Positions 1-64,000 of a stretch of DNA of 64,000 bases are shown in pieces. Source of the stretch: Candidatus Zipacnadum vermilionense (lineage in GTDB: Bacteria > Armatimonadota > Zipacnadia > Zipacnadales > Zipacnadaceae). The DNA is taken from assembly GCA_029821755.1 (NCBI GenBank), contig JALGSV010000004.1:1-64000 (forward strand), given 5' to 3'. The notes under the pieces are model-generated. The model was not told where the DNA came from and did no database searches. It saw nothing but the letters and a program-made list of their open reading frames with translations. Position 1 is the stretch's first letter; every line of letters starts with the position of its first letter. Position numbers and translations under genes: made by a program.

Positions 1-917
1 TCCAGGCCGCCCAGGCCGAGGTGGACACCGCCCTGCTGGACGTCGCCTACCAGGTTCGGGGAGATTATTGGCGGGTTTTGCTCAACCGGGAGATCGTCAA
101 GATCGCGCAGGAGAACCTCCGGGAGCAGCAGGAACGCTTGCGGGTGGACCAGATCAGCCTGGCGGGCGGGAAGATCCCCATGTTCTACGTGCTGCGCGAC
201 AAGGCGGAGCTGGCTGACGCCGAGCAGAGCCTGATCAACGCCCGGCGCGACGTGGGCTTGGCCGTGCTGATGCTGCGCCGGGATATGGGCCTGGACATGA
301 CGCAGGAACTAGTCCTGACCGACGACCTAATGTACGAGGCCGGGGCGCCCGGGGAGGCCGAGGCCCTCACCGCCAAGGCGCTGGGATTGCGCCCGACGGC
401 GCGAGCGGCCCGAGCGCGGGTGGAAGCCGCGGAGCATCAGGTCGAGGCGCGCCGGGCGAGCTACCGTCTCCAAATAGCGGCGACGGGGATGGCTGGCGGA
501 ATGAAGGTTTCCGGAGGGGCTTCCCGCGCCGGCTACACCGCTGGCGTGGTTGCCAGCTTCCCGCTCGCCGACGGCGGATCGCGGGGGGCCGAGGTGGCGG
601 AGGCCCAGGCTCGCGTCCGCAAGGCGCAGGCTGACCGCGTGACTATCGAGTTGGAGATCGGGCGCCAGGTGTACGCCGCGCTGCTCAGCTTCGAGGCGGC
701 CAATCAGAGCGTACGCGCCGCCGAGCAAGCGGTGGCCGTCGCGGAGGAAGACTACCGCATAGCGCAGACACGCTACGAGGCCGGGAAAGCGATCAACCTC
801 GAGCCCATCTCCGCCCTGGCAGTCCTGGTACGCGCGCGCACCAACTACGCGCGGTCCATTTTCGAGCAGCGCGTGGCCCTAGACGCAGTCAACCGCGCTG
901 TCGGTCTCCTCCCCTGA
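1..917 (+). CDS. TolC-family outer membrane efflux protein, 3' part
   Basis: Outer-membrane channel subunit of a tripartite efflux or type I secretion system. The frame is open from the window edge (codons upstream of the GTG at 21 read on in frame), so the N-terminus lies outside the window. About 300 residues are visible. They are mostly long amphipathic helices rich in Ala, Glu, Arg and Gln, with one repeat-like break near the middle (Gly-rich, GGMKVSGGAS) followed by a second helical hairpin, as expected for the second TolC repeat (OEP, PF02321). The helical segment near the end (TRYEAGKAINLEPISAL) matches the usual C-terminal RY.xG...L.xLLDA-type region of the family. Substrate is unknown because no pump partner lies in the window. 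The gene ends with TGA at 915-917. Confidence 0.85.
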   Translation, partial: QAAQAEVDTALLDVAYQVRGDYWRVLLNREIVKIAQENLREQQERLRVDQISLAGGKIPMFYVLRDKAELADAEQSLINARRDVGLAVLMLRRDMGLDMTQELVLTDDLMYEAGAPGEAEALTAKALGLRPTARAARARVEAAEHQVEARRASYRLQIAATGMAGGMKVSGGASRAGYTAGVVASFPLADGGSRGAEVAEAQARVRKAQADRVTIELEIGRQVYAALLSFEAANQSVRAAEQAVAVAEEDYRIAQTRYEAGKAINLEPISALAVLVRARTNYARSIFEQRVALDAVNRAVGLLP

Positions 918-918
918 C

Positions 919-945
919 TGTAGGGCGGGGTTACGCACCCCGTCA
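919..945. repeat. Intergenic palindromic repeat, family A (degenerate copy)
   Basis: It begins GTAGGGCGGGG and folds as GGGGT-tacgc-ACCCC just after the TolC stop. The GTAGGG(G)CGG opening is shared with the copies at 3711 and 13491. Confidence 0.45.
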
Positions 946-1136
946 CCTGCGACCATCCGGAGATCAAGTTGGTGGTGCTGGAGACGGGTGGGCAGTGGTC
1001 GGTAGTCTTCCACAACCCGACCGACAAGCCGCTAGAGGTAGTCCTCACCGGCACGGAAGGCTTCCCCGGTGTGGCCGGCCTGCGCAAGACCGTCAACGTG
1101 CCGGGGAGGTCGTCGGTGACGGTACCGGCGGCGTAG
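924..1136 (+). pseudogene. C-terminal remnant of a lost gene
   Basis: A 70-codon open stretch lies between TAG at 921 and TAG at 1134. It has no convincing start codon or ribosome-binding site. The translation is protein-like: a beta-rich segment with VVLETGGQWSVVFHNPTD, then KPLEVVLTGTEGFPGVAG and a V-P-G-x-S-S-V-T-V-P end. This is the pattern of the last beta-sandwich domain of a secreted protein. It is in the same frame as the TolC gene but separated from it by two stops. I read it as the 3' end of a gene whose body was deleted. The family is unknown, and a chance open frame cannot be fully excluded. Confidence 0.45.
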
Positions 1137-1174
1137 GTGGAGTCGCCTTCCCGTCCCGATTCGTGTATACTAAC

Positions 1175-1211
1175 CCTCGGCTGGGCTCGCGCGTCCGGCC
1201 GAGGCTTTTTC
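1175..1211 (+). terminator. Intrinsic terminator
   Basis: A perfect 7-bp stem CCTCGGC/GCCGAGG (1175-1181 with 1198-1204) is followed by CTTTTTCT. It sits after the 924-1136 remnant and about 30 bases before the DUF362 start. It could close the upstream unit or act as an attenuator in the DUF362 leader. Confidence 0.7.
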
Positions 1212-1238
1212 TGCTATCAAACACTCGGGGGATGTGCC

Positions 1239-2336
1239 ATGACCGACCTTCTCTTCGCTTCCGCCCACGTTGAGCGCCTCGCCGCCGAGGCTGCCCTGCC
1301 CTCCAAGTTCCAGCGCCTGCTCGAGCAGGCCGATCTGGGTTCGCGCCTGGCCGATAAGCGCGTCGCCATCAAGATGCACGTCGGTGGCGGCCTCGGCTAC
1401 ACCACGCTGCACCCCATCTTTGTCCGTGCCGTTGTGGATGCCGTCAAGGCCGCCGGCGGCAAGTCCTTCCTCACCGACGGTTCCTTCTCTAGTGAAGCCG
1501 CGGTTGCCCGCGGCTATACCCCGGAGGTGGTAGGCGCCCGCGTCGTCGGCGCCGGGGGAGAGCACGACCAGTATTTCTACCCTCGGACTACCGAGGTCCC
1601 TGGCCTGCCCGAGATCGAGCTATGCGGCAACATCGTGGATGCCGACGCCCTGATTGTCCTTAACCACGGCAAGGGTCACGGCAACAGCGGCTTCGGCGGC
1701 GCCATCAAGAACATCGCCATGGGTTGCGTCACCTACCGCACTCGCGGTCGCATCCACGCCCTGATGAGCAGCAACTTCCACTGGGACGAGGAGCTCTGCA
1801 CCCACTGCGAACAATGCGTCCAGGGCTGCCCGGTCGGCGCCGTCAGCTTCAGCCCCGAGGGCAAGTTGAGCATCTCCGATCACCACTGCCGCTGGTGCTT
1901 GCACTGTACCTACACTTGCCCCACCCAAGCTCTGACCATGGAAGAGCCCGGCGAGAAGTTTGCGCTCTTCCAGCAGGGCATGGCCGCCGTGGTCAAGGAG
2001 ACCCTGGCCTGCTTCGAGCCGGCGCAGGTCTTCTACCTTACCGCGCTGCTCAGCATCACGCCGCTCTGTGATTGCTGGGGATTTTCGACGCCGGCGCTGG
2101 TGCCGGACGTGGGGATTCTGGGGGGGAATGACATCGTCGCCATGGAGCAGGCCGCCCTCGACCTGATCAAGTGGGAGGACCTCATCCCCAGCGCCGTGCC
2201 CGAGCAGATGTGCCCGCTCGGGGAGGAGGGGCACCTGTTCCAGCGCCTGCACGGCAAGGACCCCTACGAGCAGGTCCGCCAGGCCGAGGCGATGGGACTG
2301 GGGAGTGCGGAGTACGGGCTGGTCGAGGTGAAATAA
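1239..2336 (+). CDS. DUF362 domain protein with two 4Fe-4S clusters
   Basis: A 365-residue iron-sulfur protein of the DUF362 family. The DUF362 core occupies roughly residues 1-185 and contains the typical HGKGHGNSGFGGAIKN stretch. It is followed by a bacterial ferredoxin domain with two complete cysteine sets, CTHCEQCVQGCP and CRWCLHCTYTCP, near residues 187-230. Function is not established for the family; electron transfer or a redox-coupled modification is likely. The open frame extends back to 1137, but ATG 1239 is chosen because a GGGGGA purine tract lies just upstream and the earlier part reads through the terminator hairpin. No signal peptide is seen. The next gene starts 90 bases downstream on the same strand. 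Confidence 0.85.
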   Translation: MTDLLFASAHVERLAAEAALPSKFQRLLEQADLGSRLADKRVAIKMHVGGGLGYTTLHPIFVRAVVDAVKAAGGKSFLTDGSFSSEAAVARGYTPEVVGARVVGAGGEHDQYFYPRTTEVPGLPEIELCGNIVDADALIVLNHGKGHGNSGFGGAIKNIAMGCVTYRTRGRIHALMSSNFHWDEELCTHCEQCVQGCPVGAVSFSPEGKLSISDHHCRWCLHCTYTCPTQALTMEEPGEKFALFQQGMAAVVKETLACFEPAQVFYLTALLSITPLCDCWGFSTPALVPDVGILGGNDIVAMEQAALDLIKWEDLIPSAVPEQMCPLGEEGHLFQRLHGKDPYEQVRQAEAMGLGSAEYGLVEVK

Positions 2337-2426
2337 CGCGGAGGAATGCTCCCCCAAGCAAGAATCCATCTCCTTCCCATGGCAATACTCACCGATTCCC
2401 GCCTCACCTAACAGGAGGAATCCGCC

Positions 2427-3698
2427 ATGCCTAACCAACTCGCCCTGCACGGGGGGCCGAAGACCGCCGAGGGACCCTTCCCGCCCTGGCCCTGGTATAC
2501 CGAAGAGATAATCCAAGCGGCCATGGAGCCGCTGCGCACCGGCCAGATCAACTACTGGACCGGACCTCTGGGGAGGCAGTTCGAGCAGGCCTTCGCCGAC
2601 TGGTGCGGGGTCCAGTACGGCATTTCCACCTCCAACGGCACCAGCGCCTTGCATGTGGCCCTGGCCGGTCTCGGCATCGGCCCCGGCGATGAGGTCATCG
2701 TTCCCTCCTACACCTTCATCGCCAGCAGCTTCTCCGTCTGCCAGGCCGGGGCCGTCCCCGTCTTCGCCGACGTGGAGCCCCACGGCCACACCCTCAGCGC
2801 CGCGGCCATCGAGGCCAAGATCTCCGACCGCACCAAGGCCGTCCTCTGTGTGCATCTGTACGGCGAGATGTGCGACATGGAGGCCATTCTCAGCGTGGCG
2901 CGCGCTCACAACCTGCTGGTGGTGGAGGACTGCGCCCAGGCGCACGGCGGGACGTGTTCCGGGCTCAAGGCGGGGACCCTCGGCGACATTGGCACCTTCT
3001 CCTTCTGCCAATCCAAGCACTTCTCTACGGGCGGCGAGGGCGGTTGCGTCATCACCAACGACGAGGACGTGGCCTGGACCTGCCGCTCTTTCCGTGACCA
3101 CGGCTACGACGTCAAGCAGCGCATGAGCCTGCTGGAGCTGGAGGCGAAGCTGCCCTACATCCACAACATGGTCGGCTTCAACTTCCGCATGACCGAGATG
3201 CAGTCGGCCATCGGCCTCAAGGAGCTGGAGCGGCTGGACCACTGGAACCTCGCCAATCGCCGCCGCAACGGCCACCTGCTCAACGAGCTCCTCGCCGACT
3301 GCCCCGGTATCCTCCGCCTGCCGATTGACACCGAGGCCCGGCACAACGCCTACTGGCTGTACCCGATCATCATGGACATGCCTGCGCTGTCGGTAGACAT
3401 CAAGCAGTTCACCGCCGCGCTCAACGCCGAGGGCATCCCGGCGGGGCCGGTGCAGTGGCCGCAGGCGTATAAGGAGCGGGCGTTCGTGGAGCACAACGGT
3501 TTCGGGAAGCTCAAGTACCCCTTCGAGGACCCGGCGACGCGCCCGGAGGCGGTCAACTACGCTGCCGAGTTCTGCCCCAACGCCGCCCAGGTAGAGAAGG
3601 AGTGCTTCTGGGTCCCGACGCACCCAACCTACGAGCCGGAGCACATGGAGCTAATCGCGAAGGGGATAAGGAAGGTGGCGGAGGCGTACTCGATCTGA
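2427..3698 (+). CDS. DegT/DnrJ/EryC1/StrS family aminotransferase
   Basis: A 423-residue PLP-dependent fold-type I enzyme of the family that usually transaminates keto-sugars. Seen in the sequence: TSNGTSALHVAL near residue 72, the EVIVPSYTFIASS substrate/PLP loop near residue 90, the DCAQAHGG Asp motif, and the Schiff-base lysine in FCQSKHFSTGGEGG near residue 195. Length is typical. Start ATG 2427 has CAGGAGGAA seven bases upstream. It follows the DUF362 gene on the same strand. With the Gfo/Idh/MocA oxidoreductase nearby it could act in amino-sugar metabolism, but the opposite orientation of that gene means they are not one operon. The substrate is an inference. Confidence 0.92.
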   Translation: MPNQLALHGGPKTAEGPFPPWPWYTEEIIQAAMEPLRTGQINYWTGPLGRQFEQAFADWCGVQYGISTSNGTSALHVALAGLGIGPGDEVIVPSYTFIASSFSVCQAGAVPVFADVEPHGHTLSAAAIEAKISDRTKAVLCVHLYGEMCDMEAILSVARAHNLLVVEDCAQAHGGTCSGLKAGTLGDIGTFSFCQSKHFSTGGEGGCVITNDEDVAWTCRSFRDHGYDVKQRMSLLELEAKLPYIHNMVGFNFRMTEMQSAIGLKELERLDHWNLANRRRNGHLLNELLADCPGILRLPIDTEARHNAYWLYPIIMDMPALSVDIKQFTAALNAEGIPAGPVQWPQAYKERAFVEHNGFGKLKYPFEDPATRPEAVNYAAEFCPNAAQVEKECFWVPTHPTYEPEHMELIAKGIRKVAEAYSI

Positions 3699-3710
3699 TG
3701 CCCCGTCTGA

Positions 3711-3738
3711 TGTAGGGGCGGCACTTCAGTGCCGCCCG
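3711..3738. repeat. Intergenic palindromic repeat, family A
   Basis: TGTAGG followed by a perfect 9-bp stem GGGCGGCAC/GTGCCGCCC (3716-3724 with 3729-3737) and a TTCA loop. It lies just after the DegT stop. There is no T-run, so it is a REP-like element rather than a standard terminator. Confidence 0.75.
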
Positions 3739-3852
3739 GTGGTGGTTGGTGCTGTGGAGCGCCGCGAACACAAGGGCCGGAGGAACAGTGGATCCTCTGG
3801 CCCTTCTGCGTGCCCCGCCGGCGCTATGCTTCCCACAAGCTGGCGTGTTGCG

Positions 3853-4689
3853 TCAAGCCTCCGAGCCGGGTTCCTGCCATCGCACTTGGTGATCGAGACT
3901 CCGGGCGAATCCCTCACGCCCGGGGAACAGACTTGCGCTCGAGATGTTCATGTCCCAGAGGTCTTTCATTCCACGCTCGTAGCATAGTTGCGGAAGCACT
4001 ATCTTCAGCACGTGATTGCCCATGTTCTCCTCGATGAAGTTCCTGCGGAGGTTCTCGACGAACGAGCTGTGTAGACTGAGCGGCATCAGGCTGATTCCCT
4101 GCTGCACGTCCATCCGTCTGCTCATCTGCCGGGGCTCGACCGGGACCATCCCACCTGCCATGCGCTCTCCCTGCAGGTACTGGTTGGCGATGGTAGAGAA
4201 CTGAGAGATAGCCTCAGATTCCTCTGCGCACGTCACGCCTAGTAGGTATTTGGCGCGCGCGATCAGCCCTCCCAGGTCGACCATCCAGACGGCCGCGCCA
4301 CTGCGGGCTCCGTGCTCGATTGCGAAGAAGGCCGCGACGTAGAACGACCGTGTGAAGTCTAGGAGCCGCGTCGGCCCTCCGTAGTTCTGAATAAGTGCCA
4401 GCGAGCCAAGTGGGTCCTCGGGGACACTGGGGAAGACGTGGTGGGCTCTCCTGCGGAATTGTTCAAGAACGTGTCGCTCCCGGTCGCTCATCAGAGAAAG
4501 GCAATCAGGCCCACAGGCCCTCTCGATGGTGGTTGTGAGCTCCCAACTGCTGTCGGCTTGGCCGCGGAAGACCACGGAACCTCCGGAGAAGATCATCGGA
4601 ATGGCGCGTGCTCTCTCCCAGGCCTCCTTGATCCCACCCACCTCGACCTCGTCATAATACTTACCGCCGCCATTTGGCGTGGCTTCCAT
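3853..4689 (-). CDS. FRG domain-containing protein
   Basis: A 278-residue protein whose central part matches the FRG domain (PF08867, named for its Phe-Arg-Gly motif): VFRGQADSSWELTTTIER near residue 40, then FRRRAHHVFP and the diagnostic QNYGGPTRLLDFTRSFYVA with AAFFAIEHG. The biochemical activity of FRG proteins is unsettled; several occur in phage-defence loci. The open frame can be extended to a TTG at 4719, but those extra codons lie inside a palindromic repeat. ATG 4689 has GAGGAG six bases upstream and is preferred. Base composition is unlike its neighbours: bases 3961-4080 count as 62 G/C of 120 (52%) against about 65% nearby. This suggests acquisition by transfer. It stands alone, with no partner gene. 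Confidence 0.85.
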   Translation of the reverse strand: MEATPNGGGKYYDEVEVGGIKEAWERARAIPMIFSGGSVVFRGQADSSWELTTTIERACGPDCLSLMSDRERHVLEQFRRRAHHVFPSVPEDPLGSLALIQNYGGPTRLLDFTRSFYVAAFFAIEHGARSGAAVWMVDLGGLIARAKYLLGVTCAEESEAISQFSTIANQYLQGERMAGGMVPVEPRQMSRRMDVQQGISLMPLSLHSSFVENLRRNFIEENMGNHVLKIVLPQLCYERGMKDLWDMNISSASLFPGREGFARSLDHQVRWQEPGSEA

Positions 4690-4705
4690 TTCGTCTCCTC
4701 TCCAC

Positions 4706-4769
4706 TCCCCCTCTCCCAAGCGTGCCCACGCGGGCGTGGGCCGCGCGGGAGAGGGGGCAGGGGGGTGAG
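4706..4769. repeat. Intergenic palindromic repeat, family B
   Basis: Outer arms CCCCCTCTCCC and GGGAGAGGGGG (about 4707-4717 with 4747-4757) enclose an inner GC-rich hairpin. The element continues as CAGGGGGGTGAGG. The same outer arms and tail recur at 13551, and in degraded form at 21497, 45700 and 51201. Confidence 0.75.
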
Positions 4770-4770
4770 G

Positions 4771-5811
4771 TCAGACCTCCACCGCCTTCCCCACCCGCGT
4801 GCTCTCATAGCACGCCGCCATCAGCCGCTGGTTCCATAGGCCCTCTTCGCCGCTGATCATGGGGACTATGCCCTTCTCGATGCACTCGGACATGTGGTCC
4901 ATCTCCGCTGCGTAGAGGGAGACCGGCTCGGGGGTAATCGTCTCGCGGCTGGTGCTACCGCGCTCTTGCTGGGCGGCGTAGTCGCTTTGCGGGGAGCTGA
5001 CCAGGTCCAGGCTCCCCGTCGCCGCCTGGCCAATGGTCCCCGCCGCGAGAATCGCCCCGCCCGACCCGTATATCTCCAGTCGGTTCTCCACTGCGTCGTC
5101 AGGGATGCAGAAGTAGTTGTCCACCACTCCCAGCGTCCCGTTGTCAAAGCGCGCCGTGATCACCGCCGCGTCGTCCACCGCGTAGTCTTGCACCAGGGTG
5201 TCCATCATCGCCGTGACCTCAGTCACGCGAGCGTCGAGGATATACTCCAGCAGGTCCAGGCAGTGGCAGCCCATGTCCATGAAGGCCCCGCCCCCGCCCA
5301 GCTCCTCGTCCTGCCGCCACGCGCCGGGCATGGGCGGATACCAGCAGGACAGTTGCGCGCGGCCCATCACCGGCTGACCGATGCGATCCTCCGCCACCAG
5401 CCGCTTGGCCTCCTGGTGGCAGGCATGGAAGCGCATCATGTACGCCGCCCCCAACAGTACCCCGGCCTGCTTGCACGCTGCCACCATCTCCTCGGCCTGG
5501 GCCACGTTCAGCCCCAGTGGCTTCTCCACCAGCACATGCTTCCCCGCCCGTGCCGCCGCGAGGGCCTCCTCGGCGTGCATATACACCGGCGTGGCGAGGT
5601 ACACGGCCTGCACCTCGGGGTCTTCGAGAATCCCCTGTACGTCGATGTAAGCCCGCGGAATCCCAAACTCCGCCCGCACTTCCTCCACCGGCTGATCCGG
5701 TGGCGCCTGCACCGCCACGATGTGGCTCTTGCGCCCGTGCTTGAAAACTTCCGGAATGGTCCGTCGACGGGCGATCCCGGTAGCGCCGATAACTCCCCAG
5801 GCAATGCTCAT
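4771..5811 (-). CDS. Gfo/Idh/MocA family oxidoreductase
   Basis: A 346-residue NAD(P)-dependent dehydrogenase-like protein acting on sugars or cyclitols. The Rossmann start SIAWGVIGATGIARRR is present from residue 2. The catalytic-lysine motif VEKPLG is near residue 93, followed by the MRFHACHQEAKRL and GGGAFMDMGCHCLDLLEYIL segments typical of the C-terminal alpha/beta domain (GFO_IDH_MocA_C). The open frame reaches 5931, but ATG 5811 has AAGGAGG nine bases upstream and places the dinucleotide fold at the N-terminus, as is usual. It is divergent from the GH116-like gene, so the 167 bases between them probably hold both promoters. Substrate unknown. Confidence 0.92.
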   Translation of the reverse strand: MSIAWGVIGATGIARRRTIPEVFKHGRKSHIVAVQAPPDQPVEEVRAEFGIPRAYIDVQGILEDPEVQAVYLATPVYMHAEEALAAARAGKHVLVEKPLGLNVAQAEEMVAACKQAGVLLGAAYMMRFHACHQEAKRLVAEDRIGQPVMGRAQLSCWYPPMPGAWRQDEELGGGGAFMDMGCHCLDLLEYILDARVTEVTAMMDTLVQDYAVDDAAVITARFDNGTLGVVDNYFCIPDDAVENRLEIYGSGGAILAAGTIGQAATGSLDLVSSPQSDYAAQQERGSTSRETITPEPVSLYAAEMDHMSECIEKGIVPMISGEEGLWNQRLMAACYESTRVGKAVEV

Positions 5812-5978
5812 GATGGGCCTCCTTGGAGCGGTAGTGGCAAGGCAGCATGCGAGGTTTCTCCGGGCATCCGATAATCTCCTCCGCCGCCCGCACCTCACCC
5901 CCTGGCCTCTCTGCCCCCAGAAGGGATTCAACCCTCCACGAAGAACCTGGCGCTATCCCCTCTCCCCGGAGGTCTCCC

Positions 5979-8900
5979 ATGCGGACTCGCTGGCTCCGTC
6001 TCTCCCGCTACCTCCTGGCCGCCGTTCTGCTGGTCGGTCTCGGTGGTCTCGCCGTCATGGGTGCGTCCAACGGCTGGCGCGAGTGCGACTGCGCCGGTGG
6101 CATCTGCGACGGGACCATGCTGGCCCAGGCACCCTCGGTCCCGGCCGCCCCCGCCTCGCCCAACCTTTGGCTGCAGGACCAGCGTGCGATCACCCCACCC
6201 ACCCACCCCAGCCCCAAATGGCTGACCGCCTACCCGGTCGCCACGCCGCGCACCTACCGAGGGGCGAATCTCGAGTACGTGCTGATGCCGCTCGGCGGCA
6301 TCGGGACGGGGACGATCTGGCTCGACGGGCAGGGGCGACTGGCGGTCTGGCAGATCTTCAACAACTACGACGAGCAGCCGCGCCCGGATAGCTTCTTCGC
6401 GATTCGTGGGCAGGTGGCCGGCCAAGCCCCGGTGACCCGCGTCCTCCAGACCGTCGAGCAATCCGGCCTTACCCCCATGCAGTCCCTGGAATACGAGGGC
6501 GGCTATCCCATCGCGCGGCTAAACTTCACCGACCCCGCCCTGCCCGTCAAAACGCGCCTGGAGGCTTTCAACCCGCTCATCCCGACCGATGCGGCCAATT
6601 CGTCCCTTCCCTGCGTGATTTTCCGCATCACCGCGCGGAACGAGGGCGAGCAGCCGGTGGAGATAAAGATACTGGGGGCCTTGCGCAACTTGGTACCCTC
6701 GCCCGCCGCCGCCGGCTATGCCGCGCCGGGTCCGGCGGTAGCTGAGCCGGTCAACGAGCCGGGCGCCCGGGGGGAGTTCCTGCGCCAGCCGGAGGGCCCA
6801 CTTGCCTCTGGTCTCCTGCAAGTGCGCTCGGCCAGCGGACCGCTGGTAACCGGCCCTCGGGTTCTGTGGCTGCAGCCGCTCGGCGACATGGTCGGCGCGA
6901 TCTCCGAGGGCAACCGGCAGACTACCCGCGTCGAGATTCTCGCCCGCTTTGCCCAGGAGGGTGGCAGCGTCGTGATCGCGGGAGTCACCCCCCCACTGCT
7001 CGCCGATCTGGAGGCCGCCCGCCACCAGGAGAACCGCTGGACCGGGATCACCGTCTTCGAGGACTTCGAGAAGCCGACCTACGAGGGCTGGACGGTGAGC
7101 GGCGCGGCCTTCGGTAGGGGTCCCGCGGGCGGCACGCTGGGTGGGCAGCAGCCGGTCAGCGGCTTCCTGGGCAAAAGGTTGGTCAACACCTACCTGAACG
7201 GCGACGGCCCCCAGGGGGAGGCGGTCTCGAAGCCCTTCACCATCGAGAAGCGGTACCTGGGCTTCCTGACCGGTGGCGGCAATCACCCCGGCGAGACCTG
7301 CTTCAACCTGAAGGTGGGCGGCCAGGTCGTCCGCACCGCGACCGGGACAAACAACGAGCGTCTGGTACCCACGACCTGGGACCTGCAGGACCTGCAGGGC
7401 AAGGCCGGCACGCTGGAGATCCTCGACCACAACCCCGGCGGCTGGGGACATGTCAACCTCGACCAGATCGTCTTCAGCGACAAGGAACCGAGTCTGGCCC
7501 TGCGGATCGACAACTCGGTGGAGGCACTGGCTCTGGCCTGGACCTGGCCGCTGGGCGGCGCGACGGAGGTAACCGCTCCCGCGGCCACCAAGGCCCAGCC
7601 GGTCACGCCTGCTCTCCGGCGAGTTCAGATCGACGAGAACTGGGGGCTAGGCAAGTACCTCCAACTGGACCTCGCTGCGGTCAAGGCCGCAGGCCTGGAG
7701 GTCCTCGCCACGGCCCCGGATGGGTCACCGCTTATCCTGCGCGGCATGCTCGGCAAGGCCCATGTCACCCTCGCCCTCGCCGACAACCTCCCCTGGTCCT
7801 GGGCCAACTTGCTCCTGCGCCAGGCCCGAGCCGGTACCCTCCCAGAGGGCGCACGCCTGGTGCCCATCTCCTGGGAAGTCGGCAGCATGGCTCTTACCAG
7901 CCCCGACACGGGCGTGGTCTCGGGGGCGTGGAACGATCCCGCGCTGCTGGCTGCCGGCTTCGCCAAAGACGGCGGCGTACCGCCCGGTGTGGCTGGGGTG
8001 GCCCCGAACAACGCCGCTGTCGTCGCCCCGCTCACCATCCCGCCCGACCAGGAGCGCTCCGCCACCTTCATCATCTCCTGGCATTTCCCCAACGTGGACC
8101 GCCTCGGTGGCCACTCGGGGAACCTCTACACTCGCAAATTCCCCGACGCCCTCGCCGTTGCCCGCTACGCCGGGGCCAACGCCTCCGCCCTGTGGGAGCG
8201 CACGCGGCTGTACCACGACACCATGTACCAGTCCAACCTCCCGCCCGAGTGGCTTGACGCCATCACCTCCCAGTCCTGCATCTGCCGCGGCCCCACTGCC
8301 TGGCAGACTGAGGACGGCTACTTCGGCGGCTTGGAGGGGTCCTACGGTTGTTGCCCGCTCAACTGCACTCACGTGTGGAACTACGCCCAGTCTCACGCCC
8401 GGCTCTTCCCGGAGATCGGTCGGAACATGCGGCGCTCTGACCTGCTGGTTTACATGAAGGACACCGGCGAGACCTCCCACCGCCAGCATCAGTGGAGCGG
8501 CAGCTTCATTGACGGCCAGTGCGCTGCCCTTGAGGGCGCCTACCGCGAGTACCAACTCAGGTCGGACCGGCGGTTCCTCGAGGAGATCTACCCGAGCCTG
8601 AAGAAGGCGACGGACTGGCTGATCGAGCGCATCGACGCCGACCACGACGGCGTCCCCGGCGGCCTCCAGCCCAACACCTACGATTGTAACGTCTCCGGCG
8701 CCAACACCTTCATCGGCTCCCAGTACCTGTCTGCTCTGGCCGCCGCGGAGAAGATGGCCTTGGTGGAGGGGGAAGAGGCGACGGCCGCCGGCTGGCAGGC
8801 GATCCGCGAGGTGGGGATGAAGAACCAGGACCAGCGGCTCTGGAAGGACGAGTTCTACATCCAGATCCCCGACCCCCAGCCGGCTAGCGACTACAACACC

Positions 8901-9710
8901 GGCTGCCACAGCGACCAACTGCTCGGCCACTGGTGGGCTCACATGCTCGGCCTGGGGTACCTCTATCCGCCGGACCATGTGAAGACGGCTCTGGAGTCGG
9001 TGGTGAAATACAACTTCCGCACCGACTTCCAGGGCTTTGAGCAGAAGCCCCGCCGCTACATCCCGGATGACGAGGGTGGCCTGCTGATGTGCACCTGGCC
9101 GAACGGCGGACGCCCGGCCAGCTTTACCATCTACTCCGACGAGGTCTGGACCGGCATCGAGTACGCGGCGGCGGGGGCGATGATCTACGAGGGCGAGCTC
9201 GATAACGCCCGCAGGATAGTGGCCATGGCTCGCAGCCGCTACGACGGCCGCAAGCGCGAAGGCCTCAACTCCGGTCCCGGCGGTAACCCCTTCAACGAAC
9301 TGGAGTGCGGCAAGTTCTACGTCCGCGCCATGAGTTCATGGGGGCTGCTGATCGCCGCGCAGGGGCAGATTCTCGAGGGCCCGGCGGGGATCATCGGGTT
9401 CAAGCCTAACTGGCAACCAGAGGACCATCGCTCCTTCTTCACCGCCCCGGAGGGCTGGGGCCTGTTCGTGCGAAAGCGCGCCGGCACCACCCAGACCGAG
9501 CGCCTCGAACTGCGATACGGCCAATTCAAGCTCAAGGAGCTGGTCTTCGCCGTACCCGAGGAGGCGGGGAAGCTCCAGTCGACTGTCTCGGTGTCCGGGA
9601 AGCGCCTACCGGTGCAAATGGTAAGAAATGGGGGAGAGGTGCGGCTCCGCCTCGATCAGGAGGTCACGGTCAAGGAGGGGGATACGGTGCAGGTGGAGAT
9701 GAAGTGGTAG
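5979..9710 (+). CDS. Large secreted GH116-like glycoside hydrolase (GBA2/DUF608 type)
   Basis: A 1243-residue exported protein. A signal or anchor helix (YLLAAVLLVGLGGLAVMG) is at residues 10-30. The GBA2 N-terminal-type domain begins with LEYVLMPLGGIGTGTIWLDG near residue 96. A beta-sandwich insert around residues 360-505 (FEDFEKPTYEGWTV to GGWGHVNLDQIVF) resembles the module inserted in many GH32-type secreted enzymes. The GH116 (alpha/alpha)6 catalytic region follows from about residue 750: EGSYGCCPLNCTHVWNY, HQWSGSFIDGQ, and NTYDCNVSGANTF near residue 900, whose Asp probably corresponds to the acid/base. The nucleophile region is divergent, with CC and C replacing the usual Tyr-rich strand. 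Characterised GH116 enzymes are beta-glucosidases, beta-xylosidases or glucosylceramidases; the substrate here is unknown. ATG 5979 has GGAGGT upstream. Confidence 0.85.
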   Translation: MRTRWLRLSRYLLAAVLLVGLGGLAVMGASNGWRECDCAGGICDGTMLAQAPSVPAAPASPNLWLQDQRAITPPTHPSPKWLTAYPVATPRTYRGANLEYVLMPLGGIGTGTIWLDGQGRLAVWQIFNNYDEQPRPDSFFAIRGQVAGQAPVTRVLQTVEQSGLTPMQSLEYEGGYPIARLNFTDPALPVKTRLEAFNPLIPTDAANSSLPCVIFRITARNEGEQPVEIKILGALRNLVPSPAAAGYAAPGPAVAEPVNEPGARGEFLRQPEGPLASGLLQVRSASGPLVTGPRVLWLQPLGDMVGAISEGNRQTTRVEILARFAQEGGSVVIAGVTPPLLADLEAARHQENRWTGITVFEDFEKPTYEGWTVSGAAFGRGPAGGTLGGQQPVSGFLGKRLVNTYLNGDGPQGEAVSKPFTIEKRYLGFLTGGGNHPGETCFNLKVGGQVVRTATGTNNERLVPTTWDLQDLQGKAGTLEILDHNPGGWGHVNLDQIVFSDKEPSLALRIDNSVEALALAWTWPLGGATEVTAPAATKAQPVTPALRRVQIDENWGLGKYLQLDLAAVKAAGLEVLATAPDGSPLILRGMLGKAHVTLALADNLPWSWANLLLRQARAGTLPEGARLVPISWEVGSMALTSPDTGVVSGAWNDPALLAAGFAKDGGVPPGVAGVAPNNAAVVAPLTIPPDQERSATFIISWHFPNVDRLGGHSGNLYTRKFPDALAVARYAGANASALWERTRLYHDTMYQSNLPPEWLDAITSQSCICRGPTAWQTEDGYFGGLEGSYGCCPLNCTHVWNYAQSHARLFPEIGRNMRRSDLLVYMKDTGETSHRQHQWSGSFIDGQCAALEGAYREYQLRSDRRFLEEIYPSLKKATDWLIERIDADHDGVPGGLQPNTYDCNVSGANTFIGSQYLSALAAAEKMALVEGEEATAAGWQAIREVGMKNQDQRLWKDEFYIQIPDPQPASDYNTGCHSDQLLGHWWAHMLGLGYLYPPDHVKTALESVVKYNFRTDFQGFEQKPRRYIPDDEGGLLMCTWPNGGRPASFTIYSDEVWTGIEYAAAGAMIYEGELDNARRIVAMARSRYDGRKREGLNSGPGGNPFNELECGKFYVRAMSSWGLLIAAQGQILEGPAGIIGFKPNWQPEDHRSFFTAPEGWGLFVRKRAGTTQTERLELRYGQFKLKELVFAVPEEAGKLQSTVSVSGKRLPVQMVRNGGEVRLRLDQEVTVKEGDTVQVEMKW

Positions 9711-9794
9711 GGGGGCTGTGGTCCGCGTGGGGCGCGCCTTCCGGCCCGCCCGGCCCGGAGCTCGTGCCCTCCGGTGCACGCCGGACAGCTCGTG

Positions 9795-10205
9795 CTACGC
9801 TACGGCCTCTCCGGCTTCTTCGATGATCTTGTCCTTCGGCAAGCGGTAGCTGGCCGTGACCTCCACGCTGTCCCCCGTGATGACCACCTCCTCGCCCTGG
9901 ATGGCCCACACCCGCTTCACCACCGCCGTCTTCTCGTTGATGTCCGCGATCACGATACTCCCCTCCTGCCACGGCCGCTGCGTGAACAGCAACTGCTCTC
10001 CGGGGTGGAAAGTCGGCGCCATCGAGTCCCCTTCCACCACCACAAACCGCACCAGGGGATGCGGCTCGTCCAATCCGGTTAGGTGCAGGACCGCCAGCGT
10101 CCCTGCCCCCAGCAGCGGCACCAGGATGAGGGCGCTCAGGACAACCTTCACGATCTTACCCATCGACCAACTCGGACGGGACTGGCGGCGGTAGACGCGG
10201 CTCAT
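9795..10205 (-). CDS. Small S26-type signal peptidase-like protein
   Basis: A 136-residue membrane-anchored serine protease-like protein of the S24/S26 (LexA/signal peptidase) superfamily. One transmembrane helix (VVLSALILVPLLGAGTLAVL) spans about residues 20-40. It is followed by VVVEGDSMAPTFHPGEQLLF, whose Ser in GDSM is the expected nucleophile, and by AVVKRVWAIQGEEV, whose Lys is the expected general base. ITGDS near the C-terminus matches the last conserved box. It is much shorter than Escherichia coli LepB and resembles the minimal bacterial or archaeal type. Only a weak purine tract precedes ATG 10205. It converges with the GH116-like gene and diverges from the URO-D gene. Confidence 0.8.
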   Translation of the reverse strand: MSRVYRRQSRPSWSMGKIVKVVLSALILVPLLGAGTLAVLHLTGLDEPHPLVRFVVVEGDSMAPTFHPGEQLLFTQRPWQEGSIVIADINEKTAVVKRVWAIQGEEVVITGDSVEVTASYRLPKDKIIEEAGEAVA

Positions 10206-10325
10206 GACCAGCTATTCGCTCTTTCCTGAAGGTTTCCTGCGCAAGCAGGGACTCACGCGCCCGGCGGGGAATACACGCCGGACTACACGCCCCACCCAGT
10301 GCTTCCCCAGTCGAGGTGAGTGACC

Positions 10326-11420
10326 ATGGCGGGCAAGATGACCTCCCGCGAGCGCTTTCATGCTACCTTCCGCTTCGGTCAGCCAGACCGTACCTGGCTG
10401 TTCCCGCAGTGGGTCTTCTCCGAGACCACCGAGCGCTGGCTGCGCGAGGGCATGCCCCGCGATCAGCACTTCAATACCTACTGGGGCTACGACCGCTACG
10501 AGTACCTGCCCTTGAACCTGGCCCTATGGCCGCCGCTGGAGACCAAGGTCATTGAGCATGCCCCCGAGTGGCACGTAGTGGAGGATGAGCTGGGCGGCCA
10601 GGTCAAGGCCTGGACCGACCGCGGCATCGGCATGTCCCAGTGGCTGCGCCATCCCGTCCGCGACCGCCGGACCTGGGAGCGCCTCAAGCTCCACCTGGAC
10701 CCCGCCGCCCCCGTCCGGTATCCCGAGTATTGGGAGGACTACAAGCGCAGCGTCCGCGACCGGGACTACGCGCTAATCATCAACCTGGGCTCCTTCTACG
10801 GCTGGATCCGCAATTGGGTCGGTATGGAGCACCTGGCCCTGTGGTACTTCGACGACCCGGACTTGGTCCACGAGATGACCGACTACGTGGGCGACTTCAT
10901 CTACCGCGTAGTGGAGCGCGCCCTGGACGAGATCCCTGAGATCGATGTCGGGATGGTCTGGGAAGACATGGCGATGAAGACCGGCCCACTCATCAGCCCC
11001 CAGCTCTTCCGCGATTTCATGATGGAGCCGATGGAGCGCGTCACTCGCGCCGCCAACCAGGCCGGTGTAGACATCATCATGGTCGACTCGGACGGGAACA
11101 ACGACGACCTCGTCCCGCTGTGGCTGGAGGGCCACGTCAACCTGCTCTTCCCGCTGGAGGTCGCTGCCGGCAGCGACCCGATCAAGCTCCGCGAGCGACA
11201 CGGACGCGAGCTCTTGATGATCGGTGGCGTAGACAAACGCGCCCTCCGCGACAACTGCACCAAGGCCGACATCGAGCGCGAGGTCATGTCCAAGGTCCCC
11301 GAGATGGTCCGCCAGGGCGGCTTCTCCCCCCTGGTAGACCATGCCGTCCCGCCCGATGTGCCCTTCGCCAACTTCCGGTACTACATGGACCTGGTAAACG
11401 AGATCTGTACCCTCCAATGA
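10326..11420 (+). CDS. URO-D superfamily protein (methyltransferase-type) 1
   Basis: A 364-residue TIM-barrel protein of the uroporphyrinogen decarboxylase superfamily. It starts with the family's SRERFHATFRFGQPDR motif and has the typical WEDMAMKTGPLISPQLFRDFM and GGVDKRAL segments. It is probably not HemE: it belongs with the multi-copy paralogues that resemble MtaA/CmuA corrinoid methyltransferases. No corrinoid-binding protein is present in the window, so the methyl donor and acceptor are unknown. ATG 10326 is chosen, six bases after GAGGTGA; an in-frame GTG lies at 10320. It shares strand with the toroid protein and a second URO-D gene downstream (150 and 175-base gaps). Confidence 0.85.
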   Translation: MAGKMTSRERFHATFRFGQPDRTWLFPQWVFSETTERWLREGMPRDQHFNTYWGYDRYEYLPLNLALWPPLETKVIEHAPEWHVVEDELGGQVKAWTDRGIGMSQWLRHPVRDRRTWERLKLHLDPAAPVRYPEYWEDYKRSVRDRDYALIINLGSFYGWIRNWVGMEHLALWYFDDPDLVHEMTDYVGDFIYRVVERALDEIPEIDVGMVWEDMAMKTGPLISPQLFRDFMMEPMERVTRAANQAGVDIIMVDSDGNNDDLVPLWLEGHVNLLFPLEVAAGSDPIKLRERHGRELLMIGGVDKRALRDNCTKADIEREVMSKVPEMVRQGGFSPLVDHAVPPDVPFANFRYYMDLVNEICTLQ

Positions 11421-11570
11421 GGGGCGACCAGGAGGGGCCGGATGAGCGGCGTCCGCGCCGGGAATCCGGCCCGTCGGGCGCCGGGAACGGGGCGGATTCG
11501 CCGCGCACTCCGTGCGCCTCTCATCGCGGCCCCCCCTCCACTATCCGCATAGCCGAAAGGACCCAACCTC

Positions 11571-13481
11571 ATGTCCCAACCTCCCGTCCACGACCCCGCC
11601 GGCCAGGCGCAGCGCCGCCGGGCCATCTATGACTACCTCCTGCCCTTGGTCAAACCCTTCTTCCCCTGGGAAGACGGTCGTGTCGTTGACAACTTCCCTC
11701 ACCAGGGCGACAACCGCCTGCGGTTGTGGATCGCCGGTGCGCTTCTGGCCGGGCCGGAGGAGGACCAGAAGCTGGCCAACGGTCTCATCCAGGCGGTCTA
11801 CTTCAACCACGCCTGCCACTTCTGCATGGCCTGGACCTTTTCGCTGCTCCACCGCTACGAGGGCCTGCTCGCGCCCGAGACGGTCACCCACCTGGAGACC
11901 TACGTCAAGCGCTACCTGGTGGACAACATGACCGCCGATTACCACTTCCACGGCGCTAACGACAACGCCCCCGCCGAGTGCGCTACTGCTATCGCCCTGG
12001 CCGGCGAGCGCTTTGAGCTGCCTGCGTACGTCGACTTTGCTCGCACCCGCCTGGCGGACATGGACTTCGTCCTAGATCGCCGCGGCACCATCTTCGAGAA
12101 CAACAGCCCCACCTACTCCCCGGCCACGCTCACCGCCTTCACCGACCTGGCCCAGTACGCCCAGGATGAGGAGATCGCTCGCATCGCCCTGCGCGCCGAG
12201 CAGCGCGTCTGGCAGGAGATCGCCCTGGCCTTCCACCCGGCCACCGGCCAGCAGATGGGGCCCTACTCCCGCGCCTACGAGGACGATCTGCTCCAGCAGG
12301 GCACCGATATGACCTACGCCATCTACGCGGCCCTCGGCGACATCCAGCCCACCAACCCCTTCAATATGCTGGACCCCGAACCGGTCCCCAACACGCTCAA
12401 TCACAACGACTGGAACTTCGGTCGCGCTAGCTGCCTGCGCAGCGCCACTCCCGACTATCATCCCGCCCCGGAGACGGTGGCGCTCTTCCACGAGAAGGCC
12501 TATCCCTTCCGCGTCCGCGGCACCAATGAGTACATGGGCAGCAACGACATGCCCGCCGGCGCCACCCCCTTCGAGCAGTACTTCACCCGCCACTGGGGTC
12601 TGGGAACCTTCCTCAACCGCTGCTGGGCAGGCCAGACCACGCCTTTCTCGCTCTCCTACCGCCGCCGCCCCTTCGACCCGCAGGGCCCGGCACTGGACTA
12701 CCTGGCCTCCGTCCGCCACGTCTGGACGCGCTACGTGATTAGCGAGACGTTCAATGGCATGATGAACCGCAATCCGGAGGACCCCAACCGGCGCAACCAC
12801 GAGTTCATGTACGACCAGGGATCCCCCATCATTGTGCAGCAAGAGGGCACCGCCCTGGTCTGCTACCGACCGGTCAACCTGGGCGCTTTCCTGGGCAGCG
12901 GGAAGTTCGACGAAGGCTCCGCCATCCGCACCATGAAGTTGAGCATCATCTTCCCTATGCACCACAGTAACGTGGAGGAGATCTGGGTCGGGGAGCAGCA
13001 GTACGTCCCCTTCTCCGCCTCCTTGGAGGGCCTTGCGCCGGTTTTCGTCAAGGACGGGCCGGTGTACATGGCCTTCCGCCCGCTGGTGCTGGGCCAGGAG
13101 GAGTGCCTGCTGGCCGACACCATGCTGGAAACCCAGGACCTGTACGGGATGATCTCCTTCTTCAACCGGAGCGCCTTCTACGGCGTCGGCTGGGATCAAC
13201 AGCGCCATCCGCACTTGGGCAATGGCTTCGTCTGCGAGGTCGGCACTGAGGACGAGTGGGGCAGCTTCGAGGCTTTCCGCTGGGGCATCTTCGCTAAGGC
13301 CGAGTTCGAGGACCTCATCTACGGCGACGAGCGCCGCACCGCCTACCGCCGCGAGGGCCGCGATTTCGCCCTGGCCTTCAACGTCAACAATCACTGCCTC
13401 CGCTACGCCACCATCGACCGCCGCCCGGTCCCCTGGCCGCAACTGGAGACTGACCCGCCGGTGGAGCTGATGGGGCTGTAA
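11571..13481 (+). CDS. Uncharacterised protein, predicted alpha/alpha-toroid
   Basis: A 636-residue protein that I cannot assign to a named family. The first 290 residues look like helical hairpins of an (alpha/alpha)6 toroid (AIYDYLLPLVKPF, LANGLIQAVYFNHACHF, conserved-looking GANDNAPAECATAIALAG). The second half is beta-rich with many aromatic residues (YDQGSPIIVQQEGTALVCYR). This order, toroid then beta-sandwich, is the plan of several polysaccharide lyase and heparinase-type families. No signal peptide is visible, so the protein may act in the cytoplasm on imported oligosaccharides, which is unusual for a lyase. AAAGGA lies upstream of ATG 11571. It is flanked on both sides by URO-D genes on the same strand. 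Confidence 0.6.
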   Translation: MSQPPVHDPAGQAQRRRAIYDYLLPLVKPFFPWEDGRVVDNFPHQGDNRLRLWIAGALLAGPEEDQKLANGLIQAVYFNHACHFCMAWTFSLLHRYEGLLAPETVTHLETYVKRYLVDNMTADYHFHGANDNAPAECATAIALAGERFELPAYVDFARTRLADMDFVLDRRGTIFENNSPTYSPATLTAFTDLAQYAQDEEIARIALRAEQRVWQEIALAFHPATGQQMGPYSRAYEDDLLQQGTDMTYAIYAALGDIQPTNPFNMLDPEPVPNTLNHNDWNFGRASCLRSATPDYHPAPETVALFHEKAYPFRVRGTNEYMGSNDMPAGATPFEQYFTRHWGLGTFLNRCWAGQTTPFSLSYRRRPFDPQGPALDYLASVRHVWTRYVISETFNGMMNRNPEDPNRRNHEFMYDQGSPIIVQQEGTALVCYRPVNLGAFLGSGKFDEGSAIRTMKLSIIFPMHHSNVEEIWVGEQQYVPFSASLEGLAPVFVKDGPVYMAFRPLVLGQEECLLADTMLETQDLYGMISFFNRSAFYGVGWDQQRHPHLGNGFVCEVGTEDEWGSFEAFRWGIFAKAEFEDLIYGDERRTAYRREGRDFALAFNVNNHCLRYATIDRRPVPWPQLETDPPVELMGL

Positions 13482-13490
13482 GCGTTCTCC

Positions 13491-13521
13491 CGTAGGGGTG
13501 GACGTTGTGGCGTCCGCCCCG
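13491..13521. repeat. Intergenic palindromic repeat, family A
   Basis: CGTAGGGGTGGACG pairs with CGTCCGCCCC across a TTGTGG loop (13495-13504 with 13511-13520, one G-T pair). It shares the GTAGGGG opening with the copy at 3711. Confidence 0.7.
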
Positions 13522-13550
13522 GTCGGCTCCAGTCCGTGGTCGCTCCGGTG

Positions 13551-13587
13551 GCCCCTCTCCTGCCAGGAGAGGGGGCAGGGGTGAGGC
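13551..13587. repeat. Intergenic palindromic repeat, family B
   Basis: The shortest copy of the family: CCCCTCTCCT-gcc-AGGAGAGGGG (13552-13574) with no inner hairpin, then GCAGGGGTGAGG as in the copy at 4706. It lies 30 bases after the family A copy, so both families occupy one gap. Confidence 0.75.
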
Positions 13588-13656
13588 TCTGCGGCGACCG
13601 GCGCACTTGCCATCGTGCAAGACTAACCAGGTCTGAAGTCTGAGGTCTTTCCCACC

Positions 13657-14742
13657 ATGACTGACCGCCAACGCTTCCTTCGCTACATGAACTACCAGCC
13701 CGTCGACCGTCCGCCGCTGCACCTCACCGGCCCCTGGAGCGACACCTTGGAACGCTGGTACCGCGAGGGCCTCCCCCGGGGCGTGGACCCCAACGAGCAC
13801 CTGGGCCTCGCCGTCAAACCGCTGGCGCTCAACAATATCAGCGGCGAGTCCGCCCTGTGGCCGTGGTTTGAGGAGGAGACCCTTAGCGAGGAGGGCGACT
13901 TCAAGATCTTCCGCGATCGCTCCGGGCGCACGGTGCGCGACTTCAAGGACCACACCTCCATGCCGGAGTGGCTCGACTTCCCGGTTAAGACCCGCGACGA
14001 CCTCCAGCGCATCTTGGACGAGCGCTTCGACCTGAGCGACATGGACGCCCGCTACGGCCCGGAGTGGGAGCAGAAAGCTCGCGCCGCGGCGGATGGCGAG
14101 GGCGTCGTGCTCATTGACGGCGGTTGCTACTACTGGAACCTCCGCGCCCTGGCCGGGGTAGCCGGTGCCAGCTACCTGCTTTACGACGCCCAGGACCTGG
14201 TGGACGAGCTCTTCGAGCGCATCAACCTCGTCGTATTGGAGGGCCTCCGTCGCGCCTCGGCCCTGGTCCAACTGGAGGTTATCGGCTTCGGCGAGGACCT
14301 CGCCTACAAGAACGGCCCCCTGCTGTCACCGTCCATGTTCCGGCAACTCATTCTCCCCAGGTACCGTAAGGTCATGGACCTCGCCCACGAGAAGGGCGTC
14401 GGGATCACCTGGTACGACAGCGACGGCGACCTGCGTCTGCTAATGGGCGACTACCTTGAGGTCGGCATCAACTGCGTGGCCCCCTGCGAGGTCGCTGCCG
14501 GCATGAGCGCCCCGGAGCTACGCGCCCAAGGGGGCCGGGATCTGCGCCTGGTTGGTGCCATCGACAAGCGCGAGATCGCTAAGGGCCACGGCGCCACTGA
14601 CGCCGAGATCGAGCGCAACCGCCCGGTGATCGAGGAGGGCGGTTTCCTCCCGGCGATTGACCATTCCGTCCCCGCCGACGTGTCTCTGGGCAACTACGCG
14701 TACTTCCTGGAGAAGATTCAGGAGGCAATCGGAGTAGTCTGA
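13657..14742 (+). CDS. URO-D superfamily protein (methyltransferase-type) 2
   Basis: A 361-residue TIM-barrel protein, clearly homologous to the 10326 gene. Shared features are the start (TDRQRFLRYMNYQPVDRPP), the GFGEDLAYKNGPLLSPSMFR segment, the DSDGDLR motif and the VGAIDKREIAKG segment near the C-terminus, followed by GGFLPAIDHSVPADVS. The divergence between the two suggests different substrates rather than a recent duplication. The role is inferred as methyl-group transfer or decarboxylation; HemE function is unlikely. No strong Shine-Dalgarno is seen before ATG 13657 (a weak GAGGT lies 14 bases upstream). A 265-base gap follows, richer in A/T around 14860-14940, which probably holds the promoter of the next gene. 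Confidence 0.85.
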   Translation: MTDRQRFLRYMNYQPVDRPPLHLTGPWSDTLERWYREGLPRGVDPNEHLGLAVKPLALNNISGESALWPWFEEETLSEEGDFKIFRDRSGRTVRDFKDHTSMPEWLDFPVKTRDDLQRILDERFDLSDMDARYGPEWEQKARAAADGEGVVLIDGGCYYWNLRALAGVAGASYLLYDAQDLVDELFERINLVVLEGLRRASALVQLEVIGFGEDLAYKNGPLLSPSMFRQLILPRYRKVMDLAHEKGVGITWYDSDGDLRLLMGDYLEVGINCVAPCEVAAGMSAPELRAQGGRDLRLVGAIDKREIAKGHGATDAEIERNRPVIEEGGFLPAIDHSVPADVSLGNYAYFLEKIQEAIGVV

Positions 14743-15007
14743 AGCCAGATCCTCTCACGACACCGCCGCCCCGCCGAACGCGCCCACATACTGCTCCGCG
14801 CTTGCTCTTCACCACTGCCTCTACGCCCCGCGCCCCTTGAGCGGATGTTGCGTTATGCCTTGTCTCTATAACAAGTCAATCAGGAATTTCAACTAATAAT
14901 AAAGGACATCTCAAGCAAGACGGGGAACATATACAGGGGAATCCAGCGGAGCGTGCCCGCCGGCAGCTTGGCCGTGCGCGGACGCTCCATGGATAGGGGG
15001 AAATATT

Positions 15008-16315
15008 ATGGATGGAGGCATATACCTCCTGCAGGAAAGCGGGCCGCCGATCCGGATGATTCTGCAGGCATGCAGTTCGGAGAGAGCTCTCCAAACCCTC
15101 TTGGCACAGTACCCCAGTCTCCTGGCGGGAGATCAGATCGACTCCGCTCGCCCGCGCCGCTGGCTACTCGTGGCCCGCGAAGCTCCCCTGCCCCGGCCGG
15201 GCGATGGTCCAGGGCGCTGGTCCGTCGACCACCTCTTCCTAGACCAGGAGGGCATTCCCACCCTGGTCGAAGTCAAGCGCAGCGCTGACTCTAGTCTGCG
15301 ACGCAAGGTGGTCGGGCAGTTGCTCGACTATGCCGCCCACGCCGTCCATGCCTGGAGCCCCGAGGACCTCGCCCGACTCTTTGAGGAACGCTGTGCGCGC
15401 GAGGACCTCGACAGCGAGGGACTGCTGGCGGACCTGCTGGAGAACTGCTGCCGTCCGGGGGAATTCTGGGAGCAGGTAAATGACAATCTGGACATGGGAC
15501 GCATCCGGCTGGTCTTCGTCGCCGACGAGGTCCCCGCCGAGTTGGTGCGGGTGGTGTCCTTCCTCAACGCGCAGATGGACCCCGCCCAGGTAGTGGCCGT
15601 GCGGATCCGCCAGTACGCCGGCGCCGGCCTGAAAGTCGTGGTGCCGGAGTTGCTGGGGGAGCCCTCTCCGGCTCCGCCCCGCAAGTCCGCCTCCACCCGC
15701 CCCAAGCGCAGCCCCACGCCGGCGGCCTTCTTCGCCACCATGGAGAGCCGCCGCGGGGTTTGGGAGGCCGCCGTCGCTCACCGCCTCACCGGCTGGGCCT
15801 CCCACGCCGGCATGCGGCTGATCTGGGACCGGGACACCATCGAGAACCTCGTCCATTTCGTCATGACCCAGGACGAGCACGATTACCGGCTCTTCTCGCT
15901 CTCCACCGCTGGCACGGTGGAGATCAACTTCCGCTGGTATATCGGCAAGCCGCCCTTTGACCGCACCGAGAAGCGTCTGGACTTTCGCCAGCGGCTCAAC
16001 TGCGTACCCGAGGTGGCCCTGCCGGTCGAGGCCGTGGCCGGTACTGGCGGCTTCTCCCTGAGCTCCCTGCTTTCCGAGCCCGCGCTGCGCGCCTTTCTTG
16101 ACGCTATCGAGTGGGCGCTTATCGAGATCCGTCTCTCGTGGTACGGCGATGCGGTTCTGGGCTTGCCCTCCCCCGGCAGCGTCCGCCTGCCGCGGGGCGC
16201 TGCCGTTGCCTCGCCGGAGGAGACGACACCGGACGAACCCCCGGCCGAGCCTCCCCCCGGCGAGGCTGTAGGCGTCGCGCCGGGGACGGCTTGTCCGCGG
16301 TCAAGCAGAACCTAA
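15008..16315 (+). CDS. PD-(D/E)XK nuclease-like protein, DUF4268/DUF91-like organisation
   Basis: A 435-residue cytoplasmic protein. Near residue 72 the pattern WSVDHLFLDQEGIPTLVEVKR supplies an Asp and an ExK pair as in PD-(D/E)XK nucleases, followed by a helix (KVVGQLLDYAAHAVHAW) common in this fold. After an Arg/Pro-rich linker near residue 220 comes a second domain (FFATMESRRGVWEAAVAHRL to EINFRWYIGKPPFDRTEKRL). The two-part plan resembles DUF4268-type and NucS/DUF91-type proteins of uncertain role, some tied to DNA metabolism or defence. Base composition is like that of its neighbours. The last 40 residues are Pro/Glu-rich and low complexity. AGGGGGAA precedes ATG 15008. Exact family assignment is an inference. 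Confidence 0.6.
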   Translation: MDGGIYLLQESGPPIRMILQACSSERALQTLLAQYPSLLAGDQIDSARPRRWLLVAREAPLPRPGDGPGRWSVDHLFLDQEGIPTLVEVKRSADSSLRRKVVGQLLDYAAHAVHAWSPEDLARLFEERCAREDLDSEGLLADLLENCCRPGEFWEQVNDNLDMGRIRLVFVADEVPAELVRVVSFLNAQMDPAQVVAVRIRQYAGAGLKVVVPELLGEPSPAPPRKSASTRPKRSPTPAAFFATMESRRGVWEAAVAHRLTGWASHAGMRLIWDRDTIENLVHFVMTQDEHDYRLFSLSTAGTVEINFRWYIGKPPFDRTEKRLDFRQRLNCVPEVALPVEAVAGTGGFSLSSLLSEPALRAFLDAIEWALIEIRLSWYGDAVLGLPSPGSVRLPRGAAVASPEETTPDEPPAEPPPGEAVGVAPGTACPRSSRT

Positions 16316-16515
16316 GTCGTATTGGGCAGAGGCGGTCGTTCGGGGCTATCCGGAACGCGCCGCAGAGACTCCACAGAGCGTTGGCCCGGATTGTTGTAGG
16401 CAGTCGTCTCCGCATGAGGCGGGGTCTCCATCCAGTCTTCGGAGGCACACCTCCACGGGACGCGGACTGGCCAGCCGCGCCGCATCCGCATACGCCCAGT
16501 CTCCCACGAGCAAAC

Positions 16516-16550
16516 GAGCCGGCGCCTTCCTGCGGTGCCGGCTCTATCTT
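16516..16550. terminator. Likely intrinsic terminator between convergent genes
   Basis: A perfect 8-bp stem GAGCCGGC/GCCGGCTC (16516-16523 with 16537-16544) is followed on the plus strand by TATCTT. On the minus strand it is followed by GTTTGC. It sits between two converging genes and could serve both. Confidence 0.6.
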
Positions 16551-16572
16551 GAGACTCACCGGTTGGCGCTCC

Positions 16573-18456
16573 TCAGAAATGCTGGTCCTCGCCGGCCACC
16601 CACCACGACAGGTCCCGGAGCAGCAAGACCCAGTAGTCCCACTTCCAGAAGGGCGTCTGTCCCTCCGCGGGGTCGCCAAAGCAGGTTAACCCGATCACTG
16701 CCACTCGCCCTTGGCCGATCTTCCCGACCACGATCCCCGGCTTGCCGCCGACAGTCAGCAATGTCTGCGCGTCGGGCTTAGCCTGCAGGTCATGCGCGAA
16801 GAAACACAGCGGGCCCTGCGCGAACTCAGCGTACTCCGTCACCGGGTGCTTGTCACCCTTGACCACCGGCGTGCCTCCCCTAAACTGCAGGAGCGGCGGC
16901 ATCCCCGCCTGGCACACCACCGGCGCTATCTCCTCCAGCAGCGACCCCTTCAGCCCGGCGCGGTCCAGCGCCTTGTGTCCGCCGAACATGATCAGCCCTC
17001 CACCCCGCTGCACGTACTCCGCCAGCATGTGCTTCTGCCTTAGTGTCAGCGCCGTCAGGTCCGCCCCGCACAGGTAGATGACGCTGTGGCCGAACAGCGC
17101 CTCGGCGGTCTCCGGGAAGCCGACGTACACCTGCGACCGGCCCTTCTGGATCGGCACCGTATCCAACTTCATATCGTAGCTGGTCAGGTGGAAAGCGTCC
17201 ACAATCCGGTAGTAGTCGTAGAAGGCTCCCGCCACCAGCAGCCCTTTGAAGGGATAGGCGGTCCTCTGCGGCTGCAGCTCAGGCGGGATTGCTCCCTCGC
17301 TGCCCGGGTACAGGTCCAGCAGTTGCTTGTCCTCCAACAAGGCCAGTGGGAAGACCTTCACGATGTCGGCGGTGAAGGGTTGGTTCCCCGCCGTGTGGAC
17401 GCGGATCCCCCAGTACCCCGCGCTGCGCAGGATGAAGTCCGCCTCGAACTCCTGGAACTTGCCCGGCGCCGCGAAGTCCTTCGGGAACAGGTGCAGCTCC
17501 GCCCGCGCGCCCGCCTTCTCCGAGAAGACGTCCATGAAACCGACTTCCGTGTCGCCGGTGTTGTTCGCCACCTTGCAGCGCAAGATGGCCCGGTACAGCC
17601 CCGGCGGCGGGTTGGTGAAGTAGGGCGTGTGGGCCATGATGCCCGTACTGCCCACGCCCTCCGGGCTGGTGATCACCGAGTCGTAGGTCGCGTCCGGGTC
17701 GGGGGCGATGGTGCTCCACTTGCCGCCCGCGTAGTTCTGGCTGGATAGCTGATAGGCCTGCGCCCGCGAGGTGCTCAGGCCCCCCTCCACGATGCGCGGC
17801 ACCTTCTCCTTAGCCCAATCCGGCGTCGGCGGCGGGGAGTACTCGCGCACCTGCCACCCGTCCAGCCACATTGTCGAGGGGATGTTGCTGCCGGTTTGCT
17901 TTTCGCTGTTGTTGCTCGTGGAGGCGGTAAGAATCAGTCGCGCCGCCCCCGGCGGGGCCGACACAAACCGGTCGCCCAGGTCCCAGTCGACCGCATAGTA
18001 GGGGAAGCTGATCCCCGGCCCCCGCCCCAGGCTCTTGCCCTCGGCATCCTGCCAGTCCACCGACACGTACCCGCTAACTCCGCTGTACTTCCCCGGCTCA
18101 CCGAACCCCTCCAGCCGGTACCCCACAGATACCAGGTACCACTTCCCACCCTCCACCGCCACCGGCTTGCACGCCACGGAAGCCGAGCCTGTCCCCGGCA
18201 CGTCGGCCTTCAGCGCCTGCGTCCCCACCAGGAACATCTGCTTATCCAGGCTGAACGAGGCCGAGTCGGCCGGAGTGGCCGTAACCGTCCAGTCCACCGC
18301 CAACCCCTGGTCGTCGGCCTGCTCAAAACCGGGATTGGCCAGCAAGTTAGGCCCGATCCAGTCCTGTTGGGCGGCCGCGGGCACTACCCATCCCAGCAGC
18401 AGTACCGCCAGGCCACTATAAGCCAGCATTCTCGGGACAGTCATCATGGGTGTCAT
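16573..18456 (-). CDS. Secreted protein with C-terminal glutamine-amidotransferase-like domain (paralogue 1)
   Basis: A 627-residue exported protein. The signal peptide ends near PAAAQQ (residue 30). It is followed by a carbohydrate-binding-type beta-sandwich (NLLANPGFEQADDQGLAVDW) and a second beta-rich region to about residue 400. The C-terminal 200 residues form a class I amidotransferase-like fold: YLCGADLTALTLRQKHMLAEY, the glycine-rich RGGGLIMFGGHKALDRAG, and a closing FFAHDLQAKPDAQTLL...GQGRVAVIG. No obvious Cys-His-Glu triad is visible, so it may bind rather than catalyse. The same C-terminal domain occurs in the genes at 19368 and 41381. Its ATG overlaps the stop of the TIGR02391 gene (ATGA), and its AAGGAG lies inside that gene, suggesting translational coupling. 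Confidence 0.7.
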   Translation of the reverse strand: MTPMMTVPRMLAYSGLAVLLLGWVVPAAAQQDWIGPNLLANPGFEQADDQGLAVDWTVTATPADSASFSLDKQMFLVGTQALKADVPGTGSASVACKPVAVEGGKWYLVSVGYRLEGFGEPGKYSGVSGYVSVDWQDAEGKSLGRGPGISFPYYAVDWDLGDRFVSAPPGAARLILTASTSNNSEKQTGSNIPSTMWLDGWQVREYSPPPTPDWAKEKVPRIVEGGLSTSRAQAYQLSSQNYAGGKWSTIAPDPDATYDSVITSPEGVGSTGIMAHTPYFTNPPPGLYRAILRCKVANNTGDTEVGFMDVFSEKAGARAELHLFPKDFAAPGKFQEFEADFILRSAGYWGIRVHTAGNQPFTADIVKVFPLALLEDKQLLDLYPGSEGAIPPELQPQRTAYPFKGLLVAGAFYDYYRIVDAFHLTSYDMKLDTVPIQKGRSQVYVGFPETAEALFGHSVIYLCGADLTALTLRQKHMLAEYVQRGGGLIMFGGHKALDRAGLKGSLLEEIAPVVCQAGMPPLLQFRGGTPVVKGDKHPVTEYAEFAQGPLCFFAHDLQAKPDAQTLLTVGGKPGIVVGKIGQGRVAVIGLTCFGDPAEGQTPFWKWDYWVLLLRDLSWWVAGEDQHF

Positions 18457-19289
18457 GGCTCCTTGTCGGGTACCGTTCCCTGCCCCGTACCGGGGCGCGG
18501 AACTCTGATGGCATCGTCAAGTCTGAAGTGCAGTAGTGAGACGAGGGTCAGACAGTCGGCCGCCTCGTTCTCATCATCGTGCCAGAGAATCCTTGGTTCG
18601 TGCGCCCTGGGCGTCCGGACCGCCGAGAAGCAGCCCTTGAGCAGCATGGCAAATCCCTTGTGCTCAGACTTCTCGGTCTCGGTCCCCAATGAGTTAAGCA
18701 CGAGCAAGGGGTTCCCGATTGCGAACGCCTCGTCCACCAAGGTGCAACCGTCTGACTCGAGCCCCGTAAGGTCCCTTACTCGTTGCATCAGGCCCTTCAC
18801 GGCCTCGAACACAGCATGGAAATAGTTCTCCTGCAGCAGTTCCGCCTGGCAAAATCGCGTTGTCTCGCGGTGGATTCTCCTGCCCTGGAACTTGCCAATT
18901 AGAAGCTGCGCCCGTTGCTCCGCCTCGCTGATCGTCTGCGCGGCGACGACCTTTTGGAACTGGGCCGCGGGCGTCAGTTCCAGGCTATCGAACATGAGCA
19001 CAGCGTTCAGTTGCCTACGAACCTGCTCGAAGTGGTCTTTCGCGCCGATAAACCGGGCCGGCGACATGATCGCCATGATCAATGCGGCCACGGCGTTCCC
19101 GCACCGGTCCTGCTGCTGTTTGGCAAGCAGCGTAGAGTAGATGCGCCTCCACTTCGTGCTCTCCCCGGAGGAGTCCGAGATACGACAGGCGTCGAAAATG
19201 TTTGACAGCTCTGTCCCCGTGACTTCCTGCCCGAGCATGCGCGCTATCGGCTCAAGGCGGATTTCGTTGAAGGAATCGAACGCAGCCAT
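18453..19289 (-). CDS. TIGR02391 family protein
   Basis: A 278-residue protein whose second half fits the TIGR02391/Hypoth_Ymh family (PF09509): YFHAVFEAVKGLMQRVRDLTG, DEAFAIGNPLLVLNSLGTET, KGFAMLLKGCFSAVRTPRAHE, and a closing SLLHFRLDDA. This family occurs as singletons and in restriction/defence islands; its activity is unknown. Base composition is lower in GC than the neighbours (66 of 120 bases in 18661-18720 plus 18781-18840, 55%). It sits between two secreted amidotransferase-like genes of the same strand and overlaps the next by four bases. It looks like an insertion into an existing operon. Confidence 0.8.
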   Translation of the reverse strand: MAAFDSFNEIRLEPIARMLGQEVTGTELSNIFDACRISDSSGESTKWRRIYSTLLAKQQQDRCGNAVAALIMAIMSPARFIGAKDHFEQVRRQLNAVLMFDSLELTPAAQFQKVVAAQTISEAEQRAQLLIGKFQGRRIHRETTRFCQAELLQENYFHAVFEAVKGLMQRVRDLTGLESDGCTLVDEAFAIGNPLLVLNSLGTETEKSEHKGFAMLLKGCFSAVRTPRAHEPRILWHDDENEAADCLTLVSLLHFRLDDAIRVPRPGTGQGTVPDKEP

Positions 19290-19341
19290 TGATGATCCCT
19301 CTCCTCTCGCTCCCCTCTCTCACCCCTCCGCCTTCCTCCCC

Positions 19342-19366
19342 ACTCGCGACTCGCGACTCGCGACTC
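19342..19366. repeat. Short tandem repeat, unit ACTCGCG
   Basis: Three complete head-to-tail copies plus ACTC, ending one base before the stop codon of the 19368 gene. A few units only; it may be prone to slippage. Confidence 0.7.
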
Positions 19367-19367
19367 C

Positions 19368-21356
19368 TTACTTCCTGAAGTGATCGTCCTTCTTCCCCGC
19401 CCACCAAATCGCATTCCTCAGGATCAGATACCAGCCCTTGTCTTGCCAGAACGCCGTCTGGCCGTTCTGCGGGTTGCCCAGCGGTGCCCCCACAATGCAC
19501 ACGATCCGCGCCTTGTTCGGCCCGTACTCGCTGGCTACCATGAAGGGCTTGCCGTCCACTTGCATCAGCACCTGCGCCCCCGGCTTGACCTTCACGTCGT
19601 GCAGGAAGTAGCACGTCGCCTGCGGGGTGAGCGAGGTATACCCCAGGAACTCCGCCTTGTCCGGCCCGTACTTCACCGGCTTGCCGCCCGTGGGGACCAG
19701 GTCAAACACGCTGTCGGACATCTCCACCGGGAAGGCATCGCCCAGCGCCGAGCCCTTCAGTTGCGACCGCCCGTAGGCCCCGTGCGACCCCAGCACCACC
19801 ATTCCCCCGCCCGCCAGCAGGTAGTCATGGAGCATCTCCATCCCAATCGGTTTCAGCCCGCTCTTGCTGATCCCGCCCAGGATGATCGCCTCGTAGGACA
19901 GCAGCTTGTCGTAGTCATACGGGAAGTCCGTCAGTTCCCCATACCACGACCCGCCGTAGCGGTAGTAGATGATGTCCTTGGTCACGTTCCAGTTCGTCGA
20001 GTGCACCGCATTGGCTACCTGGTAGGCGTCGTCGTGGAGGCCCTCGAAGTAGAGGTAGCGCTCCATCCACGGCTCCCTGATGGCCAGGTTGTCCGGCTTC
20101 TCCAGACTCAGCTTCTGCGATGGCCGCACCCCGGCATAGATCGGCGTGCGCATGTCCGTCTGGATATTGTCCGCCCACTGGTAGGTGCCGGGGAAGAAAT
20201 CCTCCATGCTCACCGCAAACTGCGGGCCGCCCGCTTCGGTGCCTTGGACCTCCACTCGCACCACCAACGGGTCGGCGGGCGCGTCGGTGTAGGGCACCGT
20301 CTGCGTCTGCGGCTTGTCGGTCAGCGCCCCGAAGGGCACTACTCCCACCTTGACTTGCTTGGAGGTATCCGCACCGCCCACCAACGTCACCGCCATCTGC
20401 ATGTCCTGAACCGCCTGGGCCGAGCGCACCGCCTGGAAGTCCATCTCCCCGGTCCCGCCGGCGGCGGGGGTGAGGTGCCAGCCTGCGATCATCTCGGGAC
20501 CGACGTACAGGATCTTGTCCAGCCCCACGATTGGCGTGAGCCGCACCGTGTACGTCCGGCTGCTGCCCTGGGGCAGGTACAGGGTGTTGAACATGAACTC
20601 GTTGGTCTGGTTCCCGCCGTTGGCGTAGTTGATGCGCAGCTCGTTGTAGTCGGTGTCCATCGCCAGGCCGGTCTTCTTCACCGTGTCCACCAGGGCCATC
20701 CATCCGGCGGAGAAGTCGCGCATCCACTCCTCCCGGCCGTAGTGCCCGTTGTTGTCATATCCCGTGCTCCGCACCCCCCGCGCCGAGGGCCGGAAGGTGC
20801 GGTCGGTAGCGGCGTCATAGTCCCCGCCGGCGAACATCACGTCCTGCATCCAGTACGAGAAGACCTTGGACTGGTCCTCCGGCGCGGTCAGCTTGACGGC
20901 GCAGGTCAGGGTCGGCGAGTCGGCGCGCAGCGTGTAGGTCTTCTCCAACAGGATGCCGTCAAGCTTGGGGTTAGCCAGCGTCCCGCGCCAGATGCCCGTC
21001 GCCTGGCGCCAGACCATCACCGAGGCCTCCTCGGGCGTCTGGGAGACGATCTTGTACTCATAGGGCACTTCCAGGAACTCCCCAGGCCAGGTCTGCTCCT
21101 GGAAGTGGTCCATGCACAAGCCGCTGAAGGGCTTCTGCAGGATCAGCTCAGTCGGCGCGAGCTTATCCGAGTACGAGGTCACGGCCCCGCCGCGGGAGGG
21201 GTCAATGACCAGTTGCACCCGGTAGTTCTCCATCTTGACCACGTCGTGTCCGTCCTGCTGCGCCACTGCGCAGCCGACTTGCTGGGCCGATGTCGGCGCC
21301 ACCAGAATCGCCAGCACTAGCATCGTGATAGTCGTGACCGCGCTAAGGTGTCGCAT
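19368..21356 (-). CDS. Secreted mutarotase-like protein with C-terminal amidotransferase-like domain (paralogue 2)
   Basis: A 662-residue exported protein. The signal peptide is MRHLSAVTTITMLVLAILVAPTSA. Residues 25-330 look like a galactose-mutarotase-type beta-sandwich (VQLVIDPSRGGAVTSY; TLTCAVKLTAPEDQ), suggesting sugar binding. The C-terminal 200 residues repeat the amidotransferase-like domain of the 16573 gene: LSYEAIILGGISKSGLKPIG, AGGGMVVLGSHGAYGRSQLK, CYFLHDVKVKPGAQVLMQV and a closing AFWQDKGWYLILRNAIWW. The reading frame extends to 21410, but ATG 21356 has AAGGAG seven bases upstream and starts the signal peptide. It is downstream of two glycosidase-like genes on the same strand, with a 204-base gap holding a degraded family B repeat. 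No enzymatic residues can be named. Confidence 0.7.
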   Translation of the reverse strand: MRHLSAVTTITMLVLAILVAPTSAQQVGCAVAQQDGHDVVKMENYRVQLVIDPSRGGAVTSYSDKLAPTELILQKPFSGLCMDHFQEQTWPGEFLEVPYEYKIVSQTPEEASVMVWRQATGIWRGTLANPKLDGILLEKTYTLRADSPTLTCAVKLTAPEDQSKVFSYWMQDVMFAGGDYDAATDRTFRPSARGVRSTGYDNNGHYGREEWMRDFSAGWMALVDTVKKTGLAMDTDYNELRINYANGGNQTNEFMFNTLYLPQGSSRTYTVRLTPIVGLDKILYVGPEMIAGWHLTPAAGGTGEMDFQAVRSAQAVQDMQMAVTLVGGADTSKQVKVGVVPFGALTDKPQTQTVPYTDAPADPLVVRVEVQGTEAGGPQFAVSMEDFFPGTYQWADNIQTDMRTPIYAGVRPSQKLSLEKPDNLAIREPWMERYLYFEGLHDDAYQVANAVHSTNWNVTKDIIYYRYGGSWYGELTDFPYDYDKLLSYEAIILGGISKSGLKPIGMEMLHDYLLAGGGMVVLGSHGAYGRSQLKGSALGDAFPVEMSDSVFDLVPTGGKPVKYGPDKAEFLGYTSLTPQATCYFLHDVKVKPGAQVLMQVDGKPFMVASEYGPNKARIVCIVGAPLGNPQNGQTAFWQDKGWYLILRNAIWWAGKKDDHFRK

Positions 21357-21496
21357 GATCCTGCTCCTTAACTGTGCCGCGTGGTGCGGGTTCTCCAACT
21401 CGCCCAGCAAACCGCTTTCCCCTCGGCCACCACTCCATACTCTCGCCTCCGCCCCTCGCTATCCCGCCGCTCTGAGCCATCTCGCTGGTCTGCACC

Positions 21497-21527
21497 CATT
21501 CCTGTGCGCTCCCGTCAGGAGAGGGGG
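21497..21527. repeat. Degraded family B palindromic repeat
   Basis: The right arm TCAGGAGAGGGGG is intact, but the left arm is reduced to CCATTCCTG. It lies between the two minus-strand genes at 19368 and 21561. Confidence 0.4.
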
Positions 21528-21560
21528 TGCCGGCTCAGGACGAGCCGACGCGATAGGTGC

Positions 21561-23894
21561 CTACCATTCAAACACCACCATCTTCCAGAAGATGACACTC
21601 GGTACCGTCACCGTCGCTTTCCCGCCCACATCCTTGATCTCGAGCTTGACCGCCCTGACCTCATTCTGGCCGTCGGGCTCCATCGGTTCCGCCATCAGCA
21701 GGTACGCCGCAGTGGGTTTGGCGCCTCCGACGGAAGCGCAGGTGACCTGGATATCGCGGACCGGCGGATTGAGGTTGGACTGCGGGTTCTCCTCCACCTC
21801 CGCCACCGCCGGCGGGTTGAGCAGGTGGACGATGAGCTGCCGCTTCCCCGCGGCACTCTTGTTCCAGTAGACCATGTCCTCCCACCACACTGGCGCGGCC
21901 GCCTTGACCGCCACCTGGCCGTTGATCTCCTCCAACCAGTCGAGGTTGGCCCCGAAGAGCAACTCGCTGTAGCGAGTGCCGAAGGCGCCCAGATCGCCGA
22001 AGGGCAAGCGGCTGTTGGTGTAGCAAGCGAAGCGCCCGCTGGCGATCAGGCGGATGATGCTCGAGTAGATGTTGTCCACCACGTACTTGCCCCCGCCGCG
22101 CCGGAAGTCGAAGGGGTTGTAGATGCCGCCAAACTTGCGCACCTGGTCGCCCCAGGAGGTCATGCGGCGGACATAGGCCTTCCAGACGTGGTAGGGAGAG
22201 GTCTTCGATTGGTACGTGCAGGGGGTCTCGTCCAGCATCCACCCGCCCCCGGCGCAGCGCTCCTTAAAGGCCTCCATCATGTCCCTGACCTCCTCCGGCG
22301 CCGCGTAGTTGTAGCCGAAGGTGAAGTCGGGAATCTCCTTGTGTACCAGAGCCTTGACGTTCTTGATCGAAGCGGCACTGATCTTATCGGCCTCGGGGTA
22401 GGTCTTGGCGATCTCCTTGCCGTCGAAGCCGCGTTCGCCCGGATAGACCTCGAGATAGCGCACGTCCATCCGCACCCCCTTGAAGCCCATCTCCTTGCCG
22501 CAGTCGATGTATTGCTGGGCGATGTATTGCTGCACCTCGGGCAGCGAGTGGTTCAGCGTGCCCTGGAAGAAAATCGTCGGGTAGGTGTTGGGGTCGAAGT
22601 CGTAATCGTCGCGGCGCTCGAGGATCTGCTGGCGGTCCATTTCGTAATGGGCGACCTCGCCGTTGGCGTCGTACAGGAACCAATCAGGATGTTGCTGGAA
22701 GAGCTTGTAGCCCGACTCGGCCCAGCAGGTCCCGTTTACGTACGTCACCGGCCACATCCCGACCGACTTGAGCATGGCTAGCTGCTGGCGGATGGTGGTC
22801 CGGCTGCGGTAGGTCAGCCGCCCCTCCCCGCCGGGGAAGGGATCCTCGGTGGGGGAGAGGTCAGAGATGTCCCCAGGGGACCAGGAGAAGTACTCCGTGC
22901 GATCCGAGTGCGCCTTCTTGAAGAACAGTACCGAGCGCCACGACTCCGCTCCGGAGGCAGGTTGCACGTAGAAGATGGTGTGCATGTCCCGGTAGTCCGT
23001 GCCTCGGTCGTAGTTACTGCTGGTCGAGGTCCACAGCGGGATGCTGGTGACGTGGAAGTACTCGGAGGCAGCGTCCACTTCCTTGGCGCCCTGCAGCAGG
23101 CGCACGCGGATCTCTCGCCCGTACTCCTCCTTGCTCAGCGTGTAAGAGGTGGCGACGTCCTTCTGCTCACCGGGCGCGAGGGTAGCGTCCTGGCGGAAGA
23201 CCTCCCGCTTGCCCGCTATCCCCGTCAGTTCCTCGCCGACGACGGTCACCTTGGCCTCGGCGGCGGTGAGGTTAGCCAGGGTCGTACGGACCTCCACCTT
23301 CTGCCCTGGCTCATAGCGAATCTTATCGGGGAATACCTCGGTGATCACGGGGGCAACGTATGCTTCAGTAGCGATCTCTACTTTGTCAAGATAAGCCACC
23401 GGCGCGGCGCCCTCGGTCCCCGACTGCCACTGAACCAGCACCGCCGGACGATACTCCTCCGGCCGCAGCGCGGTCTGCAGAGGCAGCGAGACGGTGGTGT
23501 ACCCGGTCGGCTTCAGGCCAATCCCGTAGACCGGATAGGCCTTCATGAAGGCGTACCCTCCCGTCTGCATGTCGTGCGCGATAAGGGTGATGCGGAGGGG
23601 ATCGGTGATCGCCGACATGTTCTCGCCGCGCAGGTAGAAGGTGAACCAGACCGTGCCCTGCATGGTCATGGGAGGTGTGCTGAAGTTGACACTATAGGGC
23701 GGCTGGCCCTTTTGCAGGGGGATGCGCACCGCCTTCCCACCCGACGCAGCTGCATCGGCCACGACTTCCGTGTCCAGGAGCAGGTTGGCGGGCGGCAAGG
23801 CCTCCGCCTCGGTTTGCCAGGCCGGGGCGGCCCACGCTTGAGCGAGGGGCAGCAGAAGTAGCGCGATTGTCGGTATCAGAGCCAGTCTAGGCAC
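21561..23894 (-). CDS. Secreted TIM-barrel glycoside-hydrolase-like protein (tandem copy 1)
   Basis: A 777-residue exported protein starting at GTG 23894 with CAGGAGG upstream. The signal peptide ends at AQAWAA. Residues 25-190 form a carbohydrate-binding-type beta-sandwich, and residues 190-290 an Ig-like domain (VITEVFPDKIRYEPGQKVEV). Residues 330-660 form a predicted TIM barrel with GFKGVRMDVRYLEVY near residue 471 and GGWMLDETPCTYQSKTSPYH near residue 555. The end is a beta-sandwich (KRQLIVHLLNPP; TVTVPSVIFWKMVVFEW). GxRxD followed by an LDE motif recalls the Asp nucleophile and Glu acid/base of retaining clans such as GH-H, but no CAZy family can be named. It is a tandem duplicate of the 24043 gene. 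Confidence 0.75.
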   Translation of the reverse strand: MPRLALIPTIALLLLPLAQAWAAPAWQTEAEALPPANLLLDTEVVADAAASGGKAVRIPLQKGQPPYSVNFSTPPMTMQGTVWFTFYLRGENMSAITDPLRITLIAHDMQTGGYAFMKAYPVYGIGLKPTGYTTVSLPLQTALRPEEYRPAVLVQWQSGTEGAAPVAYLDKVEIATEAYVAPVITEVFPDKIRYEPGQKVEVRTTLANLTAAEAKVTVVGEELTGIAGKREVFRQDATLAPGEQKDVATSYTLSKEEYGREIRVRLLQGAKEVDAASEYFHVTSIPLWTSTSSNYDRGTDYRDMHTIFYVQPASGAESWRSVLFFKKAHSDRTEYFSWSPGDISDLSPTEDPFPGGEGRLTYRSRTTIRQQLAMLKSVGMWPVTYVNGTCWAESGYKLFQQHPDWFLYDANGEVAHYEMDRQQILERRDDYDFDPNTYPTIFFQGTLNHSLPEVQQYIAQQYIDCGKEMGFKGVRMDVRYLEVYPGERGFDGKEIAKTYPEADKISAASIKNVKALVHKEIPDFTFGYNYAAPEEVRDMMEAFKERCAGGGWMLDETPCTYQSKTSPYHVWKAYVRRMTSWGDQVRKFGGIYNPFDFRRGGGKYVVDNIYSSIIRLIASGRFACYTNSRLPFGDLGAFGTRYSELLFGANLDWLEEINGQVAVKAAAPVWWEDMVYWNKSAAGKRQLIVHLLNPPAVAEVEENPQSNLNPPVRDIQVTCASVGGAKPTAAYLLMAEPMEPDGQNEVRAVKLEIKDVGGKATVTVPSVIFWKMVVFEW

Positions 23895-23920
23895 GGTTCA
23901 GCCTCCTGAGGTGGGACATT

Positions 23921-23936
23921 TGTTTCACGTGAAGCA
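23921..23936. other. parS-like ParB-binding site
   Basis: TGTTTCACGTGAAGCA matches the universal bacterial parS consensus TGTTTCACGTGAAACA at 15 of 16 positions; the mismatch is G for A at position 14. It lies in the gap upstream of the GTG-start gene at 23894, between its start and the end of the 24043 gene. parS sites usually cluster near the replication origin; no parA, parB or origin genes are in the window. Confidence 0.6.
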
Positions 23937-23948
23937 TTCTACAGTGGT

Positions 23949-24026
23949 ACCGGCGTGTCGCCGGTGCTCCGTGTGGAACGGGCTTTCCAGACCACCCGAA
24001 CTGAGCGCGGGCAGAAAAGCCCGCGC
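23949..24026. repeat. Two intergenic hairpins
   Basis: First hairpin: ACCGGCG-tgt-CGCCGGT (23949-23965). Second: GCGCGGGC-agaaaa-GCCCGCGC (24005-24026), an 8-bp perfect stem. Neither has a T-run. They fill the gap between the two tandem glycosidase-like genes together with the parS-like site. Confidence 0.6.
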
Positions 24027-24042
24027 CACGCCGACGGTTGGT

Positions 24043-26394
24043 TCACCACTGGAACACGACTGTCTTCCAGAAGAGTACGCTGGGGACGGTCACTGACACC
24101 TGGCCATCGGCGTCCCTGAGGTCCAGCTTGACGATGCGGACCTCGTTCAGGTCGGTGGGCTCAAACGGCTCGCTCATGAGCAAGTAGGCCGCGGTGGGCT
24201 TGTCGCCGCCCTGGGGGGCGCAGGTCACCTCGACGTTGCGTAACGGCGGGTTGAGCTCAGACCTGGGATTCTCCATGACCTCTTCCGATTGGGGCGGGTT
24301 GACCAGGTGCACGATCAACTGCCGCTTGTCGTCGGTGGATTTGCTCCAGTAGCACATGTCCTTGTACCAGAGCTCCGCGGGAGCGGTGACGGAGACCTCG
24401 TCCTTGACGTCGGAGATCCAGTCCAGATTGGTGCCATACAGGTACTCGCTGAAGCGGTTGCAGTAGGCGCCGAGGTCGCCGATGGGCTGGCGAGAGTTGT
24501 AGTACCAGCCGCCGTAGTCGCGCCCGCCGCAGATGATGCGGAAGATGGCCGAGTAGATCAAGTCGATGGAATAGTCCATGGCCCCCCGGTTGAAGTCATA
24601 CGGGTTGTAGACCCCGCCCCACTTGCGCACCTGATCGCCCCAGGAGGTCATGCGGCGGACGTAGACCTTCCAGACGTGGTAGGGGGAAGTCTTGGACTGG
24701 TAGGTGCAGGGAATCTCGTCCAGCATCCAGGCCCCGCCCTCGCAACGCTCCTTGAAGGTCTCCATCATGTCCTTAACTTCCTCTGGCGAGGCGTAGTTGT
24801 AGCCGAAGGTGAAGTCCGGGATCTCCCTATGGACCAAGGCCTTGACGTTCTTGACCGCGGCAGCGCTGATCTTGTCGGCCTCAGGGTAGGTCTTGGCAAC
24901 CTCCTGGCCGGTATAATCGCGCTCGCCGGGGTAGACCTCCAGGTAGCGTACGTCCATGCGCACACCTTTGAAGCCCATGTCCTTGCCGGCGGAGATGTAC
25001 TGGTTGGCGATGAACTCCTGCACCGCTGGGAGGGAGTGGTTGAGCATGGCCTGGAAGAAGATATGGGTATAAGTGTTGGGGTCGAAGTCGAAGTCGCCGA
25101 GGCGGCGGTACTTCTCGCGCCCGTCCATCGCGTAGTTCGCCACCTCGCCGTTGGCGTCATACAGGAACCACTCGGGGTGCTGCTGGAAGAGCTTGTAGCC
25201 CGAGTCGGCCCAGGCGGAGCCGTTGACGTAGGACACCGGCCAGATGCCAACTGATTTGAGCATCTCATTCTGTTGAATGATCGTTTGCTTGCTGCGGTAG
25301 GTCAGGCGCCCCTCGCCGCCGGGGAAGGGGTCCTCCTGGGGGTTCTGGTCGGTGATGTCGCCGGGCGACCAGGAGAAGAACTCGAAGTAGACGCGGCGCA
25401 GGCGCCGGAAGGTCTGTACCCCTCGCCAGGAATCGTGGCCGGAGGCGGGGGCAACGTAGAAGCTACCCGTGCCGTTGTAGGGCGCGCGGAAGGAGCGGTC
25501 AGTGCCGTTGGCGCCCGAGACCCACAAGGGCAGTTCAGAGACGCCAAAGAACTCCCGGCCGGAACTCACCTGTTCACCGTTGACTTGCAACGAGACGTCG
25601 ATCTCGCGCCCGTACTCCTCCGGGCCCAGTTGGTAGGTGGCAGTGAAGTCCTTCTGATCGCCGGCCTCTAGCATGGCCTTCTGGGTGAAGATCTGGCGGG
25701 AACCGGTTAGCCCCCACTTCTCGTTGCCGACCAGGGAGAATTCGGCCACCTGGGGCAAAGGATTGACCACGGTAGTGTGGACGGTAACTTTCTCACCGGG
25801 GCGATAGCGTACCTTATCGGGCAGTACCTCGGTGATGAGAGGCGCGTCGTAGCTGGGGACGGAGATCTCAGCCTTGTCGAGGTACACGACCGGGGTGACG
25901 CCGGCCGGAGGGGTATCCCAGTAAAAGATCAGCTCGGGCCGATGGGTGTCGGCCACCCAGGGGGCGTCCAGCGCGAGAGTGATGGGGGTGTAGCCCTCGG
26001 CCTTGAGGTTGAGCCCATAGACGCGAGTCTCGCGGAAGAAGGCCCACTGGCCGGTCTGGCTGTCATGGGCGACCATGATGATCTTGAAGCCGGGGACAAG
26101 CGGCGGGAGATTCTCGGCGCGCAGGTGGAAGGTGAAGAGCACCTGGCCGCGCATCTCCAGCGGGGGGGCGCTGAAGAGGAAGTTCCAGTTGGTATTGCCA
26201 GCGGCATAGGGAATGCGGACCGCCTTGCCGTCGGAGGCCGCCGCGTCGTCAACGACGGTGGCGCCGCGGACAAGGTTGCCCTCATGGGCTAACTTCTCAG
26301 CCTCCTTGGACCAGACCAACGTGGGCGCGGCTGCCGAGGCAGTGCCGGCGATAAGAATCAAGAGAGCCAGGGTCAGCAGGAGATGGCGCGACAT
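24043..26394 (-). CDS. Secreted TIM-barrel glycoside-hydrolase-like protein (tandem copy 2)
   Basis: A 783-residue exported protein and close paralogue of the 21561 gene, with the same domain order. It has a signal peptide to ASAAAP, a beta-sandwich, an Ig-like domain with LPDKVRYRPGEKVTV, and a TIM barrel with GFKGVRMDVRYLEVY near residue 471 and GAWMLDEIPCTYQSKTSPYH near residue 555. A C-terminal beta-sandwich follows (DKRQLIVHLVNPP). The barrel region is nearly identical over long stretches, while the binding domains diverge more. This suggests the same catalytic chemistry with different anchoring or substrate reach. ATG 26394 follows GGAGGT; the frame extends to 26457 but the extra residues would bury the signal peptide. 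It is the first gene of the minus-strand run. Confidence 0.75.
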   Translation of the reverse strand: MSRHLLLTLALLILIAGTASAAAPTLVWSKEAEKLAHEGNLVRGATVVDDAAASDGKAVRIPYAAGNTNWNFLFSAPPLEMRGQVLFTFHLRAENLPPLVPGFKIIMVAHDSQTGQWAFFRETRVYGLNLKAEGYTPITLALDAPWVADTHRPELIFYWDTPPAGVTPVVYLDKAEISVPSYDAPLITEVLPDKVRYRPGEKVTVHTTVVNPLPQVAEFSLVGNEKWGLTGSRQIFTQKAMLEAGDQKDFTATYQLGPEEYGREIDVSLQVNGEQVSSGREFFGVSELPLWVSGANGTDRSFRAPYNGTGSFYVAPASGHDSWRGVQTFRRLRRVYFEFFSWSPGDITDQNPQEDPFPGGEGRLTYRSKQTIIQQNEMLKSVGIWPVSYVNGSAWADSGYKLFQQHPEWFLYDANGEVANYAMDGREKYRRLGDFDFDPNTYTHIFFQAMLNHSLPAVQEFIANQYISAGKDMGFKGVRMDVRYLEVYPGERDYTGQEVAKTYPEADKISAAAVKNVKALVHREIPDFTFGYNYASPEEVKDMMETFKERCEGGAWMLDEIPCTYQSKTSPYHVWKVYVRRMTSWGDQVRKWGGVYNPYDFNRGAMDYSIDLIYSAIFRIICGGRDYGGWYYNSRQPIGDLGAYCNRFSEYLYGTNLDWISDVKDEVSVTAPAELWYKDMCYWSKSTDDKRQLIVHLVNPPQSEEVMENPRSELNPPLRNVEVTCAPQGGDKPTAAYLLMSEPFEPTDLNEVRIVKLDLRDADGQVSVTVPSVLFWKTVVFQW

Positions 26395-26754
26395 GATGTG
26401 TACCTCCGGCGCGAGCTGATGGGGCCAAGCATATCTACATCGATAGACCCAACACAACAGCTATACCTTTCGGCAAGAGGAATAGGAAGTCCTTCTCCGG
26501 GGCGAAGTTTGTCATGCCTATCGTCCCGCCCAGCGATCACGTCGAGCCGAGCGTCCTCCGGGATTCCGTGCACCCGTGGCAGCCCCCGCCACAGGGTGGC
26601 GTAGGGAGACGGTCAGAGCCTTCCACGTTAGGGCGGATCTGGACCGCGGCGTCTCGCTGTCTCCGCCTACTTCCTCCAGGCAGGGAAGCTAGCGCAGACA
26701 TTAGGGCCTTTGAGGAGGAGGTATTCCCCCCCCAGCCTCGAACTACCCCGCGGC
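26395..26754. other. Divergent intergenic region
   Basis: These 360 bases separate the start of the minus-strand glycosidase run from the plus-strand membrane protein. A relatively A/T-rich patch at 26425-26480 (ATATCTACATCGATAGA; AGCTATACC) probably carries promoters. I could not fix a -35/-10 pair with confidence. GAGGAGGAGG at 26712-26721 looks like a Shine-Dalgarno but lies 33 bases before the only sensible ATG. No gene, RNA or repeat is evident. Confidence 0.4.
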
Positions 26755-28752
26755 ATGTCACGCATAATCCCTATCGGCATAGTCCTGGCCGCGGCCGGAA
26801 TCTTCTGGGACCAACTGTCCACGCTGGTCTTCCGGACGGGGTTCCTGGGGGAATCAGTGCCGCCTATTCCAGCGTTTGTCGCGCTGCTGCTGTTGCTGCC
26901 GCTGCGGACACTGGTGAGGACGGTGCTGCAGGGGAGGCGGAGGAGAGCGGGGAGCGAGGACGCCCGCCCTACCCAGAGCGGATGGTTTCCTGATGGCGAT
27001 TTGCTGGCTACGTATGCCTTCCTGACCATTGCAGTGGCGGTGTGCGCGGTTAATGGACTGCGGGCGATTGTGGATCTGGCGGCGATCCCGTACTACGGCG
27101 ACGCCGGCGATGCGATGCTCAACTACGTGCGTCCGTACTGGCCGACGTGGTTCGCACCCACCGATACCACGGTGATCCGGTGGCTGTACCAGGGGTCACC
27201 CACCGGGCAGGTGCCGTGGGGGGCGTGGATAGTGCCCATGCTCTGCATAGGGGGCATTCTGGTGCTGGGGACGACCGCCAGTACCGCCCTGTATGGCCTG
27301 TTGGCGCGGCGGTGGCGCGACGAGGAGCGGCTGGCGTATCCGATTGCGGAGCTAGCGGTAAGTGTGGTGTGCGGAGAGGGGGGAGGACCGCGGGAGGCGG
27401 CGAGGTCACTGTTCCGGACGCCGACCTTCTGGGTCGGGACGGTGGGAGCGGTGGCGTTCAACGCGATCTGGATCCTGCCGGCGTGCTTCTCGACGGGGCC
27501 GATTCCGCCGGCGTACACCAATCTGAATCTGTTGTTCCCGACGGGGCCGTGGCAGGCGGGGTACATCTGGTTCCTCCGATACAACCCGGTGGTGCTGGGG
27601 CTGGGGGTGCTGGTGCCCTCCGATGTGCTGTTCTCGACGTGGTTCTCCACGCTGCTGCTCAAGGTCGAGGCGGTAATCCTAGCCTTCTTCGGGCAAGGGT
27701 GGAGCACGACCTTCTTCCTGGCGGGGCGGCAGGGATTCGGTGGGTATCTGGTGCAGGCGGTGACACTGCTGATGTTGGCGCGGCCGATCCTGGGAGGGGC
27801 GGTGCGGGCGCTGCTAGGGGAGAGAACGACGCAGCAAGCGCGGTCGGAGGGTCGGTACCTGCTGGTGCTGGTGGCGGCGGCATTGGGGCTGGTGTGGGTG
27901 ATGGCGGCCAATCAGATGCCGGTGTGGCTGGCGGTATGCCTGGTGGCGATGCTATTGGTGCTGGCGCTGGTTAACGGGCGGATACGGACGCAGGTGGGCG
28001 TGCCGATTGTGTATCTGCACGGCGGCGGGGCACTGGAGATCACGCGGGGGTTGACGTTTCTCTTGGGCGGGAAGCTGATCGGCAGCGCGGGGCCGGCGGC
28101 GGTGACGGCGATGACGGTGTTCTCGTCGCCCATGCGGCTCACGACGATGCTGGCGCCCAGCCAGGCGGATGGGTTCCGGCTGGCCGAGGACACCGGCGAT
28201 CCCTCGACTCCGCTCGGGGCAGCGTCACCGCGAGGGAGGAAGGCTCCCCATAAGGCCTGGGCGCGCTGGGCTGTCCTCTCCGTGCTGGCGGTGGTGGTGG
28301 GGGTGGCGATTGGGCTGCCGCTGCACCTGAGCATCTACTATCGCTTTGGCGGGGAGTACCTCAAGTGGGCGCCGTCGAATTGGAACATCGCGGTGATCGT
28401 CAAAGAGGTGCAGCCGCTGAACCCCTCGCCCTCGCAGTGGCTGCCGGTGCTGGCGGGAGTGGTGACGACGCTGCTGTACACCGCCGGGCAGCGGGCTTCG
28501 GCGACATGGCCGCTGCATCCCATCGGGTTCATCACGGCAGGGGCCATCGGGGGATACGTGTTCGGGCAGTTTCTGCTGGCGTGGATTATCAAGACGCTGG
28601 CCCTGCGCTACGGCGGGCGGACGGCGTTTGTGCGAGTGAAGGAGTTCATGCTGGGGCTGGTGATTGCGCATTTCTGCCTGGCCACGGTGTGGGCGGTGAT
28701 GGGGATGCTGAGGTTTGAGCCGGCGACGAGGTATCTCTTCGCGTTCTACTGA
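26755..28752 (+). CDS. DUF6785/DUF6784-type polytopic membrane protein
   Basis: A 665-residue integral membrane protein with many hydrophobic segments, for example IIPIGIVLAAAGIFW, IPAFVALLLLLPLRTLV, YLLVLVAAALGLVWVMA and LSVLAVVVGVAIGLPLHLS. It fits the large DUF6785/DUF6784 membrane family, which has a faint resemblance to oligopeptide transporters. The signature-like stretch RGLTFLLGGKLIGSAGPAAV is followed by SSPMRLTTMLAPSQADGF. Transport of a degradation product is a reasonable inference; the substrate is unknown. The frame extends to a TTG at 26710, but that codon is part of the GAGGAGGAGG tract, so ATG 26755 is used with modest certainty. A hydrophilic Arg-rich loop (residues 60-75) is encoded by repeat-like DNA. 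Confidence 0.7.
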   Translation: MSRIIPIGIVLAAAGIFWDQLSTLVFRTGFLGESVPPIPAFVALLLLLPLRTLVRTVLQGRRRRAGSEDARPTQSGWFPDGDLLATYAFLTIAVAVCAVNGLRAIVDLAAIPYYGDAGDAMLNYVRPYWPTWFAPTDTTVIRWLYQGSPTGQVPWGAWIVPMLCIGGILVLGTTASTALYGLLARRWRDEERLAYPIAELAVSVVCGEGGGPREAARSLFRTPTFWVGTVGAVAFNAIWILPACFSTGPIPPAYTNLNLLFPTGPWQAGYIWFLRYNPVVLGLGVLVPSDVLFSTWFSTLLLKVEAVILAFFGQGWSTTFFLAGRQGFGGYLVQAVTLLMLARPILGGAVRALLGERTTQQARSEGRYLLVLVAAALGLVWVMAANQMPVWLAVCLVAMLLVLALVNGRIRTQVGVPIVYLHGGGALEITRGLTFLLGGKLIGSAGPAAVTAMTVFSSPMRLTTMLAPSQADGFRLAEDTGDPSTPLGAASPRGRKAPHKAWARWAVLSVLAVVVGVAIGLPLHLSIYYRFGGEYLKWAPSNWNIAVIVKEVQPLNPSPSQWLPVLAGVVTTLLYTAGQRASATWPLHPIGFITAGAIGGYVFGQFLLAWIIKTLALRYGGRTAFVRVKEFMLGLVIAHFCLATVWAVMGMLRFEPATRYLFAFY

Positions 28753-28771
28753 GCCTTGTGGGGCCCATCTT

Positions 28772-28860
28772 GGCGAGGCGCTTCCTCGCCGGGCGAGGAC
28801 GCCCGTCGCACCGGGCAGGGGCCAAGCAGAGGCCGCAGGGGCGGGCCAACGCCTGCCCCT
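28772..28860. repeat. Palindromic repeat cluster between convergent genes
   Basis: GGCGAGG-cgctt-CCTCGCC (28772-28790) is followed by GGGCGaggaCGCCC and then AGGGGCGGGC-caac-GCCTGCCCCT (28837-28860, one G-T pair). The last is family A-like. There is no T-run, but the position between two gene ends would suit termination. Confidence 0.6.
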
Positions 28861-28904
28861 TCGGCGCGGAGCACGGCCGAGACGCCGGTGCCACCGGGAG
28901 GCAG

Positions 28905-30923
28905 CTAGCGCGGCAGGGGGCTGACCTCGATATCGTCGACCCAGACGACGCCCGTGCCGACGGGGTCCAGGCGGAGGACCCAACTGGAGTAGTGGCGCGG
29001 GAAGGTGCCTTCGAAGGACACGTAGGTCCAGTCGCACTTGCCGTCGATCGCGAGTTCCGCGGCGACTACCGGCTGCTTGCACTCGTCCGGACGGATCCAG
29101 GCGAAGCTGTCGGCCTGGAAGACCACCTTGCCGGTGAACTCGTCGGCCTTGATCCACAGGCCGAGACGGTAGCGGGGGGCTAGGTAGGGGCCGGTCCAAT
29201 AGCTGGCACCAAGCCAGGTGTTGGGGCGCTCGTCTCCGTAGGCGCGGTCCAAGCGCCTGGTAATGGCGGCGGCCTCAATGCGCATGGAGGTGGAGTCGCC
29301 GCGGCCGACCGTGTGGTCAACGGTGTAGTTGCCGGTCCACAGGCGCACCGACTCGCCGGTCAGGCCGGGGTAGAGGCTGTCGCAGTGGTTGAGCGGTTCC
29401 ACGTGGTTGATGAGCTGCGCGGGGATGGGGCGATTGGGCGGGGGCAGGACGCCGCGAGAGAGCTCCTGCTGCACCCGGGCGGGGTCCCAGACGTAGAAGC
29501 GCACGTGGCCGGTGGTCTCACATAGGTGCAAGTCCAGCCCCCAGTGGCAGTAGGTGGTGTAGAAGAGGTGATCGTTGTCGAGCGGGAGCTCGGTGCAGAC
29601 GCCCCAGCCCTCCACACTCGTCATCTGCACGCCGCCGGGGCGGATTACTGCCTGGGTGGAGTCGGCAGCGCCATCGATCCAGAGATGCCCGGCGGTGGGA
29701 AAGGCCGAGATGGTCCCGTCAGCCAACTGTTTGGTGGTGTAGTTCAGCTCCGTGCGGCACTTGGGGAGCTTGTCGGTCACCGGAGCGACGATCTGGTAGA
29801 AGAGAGAGTCGTCCAACTCCGGCCAGTTGTTGAGGGCATCGTCCTGGAAGACCGCGAACGTGGCGCGCTTGTCCCAGACGTACCCGCGCTCCGGGTTGTA
29901 GCTGAGCTCCCAAGTAGCGTCGTTGGTGCAGACGCCGTCCTTGTCCTGGAGGTTGGCGGTGAGAGACAAGACTTCCCCCTCCCGGTTGACTTTGTAGTCC
30001 CCCTCCGAGGCGCTTTCCCAGCACTGCATCCCCAGGTAGGCGTTGAGCATCGGCATCAGGCCGGGCCGGAACTTCATCTCGTAGAGCATGGTGGAGCCGA
30101 CGAAGCCCACCGGCTCGTCGCCGTCGAAGATGTAGTCACGACCGACCCACTTGCGCAGGCGAAAGTCAGGGGTGTGGGCGGGGGGCGAGGCGTTGCGGTG
30201 GGTTGTGGGGGTTACCTGTACGTCGGCAAAGCGTACGCGGCTCTCGCGCACTCCGAAGCCCACCAGCCCGTTGCGCACAGGCAGGACCGGGTCGGCGTAG
30301 CGGAGGATCTCCTCGCCGTCGATGGAAACCAAGATCCAGCGGCCGCTGGCCGTGACGCGGACCGAGTAGGGGCGACCCGGTTCCAGTCGGTAGGGCTTGA
30401 CCTGCACCACTCCGCCGTGCGTCTTCCACAGCTCGATGTGACCGTACCCGCTGGAGAGGCGGACCATGTAATAGTTGTCCGGGTCCTGGTAGCGGACGAT
30501 CAGGCCGGCGTCGGAACCGATGGCCTCGCGCCCCCACTGGTAGTTGTAGAAGGCCTCGCCGGGGCGGAAGCCCTCCAGCGGGGCGGGCTGCTCGATGGTG
30601 AGGGTGGTGGTCAGCGTGTAGTCGGTCCATTCCGGCATCCCGGCGACGGCGTAGCGCCAGAGGTTGACGGGGCGGGCGACGAAGTAGGTCCAGAAGTCAA
30701 CCGGAAACTCGTCGGGCGCGGTCTCGGGAAGGCTGTGGTACCGCGGGCCGGCGCCGACGAGGCTGGTGTCTGTAGCCTGCCAGCCCTCAGTGAGGAAGGT
30801 GAAGCGGGTGCGGTATTCATCGGCGGAGGTGGGGCGGAGGAGGGTAGTCCCGGCGGCTCGGGATGGTTCGGGGGCGCTGAGGATCAGCAAGGCGGTGATA
30901 GCGAACAAACAGAACTTGATCAT
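28905..30923 (-). CDS. Secreted protein with DUF1080/LamG-like glycan-binding domain
   Basis: A 672-residue exported protein starting at ATG 30923 with AGGAG upstream and a signal peptide ending at PSRAAG. Residues 85-245 resemble a concanavalin-like 3-keto-disaccharide hydrolase (DUF1080) domain: DAGLIVRYQDPDNYYMVRLS, ELWKTHGGVVQVKPY and WILVSIDGEEILRYADPVLP. The middle 250 residues are not recognised. The last 150 form a second beta-sandwich (YRLGLWIKADEFTGKVVFQ) with a WVDDIEVSPLP end typical of carbohydrate-binding modules. It lies 28 bases upstream of nothing else on its strand and converges with the membrane protein. A role in binding or hydrolysing a glycan outside the cytoplasm is inferred. 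Confidence 0.65.
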   Translation of the reverse strand: MIKFCLFAITALLILSAPEPSRAAGTTLLRPTSADEYRTRFTFLTEGWQATDTSLVGAGPRYHSLPETAPDEFPVDFWTYFVARPVNLWRYAVAGMPEWTDYTLTTTLTIEQPAPLEGFRPGEAFYNYQWGREAIGSDAGLIVRYQDPDNYYMVRLSSGYGHIELWKTHGGVVQVKPYRLEPGRPYSVRVTASGRWILVSIDGEEILRYADPVLPVRNGLVGFGVRESRVRFADVQVTPTTHRNASPPAHTPDFRLRKWVGRDYIFDGDEPVGFVGSTMLYEMKFRPGLMPMLNAYLGMQCWESASEGDYKVNREGEVLSLTANLQDKDGVCTNDATWELSYNPERGYVWDKRATFAVFQDDALNNWPELDDSLFYQIVAPVTDKLPKCRTELNYTTKQLADGTISAFPTAGHLWIDGAADSTQAVIRPGGVQMTSVEGWGVCTELPLDNDHLFYTTYCHWGLDLHLCETTGHVRFYVWDPARVQQELSRGVLPPPNRPIPAQLINHVEPLNHCDSLYPGLTGESVRLWTGNYTVDHTVGRGDSTSMRIEAAAITRRLDRAYGDERPNTWLGASYWTGPYLAPRYRLGLWIKADEFTGKVVFQADSFAWIRPDECKQPVVAAELAIDGKCDWTYVSFEGTFPRHYSSWVLRLDPVGTGVVWVDDIEVSPLPR

Positions 30924-30967
30924 GGTGATGCTCCTGACCGTAGGTTGAGGCGCGGTGGGTGGGCCGG

Positions 30968-31939
30968 TTATGGGGCTATCGAGATCAACTCGGCGTCGTC
31001 CACGTCTATCCAGCCGCCGCTGAACGACATGTAGGCGTTGAGCCAGATAATGCGGTCGGATTCGCAGGGGGTGACCAGTTCCACCTGCTGCCAGGCGTCG
31101 GGTTGGAGGCGGACCTCCGAGACGAGAGGGCCGGACCAGCCGACGCGGGCGGCGGTGTCGATCCGCATCGTCAGCCAGTCGGTGGGCGCCAGCCTGTGCA
31201 GGCCGGGATAGAGGGCACCGGTGCCGCGGACCCAGACGCGGAAGCGGTAGAGGCGGAGCGGCTGAACAGGGACGGAGGGGAAGACGACATAGGTGGACTT
31301 GCCGGACTCCACATGCAGGTAGCGCTTCCCACCGTGAGGGCGGTCGGCGCCGATCTCCATCTTCTTCGGCTCGTTCACCCAGTAGGTGACGTCCCCTTTG
31401 TCCAGCTCGAATCCCCCGTCCCAGTAGAGGTTAATCCCCGCTTCCTTCACCAGGGGCGCTTCCTGGGAGACGCGAATCTCGTCGAGGACCGAGGAGCGGC
31501 CCAGGGCCATGCCGGGGACCACCAGAGTGTAGGTGAGGCGGCCTTTGGTGCTGTCGGGGAAAGTACCGAAAAGGCCAGTTCCACCCGCGTCGGGTAAGGC
31601 ATAGTAGGACCCGGGCCGCCAGCCGTCGGGGGTGTTGAGCTCTACGCCGAAGCGCACTTGAGCCCCGAGATCGGTGTTCTGCCGCAGGCGGACGCGGTAA
31701 AGGGTCCAGGCCTGGACGGGGAACTCGGGGGAGGTGACGCGTAGCTCCCCGACCTTCTCCGGGAGGGTCAGGCGCAGAGCGCCGCCGCCGATGAGCGGGT
31801 GAGCGGTCTCGTGTGTCAACTGGGCGGGCGTGGCGCAAGTGAAGCCGTCCAGGCCTTGCTCAAACTGGTAGGTGGCCATCGTCTGCGCGAGGGCGGGAGT
31901 AAGGCTCAGAGCGGTCAGTAGAAGAAGGAGGGTTCGCAT
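30968..31939 (-). CDS. Secreted carbohydrate-binding-type protein
   Basis: A 323-residue exported protein that appears to consist of a signal peptide (MRTLLLLLTALSLTPALA) and two successive beta-sandwich modules. Each has the pattern of a CBM4/9-type domain: GGGALRLTLPEKVGELRVTS with WTLYRVRLRQ in the first, and GGKRYLHVESGKSTYVVFPS with LRLYRFRVWVRG in the second. It ends GWIDVDDAELISIAP, similar to the end of the 28905 protein. No catalytic domain is present, so it may act as a sugar-binding accessory protein. It follows the broken GH42-like gene on the same strand by 50 bases and could be co-transcribed with it. The ribosome-binding site is weak. Confidence 0.65.
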   Translation of the reverse strand: MRTLLLLLTALSLTPALAQTMATYQFEQGLDGFTCATPAQLTHETAHPLIGGGALRLTLPEKVGELRVTSPEFPVQAWTLYRVRLRQNTDLGAQVRFGVELNTPDGWRPGSYYALPDAGGTGLFGTFPDSTKGRLTYTLVVPGMALGRSSVLDEIRVSQEAPLVKEAGINLYWDGGFELDKGDVTYWVNEPKKMEIGADRPHGGKRYLHVESGKSTYVVFPSVPVQPLRLYRFRVWVRGTGALYPGLHRLAPTDWLTMRIDTAARVGWSGPLVSEVRLQPDAWQQVELVTPCESDRIIWLNAYMSFSGGWIDVDDAELISIAP

Positions 31940-31989
31940 GGGCTAGGGGGGGCCGGAGGAAGTCGCTGCGGCCCCCCTCTGGTCCGCCA

Positions 31990-33724
31990 TTACCTCAGCC
32001 GGAACTGGGCCGTAGCCGTGGCGCCGCTGAGTATCTCCCGGGCCTTGACGGTCCAGGTGCCGGGCTGGTCGTTGAGGGCAGTGTGGATTCGGCCCCGCCA
32101 CGTACCGTTCCTGGTGTTCACATTCTGGCTGTAGAGGACGCTCTCCTTCCCATCGGGGGCAACGACCGCCAGGCGCACCACGTGGCGGCCGGGCTGGTTG
32201 GTGCCCTTGAAGGACAGCTTGACGGTGACGGGGAGGGCACGGCCGCGGGCGGCGTCGGCGGCGGTGACGGTCAGGTCGCTGACCTGGTAGTCCAGGCGGG
32301 CGAAGAGAGCGGCTTCGAAGGCTTTCAACGGCATCGGCGCCCGCTTGACCCGGCCCAGGTACTTGCCGGCCCGCACGTCGTAGGTCTCGCGCTCATCGGG
32401 GAAGACGACCACCATCTGCTCGACGTTGTCCGGGCTCTTCTCGCAGTAAACGCCCACATACTGGACAGGGCCGTCCTGCAGGATGTTGGTTTCGTAGTTC
32501 TTCAGGAAGGAGACGCCGGCGGCGTCGGTGATGTCCACCGGCGGGGTGAGGCCGGCGGCGCGCAGGAAGGCTTGCACCATCTTCAGGTCGTCGTCCTCAG
32601 GCTCGCCATTGCGCCGCACGGTGTTGGTCTGCAGGAAGTTCATGAGCAGCGCCTGCCCCTGGCCGGTCTGCTTGGTGACGAAGGCGGGGATGTCCAGGAA
32701 CGAGTGCTTGCCGAGGGCGGTGCCGTCGGTGACCTGGAGGCCCTTCTCTAACCACTCGCCGATGTACCAGGCGTTCTGCGGGACGAGCGGGCTAGTCCCG
32801 GTTACGCCGACCAGATAGTCAGGATAGCGCTGGTCGTAGGCGAATTCGGTGCGGGTAACGCCGAAAAGGTCGTCAAGGCCGCCTTGGTCCCGCAGCTTGC
32901 CGTGCTCGTCGCAGATGGCGGGCGCCAGGTCGGCAACCACGGTGCCGCCGTCGGCGACGAACTGCTTGATGGCCGCGCAGGTGGCATCGGAGAGGGCCAT
33001 AGCCATAAAGTGCGGCAAGATAAGGAGCTTCTTGCCCGCGAGCTCGCCCTGGACGACCTGGTTCTCGGTGAGGTACCCGAAGGAGACCCCGCACTGGACC
33101 AGCTCGCGTTCGAACGACTCGCGGCTCCAATTGGCGGGGCGCCACATGAGGTGGGCGTTGCCCTTCTCGCCCTCAATCCAGACGCCGGCCCCGGCGCTGG
33201 TGACCATGGAAGGGTAGCTGTAGAGGATGGCCACTGGGGAGAGCTGCCGCCGAGCGCCCATCAGGGCCTTGCCGACGCCCTCCCGGAGTTGGGCAGTCCC
33301 CTCGCCAGTCCAGCCGCCGGCGGGTTGCACCCAGCCGAACTGGCTGAAGAAGGTGTGGCCGAAGAAGCGGAAGGTGCCCCACTGTCCCCGGAAGGCGTCG
33401 CGCCAGGGGTAGTCGAAGTAAGTGGGCTTGCCCATGCCCCAACCGAGGTACTTGACCATGGGACCTTGCAGCATGGAGGCGATCATCAAGTCGTCGCCGT
33501 AGGGGCAGTAGAAGTTGAAAACGCCGGTGGCCAGGTAGCGGCCGATGTCCATGCCACCGTAGGGAATCATGTGGCCGGAGGTGGTGAAGCCGTCAATACC
33601 GATGTAAGTGTCCGGGCCGAGGGCCCCGCGGACCAGGTTGGCGTGCTGCTTGTCCGCCTGGTACTCCTGATCGGCGACGTAGATGCGGAAGTCCACCCAG
33701 GGGGCGAGGTTTTGGGTCAGGCTT
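31990..33724 (-). CDS. GH42-like beta-galactosidase, C-terminal part of a frameshifted gene
   Basis: About 578 residues that continue the protein encoded from 35785 in a different frame. Protein-like sequence starts at SLTQNLAPWVDFRIYVADQEY. The barrel half includes GALGPDTYIGIDGFTTSG and DYPWRDAFRGQWGTFRFFGH. It is followed by a beta-galactosidase trimerisation-type (amidotransferase-like) domain: VAILYSYPSMVTSAGAGVWI, VSFGYLTENQVVQGELAGKK, and FVADGGTVVADLAPAICDEH. The end is a C-terminal Ig-like domain (LTVTAADAARGRALPVTVKL). It has no start of its own that makes sense; translation from an internal GTG near 33695 is possible but would leave half a barrel. I treat it as the second half of one gene. 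Confidence 0.65.
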
Positions 33725-35785
33725 GAGATCGGCGGTGAGGGTGGGCTGCAGGTCGTCCCAGGTAGTGTGGCTGGTGTCCCAGGAGGCATTGAGCGCGTCG
33801 AGAGTCTTGTATTGAGCCTGCAAATACGCGCGGTAACGGCGGAGACCCTCCTCGTTGGGCAAGCCGGCATCGGACGTGCAGTGCCGCTCGTCCTGGAAGG
33901 CCCAGCAGATGGCGCCATACTTCTTCGCGGCGGCGATGGCCTCGGGGAGGCGTTGGTTCTCGTCGGCGCCCTGGGCGGGGTCGGTCTGCATGGAGGCGGG
34001 GGAGATGACTCCGTCGTTCATGCGGGAGGCGCGGATGCCGAAGGGCGCGCCGCGCTGGCCCATGCGGTCCTCGCCCCAGGAGTCCATGACCCCGGTCATT
34101 CCGGCGACCTCGAGCGCGGCCTGGGACATATCTCCCGGCGAGGCGGGCCAGAGGATGTTCTCGTAGTCCGTCCACTCGCTGTTGGGGACGAAGAAAGTGA
34201 CCTGCTCGCGCGCGAGCGGGGCTTTGCCCTGGCTAACGGTAACGATAGCCGTGTGGGGCGCCACGCGGGCGTCGGCAATCTTGTAGTCATATGTGAACTT
34301 CGCCTGCCCCAGCGCGGGCCCCACGGAGAGCACACGGCCAGTGGCGTCGCGAATTTCCACCTGGATGGTGCGGTCGGGGGCGGAGCTATGGAGGGAGCCC
34401 GCTAGGTGGACCGTGTCACCCACCCGGTAGGACTCTTTGTCGGTGCTAAGCAGGAGCTCGAGGTCGCTAGTCACGGTCAGGGGGCCACTGCCCCAGCCGA
34501 GGGAAGCGCCCTTGTCGTCGCGGGCGATGACGTCCAGCCAGAACTTGCCGGCGGGGAGAGCGGGGAGACTAAGTTTGCTGGCGCCGGACTGGGCGGAGGA
34601 CTTGCCCTCGGCCAAGGTCTCAAACTGGGGGTTGCGAACGGTCCAAAAGAGCCGCGCGGGGCCGGAGACGGTCACGGTCACCGGGGCCGGGGCCCCGGCG
34701 GGGAACTGGGCGGGTTCGGGTGCCACGGAGACGGGTGGCTCCTTGCGGGCGGCGTAGGTGAGGGCACGTAGGGTGGTGGCCAGGCCGTGCTCGTATTGGA
34801 GGCGGGGGCCATCGCTCCTGGTCGGGGTGAGGGTGCCGTCCCAGCCGAGTAGGACGGTGCGGCCCTGGCCGTACTGGCCGCAGATGACCACCGGCTTGCC
34901 GCTCTCGGTGGCGGCTACCTGGCTGCCCTCGCGCAGCTTCCAGTCGTAGACGGCCATGGCGGCGTAGGCAGGGGCTTCCTCGGGCTTGAGGGGCATGTTG
35001 CCGAGGGGAGCGCCGTCGAGCAGGGCCAGGTCGGGACCGGGCTGGAAGTCAGGGACGGGCACACGGCGCCCGCCACCCTCCATGGTGGCGGGGGAAGCCT
35101 CGAGCAGGGGGGTCTTGGCCACCCACCAGCCGCCCATGTTGCTGCCGACGAAGACGAGACCGGTACCGGCCCTGGCCTTGTCCAGGATCTTCTCATAGAC
35201 ATCGTCCGGGAAGGTATTGCGGGCCAGTGGATAGCCGAAGCTGGGGCTGTACGTACCCAGGGCCAGCAGGATCACGTCGTAGTCCTCCTGGAGGGCGGTG
35301 CGGGCCTGCTCGGCGAGGTAACCCAAACGGTACGCCTCATCCACGCCCCAGTCGGAGTGGGCGGCAACGTCGGCGATGAGCACGAAGCTCATGTCGCAGT
35401 CCAACTCGCGGGAGATCTGGGCCAGTTGGGCGGTGTCGGCGGGGGCGTTGCCAAACATGCAGATGGCCAGGACCTTGAGGGGACCCTGGGCGTAGGGCTT
35501 AGCCCAGGGTATGTGCGGGGCAGGGGCGATGGGGACCTGGGGGCCGAAAAGGATGGCCTGGTAGCCGCACTCGATGGACAGATACCCGCTGCGGCTGAAG
35601 TTGTACAAGGCGGGGGTGTCTTTACACGCAGCCATCATCGCGGGGACGTCGCCGGGGACGTTCCAGACGAGAGAGGAGCCGGTGGGGGCGGAGACGGCCG
35701 GGGCGGCCAGGAGTGGCACACAGCCTAGAACAACGGCGACCAGGGAGAAACCGAGGAGACAAGGCAAGGGGCGGCGGGCGCTCAT
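33593..35785 (-). CDS. GH42-like secreted beta-galactosidase, N-terminal part of a frameshifted gene
   Basis: ATG 35785 follows AGGAGA and begins a signal peptide (PCLLGFSLVAVVLGCVPLLAA). Residues 40-400 form an amidotransferase-like domain (EDYDVILLALGTYSPSFGYP; TGLVFVGSNMGGWWVAK). Beta-sandwich modules follow, then the start of a GH42-type barrel (CWAFQDERHCTSDAGLPNEE; LDALNASWDTSHTTWDDLQP). After TADLKP near 33725 the frame turns into Arg/Pro/Gly-rich nonsense and ends at 33593. The correct continuation (SLTQNLAPWVDF) lies in the next frame. One base gained or lost near 33712-33730 would explain this. Joined, the protein would have about 1260 residues. It could be a true pseudogene or an assembly error. 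Confidence 0.7.
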   Translation of the reverse strand: MSARRPLPCLLGFSLVAVVLGCVPLLAAPAVSAPTGSSLVWNVPGDVPAMMAACKDTPALYNFSRSGYLSIECGYQAILFGPQVPIAPAPHIPWAKPYAQGPLKVLAICMFGNAPADTAQLAQISRELDCDMSFVLIADVAAHSDWGVDEAYRLGYLAEQARTALQEDYDVILLALGTYSPSFGYPLARNTFPDDVYEKILDKARAGTGLVFVGSNMGGWWVAKTPLLEASPATMEGGGRRVPVPDFQPGPDLALLDGAPLGNMPLKPEEAPAYAAMAVYDWKLREGSQVAATESGKPVVICGQYGQGRTVLLGWDGTLTPTRSDGPRLQYEHGLATTLRALTYAARKEPPVSVAPEPAQFPAGAPAPVTVTVSGPARLFWTVRNPQFETLAEGKSSAQSGASKLSLPALPAGKFWLDVIARDDKGASLGWGSGPLTVTSDLELLLSTDKESYRVGDTVHLAGSLHSSAPDRTIQVEIRDATGRVLSVGPALGQAKFTYDYKIADARVAPHTAIVTVSQGKAPLAREQVTFFVPNSEWTDYENILWPASPGDMSQAALEVAGMTGVMDSWGEDRMGQRGAPFGIRASRMNDGVISPASMQTDPAQGADENQRLPEAIAAAKKYGAICWAFQDERHCTSDAGLPNEEGLRRYRAYLQAQYKTLDALNASWDTSHTTWDDLQPTLTADLKPDPKPRPLGGLPHLRRRSGVPGGQAARQPGPRGPRPGHLHRY

Positions 35786-35891
35786 GTTGGGTCTCCTGGA
35801 AGACAACAGTAGCCGCGAGGAGGCTTACGGCATCTTAGTATTCGGGCCCTGGGAGGGGAAGTCCTCCCTCGATGGCTGCTAGGGCCGGGGC

Positions 35892-35920
35892 TTGACACGT
35901 CCAGGGATGTATTGCATAAT
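35892..35920 (+). promoter_or_regulatory. Sigma-70 type promoter of tRNA-Gln
   Basis: TTGACA (35892-35897), a 17-base spacer, then CATAAT (35915-35920, one mismatch to TATAAT). The tRNA begins 10 bases after the -10 box. It is the cleanest promoter in the window. Confidence 0.85.
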
Positions 35921-35930
35921 AAAAGGGCGC

Positions 35931-36005
35931 TGCCGGGTAGTGTAACGGTAACATGACTGACTCTGGATCAGTTGACTCTAGGTTCGATTCCTAGCCCGGC
36001 AGCCA
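35931..36005 (+). tRNA. tRNA-Gln (anticodon CTG)
   Basis: Acceptor stem TGCCGGG/CCCGGCA with the weak U1-A72 pair typical of glutamine tRNAs. The anticodon stem is ACTGA/TCAGT around the loop CTCTGGA, giving anticodon CTG (codon CAG). The T loop is GGTTCGATTCC. Discriminator G is followed by an encoded CCA (36003-36005). It is flanked by its own promoter and terminator, so it is a monocistronic unit. Confidence 0.95.
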
Positions 36006-36021
36006 AATATCGGGAGACAAG

Positions 36022-36050
36022 AGCCACCTGCGAGGGTGGCTTTCTTGGTT
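36022..36050 (+). terminator. Intrinsic terminator after tRNA-Gln
   Basis: Stem AGCCACC/GGTGGCT (36022-36028 with 36035-36041), a six-base loop, then TTCTTGGTT. It ends the tRNA transcript ahead of the convergent rlmN gene. Confidence 0.75.
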
Positions 36051-36148
36051 TCTGTAAGGTGCGAGCTTCATACTGCGCCCTGCTTCCAGGCATGGCCCTA
36101 TCATCTTGGTTGTCGCTGGCGCAGAGGTCGGGGTGGCTGTACCCCGCT

Positions 36149-37183
36149 TTAGACATGCCGGTGCCTCTGCCGCAGTTGGCCGCAGGCGGCCTCGATTTCT
36201 GTGCCCTTGCTGTGGCGGATACTGACGTTGAGGCCGCGCTTACGCAGGATTTCCATGAACTGGCGGGTGTGATACGCGCTGGGACGCTGGAGCAGGGCGT
36301 GCTCCACCGGGTTGAAGGGGATGAGGTTCAGGTGGTGGCGGAGCGGGCGCAACAGGGCGACCAGGCGGTCGGCGTCCTCGAAGAAGTCGTTGACGCCTTT
36401 GATGAGGACGTAGGCGAAGGTCACGGGCTGTCCGCCGGTGGCCGCGGTGAAGTCGGCGCAGGCAGCAAGCAGCTTCCAGATGGGCCAGCGAGCGGCGCCG
36501 GGCATCAATTCACGGCGCTGGTCGTCACGGGTGGAGTTGAGGGAGACCGCGAGGTTCACACCCAGGTCCAGCTTGCCCAGCTTGCGGATCTGGGGGACGA
36601 TGCCGACGGTAGGGATGGTCACCTTGCGCGGTGACAGACCGAAGGCCTCGGGGTCAGTGAGCCGCGTGAGTGCGGCGAGGACGTTATCAAGATTGAGAAG
36701 CGGCTCGCCCATGCCCATGAAGACGATATTGCCGGGGCGTCCCTGGCGGGCGGCGAGCAGGGCGGCCTGGGCCATGATCTCCCCGCCAGTTAGGTTGCGT
36801 TCACAGCCCTGCAGCGTGGAGGCGCAGAAGACGCAGCGCATGGAGCAGCCCACTTGGGTAGAAAGGCAGAAGGTGGGGAGGCCCTCGGTAGCGATGCTGA
36901 CGGACTCCGCCTCAGCGTCGTCGGGGAGCTGTAGGAGGAGCTTGAGCGTCTCCGGACCACGATGCTCGGCCACGGCGACCGCGCCGGGGAGACTGAAGGA
37001 CTTGGCGAGCAGCAACCGGAGGGACTCGGGGAGATTGGTCATCTCCTCGAAGGATAGGGCGAAACGCTGATAAAGCCAGCCGTGGACCTGAGCCGCGCGG
37101 TAAGCGGGCTGCGCGTGATCCCGCATCCAGGCCTGGAGAGCCGGGAGGTCGAGGTCGTAGATGAGAGGTAGATCGCTGGTCAC
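36149..37183 (-). CDS. rlmN: Dual-specificity 23S rRNA/tRNA adenine-C2 methyltransferase RlmN
   Basis: A radical SAM enzyme that methylates A2503 of 23S rRNA and A37 of some tRNAs. About 344 residues, normal for the family. Seen: the CxxxCxxC cluster motif in GCSMRCVFCAS near residue 113, the NIVFMGMGEPLLN motif, SLNSTRDDQRRELMP, and KGVNDFFEDADRL. The family's C-terminal catalytic Cys is supplied near the end in EAACGQLRQ; the other conserved segments are in place. The frame extends to TTG 37201, but GTG 37183 lies exactly six bases after a TACAAT box on the minus strand, with no Shine-Dalgarno. This suggests a leaderless transcript starting at the GTG. It is divergent from acpS. Confidence 0.93.
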   Translation of the reverse strand: MTSDLPLIYDLDLPALQAWMRDHAQPAYRAAQVHGWLYQRFALSFEEMTNLPESLRLLLAKSFSLPGAVAVAEHRGPETLKLLLQLPDDAEAESVSIATEGLPTFCLSTQVGCSMRCVFCASTLQGCERNLTGGEIMAQAALLAARQGRPGNIVFMGMGEPLLNLDNVLAALTRLTDPEAFGLSPRKVTIPTVGIVPQIRKLGKLDLGVNLAVSLNSTRDDQRRELMPGAARWPIWKLLAACADFTAATGGQPVTFAYVLIKGVNDFFEDADRLVALLRPLRHHLNLIPFNPVEHALLQRPSAYHTRQFMEILRKRGLNVSIRHSKGTEIEAACGQLRQRHRHV

Positions 37184-37189
37184 AAGGAG

Positions 37190-37195
37190 ATTGTA
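37190..37195 (-). promoter_or_regulatory. -10 box of rlmN (leaderless arrangement)
   Basis: TACAAT on the minus strand, five of six to consensus, ending six bases before the GTG start of rlmN. The -35 region is poor (TGCCGT at 17-base spacing). Confidence 0.5.
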
Positions 37196-37234
37196 GCACA
37201 ATGGCGGCGGGAACGGCAGTCAGAGGGCAGAGCC

Positions 37235-37263
37235 TTGTCGTGGGGACGGGGGGCAGATATACT
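37235..37263 (+). promoter_or_regulatory. Sigma-70 type promoter of acpS
   Basis: TTGTCG (37235-37240), a 17-base spacer, TATACT (37258-37263). Transcription would begin near 37270, about 30 bases before the acpS start, and would probably also serve the permease gene behind it. Confidence 0.6.
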
Positions 37264-37298
37264 CTCCGGTGGAAACACCGCGCCCGGAGGCAGACGTT

Positions 37299-37730
37299 TT
37301 GATCATCGGCATTGGGACGGATCTGGTCATGATTTCGCGGATCCAGCGGCTGCATGAGCTGCATGGGGATCGGTTTGCGCTGCGCATCTTCACCGAGGGG
37401 GAGAGGCAGGAGTGTTTGCGGCGCAAGCGGATTGGGGAAGCCCTGGCCCTACGCTGGGCGGCAAAGGAGGCGGTGATGAAGGCGTTGGGGACGGGGTACC
37501 GGGAGGGCGTAGTGTTCCACGATATTGAGGTCTTTCACCATCCGAGCGGGAAGCCGGACCTGCGCTTCACCGGGCCTACGGCGGAGCGGGCGCGGCAGAT
37601 GGGGGTTACCGGAGCGTTTGTGACGCTGACGCACGATGGCGACCTGGCGATGGCGGTGGTGGTGTTGGAGGGAGAGCCCGGGCGCGCGGAATCGCGCCTC
37701 TACACTAGGGAGACGGCCCCCGGGGACTGA
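37299..37730 (+). CDS. acpS: Holo-[acyl-carrier-protein] synthase
   Basis: Transfers 4'-phosphopantetheine from CoA to apo-ACP in fatty acid synthesis. 143 residues. Seen: the N-terminal IGIGTDLVMISRIQRL (metal-binding Asp), the FTEGERQECL motif, and RWAAKEAVMKALGTGY with the catalytic/metal Glu and Lys, then a closing LTHDGDLAMAVVVLE. The last 20 residues extend beyond the usual end. The frame opens at GTG 37269, but TTG 37299 starts right at the conserved beta strand and follows GGAGG at a good distance. Its stop lies three bases before the start of the permease gene, indicating one operon. Confidence 0.93.
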   Translation: MIIGIGTDLVMISRIQRLHELHGDRFALRIFTEGERQECLRRKRIGEALALRWAAKEAVMKALGTGYREGVVFHDIEVFHHPSGKPDLRFTGPTAERARQMGVTGAFVTLTHDGDLAMAVVVLEGEPGRAESRLYTRETAPGD

Positions 37731-37733
37731 GCC

Positions 37734-38807
37734 ATGCGATTGCTCGACCGTTACCTCCTGCGGCGGATGGTCACCCCCTTCTTTCTGGGAGTGCTGGTCT
37801 TCCTGGTGGTACTGCTGGGGGATGAGGCGCGCAAGCTGGAGTCGGCCGTGACCGGGATGCGCGTGCCGCTGTGGCTGATCCTGAAGTATCTGGGGTATGC
37901 GGCCCCGGGAGCGCTAGTGTGGTCACTGCCGGTGGGGACGCTGCTGGGGGTGTCGATGGCCGCCACGTGGGGGGCGCGCTCGGGAGAGACAGTAGCGGTA
38001 CGGGTGGCCGGGGTGAGTTTTGTGCGGGTGTGCGTGGCGTACGTCGTGGTGGGACTGGTAATGAGCGGAGTGGCCTTCACGCTCAATGAGTCGGTGGTTC
38101 CCGAGTCGTCGCGGCGGCAGCGGGCGGCCTTCGAGGAGATGACGCATACCCAGCCGGTGGTGCATGAGGCGTACAACCAGTACTTCCGGGATGACCAGGG
38201 CCGTATCTTCTTCGTGGGGCACATGGACGCGGGGAACAACGTGCTGGAGCAAGTGTGCGTGTGGACGCTCGACGCGCAAGGGCGGCTGGCGGAGATAGAC
38301 AGCGCCCGGCAGGCGGTGCTACGGGGGAGGCAGTGGAGCTTCGAGGACGGTGCCACGGCCTACCTGGATGCGCGGGGGCAACCGGTACGGGTGGAGCGCT
38401 ATGAGGAGAAGCCGTTCTTGATGACCCAGGCGTTGCAGAACTACTACGCGGACAAGCGGACGCCGCTGGAGATGAGCGCCAACGAACTGGTGGCGCTGGC
38501 GACGACCCTGGAGGCAACGGGGCAGGATAGCCACCGGCTGCGAGTGCACCTGGCCTTCAAGTACTCGATACCGCTGGCCTGCCTGGTGCTGGCGCTGATG
38601 GCGGCGCCGCTGGGGGATGGGATGGCGCGGATGGGGAGCTTCGCGGGGCTGGTGGTGGCGATCGGGCTGGTGTTCCTGTACAACGGTGTACGGTCATGGG
38701 GACTGGCGTTGGGGCTGGTGGGGGTGCTGCCGCCGGCCTTTGCCGGGTGGGTGCAGAATGTGATCTTTGGGGTGGTGGGGTTGGTGCTTCTCGTGAGGCA
38801 TCGCTGA
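37734..38807 (+). CDS. LptF/LptG family permease
   Basis: A 357-residue inner-membrane protein of the YjgP/YjgQ family (PF03739), which forms the transmembrane part of the LPS transport ABC machine in diderms. It starts LLDRYLLRRMVTPFFLGVLV, the usual first helix with a D-RYL motif. A second cluster of helices covers residues 45-115. A periplasmic beta-jellyroll region runs about 120-265 (FFVGHMDAGNNVLEQVCVW). Three closing helices follow (YSIPLACLVLALMAAPLG; GLVVAIGLVFLYNGVRSW). LptF and LptG cannot be told apart here. It supports a double-membraned envelope. It is tightly coupled to acpS (three-base gap) and is followed by the PAP2 gene after 20 bases. Confidence 0.88.
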   Translation: MRLLDRYLLRRMVTPFFLGVLVFLVVLLGDEARKLESAVTGMRVPLWLILKYLGYAAPGALVWSLPVGTLLGVSMAATWGARSGETVAVRVAGVSFVRVCVAYVVVGLVMSGVAFTLNESVVPESSRRQRAAFEEMTHTQPVVHEAYNQYFRDDQGRIFFVGHMDAGNNVLEQVCVWTLDAQGRLAEIDSARQAVLRGRQWSFEDGATAYLDARGQPVRVERYEEKPFLMTQALQNYYADKRTPLEMSANELVALATTLEATGQDSHRLRVHLAFKYSIPLACLVLALMAAPLGDGMARMGSFAGLVVAIGLVFLYNGVRSWGLALGLVGVLPPAFAGWVQNVIFGVVGLVLLVRHR

Positions 38808-38827
38808 TCGGCAGTTGGGAGGAGCGC

Positions 38828-39424
38828 ATGCGAGGCTTACTATTGGCGGTTGGGATGTTGGTGCTGGTGGTGGGAGGAGTATGGGCGGAGCGGACGCCGG
38901 ATACGAGTAGCTGCCTAGCCAATGCGCTGACTGACGCGGGAATGCCGGTGCCGCTGGGGGTGACGGCGGGGCTGATCGTGCTGGGGAATGAGCGGCAACA
39001 GCGGGCGGGGCGGCAGGCGGCGGATGCGATCCTGGTGACCGGGGCGCTGACTGAGGGGCTCAAGCGGCTGACGCGGACCGACCGACCGGATGATCCGGAA
39101 GCGCGGGATGGCTTTCCCAGCGGCCATGCCAGCCTGAACTTCGCTCTGGCGCGGGCCTTGTCGGCGGAGTACCCGGACTGGGGGCGGTGGGCGTACCTGT
39201 TCGCGGCGGGGGTGACGTGGTCGCGGGTGCGGCGGGAAGACCATTCCTGGACGCAGGCGCTGGCCGGCGCGGCGTTGGGATGGTATGTCGCGGACCGGTC
39301 GGTGCACTCGCGGGGAGGCTTGTTGAACGGGCTGATCGTGCCGGAACCGGCGGAGAGCCTGGCCGGGGCGGTCACGGCGGAGCCGCGCGGGGTGGGGGCG
39401 GCGGTGTGGAGGAGGAATTGGTAG
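38828..39424 (+). CDS. PAP2 family phosphatase-like protein
   Basis: A 198-residue protein starting at ATG 38828 with GGGAGGAG upstream. The N-terminal hydrophobic stretch MRGLLLAVGMLVLVVGGVWA could be a signal peptide. PAP2 motifs are in order: KRLTRTDRP near residue 78 (K-x6-RP), PSGHAS near residue 97, and SRVRREDHSWTQ near residue 135 (SR-x5-H-x3). The last position of motif 3 is Gln instead of the usual Asp, while the motif 2 and 3 histidines are kept. The family dephosphorylates lipid phosphates such as undecaprenyl diphosphate, lysophosphatidate or lipid A. The context after an LPS-transport permease would fit an envelope role. Confidence 0.8.
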   Translation: MRGLLLAVGMLVLVVGGVWAERTPDTSSCLANALTDAGMPVPLGVTAGLIVLGNERQQRAGRQAADAILVTGALTEGLKRLTRTDRPDDPEARDGFPSGHASLNFALARALSAEYPDWGRWAYLFAAGVTWSRVRREDHSWTQALAGAALGWYVADRSVHSRGGLLNGLIVPEPAESLAGAVTAEPRGVGAAVWRRNW

Positions 39425-39516
39425 AGGGGGCGGGCTCCGGTGGCGTGGGCCGCAGGGAGCAAACGCTGACGCTGTGGCAGCCATCCCTGCGGCTCCCCTT
39501 ATGCCTGTTGCCCGAC

Positions 39517-41163
39517 TCACCTCAGTGTTCGGCGGGTGGCGCCCTGGGGCACCTGGTCCCGGTAGAGACCGGCGAAGCAGGCCGGGTTTATGTAGTTGTC
39601 CGGAGTACCCGCCCACTCCATCTGTGTCTTGCGGAAGCCGCCGAAGTCCGCGTCGTTGATCCCCACGTCGAAGCCCAGGCCCGACCAGTCCTTCCCGCGG
39701 CGCGCCTCGACCGGCGCTAGCGGCAGGTCCACTTGCACGTTGTACCCCTCCTTGGTCAGCTTCGTGGTCACGGTTATCCCCTGGAGGTCCTCCGGCAGCG
39801 GCTGCATCGCCTTCCAGGCGGCCGGTTCGCCGGGAGCTTTGGGGGCGAGGATCTGTAGGGCGATCACGTCGTTGCTGTAGACCGGTTTGCCCTGGTTTCG
39901 GTCGGAACGCAGGTCGAGGTAGAGCTCCACGCAGTCGCCGGCCGAGGGGTAGTCCAGGTCGGCGACGGTGAGGTCGTCGTCGGTGACGACCAGCGAGAAC
40001 CGCAGGCGGTCGGGAAGGGCGGCCACGGCGAAGCGGCCGCCGAGGTCTTGGGGGCCGAGCCAGAGGTGACTGCCGAACATAAGCGAGTCGGCGGCGAAGG
40101 TCTGCCACTTAAGCGAGGCCGCGGGAGCGGAGTCGGCGGCGACGGAGACGGCCGCCACCGCCGGGGCGACGACCAGCCAGCGCGCGTCGAAGCCGCCGTA
40201 GCCCTCGCCGCGGGCCCACAGATGTACCGGTGTGGCGTAGGAGCGGCGGGGGGTGGCCGAGACCGGGAGGGGCAGGTGGATCACGTCGCCCCCGCCGGCG
40301 CGCAGGCGGAGAGTCTGCTCGTGGACCTCGTCGGGATAGTCAATCTTCACCGTGCAATCCAGCGGGGCTACGGTGAAATTGCGCAGGCGGGCCTGGAGGT
40401 CGTAGGTAGGATCGGCCGACAGGAGGGAGCCGCCCACCAGGGCACAGGTGAAGGGGGCGACGGTGGCTGTGGCCTCGTCAAAGGCAGCCAGAACCGCGCG
40501 CGCCATGATGACTTGGGTGAAATCGCCCGGATGGTAGCCATACGGGAAGGGACCGCGGGAGTCGTGGTCGCCCTCGCGGATGGTGCGGTCCAGGTCCGCG
40601 ACGGCCACCCCGGAGGCAGCGGCCACCTCGCGGCCGGTCTGACTCCAGACGTTGTCCGGATCCTCAGCCTCGATGGGGTTGAGGCAGGCGATGACTACGG
40701 CTTGGGTGCGAGTGGCGACCAGGCCCAGCAGGCGGGTCAGGTCGTTGCGGAAGGCGTTCACGGAACGACCAGTGCCCATGTCGTTGCCGCCGAACTGCAC
40801 CAGGACCAGGTCGGGGTTCTCCATGATAACCTCGGCCTCCGCGCGGCGGAGGGCACCGGCGGTGGTCTCGCCGGGGTGGCCTTGGACGACTAGACGGACC
40901 TGGCTCTTAGGGAAGCGGTAGGCCAGGTAGTCGGCGAAGAGGCGGGGGAAGATATGGCGGCCATCGGTACCCATGCCTTGGGTGAGCGAGTCACCAAAGG
41001 CGACAACGGTTACAGGGCTGCCTTGCTGGAGGCGGGCGACCAGGTCCTGGCCGCGCTGGAGCATGTCCGGAGCGACAGCACGGGCGGGGAGGACGGCGCC
41101 GACCAGCAGGAGGCCGAGGGTAAGAGCAAGGCACGAAGGGAATATGGTCTTGTTCATGGTCAT
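39517..41163 (-). CDS. Secreted SGNH/GDSL hydrolase with C-terminal CBM9-like domain
   Basis: A 548-residue exported esterase-like protein. The signal peptide (PSCLALTLGLLLVGAVLPARA) is followed by an SGNH hydrolase domain: VTVVAFGDSLTQGMGTDGRH with the nucleophile Ser in block I, FGGNDMG in block III, and YGYHPGDF with the His of block V near residue 205. After about residue 250 a linker beta domain leads to a C-terminal carbohydrate-binding family 9-like module (DDDLTVADLDYPSAGDCVEL; YLDLRSDRNQG; ending at the family-like GFDVGINDADF). Deacetylation of acylated polysaccharide is a plausible task. The frame extends to 41751, but only the ATGs at 41163 and 41157 precede the signal peptide; 41163 is used. 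It is divergent from the 41381 gene. Confidence 0.82.
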   Translation of the reverse strand: MTMNKTIFPSCLALTLGLLLVGAVLPARAVAPDMLQRGQDLVARLQQGSPVTVVAFGDSLTQGMGTDGRHIFPRLFADYLAYRFPKSQVRLVVQGHPGETTAGALRRAEAEVIMENPDLVLVQFGGNDMGTGRSVNAFRNDLTRLLGLVATRTQAVVIACLNPIEAEDPDNVWSQTGREVAAASGVAVADLDRTIREGDHDSRGPFPYGYHPGDFTQVIMARAVLAAFDEATATVAPFTCALVGGSLLSADPTYDLQARLRNFTVAPLDCTVKIDYPDEVHEQTLRLRAGGGDVIHLPLPVSATPRRSYATPVHLWARGEGYGGFDARWLVVAPAVAAVSVAADSAPAASLKWQTFAADSLMFGSHLWLGPQDLGGRFAVAALPDRLRFSLVVTDDDLTVADLDYPSAGDCVELYLDLRSDRNQGKPVYSNDVIALQILAPKAPGEPAAWKAMQPLPEDLQGITVTTKLTKEGYNVQVDLPLAPVEARRGKDWSGLGFDVGINDADFGGFRKTQMEWAGTPDNYINPACFAGLYRDQVPQGATRRTLR

Positions 41164-41380
41164 GATGGTAGTGCTATTCGCCTCGCACGCAGGTAGGCCT
41201 TCCCGGGGCGAAGAACGCCGTGCTTGCCCTCGCATGGTGGCGTTCAAGCCACGTGCGCGGAGCCGAAGACAGGTGAACTTGGTCGGCTTGCCCACGGCCA
41301 GGCGGGCCCGGTAGGTATCCGCAGATACGGCGCGGAACAATCCTCTGTATGGCTCACCCTTCCCCCAAGAGGTACCCCCC

Positions 41381-43165
41381 ATGAGAAGGCGCGGTGCGTG
41401 GTACTTGCGACTGGTGTTCTGCTCGGTGCTGCTGGCAGTGGCCTGGTCGGTGTATAGCCAGGGCCCTCCCCCTAACCTCCTTCCCAACAGTGGATTTGAA
41501 GAGATCAAGGACGGCGCGCCGGTGGGGTGGACGAAGGCGGATGCCGGGGAGTGGAGCCTGGAGACAGGGCTGTTCGGCGACCGCTCGTTGCAGCTCAAGG
41601 CTCCGGCGGCGGGGGAGCAGAATGGGACCTCGTGGGGGTATTCCAGCTGGTTCCCGGTGACGGGAGGGAAGCTGTATCTGCTGGTGTTCTGGGCGAAGGG
41701 GCCTGCATCGTGGCCCCGGGGGGCGGATAGCATGATGCAGTGGAGCTTCAAGCAGGCGGATGGAACCGGACTGCCGCAGAAGCAGGAGCACCGGGTGCCG
41801 ATAGCGCCGAGCTACGCCGCGGGCAAGTGGCAGGTGGGACACTATGTGGTGCGCGCCCCGGCAGAGGCAACCAGCGCGCAGCTCGCGCTGTACGTGGTGA
41901 CCAGCGAGACCAATCCGGCGGCGCTGCAGTTCGACGCGCTGCGTGTCAGCGAGTATCAGCCGCCGGAGCCCGGCAAGCAGAGTTGGTTCTACGCGGCGGC
42001 CACCTACGGCGTGAGCGGGGAGCAGGTGGAGGACGCGCAGGCCACCAAGGGGCGGGTCTGGAGGCTGCCGGTGGGCAAGTACCCGGCGGGAGGCAAGATC
42101 AGCGGGCCACTAATCTCGGAGCAGGACCCAGGGCAGTACCGGGCGCTGTTCCGCATGAAGGTAGCGGACAACACTATCGCCAAGCCGGTGGCGTATATCC
42201 GCATCACTGGGGACAATCTGGTGAACGTCAGTCAGACGGCAGGGCTGACGGTGCTGGGGACGGATTTTGCCCAGCCCAATGAGTACCAAGAGTTCCCGGT
42301 GGAGTTCATCCGCTCGCCGCTGGGGGGATTGCAGTACCTGGTGGACTGGTACGGGCTAACCGACATGTCGCTGGACGGGGTGACTGTAAGGGAGGAGAAG
42401 CTGCTGGCGGACCTGGACTGGGTAAGCCTGTACGGGCTGCCGACGGCCGGACCGGTGGGGGAGTTGGGGCCGGGGGCGCTGGTGTGCCGGGGGCTGGGGT
42501 GCCCCGCCTGGCGGCTGGAGCCGGCGCTGGCGCTGGCGGGAGCGCAGCCGGTGAAGAGCTACTGGTTCTACACCGGCGCGGGCGGGCTGCCGCACGTGAC
42601 CCCGGACTTCGGCGAAAAACCCACCGGCGAATTCCCCCAGCGCGTGGAAGACCTCCAGCCGTACAGTGTGGTGGTCTTGGCGGATGTGCCAGCGGATGCG
42701 CTGGGCTTTGCCGGGCGGCAGGCGCTGCGGCAGTTCGTGGAGGCGGGAGGCGGTCTGCTGGTGCTGGGCGGGTACTACAGCTACGGCCGAGGGGCCATTG
42801 CGCGGAGCTTCTTGGAGGAGATGTTGCCGGTGGCGGTCACCGATACCTGGGACCTGGCGCCGGCGGGAGTTGCGGTCCAGGCGGTGGAGGGGCTGGCGCT
42901 GCCCTCCAACGTGGCCTGGGTGCCGGCGCCGCAGTGTCTGTGGCTGCACCAGGTGCGAGCCAAGCCGGAGGGCAAGGTGGTGCTCAAGGCAGGGGATAAA
43001 CCCTTCCTGGTGGTGGGGGAGTTCGGGAAGGGGCGGGTGGCGGCCTGCGCCGGAACCATCATGGGAGCGCCGGGAGCGGGGCAGCAGCCGTTCTGGGAAT
43101 GGAAGGACTGGCCGAAGGTGCTGTTTGCCACGGTGGACTACCTGCGGCAGGGGAGGGACTGGTAA
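41381..43165 (+). CDS. Secreted protein with C-terminal amidotransferase-like domain (paralogue 3)
   Basis: A 594-residue exported protein with the same plan as the 16573 protein. It has a signal peptide (LVFCSVLLAVAWSVYS), a CBM4/9-type module starting NLLPNSGFEEIKDGAPVGWT, a second beta-rich region to about residue 350, and a C-terminal amidotransferase-like domain. That domain shows YSVVVLADVPADALGFAGRQ, EAGGGLLVLGGYYSYGRGAI, LPVAVTDTWDLAPAG and GEFGKGRVAACAGTIMGAPG, and closes QPFWEWKDWPKVLFATVDYL. As in the paralogues, I see no complete catalytic triad. Its TAA overlaps the ATG of the next gene (TAATG), so the two proteins are probably made in fixed ratio. The function is unknown. Confidence 0.72.
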   Translation: MRRRGAWYLRLVFCSVLLAVAWSVYSQGPPPNLLPNSGFEEIKDGAPVGWTKADAGEWSLETGLFGDRSLQLKAPAAGEQNGTSWGYSSWFPVTGGKLYLLVFWAKGPASWPRGADSMMQWSFKQADGTGLPQKQEHRVPIAPSYAAGKWQVGHYVVRAPAEATSAQLALYVVTSETNPAALQFDALRVSEYQPPEPGKQSWFYAAATYGVSGEQVEDAQATKGRVWRLPVGKYPAGGKISGPLISEQDPGQYRALFRMKVADNTIAKPVAYIRITGDNLVNVSQTAGLTVLGTDFAQPNEYQEFPVEFIRSPLGGLQYLVDWYGLTDMSLDGVTVREEKLLADLDWVSLYGLPTAGPVGELGPGALVCRGLGCPAWRLEPALALAGAQPVKSYWFYTGAGGLPHVTPDFGEKPTGEFPQRVEDLQPYSVVVLADVPADALGFAGRQALRQFVEAGGGLLVLGGYYSYGRGAIARSFLEEMLPVAVTDTWDLAPAGVAVQAVEGLALPSNVAWVPAPQCLWLHQVRAKPEGKVVLKAGDKPFLVVGEFGKGRVAACAGTIMGAPGAGQQPFWEWKDWPKVLFATVDYLRQGRDW

Positions 43166-45660
43166 TGCGCACTCGTCGCCTGTGGTTGCTCAGTTGTCTG
43201 GTCTTGGTCGTGATGGCACTGGGGGCCGGGGCCGCCCCGGACCCGGCGCTGGTGGGTTATTGGAGTGGGGACGAGGTGAGTGGGATCAAGGTCTTTGACG
43301 GGTCGGGGCAGGGGCATCCGGGGTTCGTGTATGGGGAAGTACAACAGATCCCGGGGCGCGTGGGACGGGGGCTGCAATTCGACCGAGACAGCTATGTGGA
43401 GATCGGGTCGAGCACTGGACTGGACCTAGGTGAGCAGTTCACGATTGAGTTCTTGATCTTGGCTGGCGAACAGAAGGGCAACTTCCCGATGTTCGTGCGC
43501 GGCGACATGATGGAATCCTTCGACCTGTACTTTGACCCCCCCGGCGGGATGAACCTGCGGGTCGGGAAGTTCAAAGGAATCGACCACGTGGCGCGCGGAT
43601 TCCTGGACCCGGCGGCGTGGCAGCACGTGGCCTGGACCTACGACGGTAAGCTGGGCGAGAAGTCCCTGCGGGTCTACGTCAACGGCGAACTCAAGCAGAC
43701 GTGGGACGAGGCGGGCCAGATGGGGGCGAGCAGGAAGCCGCTGACCATTGGGCGCGGGGCGAGTCTGGATGAGATCCGTCTATACCAGCGGGCGCTTAGC
43801 GCGGAAGAGGTAGCCGAGCGGGCCCAGGCGCCGGAGAAGTTCGTGGGGCGGGAGGTGGTGGTGTCGCAGGTCTGGCCGAGCAAGCTGCTGACCCGGCCGG
43901 GGGAGAAGGCGGTGCTGAAAATAGGAGTGGGCTCGCTGGCGGCGGTCGCCAAGACAGTCAAACTCAAGGTCTTCCTGGAGGGCGGCGTAGACCGTGTGAT
44001 TCCCCTGCAGGAGACGACGGTGGCGTTAGGCCCCGGAGAGGTGAAGGACCTCAGCGTGGACTGGGATCCAGGGGCGAACCGCTATGGTTATGACTTGGTG
44101 GCGGAGGTGCGGGACGAGCAGGGACAATTGCTGGACCGCAAGAGCGAAACCTTCCTGGTCGGGAAGAACCCGTACCAGTTGGGGCAGTACACCATGTTTG
44201 CCTCGTACACCTGGGACGAGGAGAGCCTGAAGGCGGCGCGACGCCATGCAGTGACGATGCGCCGGTACTACATCCCGCTGAGCGAGTACTGGTGCATCAA
44301 CCCGGACAACTTCGCCAAGTGCGTGCCGGATTCGGACAAGTGGTTCGTGGGGATGGGAGCGACGGCCTACCGCGACTCGGAGGAGACTACGCAGGCGCTG
44401 CTGACGGCGTGCCATGAGCTGGGGCTGGGCGTGGTGCCCTACTCGATCTCGTATGCCAGCGGCTACTACGGGACGCGGATGGCGCTGGAGCATCCGGAGT
44501 GGATGGCGTACGACAGCAAGGGGCGGATTACGGGAGGGGTGGAGACCGAGCTGCTCGAGTTGATGACGAAGTTCTACCAGCGCTACCCGCGGAGCCTGGA
44601 GGACCAGGAACTCATGGCGGCAATCGGCCGCTTCCCCAACTCGGGAGCGGGGCTGCAGATTTCTACGGTGAACCTGGCGAACCGGGAGACGATGCGCTTC
44701 CATGCAGCGCAGGTGGCGGCGGGGGTCAAGCACTTCCAGTGGGACGGGCTGCGCTGGGACGGGCATCCGCAGGTAGGCGGACCGGGGGACCCGGTGTCGC
44801 TGGGAGTGCCGGAGTTGTTCGACGTGACGGGGAAGCCCCTGGTGCCCGACCCCGCCACCCGGGATCGAATCACCGTGGACAACACCCGGATGGTCAAGGA
44901 GTTGGTGCTCAAGGAGAACCCGAATGCGGTCTTCGGGTACAACTGGGGCCTGGAGTACGAAAAACATGGCCGGGTGCGGCCGACCGACTATGAGGAGTGC
45001 TGCAAGGACGGGGGGACGATCCTGTGGGAGTCGATCAACAGTATCCACGACGCCTCCAGCCCCTGGCACCGCTGGAAGGATGCGGCGGACGCGATGGCCG
45101 ATGAGGTGGAGCATCCGTGGCAGTACGGCGGGTTCCTGCAGTTGGGGTACTTCCCGTGGTGGAACGCGCAGGAGGTCTTCGGGCGACACCTGATATCGCT
45201 GATCCTGGCGGCGCGGGCGCGGCTTGCCGGGGCGCCGGGGCTGGACAGCAACGGGCCGTACCTGCGGTTTGCGGGGCGGTATTCGGAGCTGCTATACGAC
45301 CCCACGGTGGCCCGGTCGACGGAGTGGGCGAAGGCGGTCCACGTGGACTCCGACCGGGTGTGGTGGCAGAAGTACGTCTATGAGCGACCGGCAGCGGAGG
45401 GGAGACAGGTGATCGTGCACCTGATCAACTCGCCGGCCACGGAGTTCGTGGAGATTGGCGGGACAACGTCGCCACCGCTGATGAAAAACGTGCAGGTGAG
45501 CTTCGACTTGCCCGGCGGGCAGAGGCCCCAGGGCGTGTACCTACTATCCCCCGATCGGCGGCCGTTCCTGAGTAAGCTGCAGCCGCAGGGACAGGGCAAG
45601 CAGTTGGTGGTGACGGTACCGGAGTTATTGTACTGGGCTGTGGTGGTGTTGCAGTTCTAG
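43165..45660 (+). CDS. Secreted LamG plus TIM-barrel glycoside-hydrolase-like protein
   Basis: An 831-residue exported protein. Signal peptide to about residue 25. A LamG/concanavalin-like domain covers residues 27-225 (GYWSGDEVSGIKVFDGSGQG; GLQFDRDSYVEIGSSTGLDL; ISLDEIRLYQRAL-like end). An Ig-like domain follows, then a predicted TIM barrel with VKHFQWDGLRWDGHP near residue 525 and GTILWESINSI near residue 617, where the 21561/24043 proteins have RMD and LDE. The C-terminal beta-sandwich is clearly shared with them (RQVIVHLINSPATEF; VTVPELLYWAVVVLQF). It is a distant member of the same enzyme family with a different binding domain. Start ATG 43165 is preceded by GGGGAGGG. No CAZy family can be named. 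Confidence 0.72.
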   Translation: MRTRRLWLLSCLVLVVMALGAGAAPDPALVGYWSGDEVSGIKVFDGSGQGHPGFVYGEVQQIPGRVGRGLQFDRDSYVEIGSSTGLDLGEQFTIEFLILAGEQKGNFPMFVRGDMMESFDLYFDPPGGMNLRVGKFKGIDHVARGFLDPAAWQHVAWTYDGKLGEKSLRVYVNGELKQTWDEAGQMGASRKPLTIGRGASLDEIRLYQRALSAEEVAERAQAPEKFVGREVVVSQVWPSKLLTRPGEKAVLKIGVGSLAAVAKTVKLKVFLEGGVDRVIPLQETTVALGPGEVKDLSVDWDPGANRYGYDLVAEVRDEQGQLLDRKSETFLVGKNPYQLGQYTMFASYTWDEESLKAARRHAVTMRRYYIPLSEYWCINPDNFAKCVPDSDKWFVGMGATAYRDSEETTQALLTACHELGLGVVPYSISYASGYYGTRMALEHPEWMAYDSKGRITGGVETELLELMTKFYQRYPRSLEDQELMAAIGRFPNSGAGLQISTVNLANRETMRFHAAQVAAGVKHFQWDGLRWDGHPQVGGPGDPVSLGVPELFDVTGKPLVPDPATRDRITVDNTRMVKELVLKENPNAVFGYNWGLEYEKHGRVRPTDYEECCKDGGTILWESINSIHDASSPWHRWKDAADAMADEVEHPWQYGGFLQLGYFPWWNAQEVFGRHLISLILAARARLAGAPGLDSNGPYLRFAGRYSELLYDPTVARSTEWAKAVHVDSDRVWWQKYVYERPAAEGRQVIVHLINSPATEFVEIGGTTSPPLMKNVQVSFDLPGGQRPQGVYLLSPDRRPFLSKLQPQGQGKQLVVTVPELLYWAVVVLQF

Positions 45661-45674
45661 CAAGGCCTCACCCG

Positions 45675-45697
45675 CTGCGCACGCTACGCGTGCGCAG
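45675..45697. repeat. Perfect intergenic inverted repeat
   Basis: CTGCGCACGC-tac-GCGTGCGCAG, a 10-bp perfect stem with a three-base loop. It starts 15 bases after the stop of the 43165 gene. No T-run follows. Confidence 0.7.
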
Positions 45698-45699
45698 GG

Positions 45700-45738
45700 C
45701 CCCCTCTCTGAGCGCCGACGCTCTGGGCAGGAGAGGGG
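45700..45738. repeat. Intergenic palindromic repeat, family B
   Basis: Outer arms CCCCTCTC and GGAGAGGGG enclose an inner GAGCG-ccga-CGCTC hairpin and the GGGCA segment. The inside differs from the other copies, but the arms are the same. Confidence 0.7.
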
Positions 45739-45757
45739 AAACCAGGCTGGAGGATTC

Positions 45758-47014
45758 ATGTTGTCGACCGCTCTGCCCGACCACGATGTAGCCATCTTGC
45801 GCGACTTGGCCCGGGAGTACGCCGAGGTCATCGCCGATCCCACTCAGCAGGAGAAGATCGAGCTGTGGCAGGCGCTCAACCGCCTGGAGCCGGTGCGACC
45901 GATGGTGCGGCTGTCCAACAGCGCCTGGGATCAGACGCTACCGGAGAGTGCGTACGTGTGCACCGACGAGTTCTGCCGGGAGCAGGAGCGGTTCTTCCGC
46001 TGGCACCTGTATATGTGGCAGAACCTGAAGGATGACTTCGTCTACGACGACGCGGTCTACGTGCCGGTGGTAATCCGGACGGCAAGCTGGGGGGTGGAGA
46101 TCGACGCGGTGCGGCCGGACCACAGCTTCGGGGCGGCCCATTATGAGCCGGTGATTCGGACGGAGGCGGACATCGAGAAGCTGCATCTCCCGACGACGGA
46201 GGTGGACTGGGAGCAGACGGAGCGCGACTACCAGCGGGCGGCAGAGTTGTACCAGGGGATTCTTCCGGTGCGGAAGCGGGGCATGGTGGGGACCTGGTTC
46301 GCCATCTTCGACCACTACATCCAGTGGCGGGGATTGGGCCAGGCCTTCATGGACATGGTGGACCGGCCGCAGTGGCTGCACCGAATCCTGAGCCTGATGA
46401 CCGCAGGGGAGCTGGCGAAGCTGGACGCGCTGGAGGCAGCCGGAGCACTGTCCTTGAACAACGGGGCCAACGGGACGCAGGGCGTGGGCCCCAACGGGCT
46501 GGCCTTCACCGATCAGCTGCCCCCGCCGGACTTCGACGGGGTACACGTGCGGTCCAGGGACATGTGGGGGCATGCAACCACGCAGATATTTGCGGACGTG
46601 TCGCCGGCCATGCATGAGGAGTTCGCCCTGCAGTATGAGGGCCGGTACCTGAAGCGATTTGGGCTGGCCAGCTATGGCTGCTGCGAGGCGCTGCACCGGA
46701 AGGTGGACCTGATCCTCAAGCATGTGCCGCATCTGCGCAAGCTGTCGATGAGCCCGTGGGTGGACGTGGCCGCCGGGGCGGAGGCGTTGGGGCGCCGGGC
46801 GGTGTACTCCTACAAGCCCAATCCGGCGCTCCTGGCCGGGGAGACGTGGGCTAAGGAGCACGTGCGGGCCGGCCTACGGGAGGTGTTGGACAAGACGCGC
46901 GGCTGCGCGGTGGAAATCATCATGAAGGACTTGCACTCGTGTCACTGGGAGCCGCAGCGGATGATTGACTGGGTGGAAGTGGCGATGGACCTGGTGGAGA
47001 GCGGGGCGTGGTAG
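45758..47014 (+). CDS. URO-D superfamily protein 3 (divergent)
   Basis: A 418-residue protein. The second half shows the superfamily pattern: IFADVSPAMHEEFALQYEGR, then LASYGCCEALHRKVDLILKH and LRKLSMSPWVDVAAGAEAL, which corresponds to the URO-D barrel end with its GCCE-type metal-ligand-like Cys/Glu/His region. The N-terminal half is longer and different from the other two URO-D proteins (FRWHLYMWQNLKDDFVYDDA). Methyl transfer to a corrinoid or thiol is the usual inference for this branch; HemE function is unlikely. ATG 45758 follows GGAGG. It sits between the LamG/TIM-barrel gene and the large GH42-like gene on the same strand (97 and 57-base gaps), which ties this group to glycan breakdown. 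Confidence 0.75.
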   Translation: MLSTALPDHDVAILRDLAREYAEVIADPTQQEKIELWQALNRLEPVRPMVRLSNSAWDQTLPESAYVCTDEFCREQERFFRWHLYMWQNLKDDFVYDDAVYVPVVIRTASWGVEIDAVRPDHSFGAAHYEPVIRTEADIEKLHLPTTEVDWEQTERDYQRAAELYQGILPVRKRGMVGTWFAIFDHYIQWRGLGQAFMDMVDRPQWLHRILSLMTAGELAKLDALEAAGALSLNNGANGTQGVGPNGLAFTDQLPPPDFDGVHVRSRDMWGHATTQIFADVSPAMHEEFALQYEGRYLKRFGLASYGCCEALHRKVDLILKHVPHLRKLSMSPWVDVAAGAEALGRRAVYSYKPNPALLAGETWAKEHVRAGLREVLDKTRGCAVEIIMKDLHSCHWEPQRMIDWVEVAMDLVESGAW

Positions 47015-47071
47015 GGAAAGGAGAATGTGGGAGACTAGGGGCGGTTTCTGGACGGCTGTAAGGAGAATGAG

Positions 47072-50000
47072 ATGAAGACTGGTTATCGCCGCTTGGTGTT
47101 GATGGTTGTCGTCCTTGCCCTGGTGGGCTGTGTCTGGGTGGTGCCCGTGGCGGCGGAGGTCCTGCGGGGGTTCGGGGAGGTTACGGTGGCACCGATGCCC
47201 GCCGGGGCGCTCGGAGGGTACATCTTCGCCTGCGAGAGCCCGGACAAAGCGCTGGTACTGATGCATAAGCTGGGGCGGGACCTGGAGCAGAGCGCTACCG
47301 TGGCGGTTTCTTGGGAGGAGGTCAAGGTGGGGGAGGCCACGGCCTCGGTGCTGGTCAGGCCGGGGCTGGGGGCGTTTCTGCCTGCGGTGGTGGGGAGCAA
47401 GGTGCTGGTCTTCACGATCGTCCAGCAGCAGGGCTTGGAGGCGGCCCTCGCGCCGGCAGCGGCGCAGCTCGGCGGGGCGCGGTACTTTGACCCCGCCTTC
47501 CGCTATGCGGTGTATCTGGATAAATTCGACCACTACGGCATCGGGTCTTGGTATCCGCAGTACTGGGGAGACGATAACACCAAGGGCAAGCCGAACAGCG
47601 TGGATGACCACTTTGCCTACGCCAGGAAGATGGGGCTGACGGTGCAGCCCAACGGCGGGGGGCATCTGCTGACGAACCTGCTGCCGAAGATTCGGGAGTA
47701 CGACCGTCCGTATCATTTTGCGCAGTGGCTGGAATGGTCGCAGGAACTGGCGCTGATGTGTCCGGAGGACCTGACCATGCCTAGCGACCTGTTTGACGTC
47801 ATGCCCAGCTACTACGGGCAGGTGAGCGAGGGCGGCAAGCAGCTGCTGGCCTACCGCAACTGGAGCTTCCAGCAAACGGTGAAGGAGCGGGTGGATGATC
47901 CGCTGCTAGTGGACTGGCTCGATCCGAATGGCGAGGTGGGGCCGTGGACGCTGCATTACTACTGGGATGTGTCGGAGAACAATCGGCGGAATATGGTTGA
48001 CTGGCTGCAGAAGCAGCGAGGCTATACGCGCGCCAGCCTGGGGGAGGCATGGTATGGGGACAGGAGGCGTTTCCGGTCGTGGGACCAGGTGCCTTTCCCC
48101 GTAAGCTACGACTTCTTCGGCTGGGAGCAAGACAGCGTGCAAGCGGATAGGCTCTGGCGGGTGCACTCGGGCACGCTGGCCGAGGGACTCGAAGCCGGAT
48201 TTGAGCGGAGCGACTGCGATGACAGTCAGTGGCCGGGGCTGAACATGCCGGGCGGCGAACTACCGGCAATGTCGTGGCGGGCCAAGAAACAGCAGTGGTA
48301 CCGGGGGACGCTCAACGTAGCGGACAAGTGGCTCAACGACCGCAGGAAGCGTGGGAGGATCTATCTTAACACGGTGACGCTGACCAGTTCCGGCGGGTGG
48401 CGGAATCCGGACTACGTGTGGGTGAATGGGGAGGAGCTGTCGGGTATCAACCACTGTCCGGGCTACGCGCTGGTGGGGCAAGTAGACGTGACGGACGTGC
48501 TCAAGCCGGGGCGCAACAGCATCGCGTACCTGGAGAATGACCCCCGGGGCGGGCCCATGGGCCCCTTCTTCCTGACGACCAAGCTCTACGAGGAATACCC
48601 CTTCGCCGATTCGCACCTGAACGCGCGGTACTATGACTGGCGCACCTACGTCTCGTGGTGCATCGCGGACAAGATGGAGCAGACGATCAAGGCGATCCGC
48701 GGGGTGGACCCGGACCGGTTCATCAAGATGCACGCGGCTGAGGACAAGTACTTGGGGATTCCGCTGCAAGCGCGCTACGGGGCGTTCGGGCACAATACGG
48801 GAGAGGGCGGGTTCTTCCGTCCCTGGGACAAGCGGTTCGGCTATCCCAGGGGCGTGCCGGCCTCGGCGGAGTTCGGCGGGGGGATCGAGACGGTCGCGGG
48901 GCTGAAGCGCTGGATCGGCTGGTTCACCTTCGAGGGGCTCAACGCCTTCGATAATTTCCACAACATCCAGCAGATGATGTACGGGCCGCCCGCGGAGACG
49001 TGGGTCCAGTACATGCCGTACCTCAAGCTGGCCAACCGGCGGGACCTGAAGAAGCCGGACATCGCCCTGCTGTGGTCATCACTCAACTGCCACCTCCTGC
49101 CCCGGCCCGTCCCGTATTGCTTCGACATCGGGCGAGGCGACCTGCAGTCCATCGGGTACTCATACGTGGACATGGACGAGGTTGGCATCAAGGACGGACT
49201 GGCCAAGGACTACCCGGTGCTGTGGGATACGGGTACGTGGATCATGTCACCGGAGACAGTAGCGAATATCAAGGGCTACGTGGAAGCGGGCGGGACCTAC
49301 GTGGCCTTGCAGGAGACCGGACGACATACCTTCACCAAGAAAGATGCGTGGCCGATTGCGGACCTGACCGGGTTCCGGGTGCGCGAAATCCGCCCGATGA
49401 CGGGTACGCTGAGCATTCTCCACGACCAGCCACTGTTTACGAAGCTGGCAGGGAAGACGTTCTATAACCGAGGAAAGTCCATTGACTACTCGGACTACAA
49501 CTACGCCAACAAGTGCGTGGCGCTGGAGCCGGTGGCGGAGGGGACCCAGGTGATTGCGCGTTACGAGGACGGATCTATCGCCATCGGGATGCGCAAGCTG
49601 GGCCAGGGCCGAGTCATCGTTCTGGGCAGCCCCTTCTGGCGGGACTCGTACGATGGGGAGGGGATGTGGTGGCCGGGGGAGGGGCAGTGCGCCTTCCTCG
49701 AGGACATTCTGGCTGGGCTGGGGCTGCAGCCGCTGGCAACCTCCGATTCGCATGACATCTGGAAGGAGCACTACCTGGCCAACAACGGCACCGAGGAGTA
49801 CCTGGCGTTGTGGAATCCCTTCGACACGCCACGGACCTTCAGCGTGGACTGGACGACCAAGCATCCGGCGGCGGGGTTGTATGATCCGAAGGACGAGCAG
49901 CCGCTGGCGGGGCAGATCAACGGGAACAATGTATACCTGGAGAAGGTGACGCTGGGGCCGCTGGAGACGCTGCTGGTGGCTACGCAGCCGATCCGGGCCC

Positions 50001-50956
50001 CGCAGGCGGTGGTGAGCGACTGGTTCGCGCACTTGGCCTGGTGGTGGCGGCCCTCGGAGGCGGGGCGGATGCTGGAGCGGCCGGACCTGCCGGTGTATGA
50101 ACTACGATTGGAGAAGGACCTGTCGGCGCGCATGGTGAGCGAGCAGGACCTGGTGGTAATGAACCTCCCGGCGCTGTCCGACGAGGGCGAGCCGGGGGAG
50201 GGCTGGCTCCTGGGCGCGGGGCAGAGCATCGAGGAGTTGCGCTCCAAGCCCGACCCGGCGCGGCGCGTGCTGTTCCGCACGGAGATAACGCTGCCCCAGA
50301 CATGGAAGCCGGCGGACGAATTCGTGCTGGCCATCCGCTCCTTTAGCTACCCCGGCACCGCCGGGCCGGTGGACGCGTATTTGAATGGTACGCGGGTGAT
50401 GGAGCAGATCGACAGCAAGGCAACCGGCTATGACCCGCTGGACGGGGGCGCGACGGCGACGGTAACGGATGCGCTGCGTTTCGACAAGCCGAACGTCTTG
50501 GTGATCGTGACCAACCAGTACGGTTTTAACGGCGAGATCGCACTGCAACGGCGACCAGCGGTGGCGGAGGAGATCGAGATCACGGGGACGTGGCAAGTGC
50601 AGACCGACGAGAACAGCGGGGTCGCAGCGGTGACGCTACCGGGGACGATGAAGGGCCTGTTCGCGCAGAAGGACGACATCGTCATTCCGACCGCCTGGAA
50701 GAACGCGCGGGTGTTCCTAGGCCTCAACCTGAAAGACCCGGCGGACTACGACGCCTTCGCCATCAACGGCAAGATGGTCTTCCACCCGGTCAACTGGTAC
50801 AAGCCGGTACGGTACATGGACATCACGCCGTGGGTAAAGTTCGGCGAGAAGAACAGCCTGGTGGTGATCACCAAGTCGGCGACGAAGACCTGGACGCCGG
50901 GGACGCTGACAGTGGAGGGGATAGTGTTGCAGAGGGTGGAGAAGGAAGGGCTGTAA
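47072..50956 (+). CDS. Large secreted GH42-like multidomain glycosidase
   Basis: A 1294-residue exported protein starting at ATG 47072 after AAGGAG, with a signal peptide (LVLMVVVLALVGCVWVVPVAA). A GH42-like barrel begins near residue 140 (FDHYGIGSWYPQYWGDDN) and contains KQRGYTRASLGEAWYGDRRR with SWDQVPFP. It is interrupted at residues 350-510 by a galactose-binding-type jelly roll (WYRGTLNVADKWLNDRRKRG; GRNSIAYLENDP). The barrel then resumes (YDWRTYVSWCIADKMEQTIK; GVPASAEFGGGIETVAGLKR). An amidotransferase-like trimerisation domain follows (YVEAGGTYVALQETGRHTFT), and two further beta-sandwich domains fill the C-terminus. The insertion of a sugar-binding module inside the barrel is unusual for GH42. 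Substrate unknown; a beta-galactoside-type linkage is only an inference from the family. Confidence 0.72.
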   Translation: MKTGYRRLVLMVVVLALVGCVWVVPVAAEVLRGFGEVTVAPMPAGALGGYIFACESPDKALVLMHKLGRDLEQSATVAVSWEEVKVGEATASVLVRPGLGAFLPAVVGSKVLVFTIVQQQGLEAALAPAAAQLGGARYFDPAFRYAVYLDKFDHYGIGSWYPQYWGDDNTKGKPNSVDDHFAYARKMGLTVQPNGGGHLLTNLLPKIREYDRPYHFAQWLEWSQELALMCPEDLTMPSDLFDVMPSYYGQVSEGGKQLLAYRNWSFQQTVKERVDDPLLVDWLDPNGEVGPWTLHYYWDVSENNRRNMVDWLQKQRGYTRASLGEAWYGDRRRFRSWDQVPFPVSYDFFGWEQDSVQADRLWRVHSGTLAEGLEAGFERSDCDDSQWPGLNMPGGELPAMSWRAKKQQWYRGTLNVADKWLNDRRKRGRIYLNTVTLTSSGGWRNPDYVWVNGEELSGINHCPGYALVGQVDVTDVLKPGRNSIAYLENDPRGGPMGPFFLTTKLYEEYPFADSHLNARYYDWRTYVSWCIADKMEQTIKAIRGVDPDRFIKMHAAEDKYLGIPLQARYGAFGHNTGEGGFFRPWDKRFGYPRGVPASAEFGGGIETVAGLKRWIGWFTFEGLNAFDNFHNIQQMMYGPPAETWVQYMPYLKLANRRDLKKPDIALLWSSLNCHLLPRPVPYCFDIGRGDLQSIGYSYVDMDEVGIKDGLAKDYPVLWDTGTWIMSPETVANIKGYVEAGGTYVALQETGRHTFTKKDAWPIADLTGFRVREIRPMTGTLSILHDQPLFTKLAGKTFYNRGKSIDYSDYNYANKCVALEPVAEGTQVIARYEDGSIAIGMRKLGQGRVIVLGSPFWRDSYDGEGMWWPGEGQCAFLEDILAGLGLQPLATSDSHDIWKEHYLANNGTEEYLALWNPFDTPRTFSVDWTTKHPAAGLYDPKDEQPLAGQINGNNVYLEKVTLGPLETLLVATQPIRAPQAVVSDWFAHLAWWWRPSEAGRMLERPDLPVYELRLEKDLSARMVSEQDLVVMNLPALSDEGEPGEGWLLGAGQSIEELRSKPDPARRVLFRTEITLPQTWKPADEFVLAIRSFSYPGTAGPVDAYLNGTRVMEQIDSKATGYDPLDGGATATVTDALRFDKPNVLVIVTNQYGFNGEIALQRRPAVAEEIEITGTWQVQTDENSGVAAVTLPGTMKGLFAQKDDIVIPTAWKNARVFLGLNLKDPADYDAFAINGKMVFHPVNWYKPVRYMDITPWVKFGEKNSLVVITKSATKTWTPGTLTVEGIVLQRVEKEGL

Positions 50957-51259
50957 CGGGGGTGTCCTATGGCGTCCGGTGACGTGCTACCGTGCTGGGG
51001 GGCGTGAGTCAGGCCGGACTTGAACGTGAAGGATAAGCAGCCGCCGAACCTGCCACACAACGAGCGGATGCGCTGCGCCTCGACCAACTGCGTCGTCCCG
51101 ATGCGCTGTTGGAGATGACGCTCGCCCAGAACGCGCCGTCAGTGGGCGGATACGCGGGGGCGTCGATGAGGGTGCCGTAAGTGGCGCCTGCCCCCCCTAC
51201 TCCTCTCTGGGCGCAAGCGTCCTGGCAGGAGAGAGTGAAGAAAAACAGGAGGAACCAAC
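50957..51259. other. Gap with no intact gene
   Basis: These 303 bases hold a 48-codon open stretch ending at TAA 51178-51180 (with QLRRPDALLEMTLAQNAPSV in it). It has no start signal and may be a gene end left by deletion, but it is too short to assign. The family B repeat at 51201 follows. AGGAGG before 51260 belongs to the next gene. Confidence 0.35.
51201..51235. repeat. Intergenic palindromic repeat, family B
   Basis: TCCTCTCT and AGGAGAGAG arms around GGGCGC-aa-GCGTCC and TGGC. It closely parallels the copy at 45700, including the GGCAGGAGAG segment. Confidence 0.6.
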
Positions 51260-52127
51260 ATGGACCGCAGAAGCTTCTTCTCACTGGTAGGGACGGCGGC
51301 GGCGGTGGCGGGGCCGGGAGCGTTGCTGGCGGGGAGTGCGGCGCCGGCGGAGGCGCGGACGACGCGCCGGCCGGCGCTGATGAAGGTGGGGTGCCAGACC
51401 TTCCCGCATACCGATGAGAACTTGCGCTACTACCAGCGGTGTGGAGTGCACAGCCTGGTCGGATCCTATCCGTCCAAGCCCGGCGGTTCGGGCGAGTGGG
51501 AGGTGGAGGACCTCCTTGCCTATCGCAAGCGCTTGGAGTCCTTCGACATCAGCCTGGATATGGTGCAGGTGCCGTATCCGAGGAACGTGATGCTGGGGAA
51601 GAGTCCGGAGCGGGATGACGAGATCAGGAACATCCGGCAGATGATCCGGGTGGCGAGCAAGGCGGGAGTGCCGACGCTGAAGTATAACCTGCACATCCTC
51701 TGGGTGCTGCGCACCGAGTCGACGCCGGGGCGCGGCGGCGCCATGTACAGCACCTGGGACCTGGCGAAGGGCAGTCGGGAGCGAGTACCACGGGCTGAAC
51801 TTCTGCCAAGGGACGGTGGCGGAGATGCTGGAGAACCCCGGGCGGGACATCTACGAGGTGATCCGCTGGTTCGCCGAGCGCAAGAAGATCCTCCTGGTAC
51901 ACTTTCGCAATATCCGCGGCGGGCGGAACAACTTCCAGGAGGTCTACCCGGACGAGGGGGACGTGGATATGGCGCGGGCCATGCGGATCTACCGCGACGC
52001 GGGGTACGAGCACATGATCATCCCGGACCACATCCCCCCCAGTCCCGAGGACCCGCAGACCAAGATGGGCTACGCCTTCGCCTACGGCTACATCAAGGCG
52101 CTGATCCAGGCGGTGAAGGGGGAGTAG
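51260..52127 (+). pseudogene. Mannonate dehydratase-like gene with internal deletion and frameshift
   Basis: The first part (51260 to about 51775) has a Tat-type signal start (DRRSFFSLVG) and the N-terminal half of a xylose-isomerase-like barrel: KVGCQTFPHTDENLRYYQRC, ISLDMVQVP, and [17 protein letters not shown]. The second part continues in another frame from about 51783: [20 protein letters not shown], then [29 protein letters not shown] and [15 protein letters not shown], which is the mannonate dehydratase (UxuA) C-terminus. In intact relatives a segment of roughly 70-80 residues carrying a conserved C-H-P-x-D-P ligand loop lies between the two. It is absent here. The lesion therefore looks like a deletion that is not a multiple of three. 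UxuA-type enzymes act in hexuronate catabolism. Confidence 0.75.
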
Positions 52128-52188
52128 GGGGCGAGGCGGGGAGAAGAAAGCGGGAATTGCGTGTGGCGTGCTCGGAATTCCGAGGGGG

Positions 52189-53367
52189 TCAACTGGATGG
52201 GTACTCGTCCTCATGCATGTGCGTCATGCGCGGGTCCGCGAAGTAGCCCAGGTCACTCTTGATTCCGGTGGCGTGCTCCTCGTCTTCGGGCGTCCATTCT
52301 GGCTTGTGTAGGTACACTACGTCGAACGAGAACCCCTTCGGGTCGTGCTGTTCGGTAGCGATTCCCACCACAGTCCTGGATTCCGGGAACATCCCGCGGG
52401 CTACGAAACACCGAAGGCACAGGGACCGCTGTCGGTGCGCTCGCCCTACCTCCTTCGGCAGGGCGAGAAACACGTACACAACGCCGCTCGCCGCGGGCAC
52501 GCACCTGGCGAGCGGCTGCTTCTCGGACGACCGGTAGAACTCGTCGAACGCCTTTCCCAGCAGACGACGGCTGAAACGGTCCTCCCGCGCCATGGTCCGT
52601 AAGGCCAGTTCTGCTCCCCGCGAGTGTCCATCGTACTCCAGTGTTCCTGCCGACAGGTGGTTGCTCACATACTCGATGATCTCGTCCCAAAGATAGCTTA
52701 GCCGGTCGGCCTTCTTCTTGGCTTGGTATTCAGCCTTCTGGGAGAAGCCCTCCCACGATCCCTCCTCCACAGCCAATACACGCCCCTCGGGAAAGCGGCG
52801 GTTCCGGTGCAGGTATATCGCCAACAGGTCCTCCTCGCTGGCGATGATAGTCTCCACCTCTGAAGCCGCAAGGCCCTCCTTCGCGATGAAGTAGTTCACG
52901 ACGTCGGTCACCGTGTCCAATTCGTGCAGTATGACCCAGAACGACTTCTCATCCAGCACATGCACGCAGCCCTTCCCGAAGTCGCCGAAGCTAAGCGGCA
53001 GCTTCCCCTTGCCCCCAAGAGCGACCGCCACCCTATGGACGCGTCTGTTCTCTGCTGGAGGCAGTGCAATGGGTGTCGATCCGTCTGACGTGAAGACCGA
53101 TGCCGCAGATGACAGCCTTCTGGCCGCGCCGTAGACCTGTCTCACCGACTTCTCGATAGCTTTCCTCTCCCAGCGGTCCCACTCGGTAAGGGTCATGCTG
53201 GGCGCGGCTGTCACCTCCTTGACACTGAGAATGATAACGTCGGGCTCGCAAACGACGAGAACATCGCAGAGCTCCCTTCCCCGCTTGACCTGGGGGTTTG
53301 CGTAGCTCCAGAGGGACAGGAAGGACCGTCTGCAGACCTGGAAGACGATCTCCTCGGAGCGGTTCAT
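52189..53367 (-). CDS. Uncharacterised protein with nuclease-like N-terminus
   Basis: A 392-residue soluble protein. I do not recognise a named family. Residues 1-60 contain GRELCDVLVVCEPDVIILSV followed by KEV, a hydrophobic-strand pattern with Glu, Asp and a V-K pair that is compatible with a PD-(D/E)XK (NERD- or Mrr-like) nuclease core. The rest is mixed alpha/beta with a Lys-rich helix (FSQKAEYQAKKKADRLSYLW). ATG 53367 follows GGAGGT; a GTG at 53379 lies inside that tract and is rejected. GC is low for the window (67 of 120 bases in 52681-52740 plus 52861-52920, 56%), and codon use looks unlike its neighbours, which suggests transfer. It sits alone between two broken genes. Confidence 0.6.
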   Translation of the reverse strand: MNRSEEIVFQVCRRSFLSLWSYANPQVKRGRELCDVLVVCEPDVIILSVKEVTAAPSMTLTEWDRWERKAIEKSVRQVYGAARRLSSAASVFTSDGSTPIALPPAENRRVHRVAVALGGKGKLPLSFGDFGKGCVHVLDEKSFWVILHELDTVTDVVNYFIAKEGLAASEVETIIASEEDLLAIYLHRNRRFPEGRVLAVEEGSWEGFSQKAEYQAKKKADRLSYLWDEIIEYVSNHLSAGTLEYDGHSRGAELALRTMAREDRFSRRLLGKAFDEFYRSSEKQPLARCVPAASGVVYVFLALPKEVGRAHRQRSLCLRCFVARGMFPESRTVVGIATEQHDPKGFSFDVVYLHKPEWTPEDEEHATGIKSDLGYFADPRMTHMHEDEYPSS

Positions 53368-53546
53368 CGGAACAGCCACCTCCGTGTGGGCGCGCGAACA
53401 GCATACTCGGCGCCAATCCGGGGTCGCGGAAAAGCATGCTCAGACCACTGGCTTCCTTGTCCCCGGGCGCGCTCTGTCGCAGTCGACCGCGTTTCTCCTG
53501 CTACGAGCGCTACCGCTCGTGATCGCGCCCCCTACCTTTTGCCCCC

Positions 53547-54491
53547 TCAGTAATCCCTCGGGTCCATCCGCGCCCACTTGTTCTGCATGGGCTTCCAGGT
53601 GATGACGTTCTTGGCACTGGCGTAAAGCGGACCTACGCTCAGGTTCTCGTCCATCACCTTCAGGTAGATCTTGACCTCCAGCGTGTCCGGGTCGAAGCTG
53701 CCGTCTATGGTGTAGACGGCCATGCTGGGGGAGTACCACTGGCGGCGTACCGTCTTGGTGGTGGCGCCGTCGGTTACCTCGACCTTGTCTATCCGCACCG
53801 TGGTCGCCCCATCGGTGGCGGTGAAGCCCCAGAGACCCTCCGATACCGGCAGGCCAAAGACGCTGACCTGCGGGCTGTAGGTGTTCTCGCTCTGGCTGGT
53901 GAAGGTGCCTACCACCGTGCCCTCGGTGCCCAGTTGCGCCGGGTCGAAGTCGCCGGTAGCGTAGTCGTAGACGTTCTTGATGCGTTGTCCCGCGGCCAGG
54001 AGACTGCCGTTGAAGACATCACTGGCGCCCTCCTTCATTTCCACCAGGGCCACGCAGATGAGGCCGGGGGCGGCGAAGGTGCTCACCCGCGACTGACACC
54101 AGGGGCCGGGGGTGGCCGCGAGAACGAGCTGGTCCACGTCGATGTTCTGGCGGCCGGAGGTGGTCCGGTAGAGCAGGGCCAGGCTGGCGTCGAACTGACC
54201 GTACTTGAGCCGAACTCTGAACTGGCCCCTCCCGGTGCTGGTCTGCTCGAAGTCGGCCCAGGTGATAGCGTGGAAGTCGAGGCTGGCGAGGCGGCTGGTG
54301 ACCTTGGCTAGCTTTAGCTTGATCGGCGGCAGTTGCTTGGTCTGGCCCTCGGCGAGAGTGCCGGTGAGAGCGCTCTCCAGCGTGTAGTCCGTGGTCGTGG
54401 CCATGACCTGATAGCCGCGGTCGGCGGCGACGCGCTCCAGGCGGAAATGGCCCTGGGCGTCGGTACAAGCACCGCGCGGGGCTCCGTTGAG
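53547..54491 (-). pseudogene. C-terminal fragment behind an in-frame TAG
   Basis: This is the same reading frame as the 54492-57287 gene, continuing directly after its TAG stop. The sequence spans the lesion smoothly: PLAGASV, stop, then LNGAPRGACTDAQGHFRLER, which together form one carboxypeptidase-regulatory-like domain. A single CAG-to-TAG change would explain it. The rest (315 codons) is beta-rich with a C-terminal lipocalin- or CARDB-like pattern. Translation could restart at ATG 54404, but this would cut a domain in half and leave the product without a signal peptide. Confidence 0.65.
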
Positions 54492-57287
54492 CTAGACGCT
54501 GGCACCGGCAAGGGGGCGGCCGTTGGCCTCGTTCAGGACCGTGCCCTCGACGATAGCGCGTGGGCCGGGCTGCAGGCTCAGGTCCACCCGGCACTCGCCC
54601 TGGGGGCCGCGATGCACCTCCTGGGTGACTTGCGCCGGCAGGAAGGAGTAGGCGCCGGCCCGCACCGTCTGCTCGCCTGGAGGCACGTCCAGAATCTGGT
54701 AGTGCGGGCCGGTGACGTAGGTCGGGTGGTAGAAGTCCGTGTTCTGCAGGGCTACGCCTACTGTGTCCCCGGCCAGGAGAGCATCGGTGCTAGTGTCGAA
54801 GACGTCCCCGACTATGATTACCGCCTTCTCCAGGGGGAGAGTGACGGTGGTAGTCTGGTTGGCGGCAACGTTGCAGGCCGGGGCGCAGGAGGGGTAGAAG
54901 CGCGGGTCGGCCCCGGTGCGGCGGGCCTCTATGGCTTTGTTGTCGTAGGCTCCCGGCGGCACGTCCGGGATCTCCAGCACCCCGGTGGCGTCGGTCAACT
55001 GCGCCCACAGATCGCGCAGGGACACGACAGCCTTCGCGATCGGCGTAGTTCCGTCGTCCATGTCCACCACCCGCACGCGCAGCGTACCACCCGGCCCGCG
55101 GACCTTGAAGTTGATGGTGGCGGCATTGTTGGCCCGGCGGCGGTCGGCGAACTTGTCGTCGGGGTCTATCACCACGCGGAGTTGGTGGTTGCCCTCGGCG
55201 ACGGCGGTCAGGTCGACAGGGAAGTCCAGCACCGCAGCGGACAGGTCCGGTTTGCGCGCGATAGCGCCGTAGACGATGGTCTGCGCCAGCGAGCCGCTCC
55301 AGAGGTTGAGCTTGTCGTCCAGGAGGGCTATCGTGCTGCGGGCGAGCTCCTGGTTGTCCAGGAAAACGGCAACGGGGATCTCCTGGAAGAAGTCGGCCAG
55401 GCCGGGGTTGCTCACGACGAGCTGGACGTGGGTAGGTCGCTGCATGTAGCCGGCGCGCCACAGGAGGGTGTTGCTCTTGAGCTGCGGCGGCTGGGCGAGG
55501 GCCAGGTCATTGAGGCCGTAGATGGTTTTGCCGCCGACCTTCTCGCGATCGGCCTTGTTGCTGCCGTCGTAGACGATGTACTCCACCTGGGCCCCGTTGT
55601 TGTCCTCGTTGGCCTCATCGACCTGGTTGTCGGGATCCACCGCGACAGTGATCAGCTTGCGGCCCAGGCCGGTGGCGAGGTGGACGCTCTGGTTGGTGCG
55701 CGGGTAGTCGTAGGTGAGCGCAGCGGGGGCGGGGCCGGGGTCGCGGTCGAGCCGAATCCGGGGCAAGTAAAGGGTGCGCTTCTTGCCGCGGTCGAAGAGC
55801 GGCTTGCGGTGCTCACTGGTATCGGGGATGCGGATCCGTACCTGGGCATTGTCGAGCGTAGCCTCCAGCCACAGGTCGCCGTAGTACTGCGCCCCGTGGT
55901 TGGTTATCTCCACGCGTGGGCGGAGGGTATTGTAGCGCAGCCGCAGGTTCTCGCCCGGGTCGGGTTTGATCAGGGCGACCGTGAAGTCGGGCTTGGCGCC
56001 CTCGATGTCACCTCCCGCGGTAGTTGTCCCCGCATGGGGGTCTTCGGTGGAGTCGGGGCCGCCGCCGCTGACGGTGGCGTAGAAAAGACGGCGAGTATTG
56101 GCCGGAACCTCCCCGCGCTTGACCGCGCGCACCACTACGTGGGCCTTGCCACTGTGGTCGAAACACAGGTTGAGGGTCCCGGAGGCGATGCTGGAGAAGA
56201 CACACGCCTCCGTCTGGGTGCCGGGACGGATCAGGTCTAGTTCCGGCCCTGGGCCGGTGGCGTCGAGCCAGCGGAAATGTAGGGAGGGATCCCCATCGAG
56301 CCGGTAGTGGTAGGCGAGGGCCACATGGCCGTAGCCATCGCTGGCCAGGCGGAACCTATCCCGGGAGATGGTCGCCGAGGCCGGCAGGTCCACGGTGGCG
56401 GATTGCCACTGGTCCTCTCTGACGGCCCCCACCGGGGCCCAGGCTAGCTGGAGCTTGCGTTCGCGGGGGGTGGACTTCGACTCGTGCCAGGCGGCGTAGA
56501 CAAGGTGGTGCGGCCAGTCCAGAGCAAGCTGGGGGCTGGAGATGTTGTCGGGGATGCCGGAGGTCCAGGCGTGGCGGTCACCGTCAGGGGTGATGGCCCA
56601 GTTGGCCTCCACGGTGGGGTTCCTGCCGAGGGGAAGCGTCGCCACGATGGGGACACGGCGATACACTCCCAGCAGGTGCGGCACGCCCCGAGCGCCGGTG
56701 ACGAGCGAGGGGAGTGACTTCTGCGACACCACGGTAGAGAGCTTGGTCTCCTCCCACTGTCCGGCCACCTTGCGGTAGAAGCGGAAGCGGGTCTCACTAC
56801 GGGCGATAAGGGGCTCTCCGGTGGGATCGAGGGCGATAGCGGTTCCCGAGGCACCGTCGTCAGTCACCAGCTCCGGCTGGGACCAGTGTCCGTTCTGCCA
56901 GTGCCAGTAGTAGACCTTGCGGGCCCAACTGCCGGCAAAATGATAGCCGCCTGCCGGCTGTCCGGCGATCAGGTGGCGAGTCTTAAGGCTGCTAGCAGAG
57001 GTGGCTCCAGCAGGCATGGGGAGCGCTGACTGCTGCCAACCACCGGTAGCCTGGAGCACGGAGAAGAACCCCCACTTGTCGTCGGGGCCTCGCCCCAGGT
57101 ATACCACCATCACCCGCCCGGCAAGGTTGGTAGCCAGGGCGGGCGGGTCCGTCTGAGGGAGGTAGTCGGGAGCGGTGATGGGGATTAGGGTGGAGGCGGT
57201 TACTTCGGCTCGCACCGGCAGAGCGTTGGCACAAGCGACTATCAGGGCAGACAACGCGACTACGGAGGATTGCCGCATCTTTCTCAT
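54492..57287 (-). CDS. Secreted CARDB/carboxypeptidase-regulatory-domain protein, cut by in-frame TAG
   Basis: 931 residues to the TAG at 54492-54494. The signal peptide is VVALSALIVACANALPVRAE. Residues 30-420 form a predicted beta-propeller (repeated W/F-rich strands such as RVMVVYLGRGPDDKWGFFSV and HVALAYHYRLDGDPSLHFRW). CARDB-type Ig modules follow near residues 440-560 (VDPDNQVDEANEDNNGAQVE) and 620-730 (VVIDPDDKFADRRRANNAAT). Then come carboxypeptidase-regulatory-like repeats (VSLRDLWAQLTDATGVLEIP; GTVLNEANGRPLAGASV). It probably acts as a cell-surface or adhesion protein, with no catalytic residues seen. A good -10 box lies 105 bases upstream. The intact protein would have about 1246 residues. 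Confidence 0.7.
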   Translation of the reverse strand: MRKMRQSSVVALSALIVACANALPVRAEVTASTLIPITAPDYLPQTDPPALATNLAGRVMVVYLGRGPDDKWGFFSVLQATGGWQQSALPMPAGATSASSLKTRHLIAGQPAGGYHFAGSWARKVYYWHWQNGHWSQPELVTDDGASGTAIALDPTGEPLIARSETRFRFYRKVAGQWEETKLSTVVSQKSLPSLVTGARGVPHLLGVYRRVPIVATLPLGRNPTVEANWAITPDGDRHAWTSGIPDNISSPQLALDWPHHLVYAAWHESKSTPRERKLQLAWAPVGAVREDQWQSATVDLPASATISRDRFRLASDGYGHVALAYHYRLDGDPSLHFRWLDATGPGPELDLIRPGTQTEACVFSSIASGTLNLCFDHSGKAHVVVRAVKRGEVPANTRRLFYATVSGGGPDSTEDPHAGTTTAGGDIEGAKPDFTVALIKPDPGENLRLRYNTLRPRVEITNHGAQYYGDLWLEATLDNAQVRIRIPDTSEHRKPLFDRGKKRTLYLPRIRLDRDPGPAPAALTYDYPRTNQSVHLATGLGRKLITVAVDPDNQVDEANEDNNGAQVEYIVYDGSNKADREKVGGKTIYGLNDLALAQPPQLKSNTLLWRAGYMQRPTHVQLVVSNPGLADFFQEIPVAVFLDNQELARSTIALLDDKLNLWSGSLAQTIVYGAIARKPDLSAAVLDFPVDLTAVAEGNHQLRVVIDPDDKFADRRRANNAATINFKVRGPGGTLRVRVVDMDDGTTPIAKAVVSLRDLWAQLTDATGVLEIPDVPPGAYDNKAIEARRTGADPRFYPSCAPACNVAANQTTTVTLPLEKAVIIVGDVFDTSTDALLAGDTVGVALQNTDFYHPTYVTGPHYQILDVPPGEQTVRAGAYSFLPAQVTQEVHRGPQGECRVDLSLQPGPRAIVEGTVLNEANGRPLAGASV

Positions 57288-57391
57288 CCTCTCGGCCTAG
57301 ACTGGCTTTTCAGTTGCCTCCAAGACAGCGGTATTGCGGGGTTCGCCGACGGTGGAGGATGAGGGCGGCGGACCGTCCCCAAACTAAATTT

Positions 57392-57421
57392 ATTATACCC
57401 CATCTCGTAGAGAACGCGCAA
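57392..57421 (-). promoter_or_regulatory. Promoter of the CARDB-type gene
   Basis: On the minus strand TATAAT (57392-57397) is a perfect -10 box. TTGCGC (57416-57421) at 18-base spacing is a weak -35. The leader to ATG 57287 would be about 98 bases. Confidence 0.55.
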
Positions 57422-57584
57422 TCAATAATTCTATCTGTTAGTGCCCTGCTTCTTGAGTGAACCGCTGGCAACGGCAGCCGGGTATAGCGGGAGGACAGGA
57501 CTCGCCGTGGACTTCGTGTACAGCTCATCGCAGCCTCTCCCGCAGTCGCGTCACCGGCAAGTCAAAGCTAGATGCTGCGACCGA

Positions 57585-58258
57585 CTATCGTGTCGGTTTT
57601 CTCACAGCGATGCCGGCGCGCTGCTCGCAGCGCTGGGCGTTATCGTTCATGACGGCCTGGGCCCAGGACGCGCCCAGTCGTTGGGTAAGGCGCGCGGCGA
57701 GGGCGCGGAGCTTCTCCGTCGCTGGCAAGACCCGGCGCGCTGGGGGTGAAGGGTTCGGGCGCGCGGCAGAGCTGGGCCGCGAAGGGGTAGTCAAGCCCGG
57801 CCAGCACGCGATCCTGCAAGAGCCCCGGCCAGATCCCACGAGGCCAGATTGTCCACGCACATCCCGGCGGAGCTGTCGAAATCGCCCAGGGCGAGGTAGA
57901 CGTTCGGGGAGGAATGGGCCGCGATAAGCGCCTCCCGCCAGAAGAAGCTGCCGCCGTGGAGCGCGACCAGGGGCAGATCGGGACGAGCCCGGACGATGCG
58001 CTCCAACTCCAGCGGGTGGTAGTCCAGGGACACACCTTGTCCAGGGACAGCCGAGTCGGGCGCGGGGACGCTGCCAGTGTGGAAGAGGACCGGCAGGCCC
58101 AGGCGCTGGGCCCCGCGGTAGTAGGGGAGGGGGGGCTCGTTATCGCCATAGTAAGGACCGGTGACACCGAAGAGCCAGACGTGATCCACGACGGCGCGGT
58201 ACTCGGCGACCAGGCGGTCAATCTGCTCCGGCGCGCACCAATCGGTGGCCAGGTGCAT
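57585..58258 (-). pseudogene. Decayed amidohydrolase (Amidohydro_2 type)
   Basis: Three frames must be joined to read one protein. Frame 1 (58258 to about 57830): MHLATDWCAPEQIDRLVAEY, LPVLFHTGSVPAPDSA, then LVALHGGSFFWREALIAA and DFDSSAGMCVDNLASWDLAG. Frame 2: LLQDRVLAGLDYPFAAQLCR. Frame 3: EKLRALAARLTQRLGASWAQ then AVMNDNAQRCEQRAGI, stop at 57585. The order matches a metal-dependent TIM-barrel hydrolase of the amidohydrolase-2 family, with the DxHxH-like start visible as IDCHMH just upstream of the ATG. There is no good start codon before that motif. Two frameshifts and a lost start argue for true decay rather than one sequencing error. Confidence 0.72.
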
Positions 58259-58278
58259 ATGGCAGTCAATCCAAATCT

Positions 58279-58880
58279 TTACTCCTCAATGTGAAAGGGC
58301 TTCATCGGGCGTGTCACGGAGGGCATTCTGGCGATGCACTGATGGAAGGTGACGCCTTCCCTGCCAACTTCGATGTGTCGGAAGATCGCGCGCAAGAACT
58401 GGAGCTGAACGTTGGCGGGCTGCCCCCTCAAGGCGGCCACGAACCGGGCCGGGCTAATACCTGCCATTCGCGCCAAGGCGTCGGCGTACCGCCGGAGAGC
58501 GGCGTCGACCTTGGGCAATCGAAGTTGGACGGGAGCGCCCGAGTCTTGCCCTCGATCTCCCTTTGGTGCTGCGCCAGGGCTTCTTGGAGGGTGCCCTCGA
58601 GGAGGTTCGCCACGCACCCCCATACATACTCCTCGGTGGCTTCCGCTGGCACGGTCGCGCCGCGGCGCCGATCCTCGTTGCACTGGGAAAGCTGGTGGCT
58701 ACAGGCATAGTGATACCACCTGCACGATGGGCGAATAGTGACCCGTCACCCCATGTGCGACCCACAAACGACGCAGTGCAGAATGGGGGAGAGGCTTTGC
58801 ATCCGTGCCCTGGGGCGTATGTCGCGGTTGGCGTGCAGCCGCACTTGGTACAGGCGCCGCTGCTGGGGAGTGAACAAAAC
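58279..58880 (-). pseudogene. Decayed large serine recombinase (C-terminal zinc-ribbon part)
   Basis: Reading the minus strand from about 58880: FTPQQRRLYQVRLHANRD, then LSPILHCVVCGSHMG, an in-frame TGA, then RWYHYACSHQLSQCNEDRRR and VPAEATEEYVWGCVANLLEG. This is the recombinase zinc beta-ribbon (CxxC...C...C) and the following coiled coil of large serine recombinases. A frameshift then leads to PKVDAALRRYADALARMAG and a C-terminal FLRAIFRHIEVGREGVTF, ending at TAA 58279. The catalytic resolvase domain and the rest of the N-terminus are gone. This is the scar of an integrative element. Bases 58881-59002 beyond it contain nothing I can identify. Confidence 0.7.
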
Positions 58881-59002
58881 AGGAAGCAGAGGTCAGAACG
58901 GAGGGGGATGATCGGGCTGGGAGGAGAAGCTAATGCTCTAGGGAGTGCTTTGTAACCGCGGTCTCCGGGCCCGCCAGACGTGGTGGATCCGGGGGAGGGA
59001 GC

Positions 59003-61345
59003 CTACGGCTCCGCCCGCACGATCTGGAAGGGGATGGCGGGCAAGACGCCGAGGGAGAGGCGTTGCGTGCGTAGGCCGGACTGGACGCCGAGGCCGGGGG
59101 GAGGCGGCACGGTCGCCTCGATGATGAGGTTGCCGGTGTCGCCCGGGAGGGCGGAGTTGGCGTCGGCCTTGAGGGTCAGGGTGACGCCGGTGGGTGCGAA
59201 CTGCGTGGTCTGCAGCCGTACGCCCCGGGGATGGTTGCACAGAGTGAAGCCGACCGTCTGGAGTGGGGACTGCAGGCGATTGGGCAACGTCTGGGGGGCG
59301 GTGACCTGGACCTGGACCGTGCCGCCTAGGGGTATGCGGACCGCCTGGGCGTCGGCCAGCGAAATCCCCGGCACCAGGGGGCGCCAGACGACCGGCACGC
59401 ACCGGGAGCCGGTGACCGCGACCAGGAGTTCCTGCTGCGGCACGAGATGCCGGTAGAGAAAGGCCTGCATCATGTCTTCCGCGGGCACCGCCGGGCGAGT
59501 GATCGGGACGCCGCCGATCTGGGCGCGCCCCTCCAGCCGCACCGGTGACAACTGGGAAGGCGCGTCTCGGGGGGCGCGGAGCGTCACTTGGACCGAGTCC
59601 TTACCGCTGGGGATGCGCGCTGGGCTGAGCGTGAAGCCGGCGGGGGCGTCCTTGAGCACAATGTCTATGTCGCCGTCGAATCCGTCCTTGCGCAGCGCGT
59701 GGACGGTGGCGGAGGCCGGCCGCCGGGCGAGCATGGTGAGGCTGGACGGGGTCACGCGCAGGGCGAAGTCGGGCTGCGCCGGCCGGAGCTGCAAGCGGTA
59801 ACCGTACTCGTCACCCCCGTGGCGCTGCGCGTCGCAGAGGTACACGCGGTAGGTCCCGTCCGTGGGGAGTTTCACGCGCACGTACGGGTCGGCCTGGTGC
59901 GTGACCAGGCCCCACTCCGGGTCGTTATGGTCGTCGTTGGCGGCGACTACCGCCCCCGTCGAGTCCACCAGCCGCAGTGCCGCGTCCAGCGGGGAATCCA
60001 GGCGGCGAGCCCACACCTCAGCCACTAGCTCCTCGCCGGCTCGACCGTCGAACCCGAAGACGTCCACGTCACCGGGGCTACCGATGCGGCCATTGATGGT
60101 CTGCGGGAACGCTACCTGTTGGGCCTGGTCGGTGGTGTCGTTCGGCTCGGTCTCGTTGCACTCGGGTTGCGCCGCCACGACGTAGGGGACCTGGTTGCTC
60201 AGCCCGGGGCCCCCGCCGACCTCGGCCTGGCGGAGGACGTCGCCGCCGGGCTGCGTGTCCAGTGGCAGCGTCTGGGTGGGCAGGTTCCAGCCCCCAATCT
60301 CAGCCACCGTAGGCGTGCCGCTCGGACCGCCCAGGGGGAACATCCGCGTGATGAAGGGCAGCTCCCCCACGGCCATGCGATACACGAAGTCCTCCCGGCC
60401 GCGGAAGATGGCATCGCGGATCTCCAGCCCATACACGCCGTCCGCGGGCACTACGTAGCAGAGCACGGGGTCGGGGTCGAAGCGGTAGTCGTCGTCGCAG
60501 GCCACTTCGTTGCCCTGCGGGTCGTAGAGGGAGACTATGGCCTGGAACCAGCCGGGGACGGCATCGGCCAGATACGGGAGTAGTTGCCGGGCCTGCACCC
60601 GGATCACGAGCTGCTGGCCCTTCTGCGCCCGCAGGCGGAAGTGATCCGCCTCGCCGGGCATGATCTGGCCGTTCAGCACCACGGGAAGGTCTACCGGTGA
60701 CCCACCGAGATCCCCGGGACCGACGACGTCCTCCTCGCGGACCTCCGCCAGCCCGCCCACCTGGAAACGCATGGGGTTGGTGAGACCATTGGCCGTCACC
60801 AGGCGCAACTCGCGGTCACCAGGCGCGGCGCTGGGGTCTATGGTGACCTCGATCTCCACCCGCTCGGCGATCTGCGCATTGGGTTGCTTCTTGGGGTCGA
60901 AGAGCGTCGCCCGTAGGCGGGCCACTTCCCGGACGCTCTGCTCATCCAGGTCCCGCAGCCAGGGATGGTCGGGCAGCGGGGGCTTGTCCCGCGACTGCGC
61001 GCGGGCGGCTGCGATGGCTCGGGCGCTCCACCGCCGCTTCACCATGTCCCGCATGAACCTCCACGTTTCTCCCAGTTCCTGGTCAGTGAGGGGCCGAATA
61101 TACTCGACGACAGACGCGCTCACCCCCGTGCCGGAGACGTGGACATCCACGGGGTCTCGGAGGAGCTGACCGCCCACGGTGACCCGCACGACGCTCCCCT
61201 GCTGGCCGCCGGCGGGGTAGACATAGCCCAGGTGCGGTCCGCTCTGTCCCCAGGCGCTCGCCAGGCAGGCAACGAGCGCGATTGTCACCCAGCCCGTGCA
61301 CCGCGCCCGACTCACGTGAGTTCCGAGTCGGTCCATGTCTGTCAT
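59003..61345 (-). CDS. Secreted PPC (pre-peptidase C-terminal) domain protein
   Basis: 780 residues. After a short lead, the signal peptide is WVTIALVACLASAWG. IPT/TIG-like start: HLGYVYPAGGQQGSVVRVTV. Two PPC domains follow: near residues 310-410 (LNGQIMPGEADHFRLRAQKG; LVIRVQARQLLPYLADAVPG) and near 490-620 (PQTINGRIGSPGDVDVFGFD; LVAEVWARRLDSPLDAALRL). The end is Ig-like. The type occurs beside DUF1501 and DUF1549/1553 genes in planctomycetes and relatives; its function is unknown, presumably cell-surface binding or a scaffold. ATG 61345 lies five bases after the DUF1501 stop, so the two are co-transcribed. The frame extends to 61678 inside the DUF1501 gene and that extension is rejected. 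Confidence 0.82.
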   Translation of the reverse strand: MTDMDRLGTHVSRARCTGWVTIALVACLASAWGQSGPHLGYVYPAGGQQGSVVRVTVGGQLLRDPVDVHVSGTGVSASVVEYIRPLTDQELGETWRFMRDMVKRRWSARAIAAARAQSRDKPPLPDHPWLRDLDEQSVREVARLRATLFDPKKQPNAQIAERVEIEVTIDPSAAPGDRELRLVTANGLTNPMRFQVGGLAEVREEDVVGPGDLGGSPVDLPVVLNGQIMPGEADHFRLRAQKGQQLVIRVQARQLLPYLADAVPGWFQAIVSLYDPQGNEVACDDDYRFDPDPVLCYVVPADGVYGLEIRDAIFRGREDFVYRMAVGELPFITRMFPLGGPSGTPTVAEIGGWNLPTQTLPLDTQPGGDVLRQAEVGGGPGLSNQVPYVVAAQPECNETEPNDTTDQAQQVAFPQTINGRIGSPGDVDVFGFDGRAGEELVAEVWARRLDSPLDAALRLVDSTGAVVAANDDHNDPEWGLVTHQADPYVRVKLPTDGTYRVYLCDAQRHGGDEYGYRLQLRPAQPDFALRVTPSSLTMLARRPASATVHALRKDGFDGDIDIVLKDAPAGFTLSPARIPSGKDSVQVTLRAPRDAPSQLSPVRLEGRAQIGGVPITRPAVPAEDMMQAFLYRHLVPQQELLVAVTGSRCVPVVWRPLVPGISLADAQAVRIPLGGTVQVQVTAPQTLPNRLQSPLQTVGFTLCNHPRGVRLQTTQFAPTGVTLTLKADANSALPGDTGNLIIEATVPPPPGLGVQSGLRTQRLSLGVLPAIPFQIVRAEP

Positions 61346-61350
61346 AAGGT

Positions 61351-62697
61351 CTACATGATCTCCCGCAAACGGCCAGTTCCCTCGGCCGGGCTGCCCTCCG
61401 ACGGCATCAGCTTCAGGTCCAGGCCTCGCGAATTGGGCATCGGGCCCTCCGGGTCGATCCCCATCAGCTCCAGAATGCTGCCCAGCAAGTCTCGCGGATA
61501 CACCGGCCGCTGTGCCACTTGCTCGCCCCTGGCGTCCGAGGCGCCGACGACACGGCCGCCCTTGAACCCCCCACCGGCCACCACGGCGGAGAAGCACGCC
61601 CCATAGTGGCTGCGGCCGCCGTTCCAGGGCGGCTGCCAGTCTACCTTCGGGGTCCGCCCGAACTCCCCGCTCCACCACACGATGGTGCTGTCGAGTAGGT
61701 CGTGGTCGGCCAGATCCTGCAACAACGTGGCCATGCCCTTGTCCATCTCGGGCAGCTTCCGGCGCATCGCCTGGAAGTGCTGCTTGTGGGTATCCCAGCC
61801 CCCGTAGTTGATGGTGACGTACGGTACGCCGGCCTCCACCAGGCGGCGCGCCATCAGGCAGGACTGGCCGAAGGTGTTACGGCCATACCGATCGCGAAGG
61901 GCGTCCTCTTCCTGTGACAGGTCGAATAGCTTCCCCGCATCGCCCAGGATCATCTCGTAGGCCTTTTCTCGATACGCGCCGAGTTTGGCGAACTGCGGGA
62001 GGCCGGGCATCAACTGCTGGAGCAGGTCGAGCGAACTTCGCAGCTCGGCGCGTCCGCGCTGGCGCTCGTCGGTGATGCCCTCTGAGACGACCCCTTCCAC
62101 GACGAAGCGCTTCGCATTCGGATCCCCGCCGGTGGCGAAGGGCTTGTACCGCGGCCCCAGGAAACCGGCCTCGTCGAAACGGCCCTGCGGCGCGGTTAGC
62201 ACGATATAGGGCGGGACGAGGCCGGTGTAGCCGCCCTCGTATCCCTTGAGCCGGGAGACGAGGGCCCCGAGGGCGGGGTACACCAGTCGCTCCCCGGGCT
62301 GGTGGCCGGTCTGGACGAGGTACGCCGCGGTCTCGTGGCCGTTGTTGCCGTGGGTCATACTGCGGATGATGGAGTACTTGTCGGCTTGCTGCGCGAGCTG
62401 CGGCAGCAACTGGCCGATGCTGATCCCCGGTACGTTGGTCTCAATCGGCTTGTTGAAAGGACCGCAATAGTCGTAGCCTGCCTCCGGCTTGGGGTCGAAG
62501 GTGTCCAGGTGCGGCGGCCCGCCCCACAGCCAGACCTGGATGACCGACTTGGCCTGGGCAACCAGCGGCTCGGGGGCGGTGGTCTCCTGCGCCCCTGCCG
62601 CGGTGCAGGTGAGAAGCATCACTCCTGTGAGCCACACCAGGCCCAGCACCAGGGGCAGGCGTCGCGTAGTGGCTGCAGCAACTTGTACACCTTTCAT
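61351..62697 (-). CDS. DUF1501 family exported protein
   Basis: 448 residues. The signal peptide (LPLVLGLVWLTGVMLLTCTAAG) is followed by the family hallmark VIQVWLWGGPPHLDTFDPKP near residue 50. Further conserved segments are RSMTHGNNGHETAAYLVQTG, RRLVEAGVPYVTINYGGWDT-H, MDKGMATLLQDLADHDLLD, VVWWSGEFGRTPK and GGRSHYGACFSAVVAGGGFK-GG. The fold is alkaline-phosphatase/sulfatase-like; the activity is unproven. The TAT-type RR start seen in many DUF1501 proteins is absent; a normal Sec signal is present. ATG 62697 has AAGGGAGA upstream; an in-frame ATG at 62718 lies too close to the preceding gene. It lies 47 bases downstream of the DUF1549/1553 gene. Confidence 0.9.
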   Translation of the reverse strand: MKGVQVAAATTRRLPLVLGLVWLTGVMLLTCTAAGAQETTAPEPLVAQAKSVIQVWLWGGPPHLDTFDPKPEAGYDYCGPFNKPIETNVPGISIGQLLPQLAQQADKYSIIRSMTHGNNGHETAAYLVQTGHQPGERLVYPALGALVSRLKGYEGGYTGLVPPYIVLTAPQGRFDEAGFLGPRYKPFATGGDPNAKRFVVEGVVSEGITDERQRGRAELRSSLDLLQQLMPGLPQFAKLGAYREKAYEMILGDAGKLFDLSQEEDALRDRYGRNTFGQSCLMARRLVEAGVPYVTINYGGWDTHKQHFQAMRRKLPEMDKGMATLLQDLADHDLLDSTIVWWSGEFGRTPKVDWQPPWNGGRSHYGACFSAVVAGGGFKGGRVVGASDARGEQVAQRPVYPRDLLGSILELMGIDPEGPMPNSRGLDLKLMPSEGSPAEGTGRLREIM

Positions 62698-62744
62698 GGA
62701 TTCTCCCTTGCCTCTCATGGCTCAGACACGTCCCGCATCCGCCT

Positions 62745-64000
62745 TCAGTGCCGGTACTGGAACTCAGCGCTGTTGATCAGCGCCCACGCCAAGTCGGTGG
62801 CGGCCTCGGCGGCGCTTAGGCCGGGGGTCTGCCAGTACGCCTCGGCGGCAGCCTGCTCGGTAGGCGTCGGGTCGCGGGACAGAAGGGTCATGTACGTTTC
62901 CCGGATCAGTTCTACTCGGTCGCCGCCCGCGGCGGCGGCGACGGCCCGCAACCTCGGGCTCCCGGCAATCCGGCGCTGGACTTCGCTGGAGTTGAGCAGG
63001 TATAGCTGCTGTGCGTCCGAGGGCTGATTGCTGCGCTCCGACTCCAGTCCGGTATCGCGCGCGGGGCGCCCGAACATCATCAGGAACGTACTGGTAATGC
63101 TGCCATCGGACAGGCCGATGGACCGCTGGTCTTCGGGGAGGTAGGTGAAGGGCTCCGGGATGGGACTCATGTAGTCCTCCCCGGTGCCACCCACCCAGTT
63201 CAGAGCATCGATGAGCACCTCCGCGTCCAATCGCCGCACCGGGTAGTACGCGCACAAAGCCTCGGCCTCCGGGCGGTCGCTGCGGGGCAGGGCGGACTGC
63301 TGGTAGGTGCGGGAGTTGAGGATCAGCCGGTAGACCTGCCGCAGATCGTACTTGGCGGCAACCAACTCTTGTTCGAGGTAGGTCAGCAGCTCGGGATTGG
63401 CGGGCGGATTGTTCGGCCGAATATCGTCCGGCTCGTGGATGATGCCGCGGCCCAGGAGCCAGGCCCAGAGACGGTTCACGATGTTGCGTGTGAACCACGG
63501 GTTATCCGGCTGGATCAGCCAGTCTGCGAAGGCCACGCGAGGGTCCTCGCCCGGCGGGATTACCGCCGTCGTGCCATCGGGGAACACCACCGGCAGCGGA
63601 GTGGTCGCCGTCAGGTCCAGGTAGACGATCTCTTCCTTCCACTCGCCGGTCTTCTTAAAGGCCACCCGCGAGAAGAAGGCCGCCATGTCGGCGCGGCGGT
63701 CCTCCGGCCAGGTCGCCAGGCGCGTCCCCATGAAGGTCAGGGCCACCGCCGCGGCAAAGTCTGACGGCGCACGGCCCTGCACCGCACGGTAGAAGTTCGC
63801 GCACGGCACACGGAAGTTGCTGCCGCTGGAGGTCAGCAGCTCGCGGACGAACTGATCGTACGGTCGGTTGCTCTTAACCGCCTCGCGGATCCAGCGATGG
63901 TAGGCCTGCACGGCATTGGGCCACAGGTTGATGGGGAACTCAGCCTTGACCCGCAGCAAGTCGCCCCACTTGAGCGCCCCGTAGTCGGCGAACTCCTCGC
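62745..64000 (-). CDS. DUF1549/DUF1553 domain protein, 5' end outside the window
   Basis: 418 residues are visible; the frame is open to the window edge (DYGALKWGDLLRVKAEF at the start), so the N-terminus is missing. The end of DUF1549 is seen (PNAVQAYHRWIREAVKSNRP; YDQFVRELLTSSGSNFR). DUF1553 is seen as DWLIQPDNPWFTRNIVNRLW-AWLLGRGI, HEPDDIRPNNPPANPELLTY, TYQQSALPRSDRPEAEAL-type, RRLDAEVLIDALNWVGG and FGRPARDTGLESERSNQPSD. These proteins are often long and may start with a cytochrome c-like (PSCyt) domain, which would lie outside the window. Their activity is unknown. This is the first gene of the run with DUF1501 and PPC. Confidence 0.9.
   Translation of the reverse strand, partial: EEFADYGALKWGDLLRVKAEFPINLWPNAVQAYHRWIREAVKSNRPYDQFVRELLTSSGSNFRVPCANFYRAVQGRAPSDFAAAVALTFMGTRLATWPEDRRADMAAFFSRVAFKKTGEWKEEIVYLDLTATTPLPVVFPDGTTAVIPPGEDPRVAFADWLIQPDNPWFTRNIVNRLWAWLLGRGIIHEPDDIRPNNPPANPELLTYLEQELVAAKYDLRQVYRLILNSRTYQQSALPRSDRPEAEALCAYYPVRRLDAEVLIDALNWVGGTGEDYMSPIPEPFTYLPEDQRSIGLSDGSITSTFLMMFGRPARDTGLESERSNQPSDAQQLYLLNSSEVQRRIAGSPRLRAVAAAAGGDRVELIRETYMTLLSRDPTPTEQAAAEAYWQTPGLSAAEAATDLAWALINSAEFQYRH

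What the first reader, a model, noticed from the sequence alone, without database searches (positions are those of the whole stretch)
57585..58880. Adjacent fossils of an amidohydrolase and a large serine recombinase
Both genes need two or more frame corrections to be read. The recombinase stop (TAA 58279) lies right before the amidohydrolase start region, so the two were neighbours on one strand when they were intact. Only the zinc-ribbon end of the recombinase remains. This marks an old insertion of a mobile element.
Basis: partly seen in the sequence, partly recalled or inferred. Interest (0 to 1): 0.6.

Follow-up and report, generated by a model that had tools for sequence, protein, structure and literature searches.

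The report
Two dead genes side by side
A stretch of an Armatimonadota bacterium's genome carries the broken remains of a metabolic enzyme gene (an amidohydrolase) next to the tail end of a broken DNA-integrating enzyme (a serine recombinase); this is ordinary genome decay, one of at least four such recombinase remains in this genome.

Summary
On the minus strand, 58276-57609 is an amidohydrolase (Pfam Amidohydro_2) pseudogene. It is 70% identical (156/222 aa) to an intact 275-aa gene in another Armatimonadota genome (MAG DeMMO6_22). It has lost its start (ATT for ATG) and 51 internal residues, and carries two +1 frameshifts. Differences at codon positions 1/2/3 are 20/15/54%, so it was under selection until fairly recently.

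Upstream, 58892-58279 is the C-terminal part of a large serine recombinase: zinc ribbon, coiled coil and tail. It has an in-frame TGA, a frameshift, a probable internal deletion and no catalytic or Recombinase domain. A profile of 21 intact recombinases ranks its two segments first and second among 1456 window segments; read together, E 5e-10, best of 1000 shuffles 0.05.

"Old mobile-element insertion" is only partly supported. A recombinase was here, but no att site, terminal repeat, other element gene or empty site was found. The amidohydrolase is probably not element cargo, and its decay looks recent. The same genome holds a near-full-length recombinase pseudogene, two further C-terminal stubs and one intact copy. 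Ordinary decay; low interest.

The parts
57609..58276 (-). Amidohydrolase (Amidohydro_2, PF04909) pseudogene: ATT at the start position, 51-residue internal in-frame deletion near 58142-58150, +1 frameshifts near 57823 and 57732
   Evidence: 70% identity to the intact gene of G148 / DeMMO6_22; Pfam E 2.8e-11 for the corrected read
58279..58892 (-). C-terminal remnant of a large serine recombinase: zinc beta ribbon (about 58790-58650), coiled coil, C-terminal tail; one in-frame TGA (58746-58748), one frame change near 58530-58558, probable deletion in the coiled coil; N-terminal catalytic and Recombinase domains absent
   Evidence: profile of 21 intact recombinases; similarity to other fossils of the same genome
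58279..58281 (-). TAA ending the recombinase reading frame, 2 nt before the amidohydrolase start position; the GAGGAG before it sits where the amidohydrolase ribosome-binding site would be
   Evidence: sequence

Best explanation
Two unrelated dead genes lie in tandem in a decaying stretch between two host genes. (1) The amidohydrolase was a working chromosomal metabolic gene, shared with a distant Armatimonadota lineage. It was lost here by a start-codon change, a 51-codon deletion and two single-base insertions (lesions shown; the order of events is not known). (2) The recombinase piece is the 3' end of an integrase-type large serine recombinase, left when the rest of its element was deleted (inferred). 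In life such an enzyme would integrate or excise a mobile element by serine-mediated strand exchange between att sites; this piece has no catalytic domain and presumably does nothing now. That the recombinase stop lies 2 nt from the amidohydrolase start is most simply a deletion or insertion junction, not an operon (inferred).
For: Amidohydrolase alignment and lesions; its close relative is intact in 1 of the 291 phylum genomes searched and not found in the genus or family. Recombinase profile result. Further remains in the same genome: near-full-length broken copy at C18:57808-59232, whose read-through gives Resolvase E 4e-18 and Recombinase E 1e-12; C-terminal stubs at C53:379224 (58% over 29 aa) and C73:23885; one intact copy at C18:82806-84341. 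None of those has an amidohydrolase next to it, and the intact amidohydrolase's neighbours are ordinary metabolic-type genes.
Against: The 2-nt spacing with a good ribosome-binding sequence inside the last recombinase codons could reflect a real tandem arrangement or insertion at the amidohydrolase's 5' end. No direct evidence dates the recombinase relative to the amidohydrolase. Read data are not held, so single-base errors cannot be excluded lesion by lesion.
Confidence: 0.8

Rival explanations
1. One reading: both genes belonged to one integrated mobile element (recombinase plus amidohydrolase cargo), or the element inserted at an attachment site at the amidohydrolase's 5' end and so ended up adjacent.
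For: Same strand, 2-nt spacing; the amidohydrolase is patchily distributed (an intact close relative in one other family, absent from the genus and family genomes searched); three of four recombinase remains in this genome keep only the 3' end, as if that end lay at the element's edge.
Against: No att site or terminal repeat, no tRNA nearby, no other element genes seen between 57.3 and 59.0 kb; the intact amidohydrolase has no recombinase beside it; no match to the recombinase piece in phage, plasmid or viral collections, though those searches see only fairly close relatives of a fast-evolving tail.
Confidence: 0.15
2. Assembly or sequencing errors split two intact genes.
For: The amidohydrolase frameshifts are single-base; the genome is a 115-contig draft.
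Against: A 51-residue deletion, a missing start codon, loss of the whole recombinase N-terminal half and a missing coiled-coil stretch are not read errors; many long neighbouring ORFs are intact.
Confidence: 0.04

Closest known systems
Large serine recombinase / serine integrase family (Resolvase PF00239 + Recombinase PF07508 + Zn_ribbon_recom PF13408 + coiled coil)
   Same: Zinc ribbon with Cys-x2-Cys ... Cys ... Cys, following coiled coil and tail, in the right order; a related fossil with the catalytic domain elsewhere in the genome
   Different: N-terminal catalytic and Recombinase domains absent, stop and frameshift: a dead C-terminal fragment
Amidohydrolase of Armatimonadetes bacterium DeMMO6_22 (JAGUZN010000158.1; Amidohydro_2 family)
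   Same: 70% amino-acid identity over the aligned residues, from start to near the end of the gene
   Different: Window copy lacks the start codon and 51 residues and has two frameshifts

Membership tests
Large serine recombinase | Resolvase-type N-terminal catalytic domain | tested here: not met
   No such sequence upstream of 58892 before the next gene (59003); present in the related C18 fossil
Large serine recombinase | Recombinase zinc beta ribbon | tested here: inconclusive
   15.8 bits, E 0.018, under Pfam's cut-off, but four cysteines in place and a profile of relatives gives E 5e-10 for the whole C-terminal read
Large serine recombinase | Coiled coil and C-terminal tail after the ribbon | tested here: met
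   Similar to the C18 fossil (25% over the gapped C-terminal alignment, E 2e-5 in a small database) and to the C53:379 fossil (59% over 29 aa)
Amidohydrolase 2 (PF04909) | Pfam match above cut-off | tested here: met
   44.2 bits vs cut-off 26.4 for the corrected read; 39.2 bits for the longest single-frame piece
Amidohydrolase 2 (PF04909) | Complete open reading frame | tested here: not met
   Start lost, 51-aa deletion, two frameshifts
Integrated mobile element | Attachment sites / terminal repeats and an empty site in relatives | tested here: inconclusive
   No direct repeats of 14 nt or more in 57280-59010; in the sister genome examined the two flanking genes lie on different contigs with other neighbours, so no empty site can be read

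The most novel reading that the evidence does not exclude
In this lineage, elements carrying large serine recombinases are repeatedly lost by deletions that spare the recombinase's 3' end, because that end lies at the element's edge. Three of the four recombinase fossils found in this genome keep only the C-terminus, although the N-terminus is easier to detect.
Probability: 0.15. Interest if true: 0.3.

Novelty: new member of a known kind. Interest (0 to 1): 0.15.

Why it matters
Little beyond annotation: gene callers would list misleading short ORFs here. It records that this Armatimonadota genome has hosted, and mostly lost, large serine recombinases, and gives an example of a gene loss that the codon-position pattern shows to be recent.

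Tried and rejected
Relatives of the recombinase piece in genome contigs, viral contigs, phages, plasmids and the PDB: none. An empty site in sister genomes: G001 has homologues of both flanking genes but on separate contigs with different neighbours. DNA similarity across 57300-59000 in 60 relatives: only short matches. TGA recoding, considered because several fossils are interrupted by TGA: rejected, since 14 of 32 long window ORFs end at TGA. Inverted repeats I1/I2: short, 88%, treated as chance. A first profile built with too strict a motif filter (only 6 recombinases) missed the window fossil; the wider one of 21 found it. Literature searches gave nothing on this locus.

Full report
Check of the observation. 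Translating the minus strand in all frames shows the two reading frames described. For the amidohydrolase, the best relative is an intact 275-aa protein in G148, which the genome collection names as Armatimonadetes bacterium DeMMO6_22. A frameshift-tolerant alignment runs from 58276 to 57609 with 156 of 222 aligned residues identical. It shows a 51-residue gap, one extra base near 57823 and one near 57732. The start codon of the relative (ATG, M-Y-I-D-C-H-M-H) is matched by ATT (I-W-I-D-C-H-M-H), and no ATG, GTG or TTG lies between it and the preceding in-frame stop. The gene is therefore broken in at least four ways.

When the amidohydrolase decayed. Over 211 aligned codons the two genes differ at 20%, 15% and 54% of first, second and third positions. 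That is the pattern of purifying selection, so most of the divergence arose while both copies worked; the loss here is recent compared with the split. The count is over both lineages and says nothing about absolute time.

The recombinase. Single-frame pieces match no Pfam or NCBIfam recombinase family, and the corrected read matches Zn_ribbon_recom only weakly (E 0.018). A better test used 21 intact serine-recombinase ORFs: those of Armatimonadota genomes found by homology to the C18 or window fossils, plus the intact copy of this genome. Their profile, run over 1456 six-frame segments of the window, ranks 58749-58892 first and 58431-58745 second, in consecutive profile positions; the corrected read has E 5e-10 and the best of 1000 shuffles 0.05. 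Four of the 21 entered because the corrected read itself had hit them, weakly, so the test is not wholly independent of that read; the six-frame ranking and the similarity to the C18 and C53:379 fossils point the same way. The segment is thus the C-terminal part of a large serine recombinase.

Other remains in the same genome. C18:57808-59232 (minus) is a near-full-length recombinase broken by frame changes and a stop, with part of the zinc ribbon gone; its read-through matches Resolvase (E 4e-18) and Recombinase (E 1e-12). It shares with the window piece a 78-bp stretch of 75% DNA identity and the motif ANRDIRPRARMQSLSP / LSRNIHPKARGGSLSP. C53:379224-379313 and C73:23885-24085 are C-terminal stubs only. 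C18:82806-84341 is intact, 512 aa. So the window piece is one of at least four fossils; three of them keep only the C-terminus. With four cases this is a hint, not a result.

Were they neighbours? The recombinase frame ends at TAA 58281-58279, and the amidohydrolase start position is 58276. GAGGAG, the last two recombinase codons, is where the amidohydrolase's ribosome-binding site should be. Either the junction fell just upstream of the amidohydrolase or the two stood in tandem. Against a lasting unit: the intact amidohydrolase sits among other genes without a recombinase, and the other recombinase remains sit beside a peroxiredoxin-like gene (C18), a uroporphyrinogen-decarboxylase-like gene (C53:379) and unidentified genes (C73). 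Those neighbour names are my reading of the translations, not database matches.

Mobile element? The recombinase makes an element likely (established knowledge of large serine recombinases), but nothing else of an element was found: no direct repeats, no tRNA, no further genes in the gap. The sister genome G001 has homologues of both flanking genes (67% and 56% identity), but each lies on its own contig beside other genes, so no empty site can be read.

Surroundings. The flanking gene at 57287-53547 is itself interrupted by a TAG (54494-54492) where the G001 protein has Trp, with the frame conserved on both sides. Three broken genes in a row suggest a locally relaxed stretch.

Verdict: observation confirmed; interpretation partly supported; ordinary pseudogenes, low interest.

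Noticed in passing
window 53547-57287 (-): The gene downstream (CARDB / CarboxypepD_reg domains) is interrupted by one TAG at 54492-54494 where the same-genus homologue (G001, 1252 aa) has Trp; reading frame conserved on both sides, so a third, recently broken gene or a base error.
   Followed up: partly
L013 (G000:C18:57808-59232), L015 (G000:C53:379224-379313), L087 (G000:C73:23885-24085): Three more large serine recombinase fossils in the same genome, two of them C-terminal stubs only; an intact 512-aa copy lies at C18:82806-84341 (L014).
   Followed up: yes
window 57492-57535 and G000:C38:131446-131489 (L012): 44-bp match outside recognisable genes, 82% identical; possibly a small repeat.
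   Followed up: no
window 59003-61678 (-): The 891-aa ORF probably starts further in: most homologues begin to match around residue 125-135, and its first part overlaps the neighbouring gene at 61351-62718.
   Followed up: no
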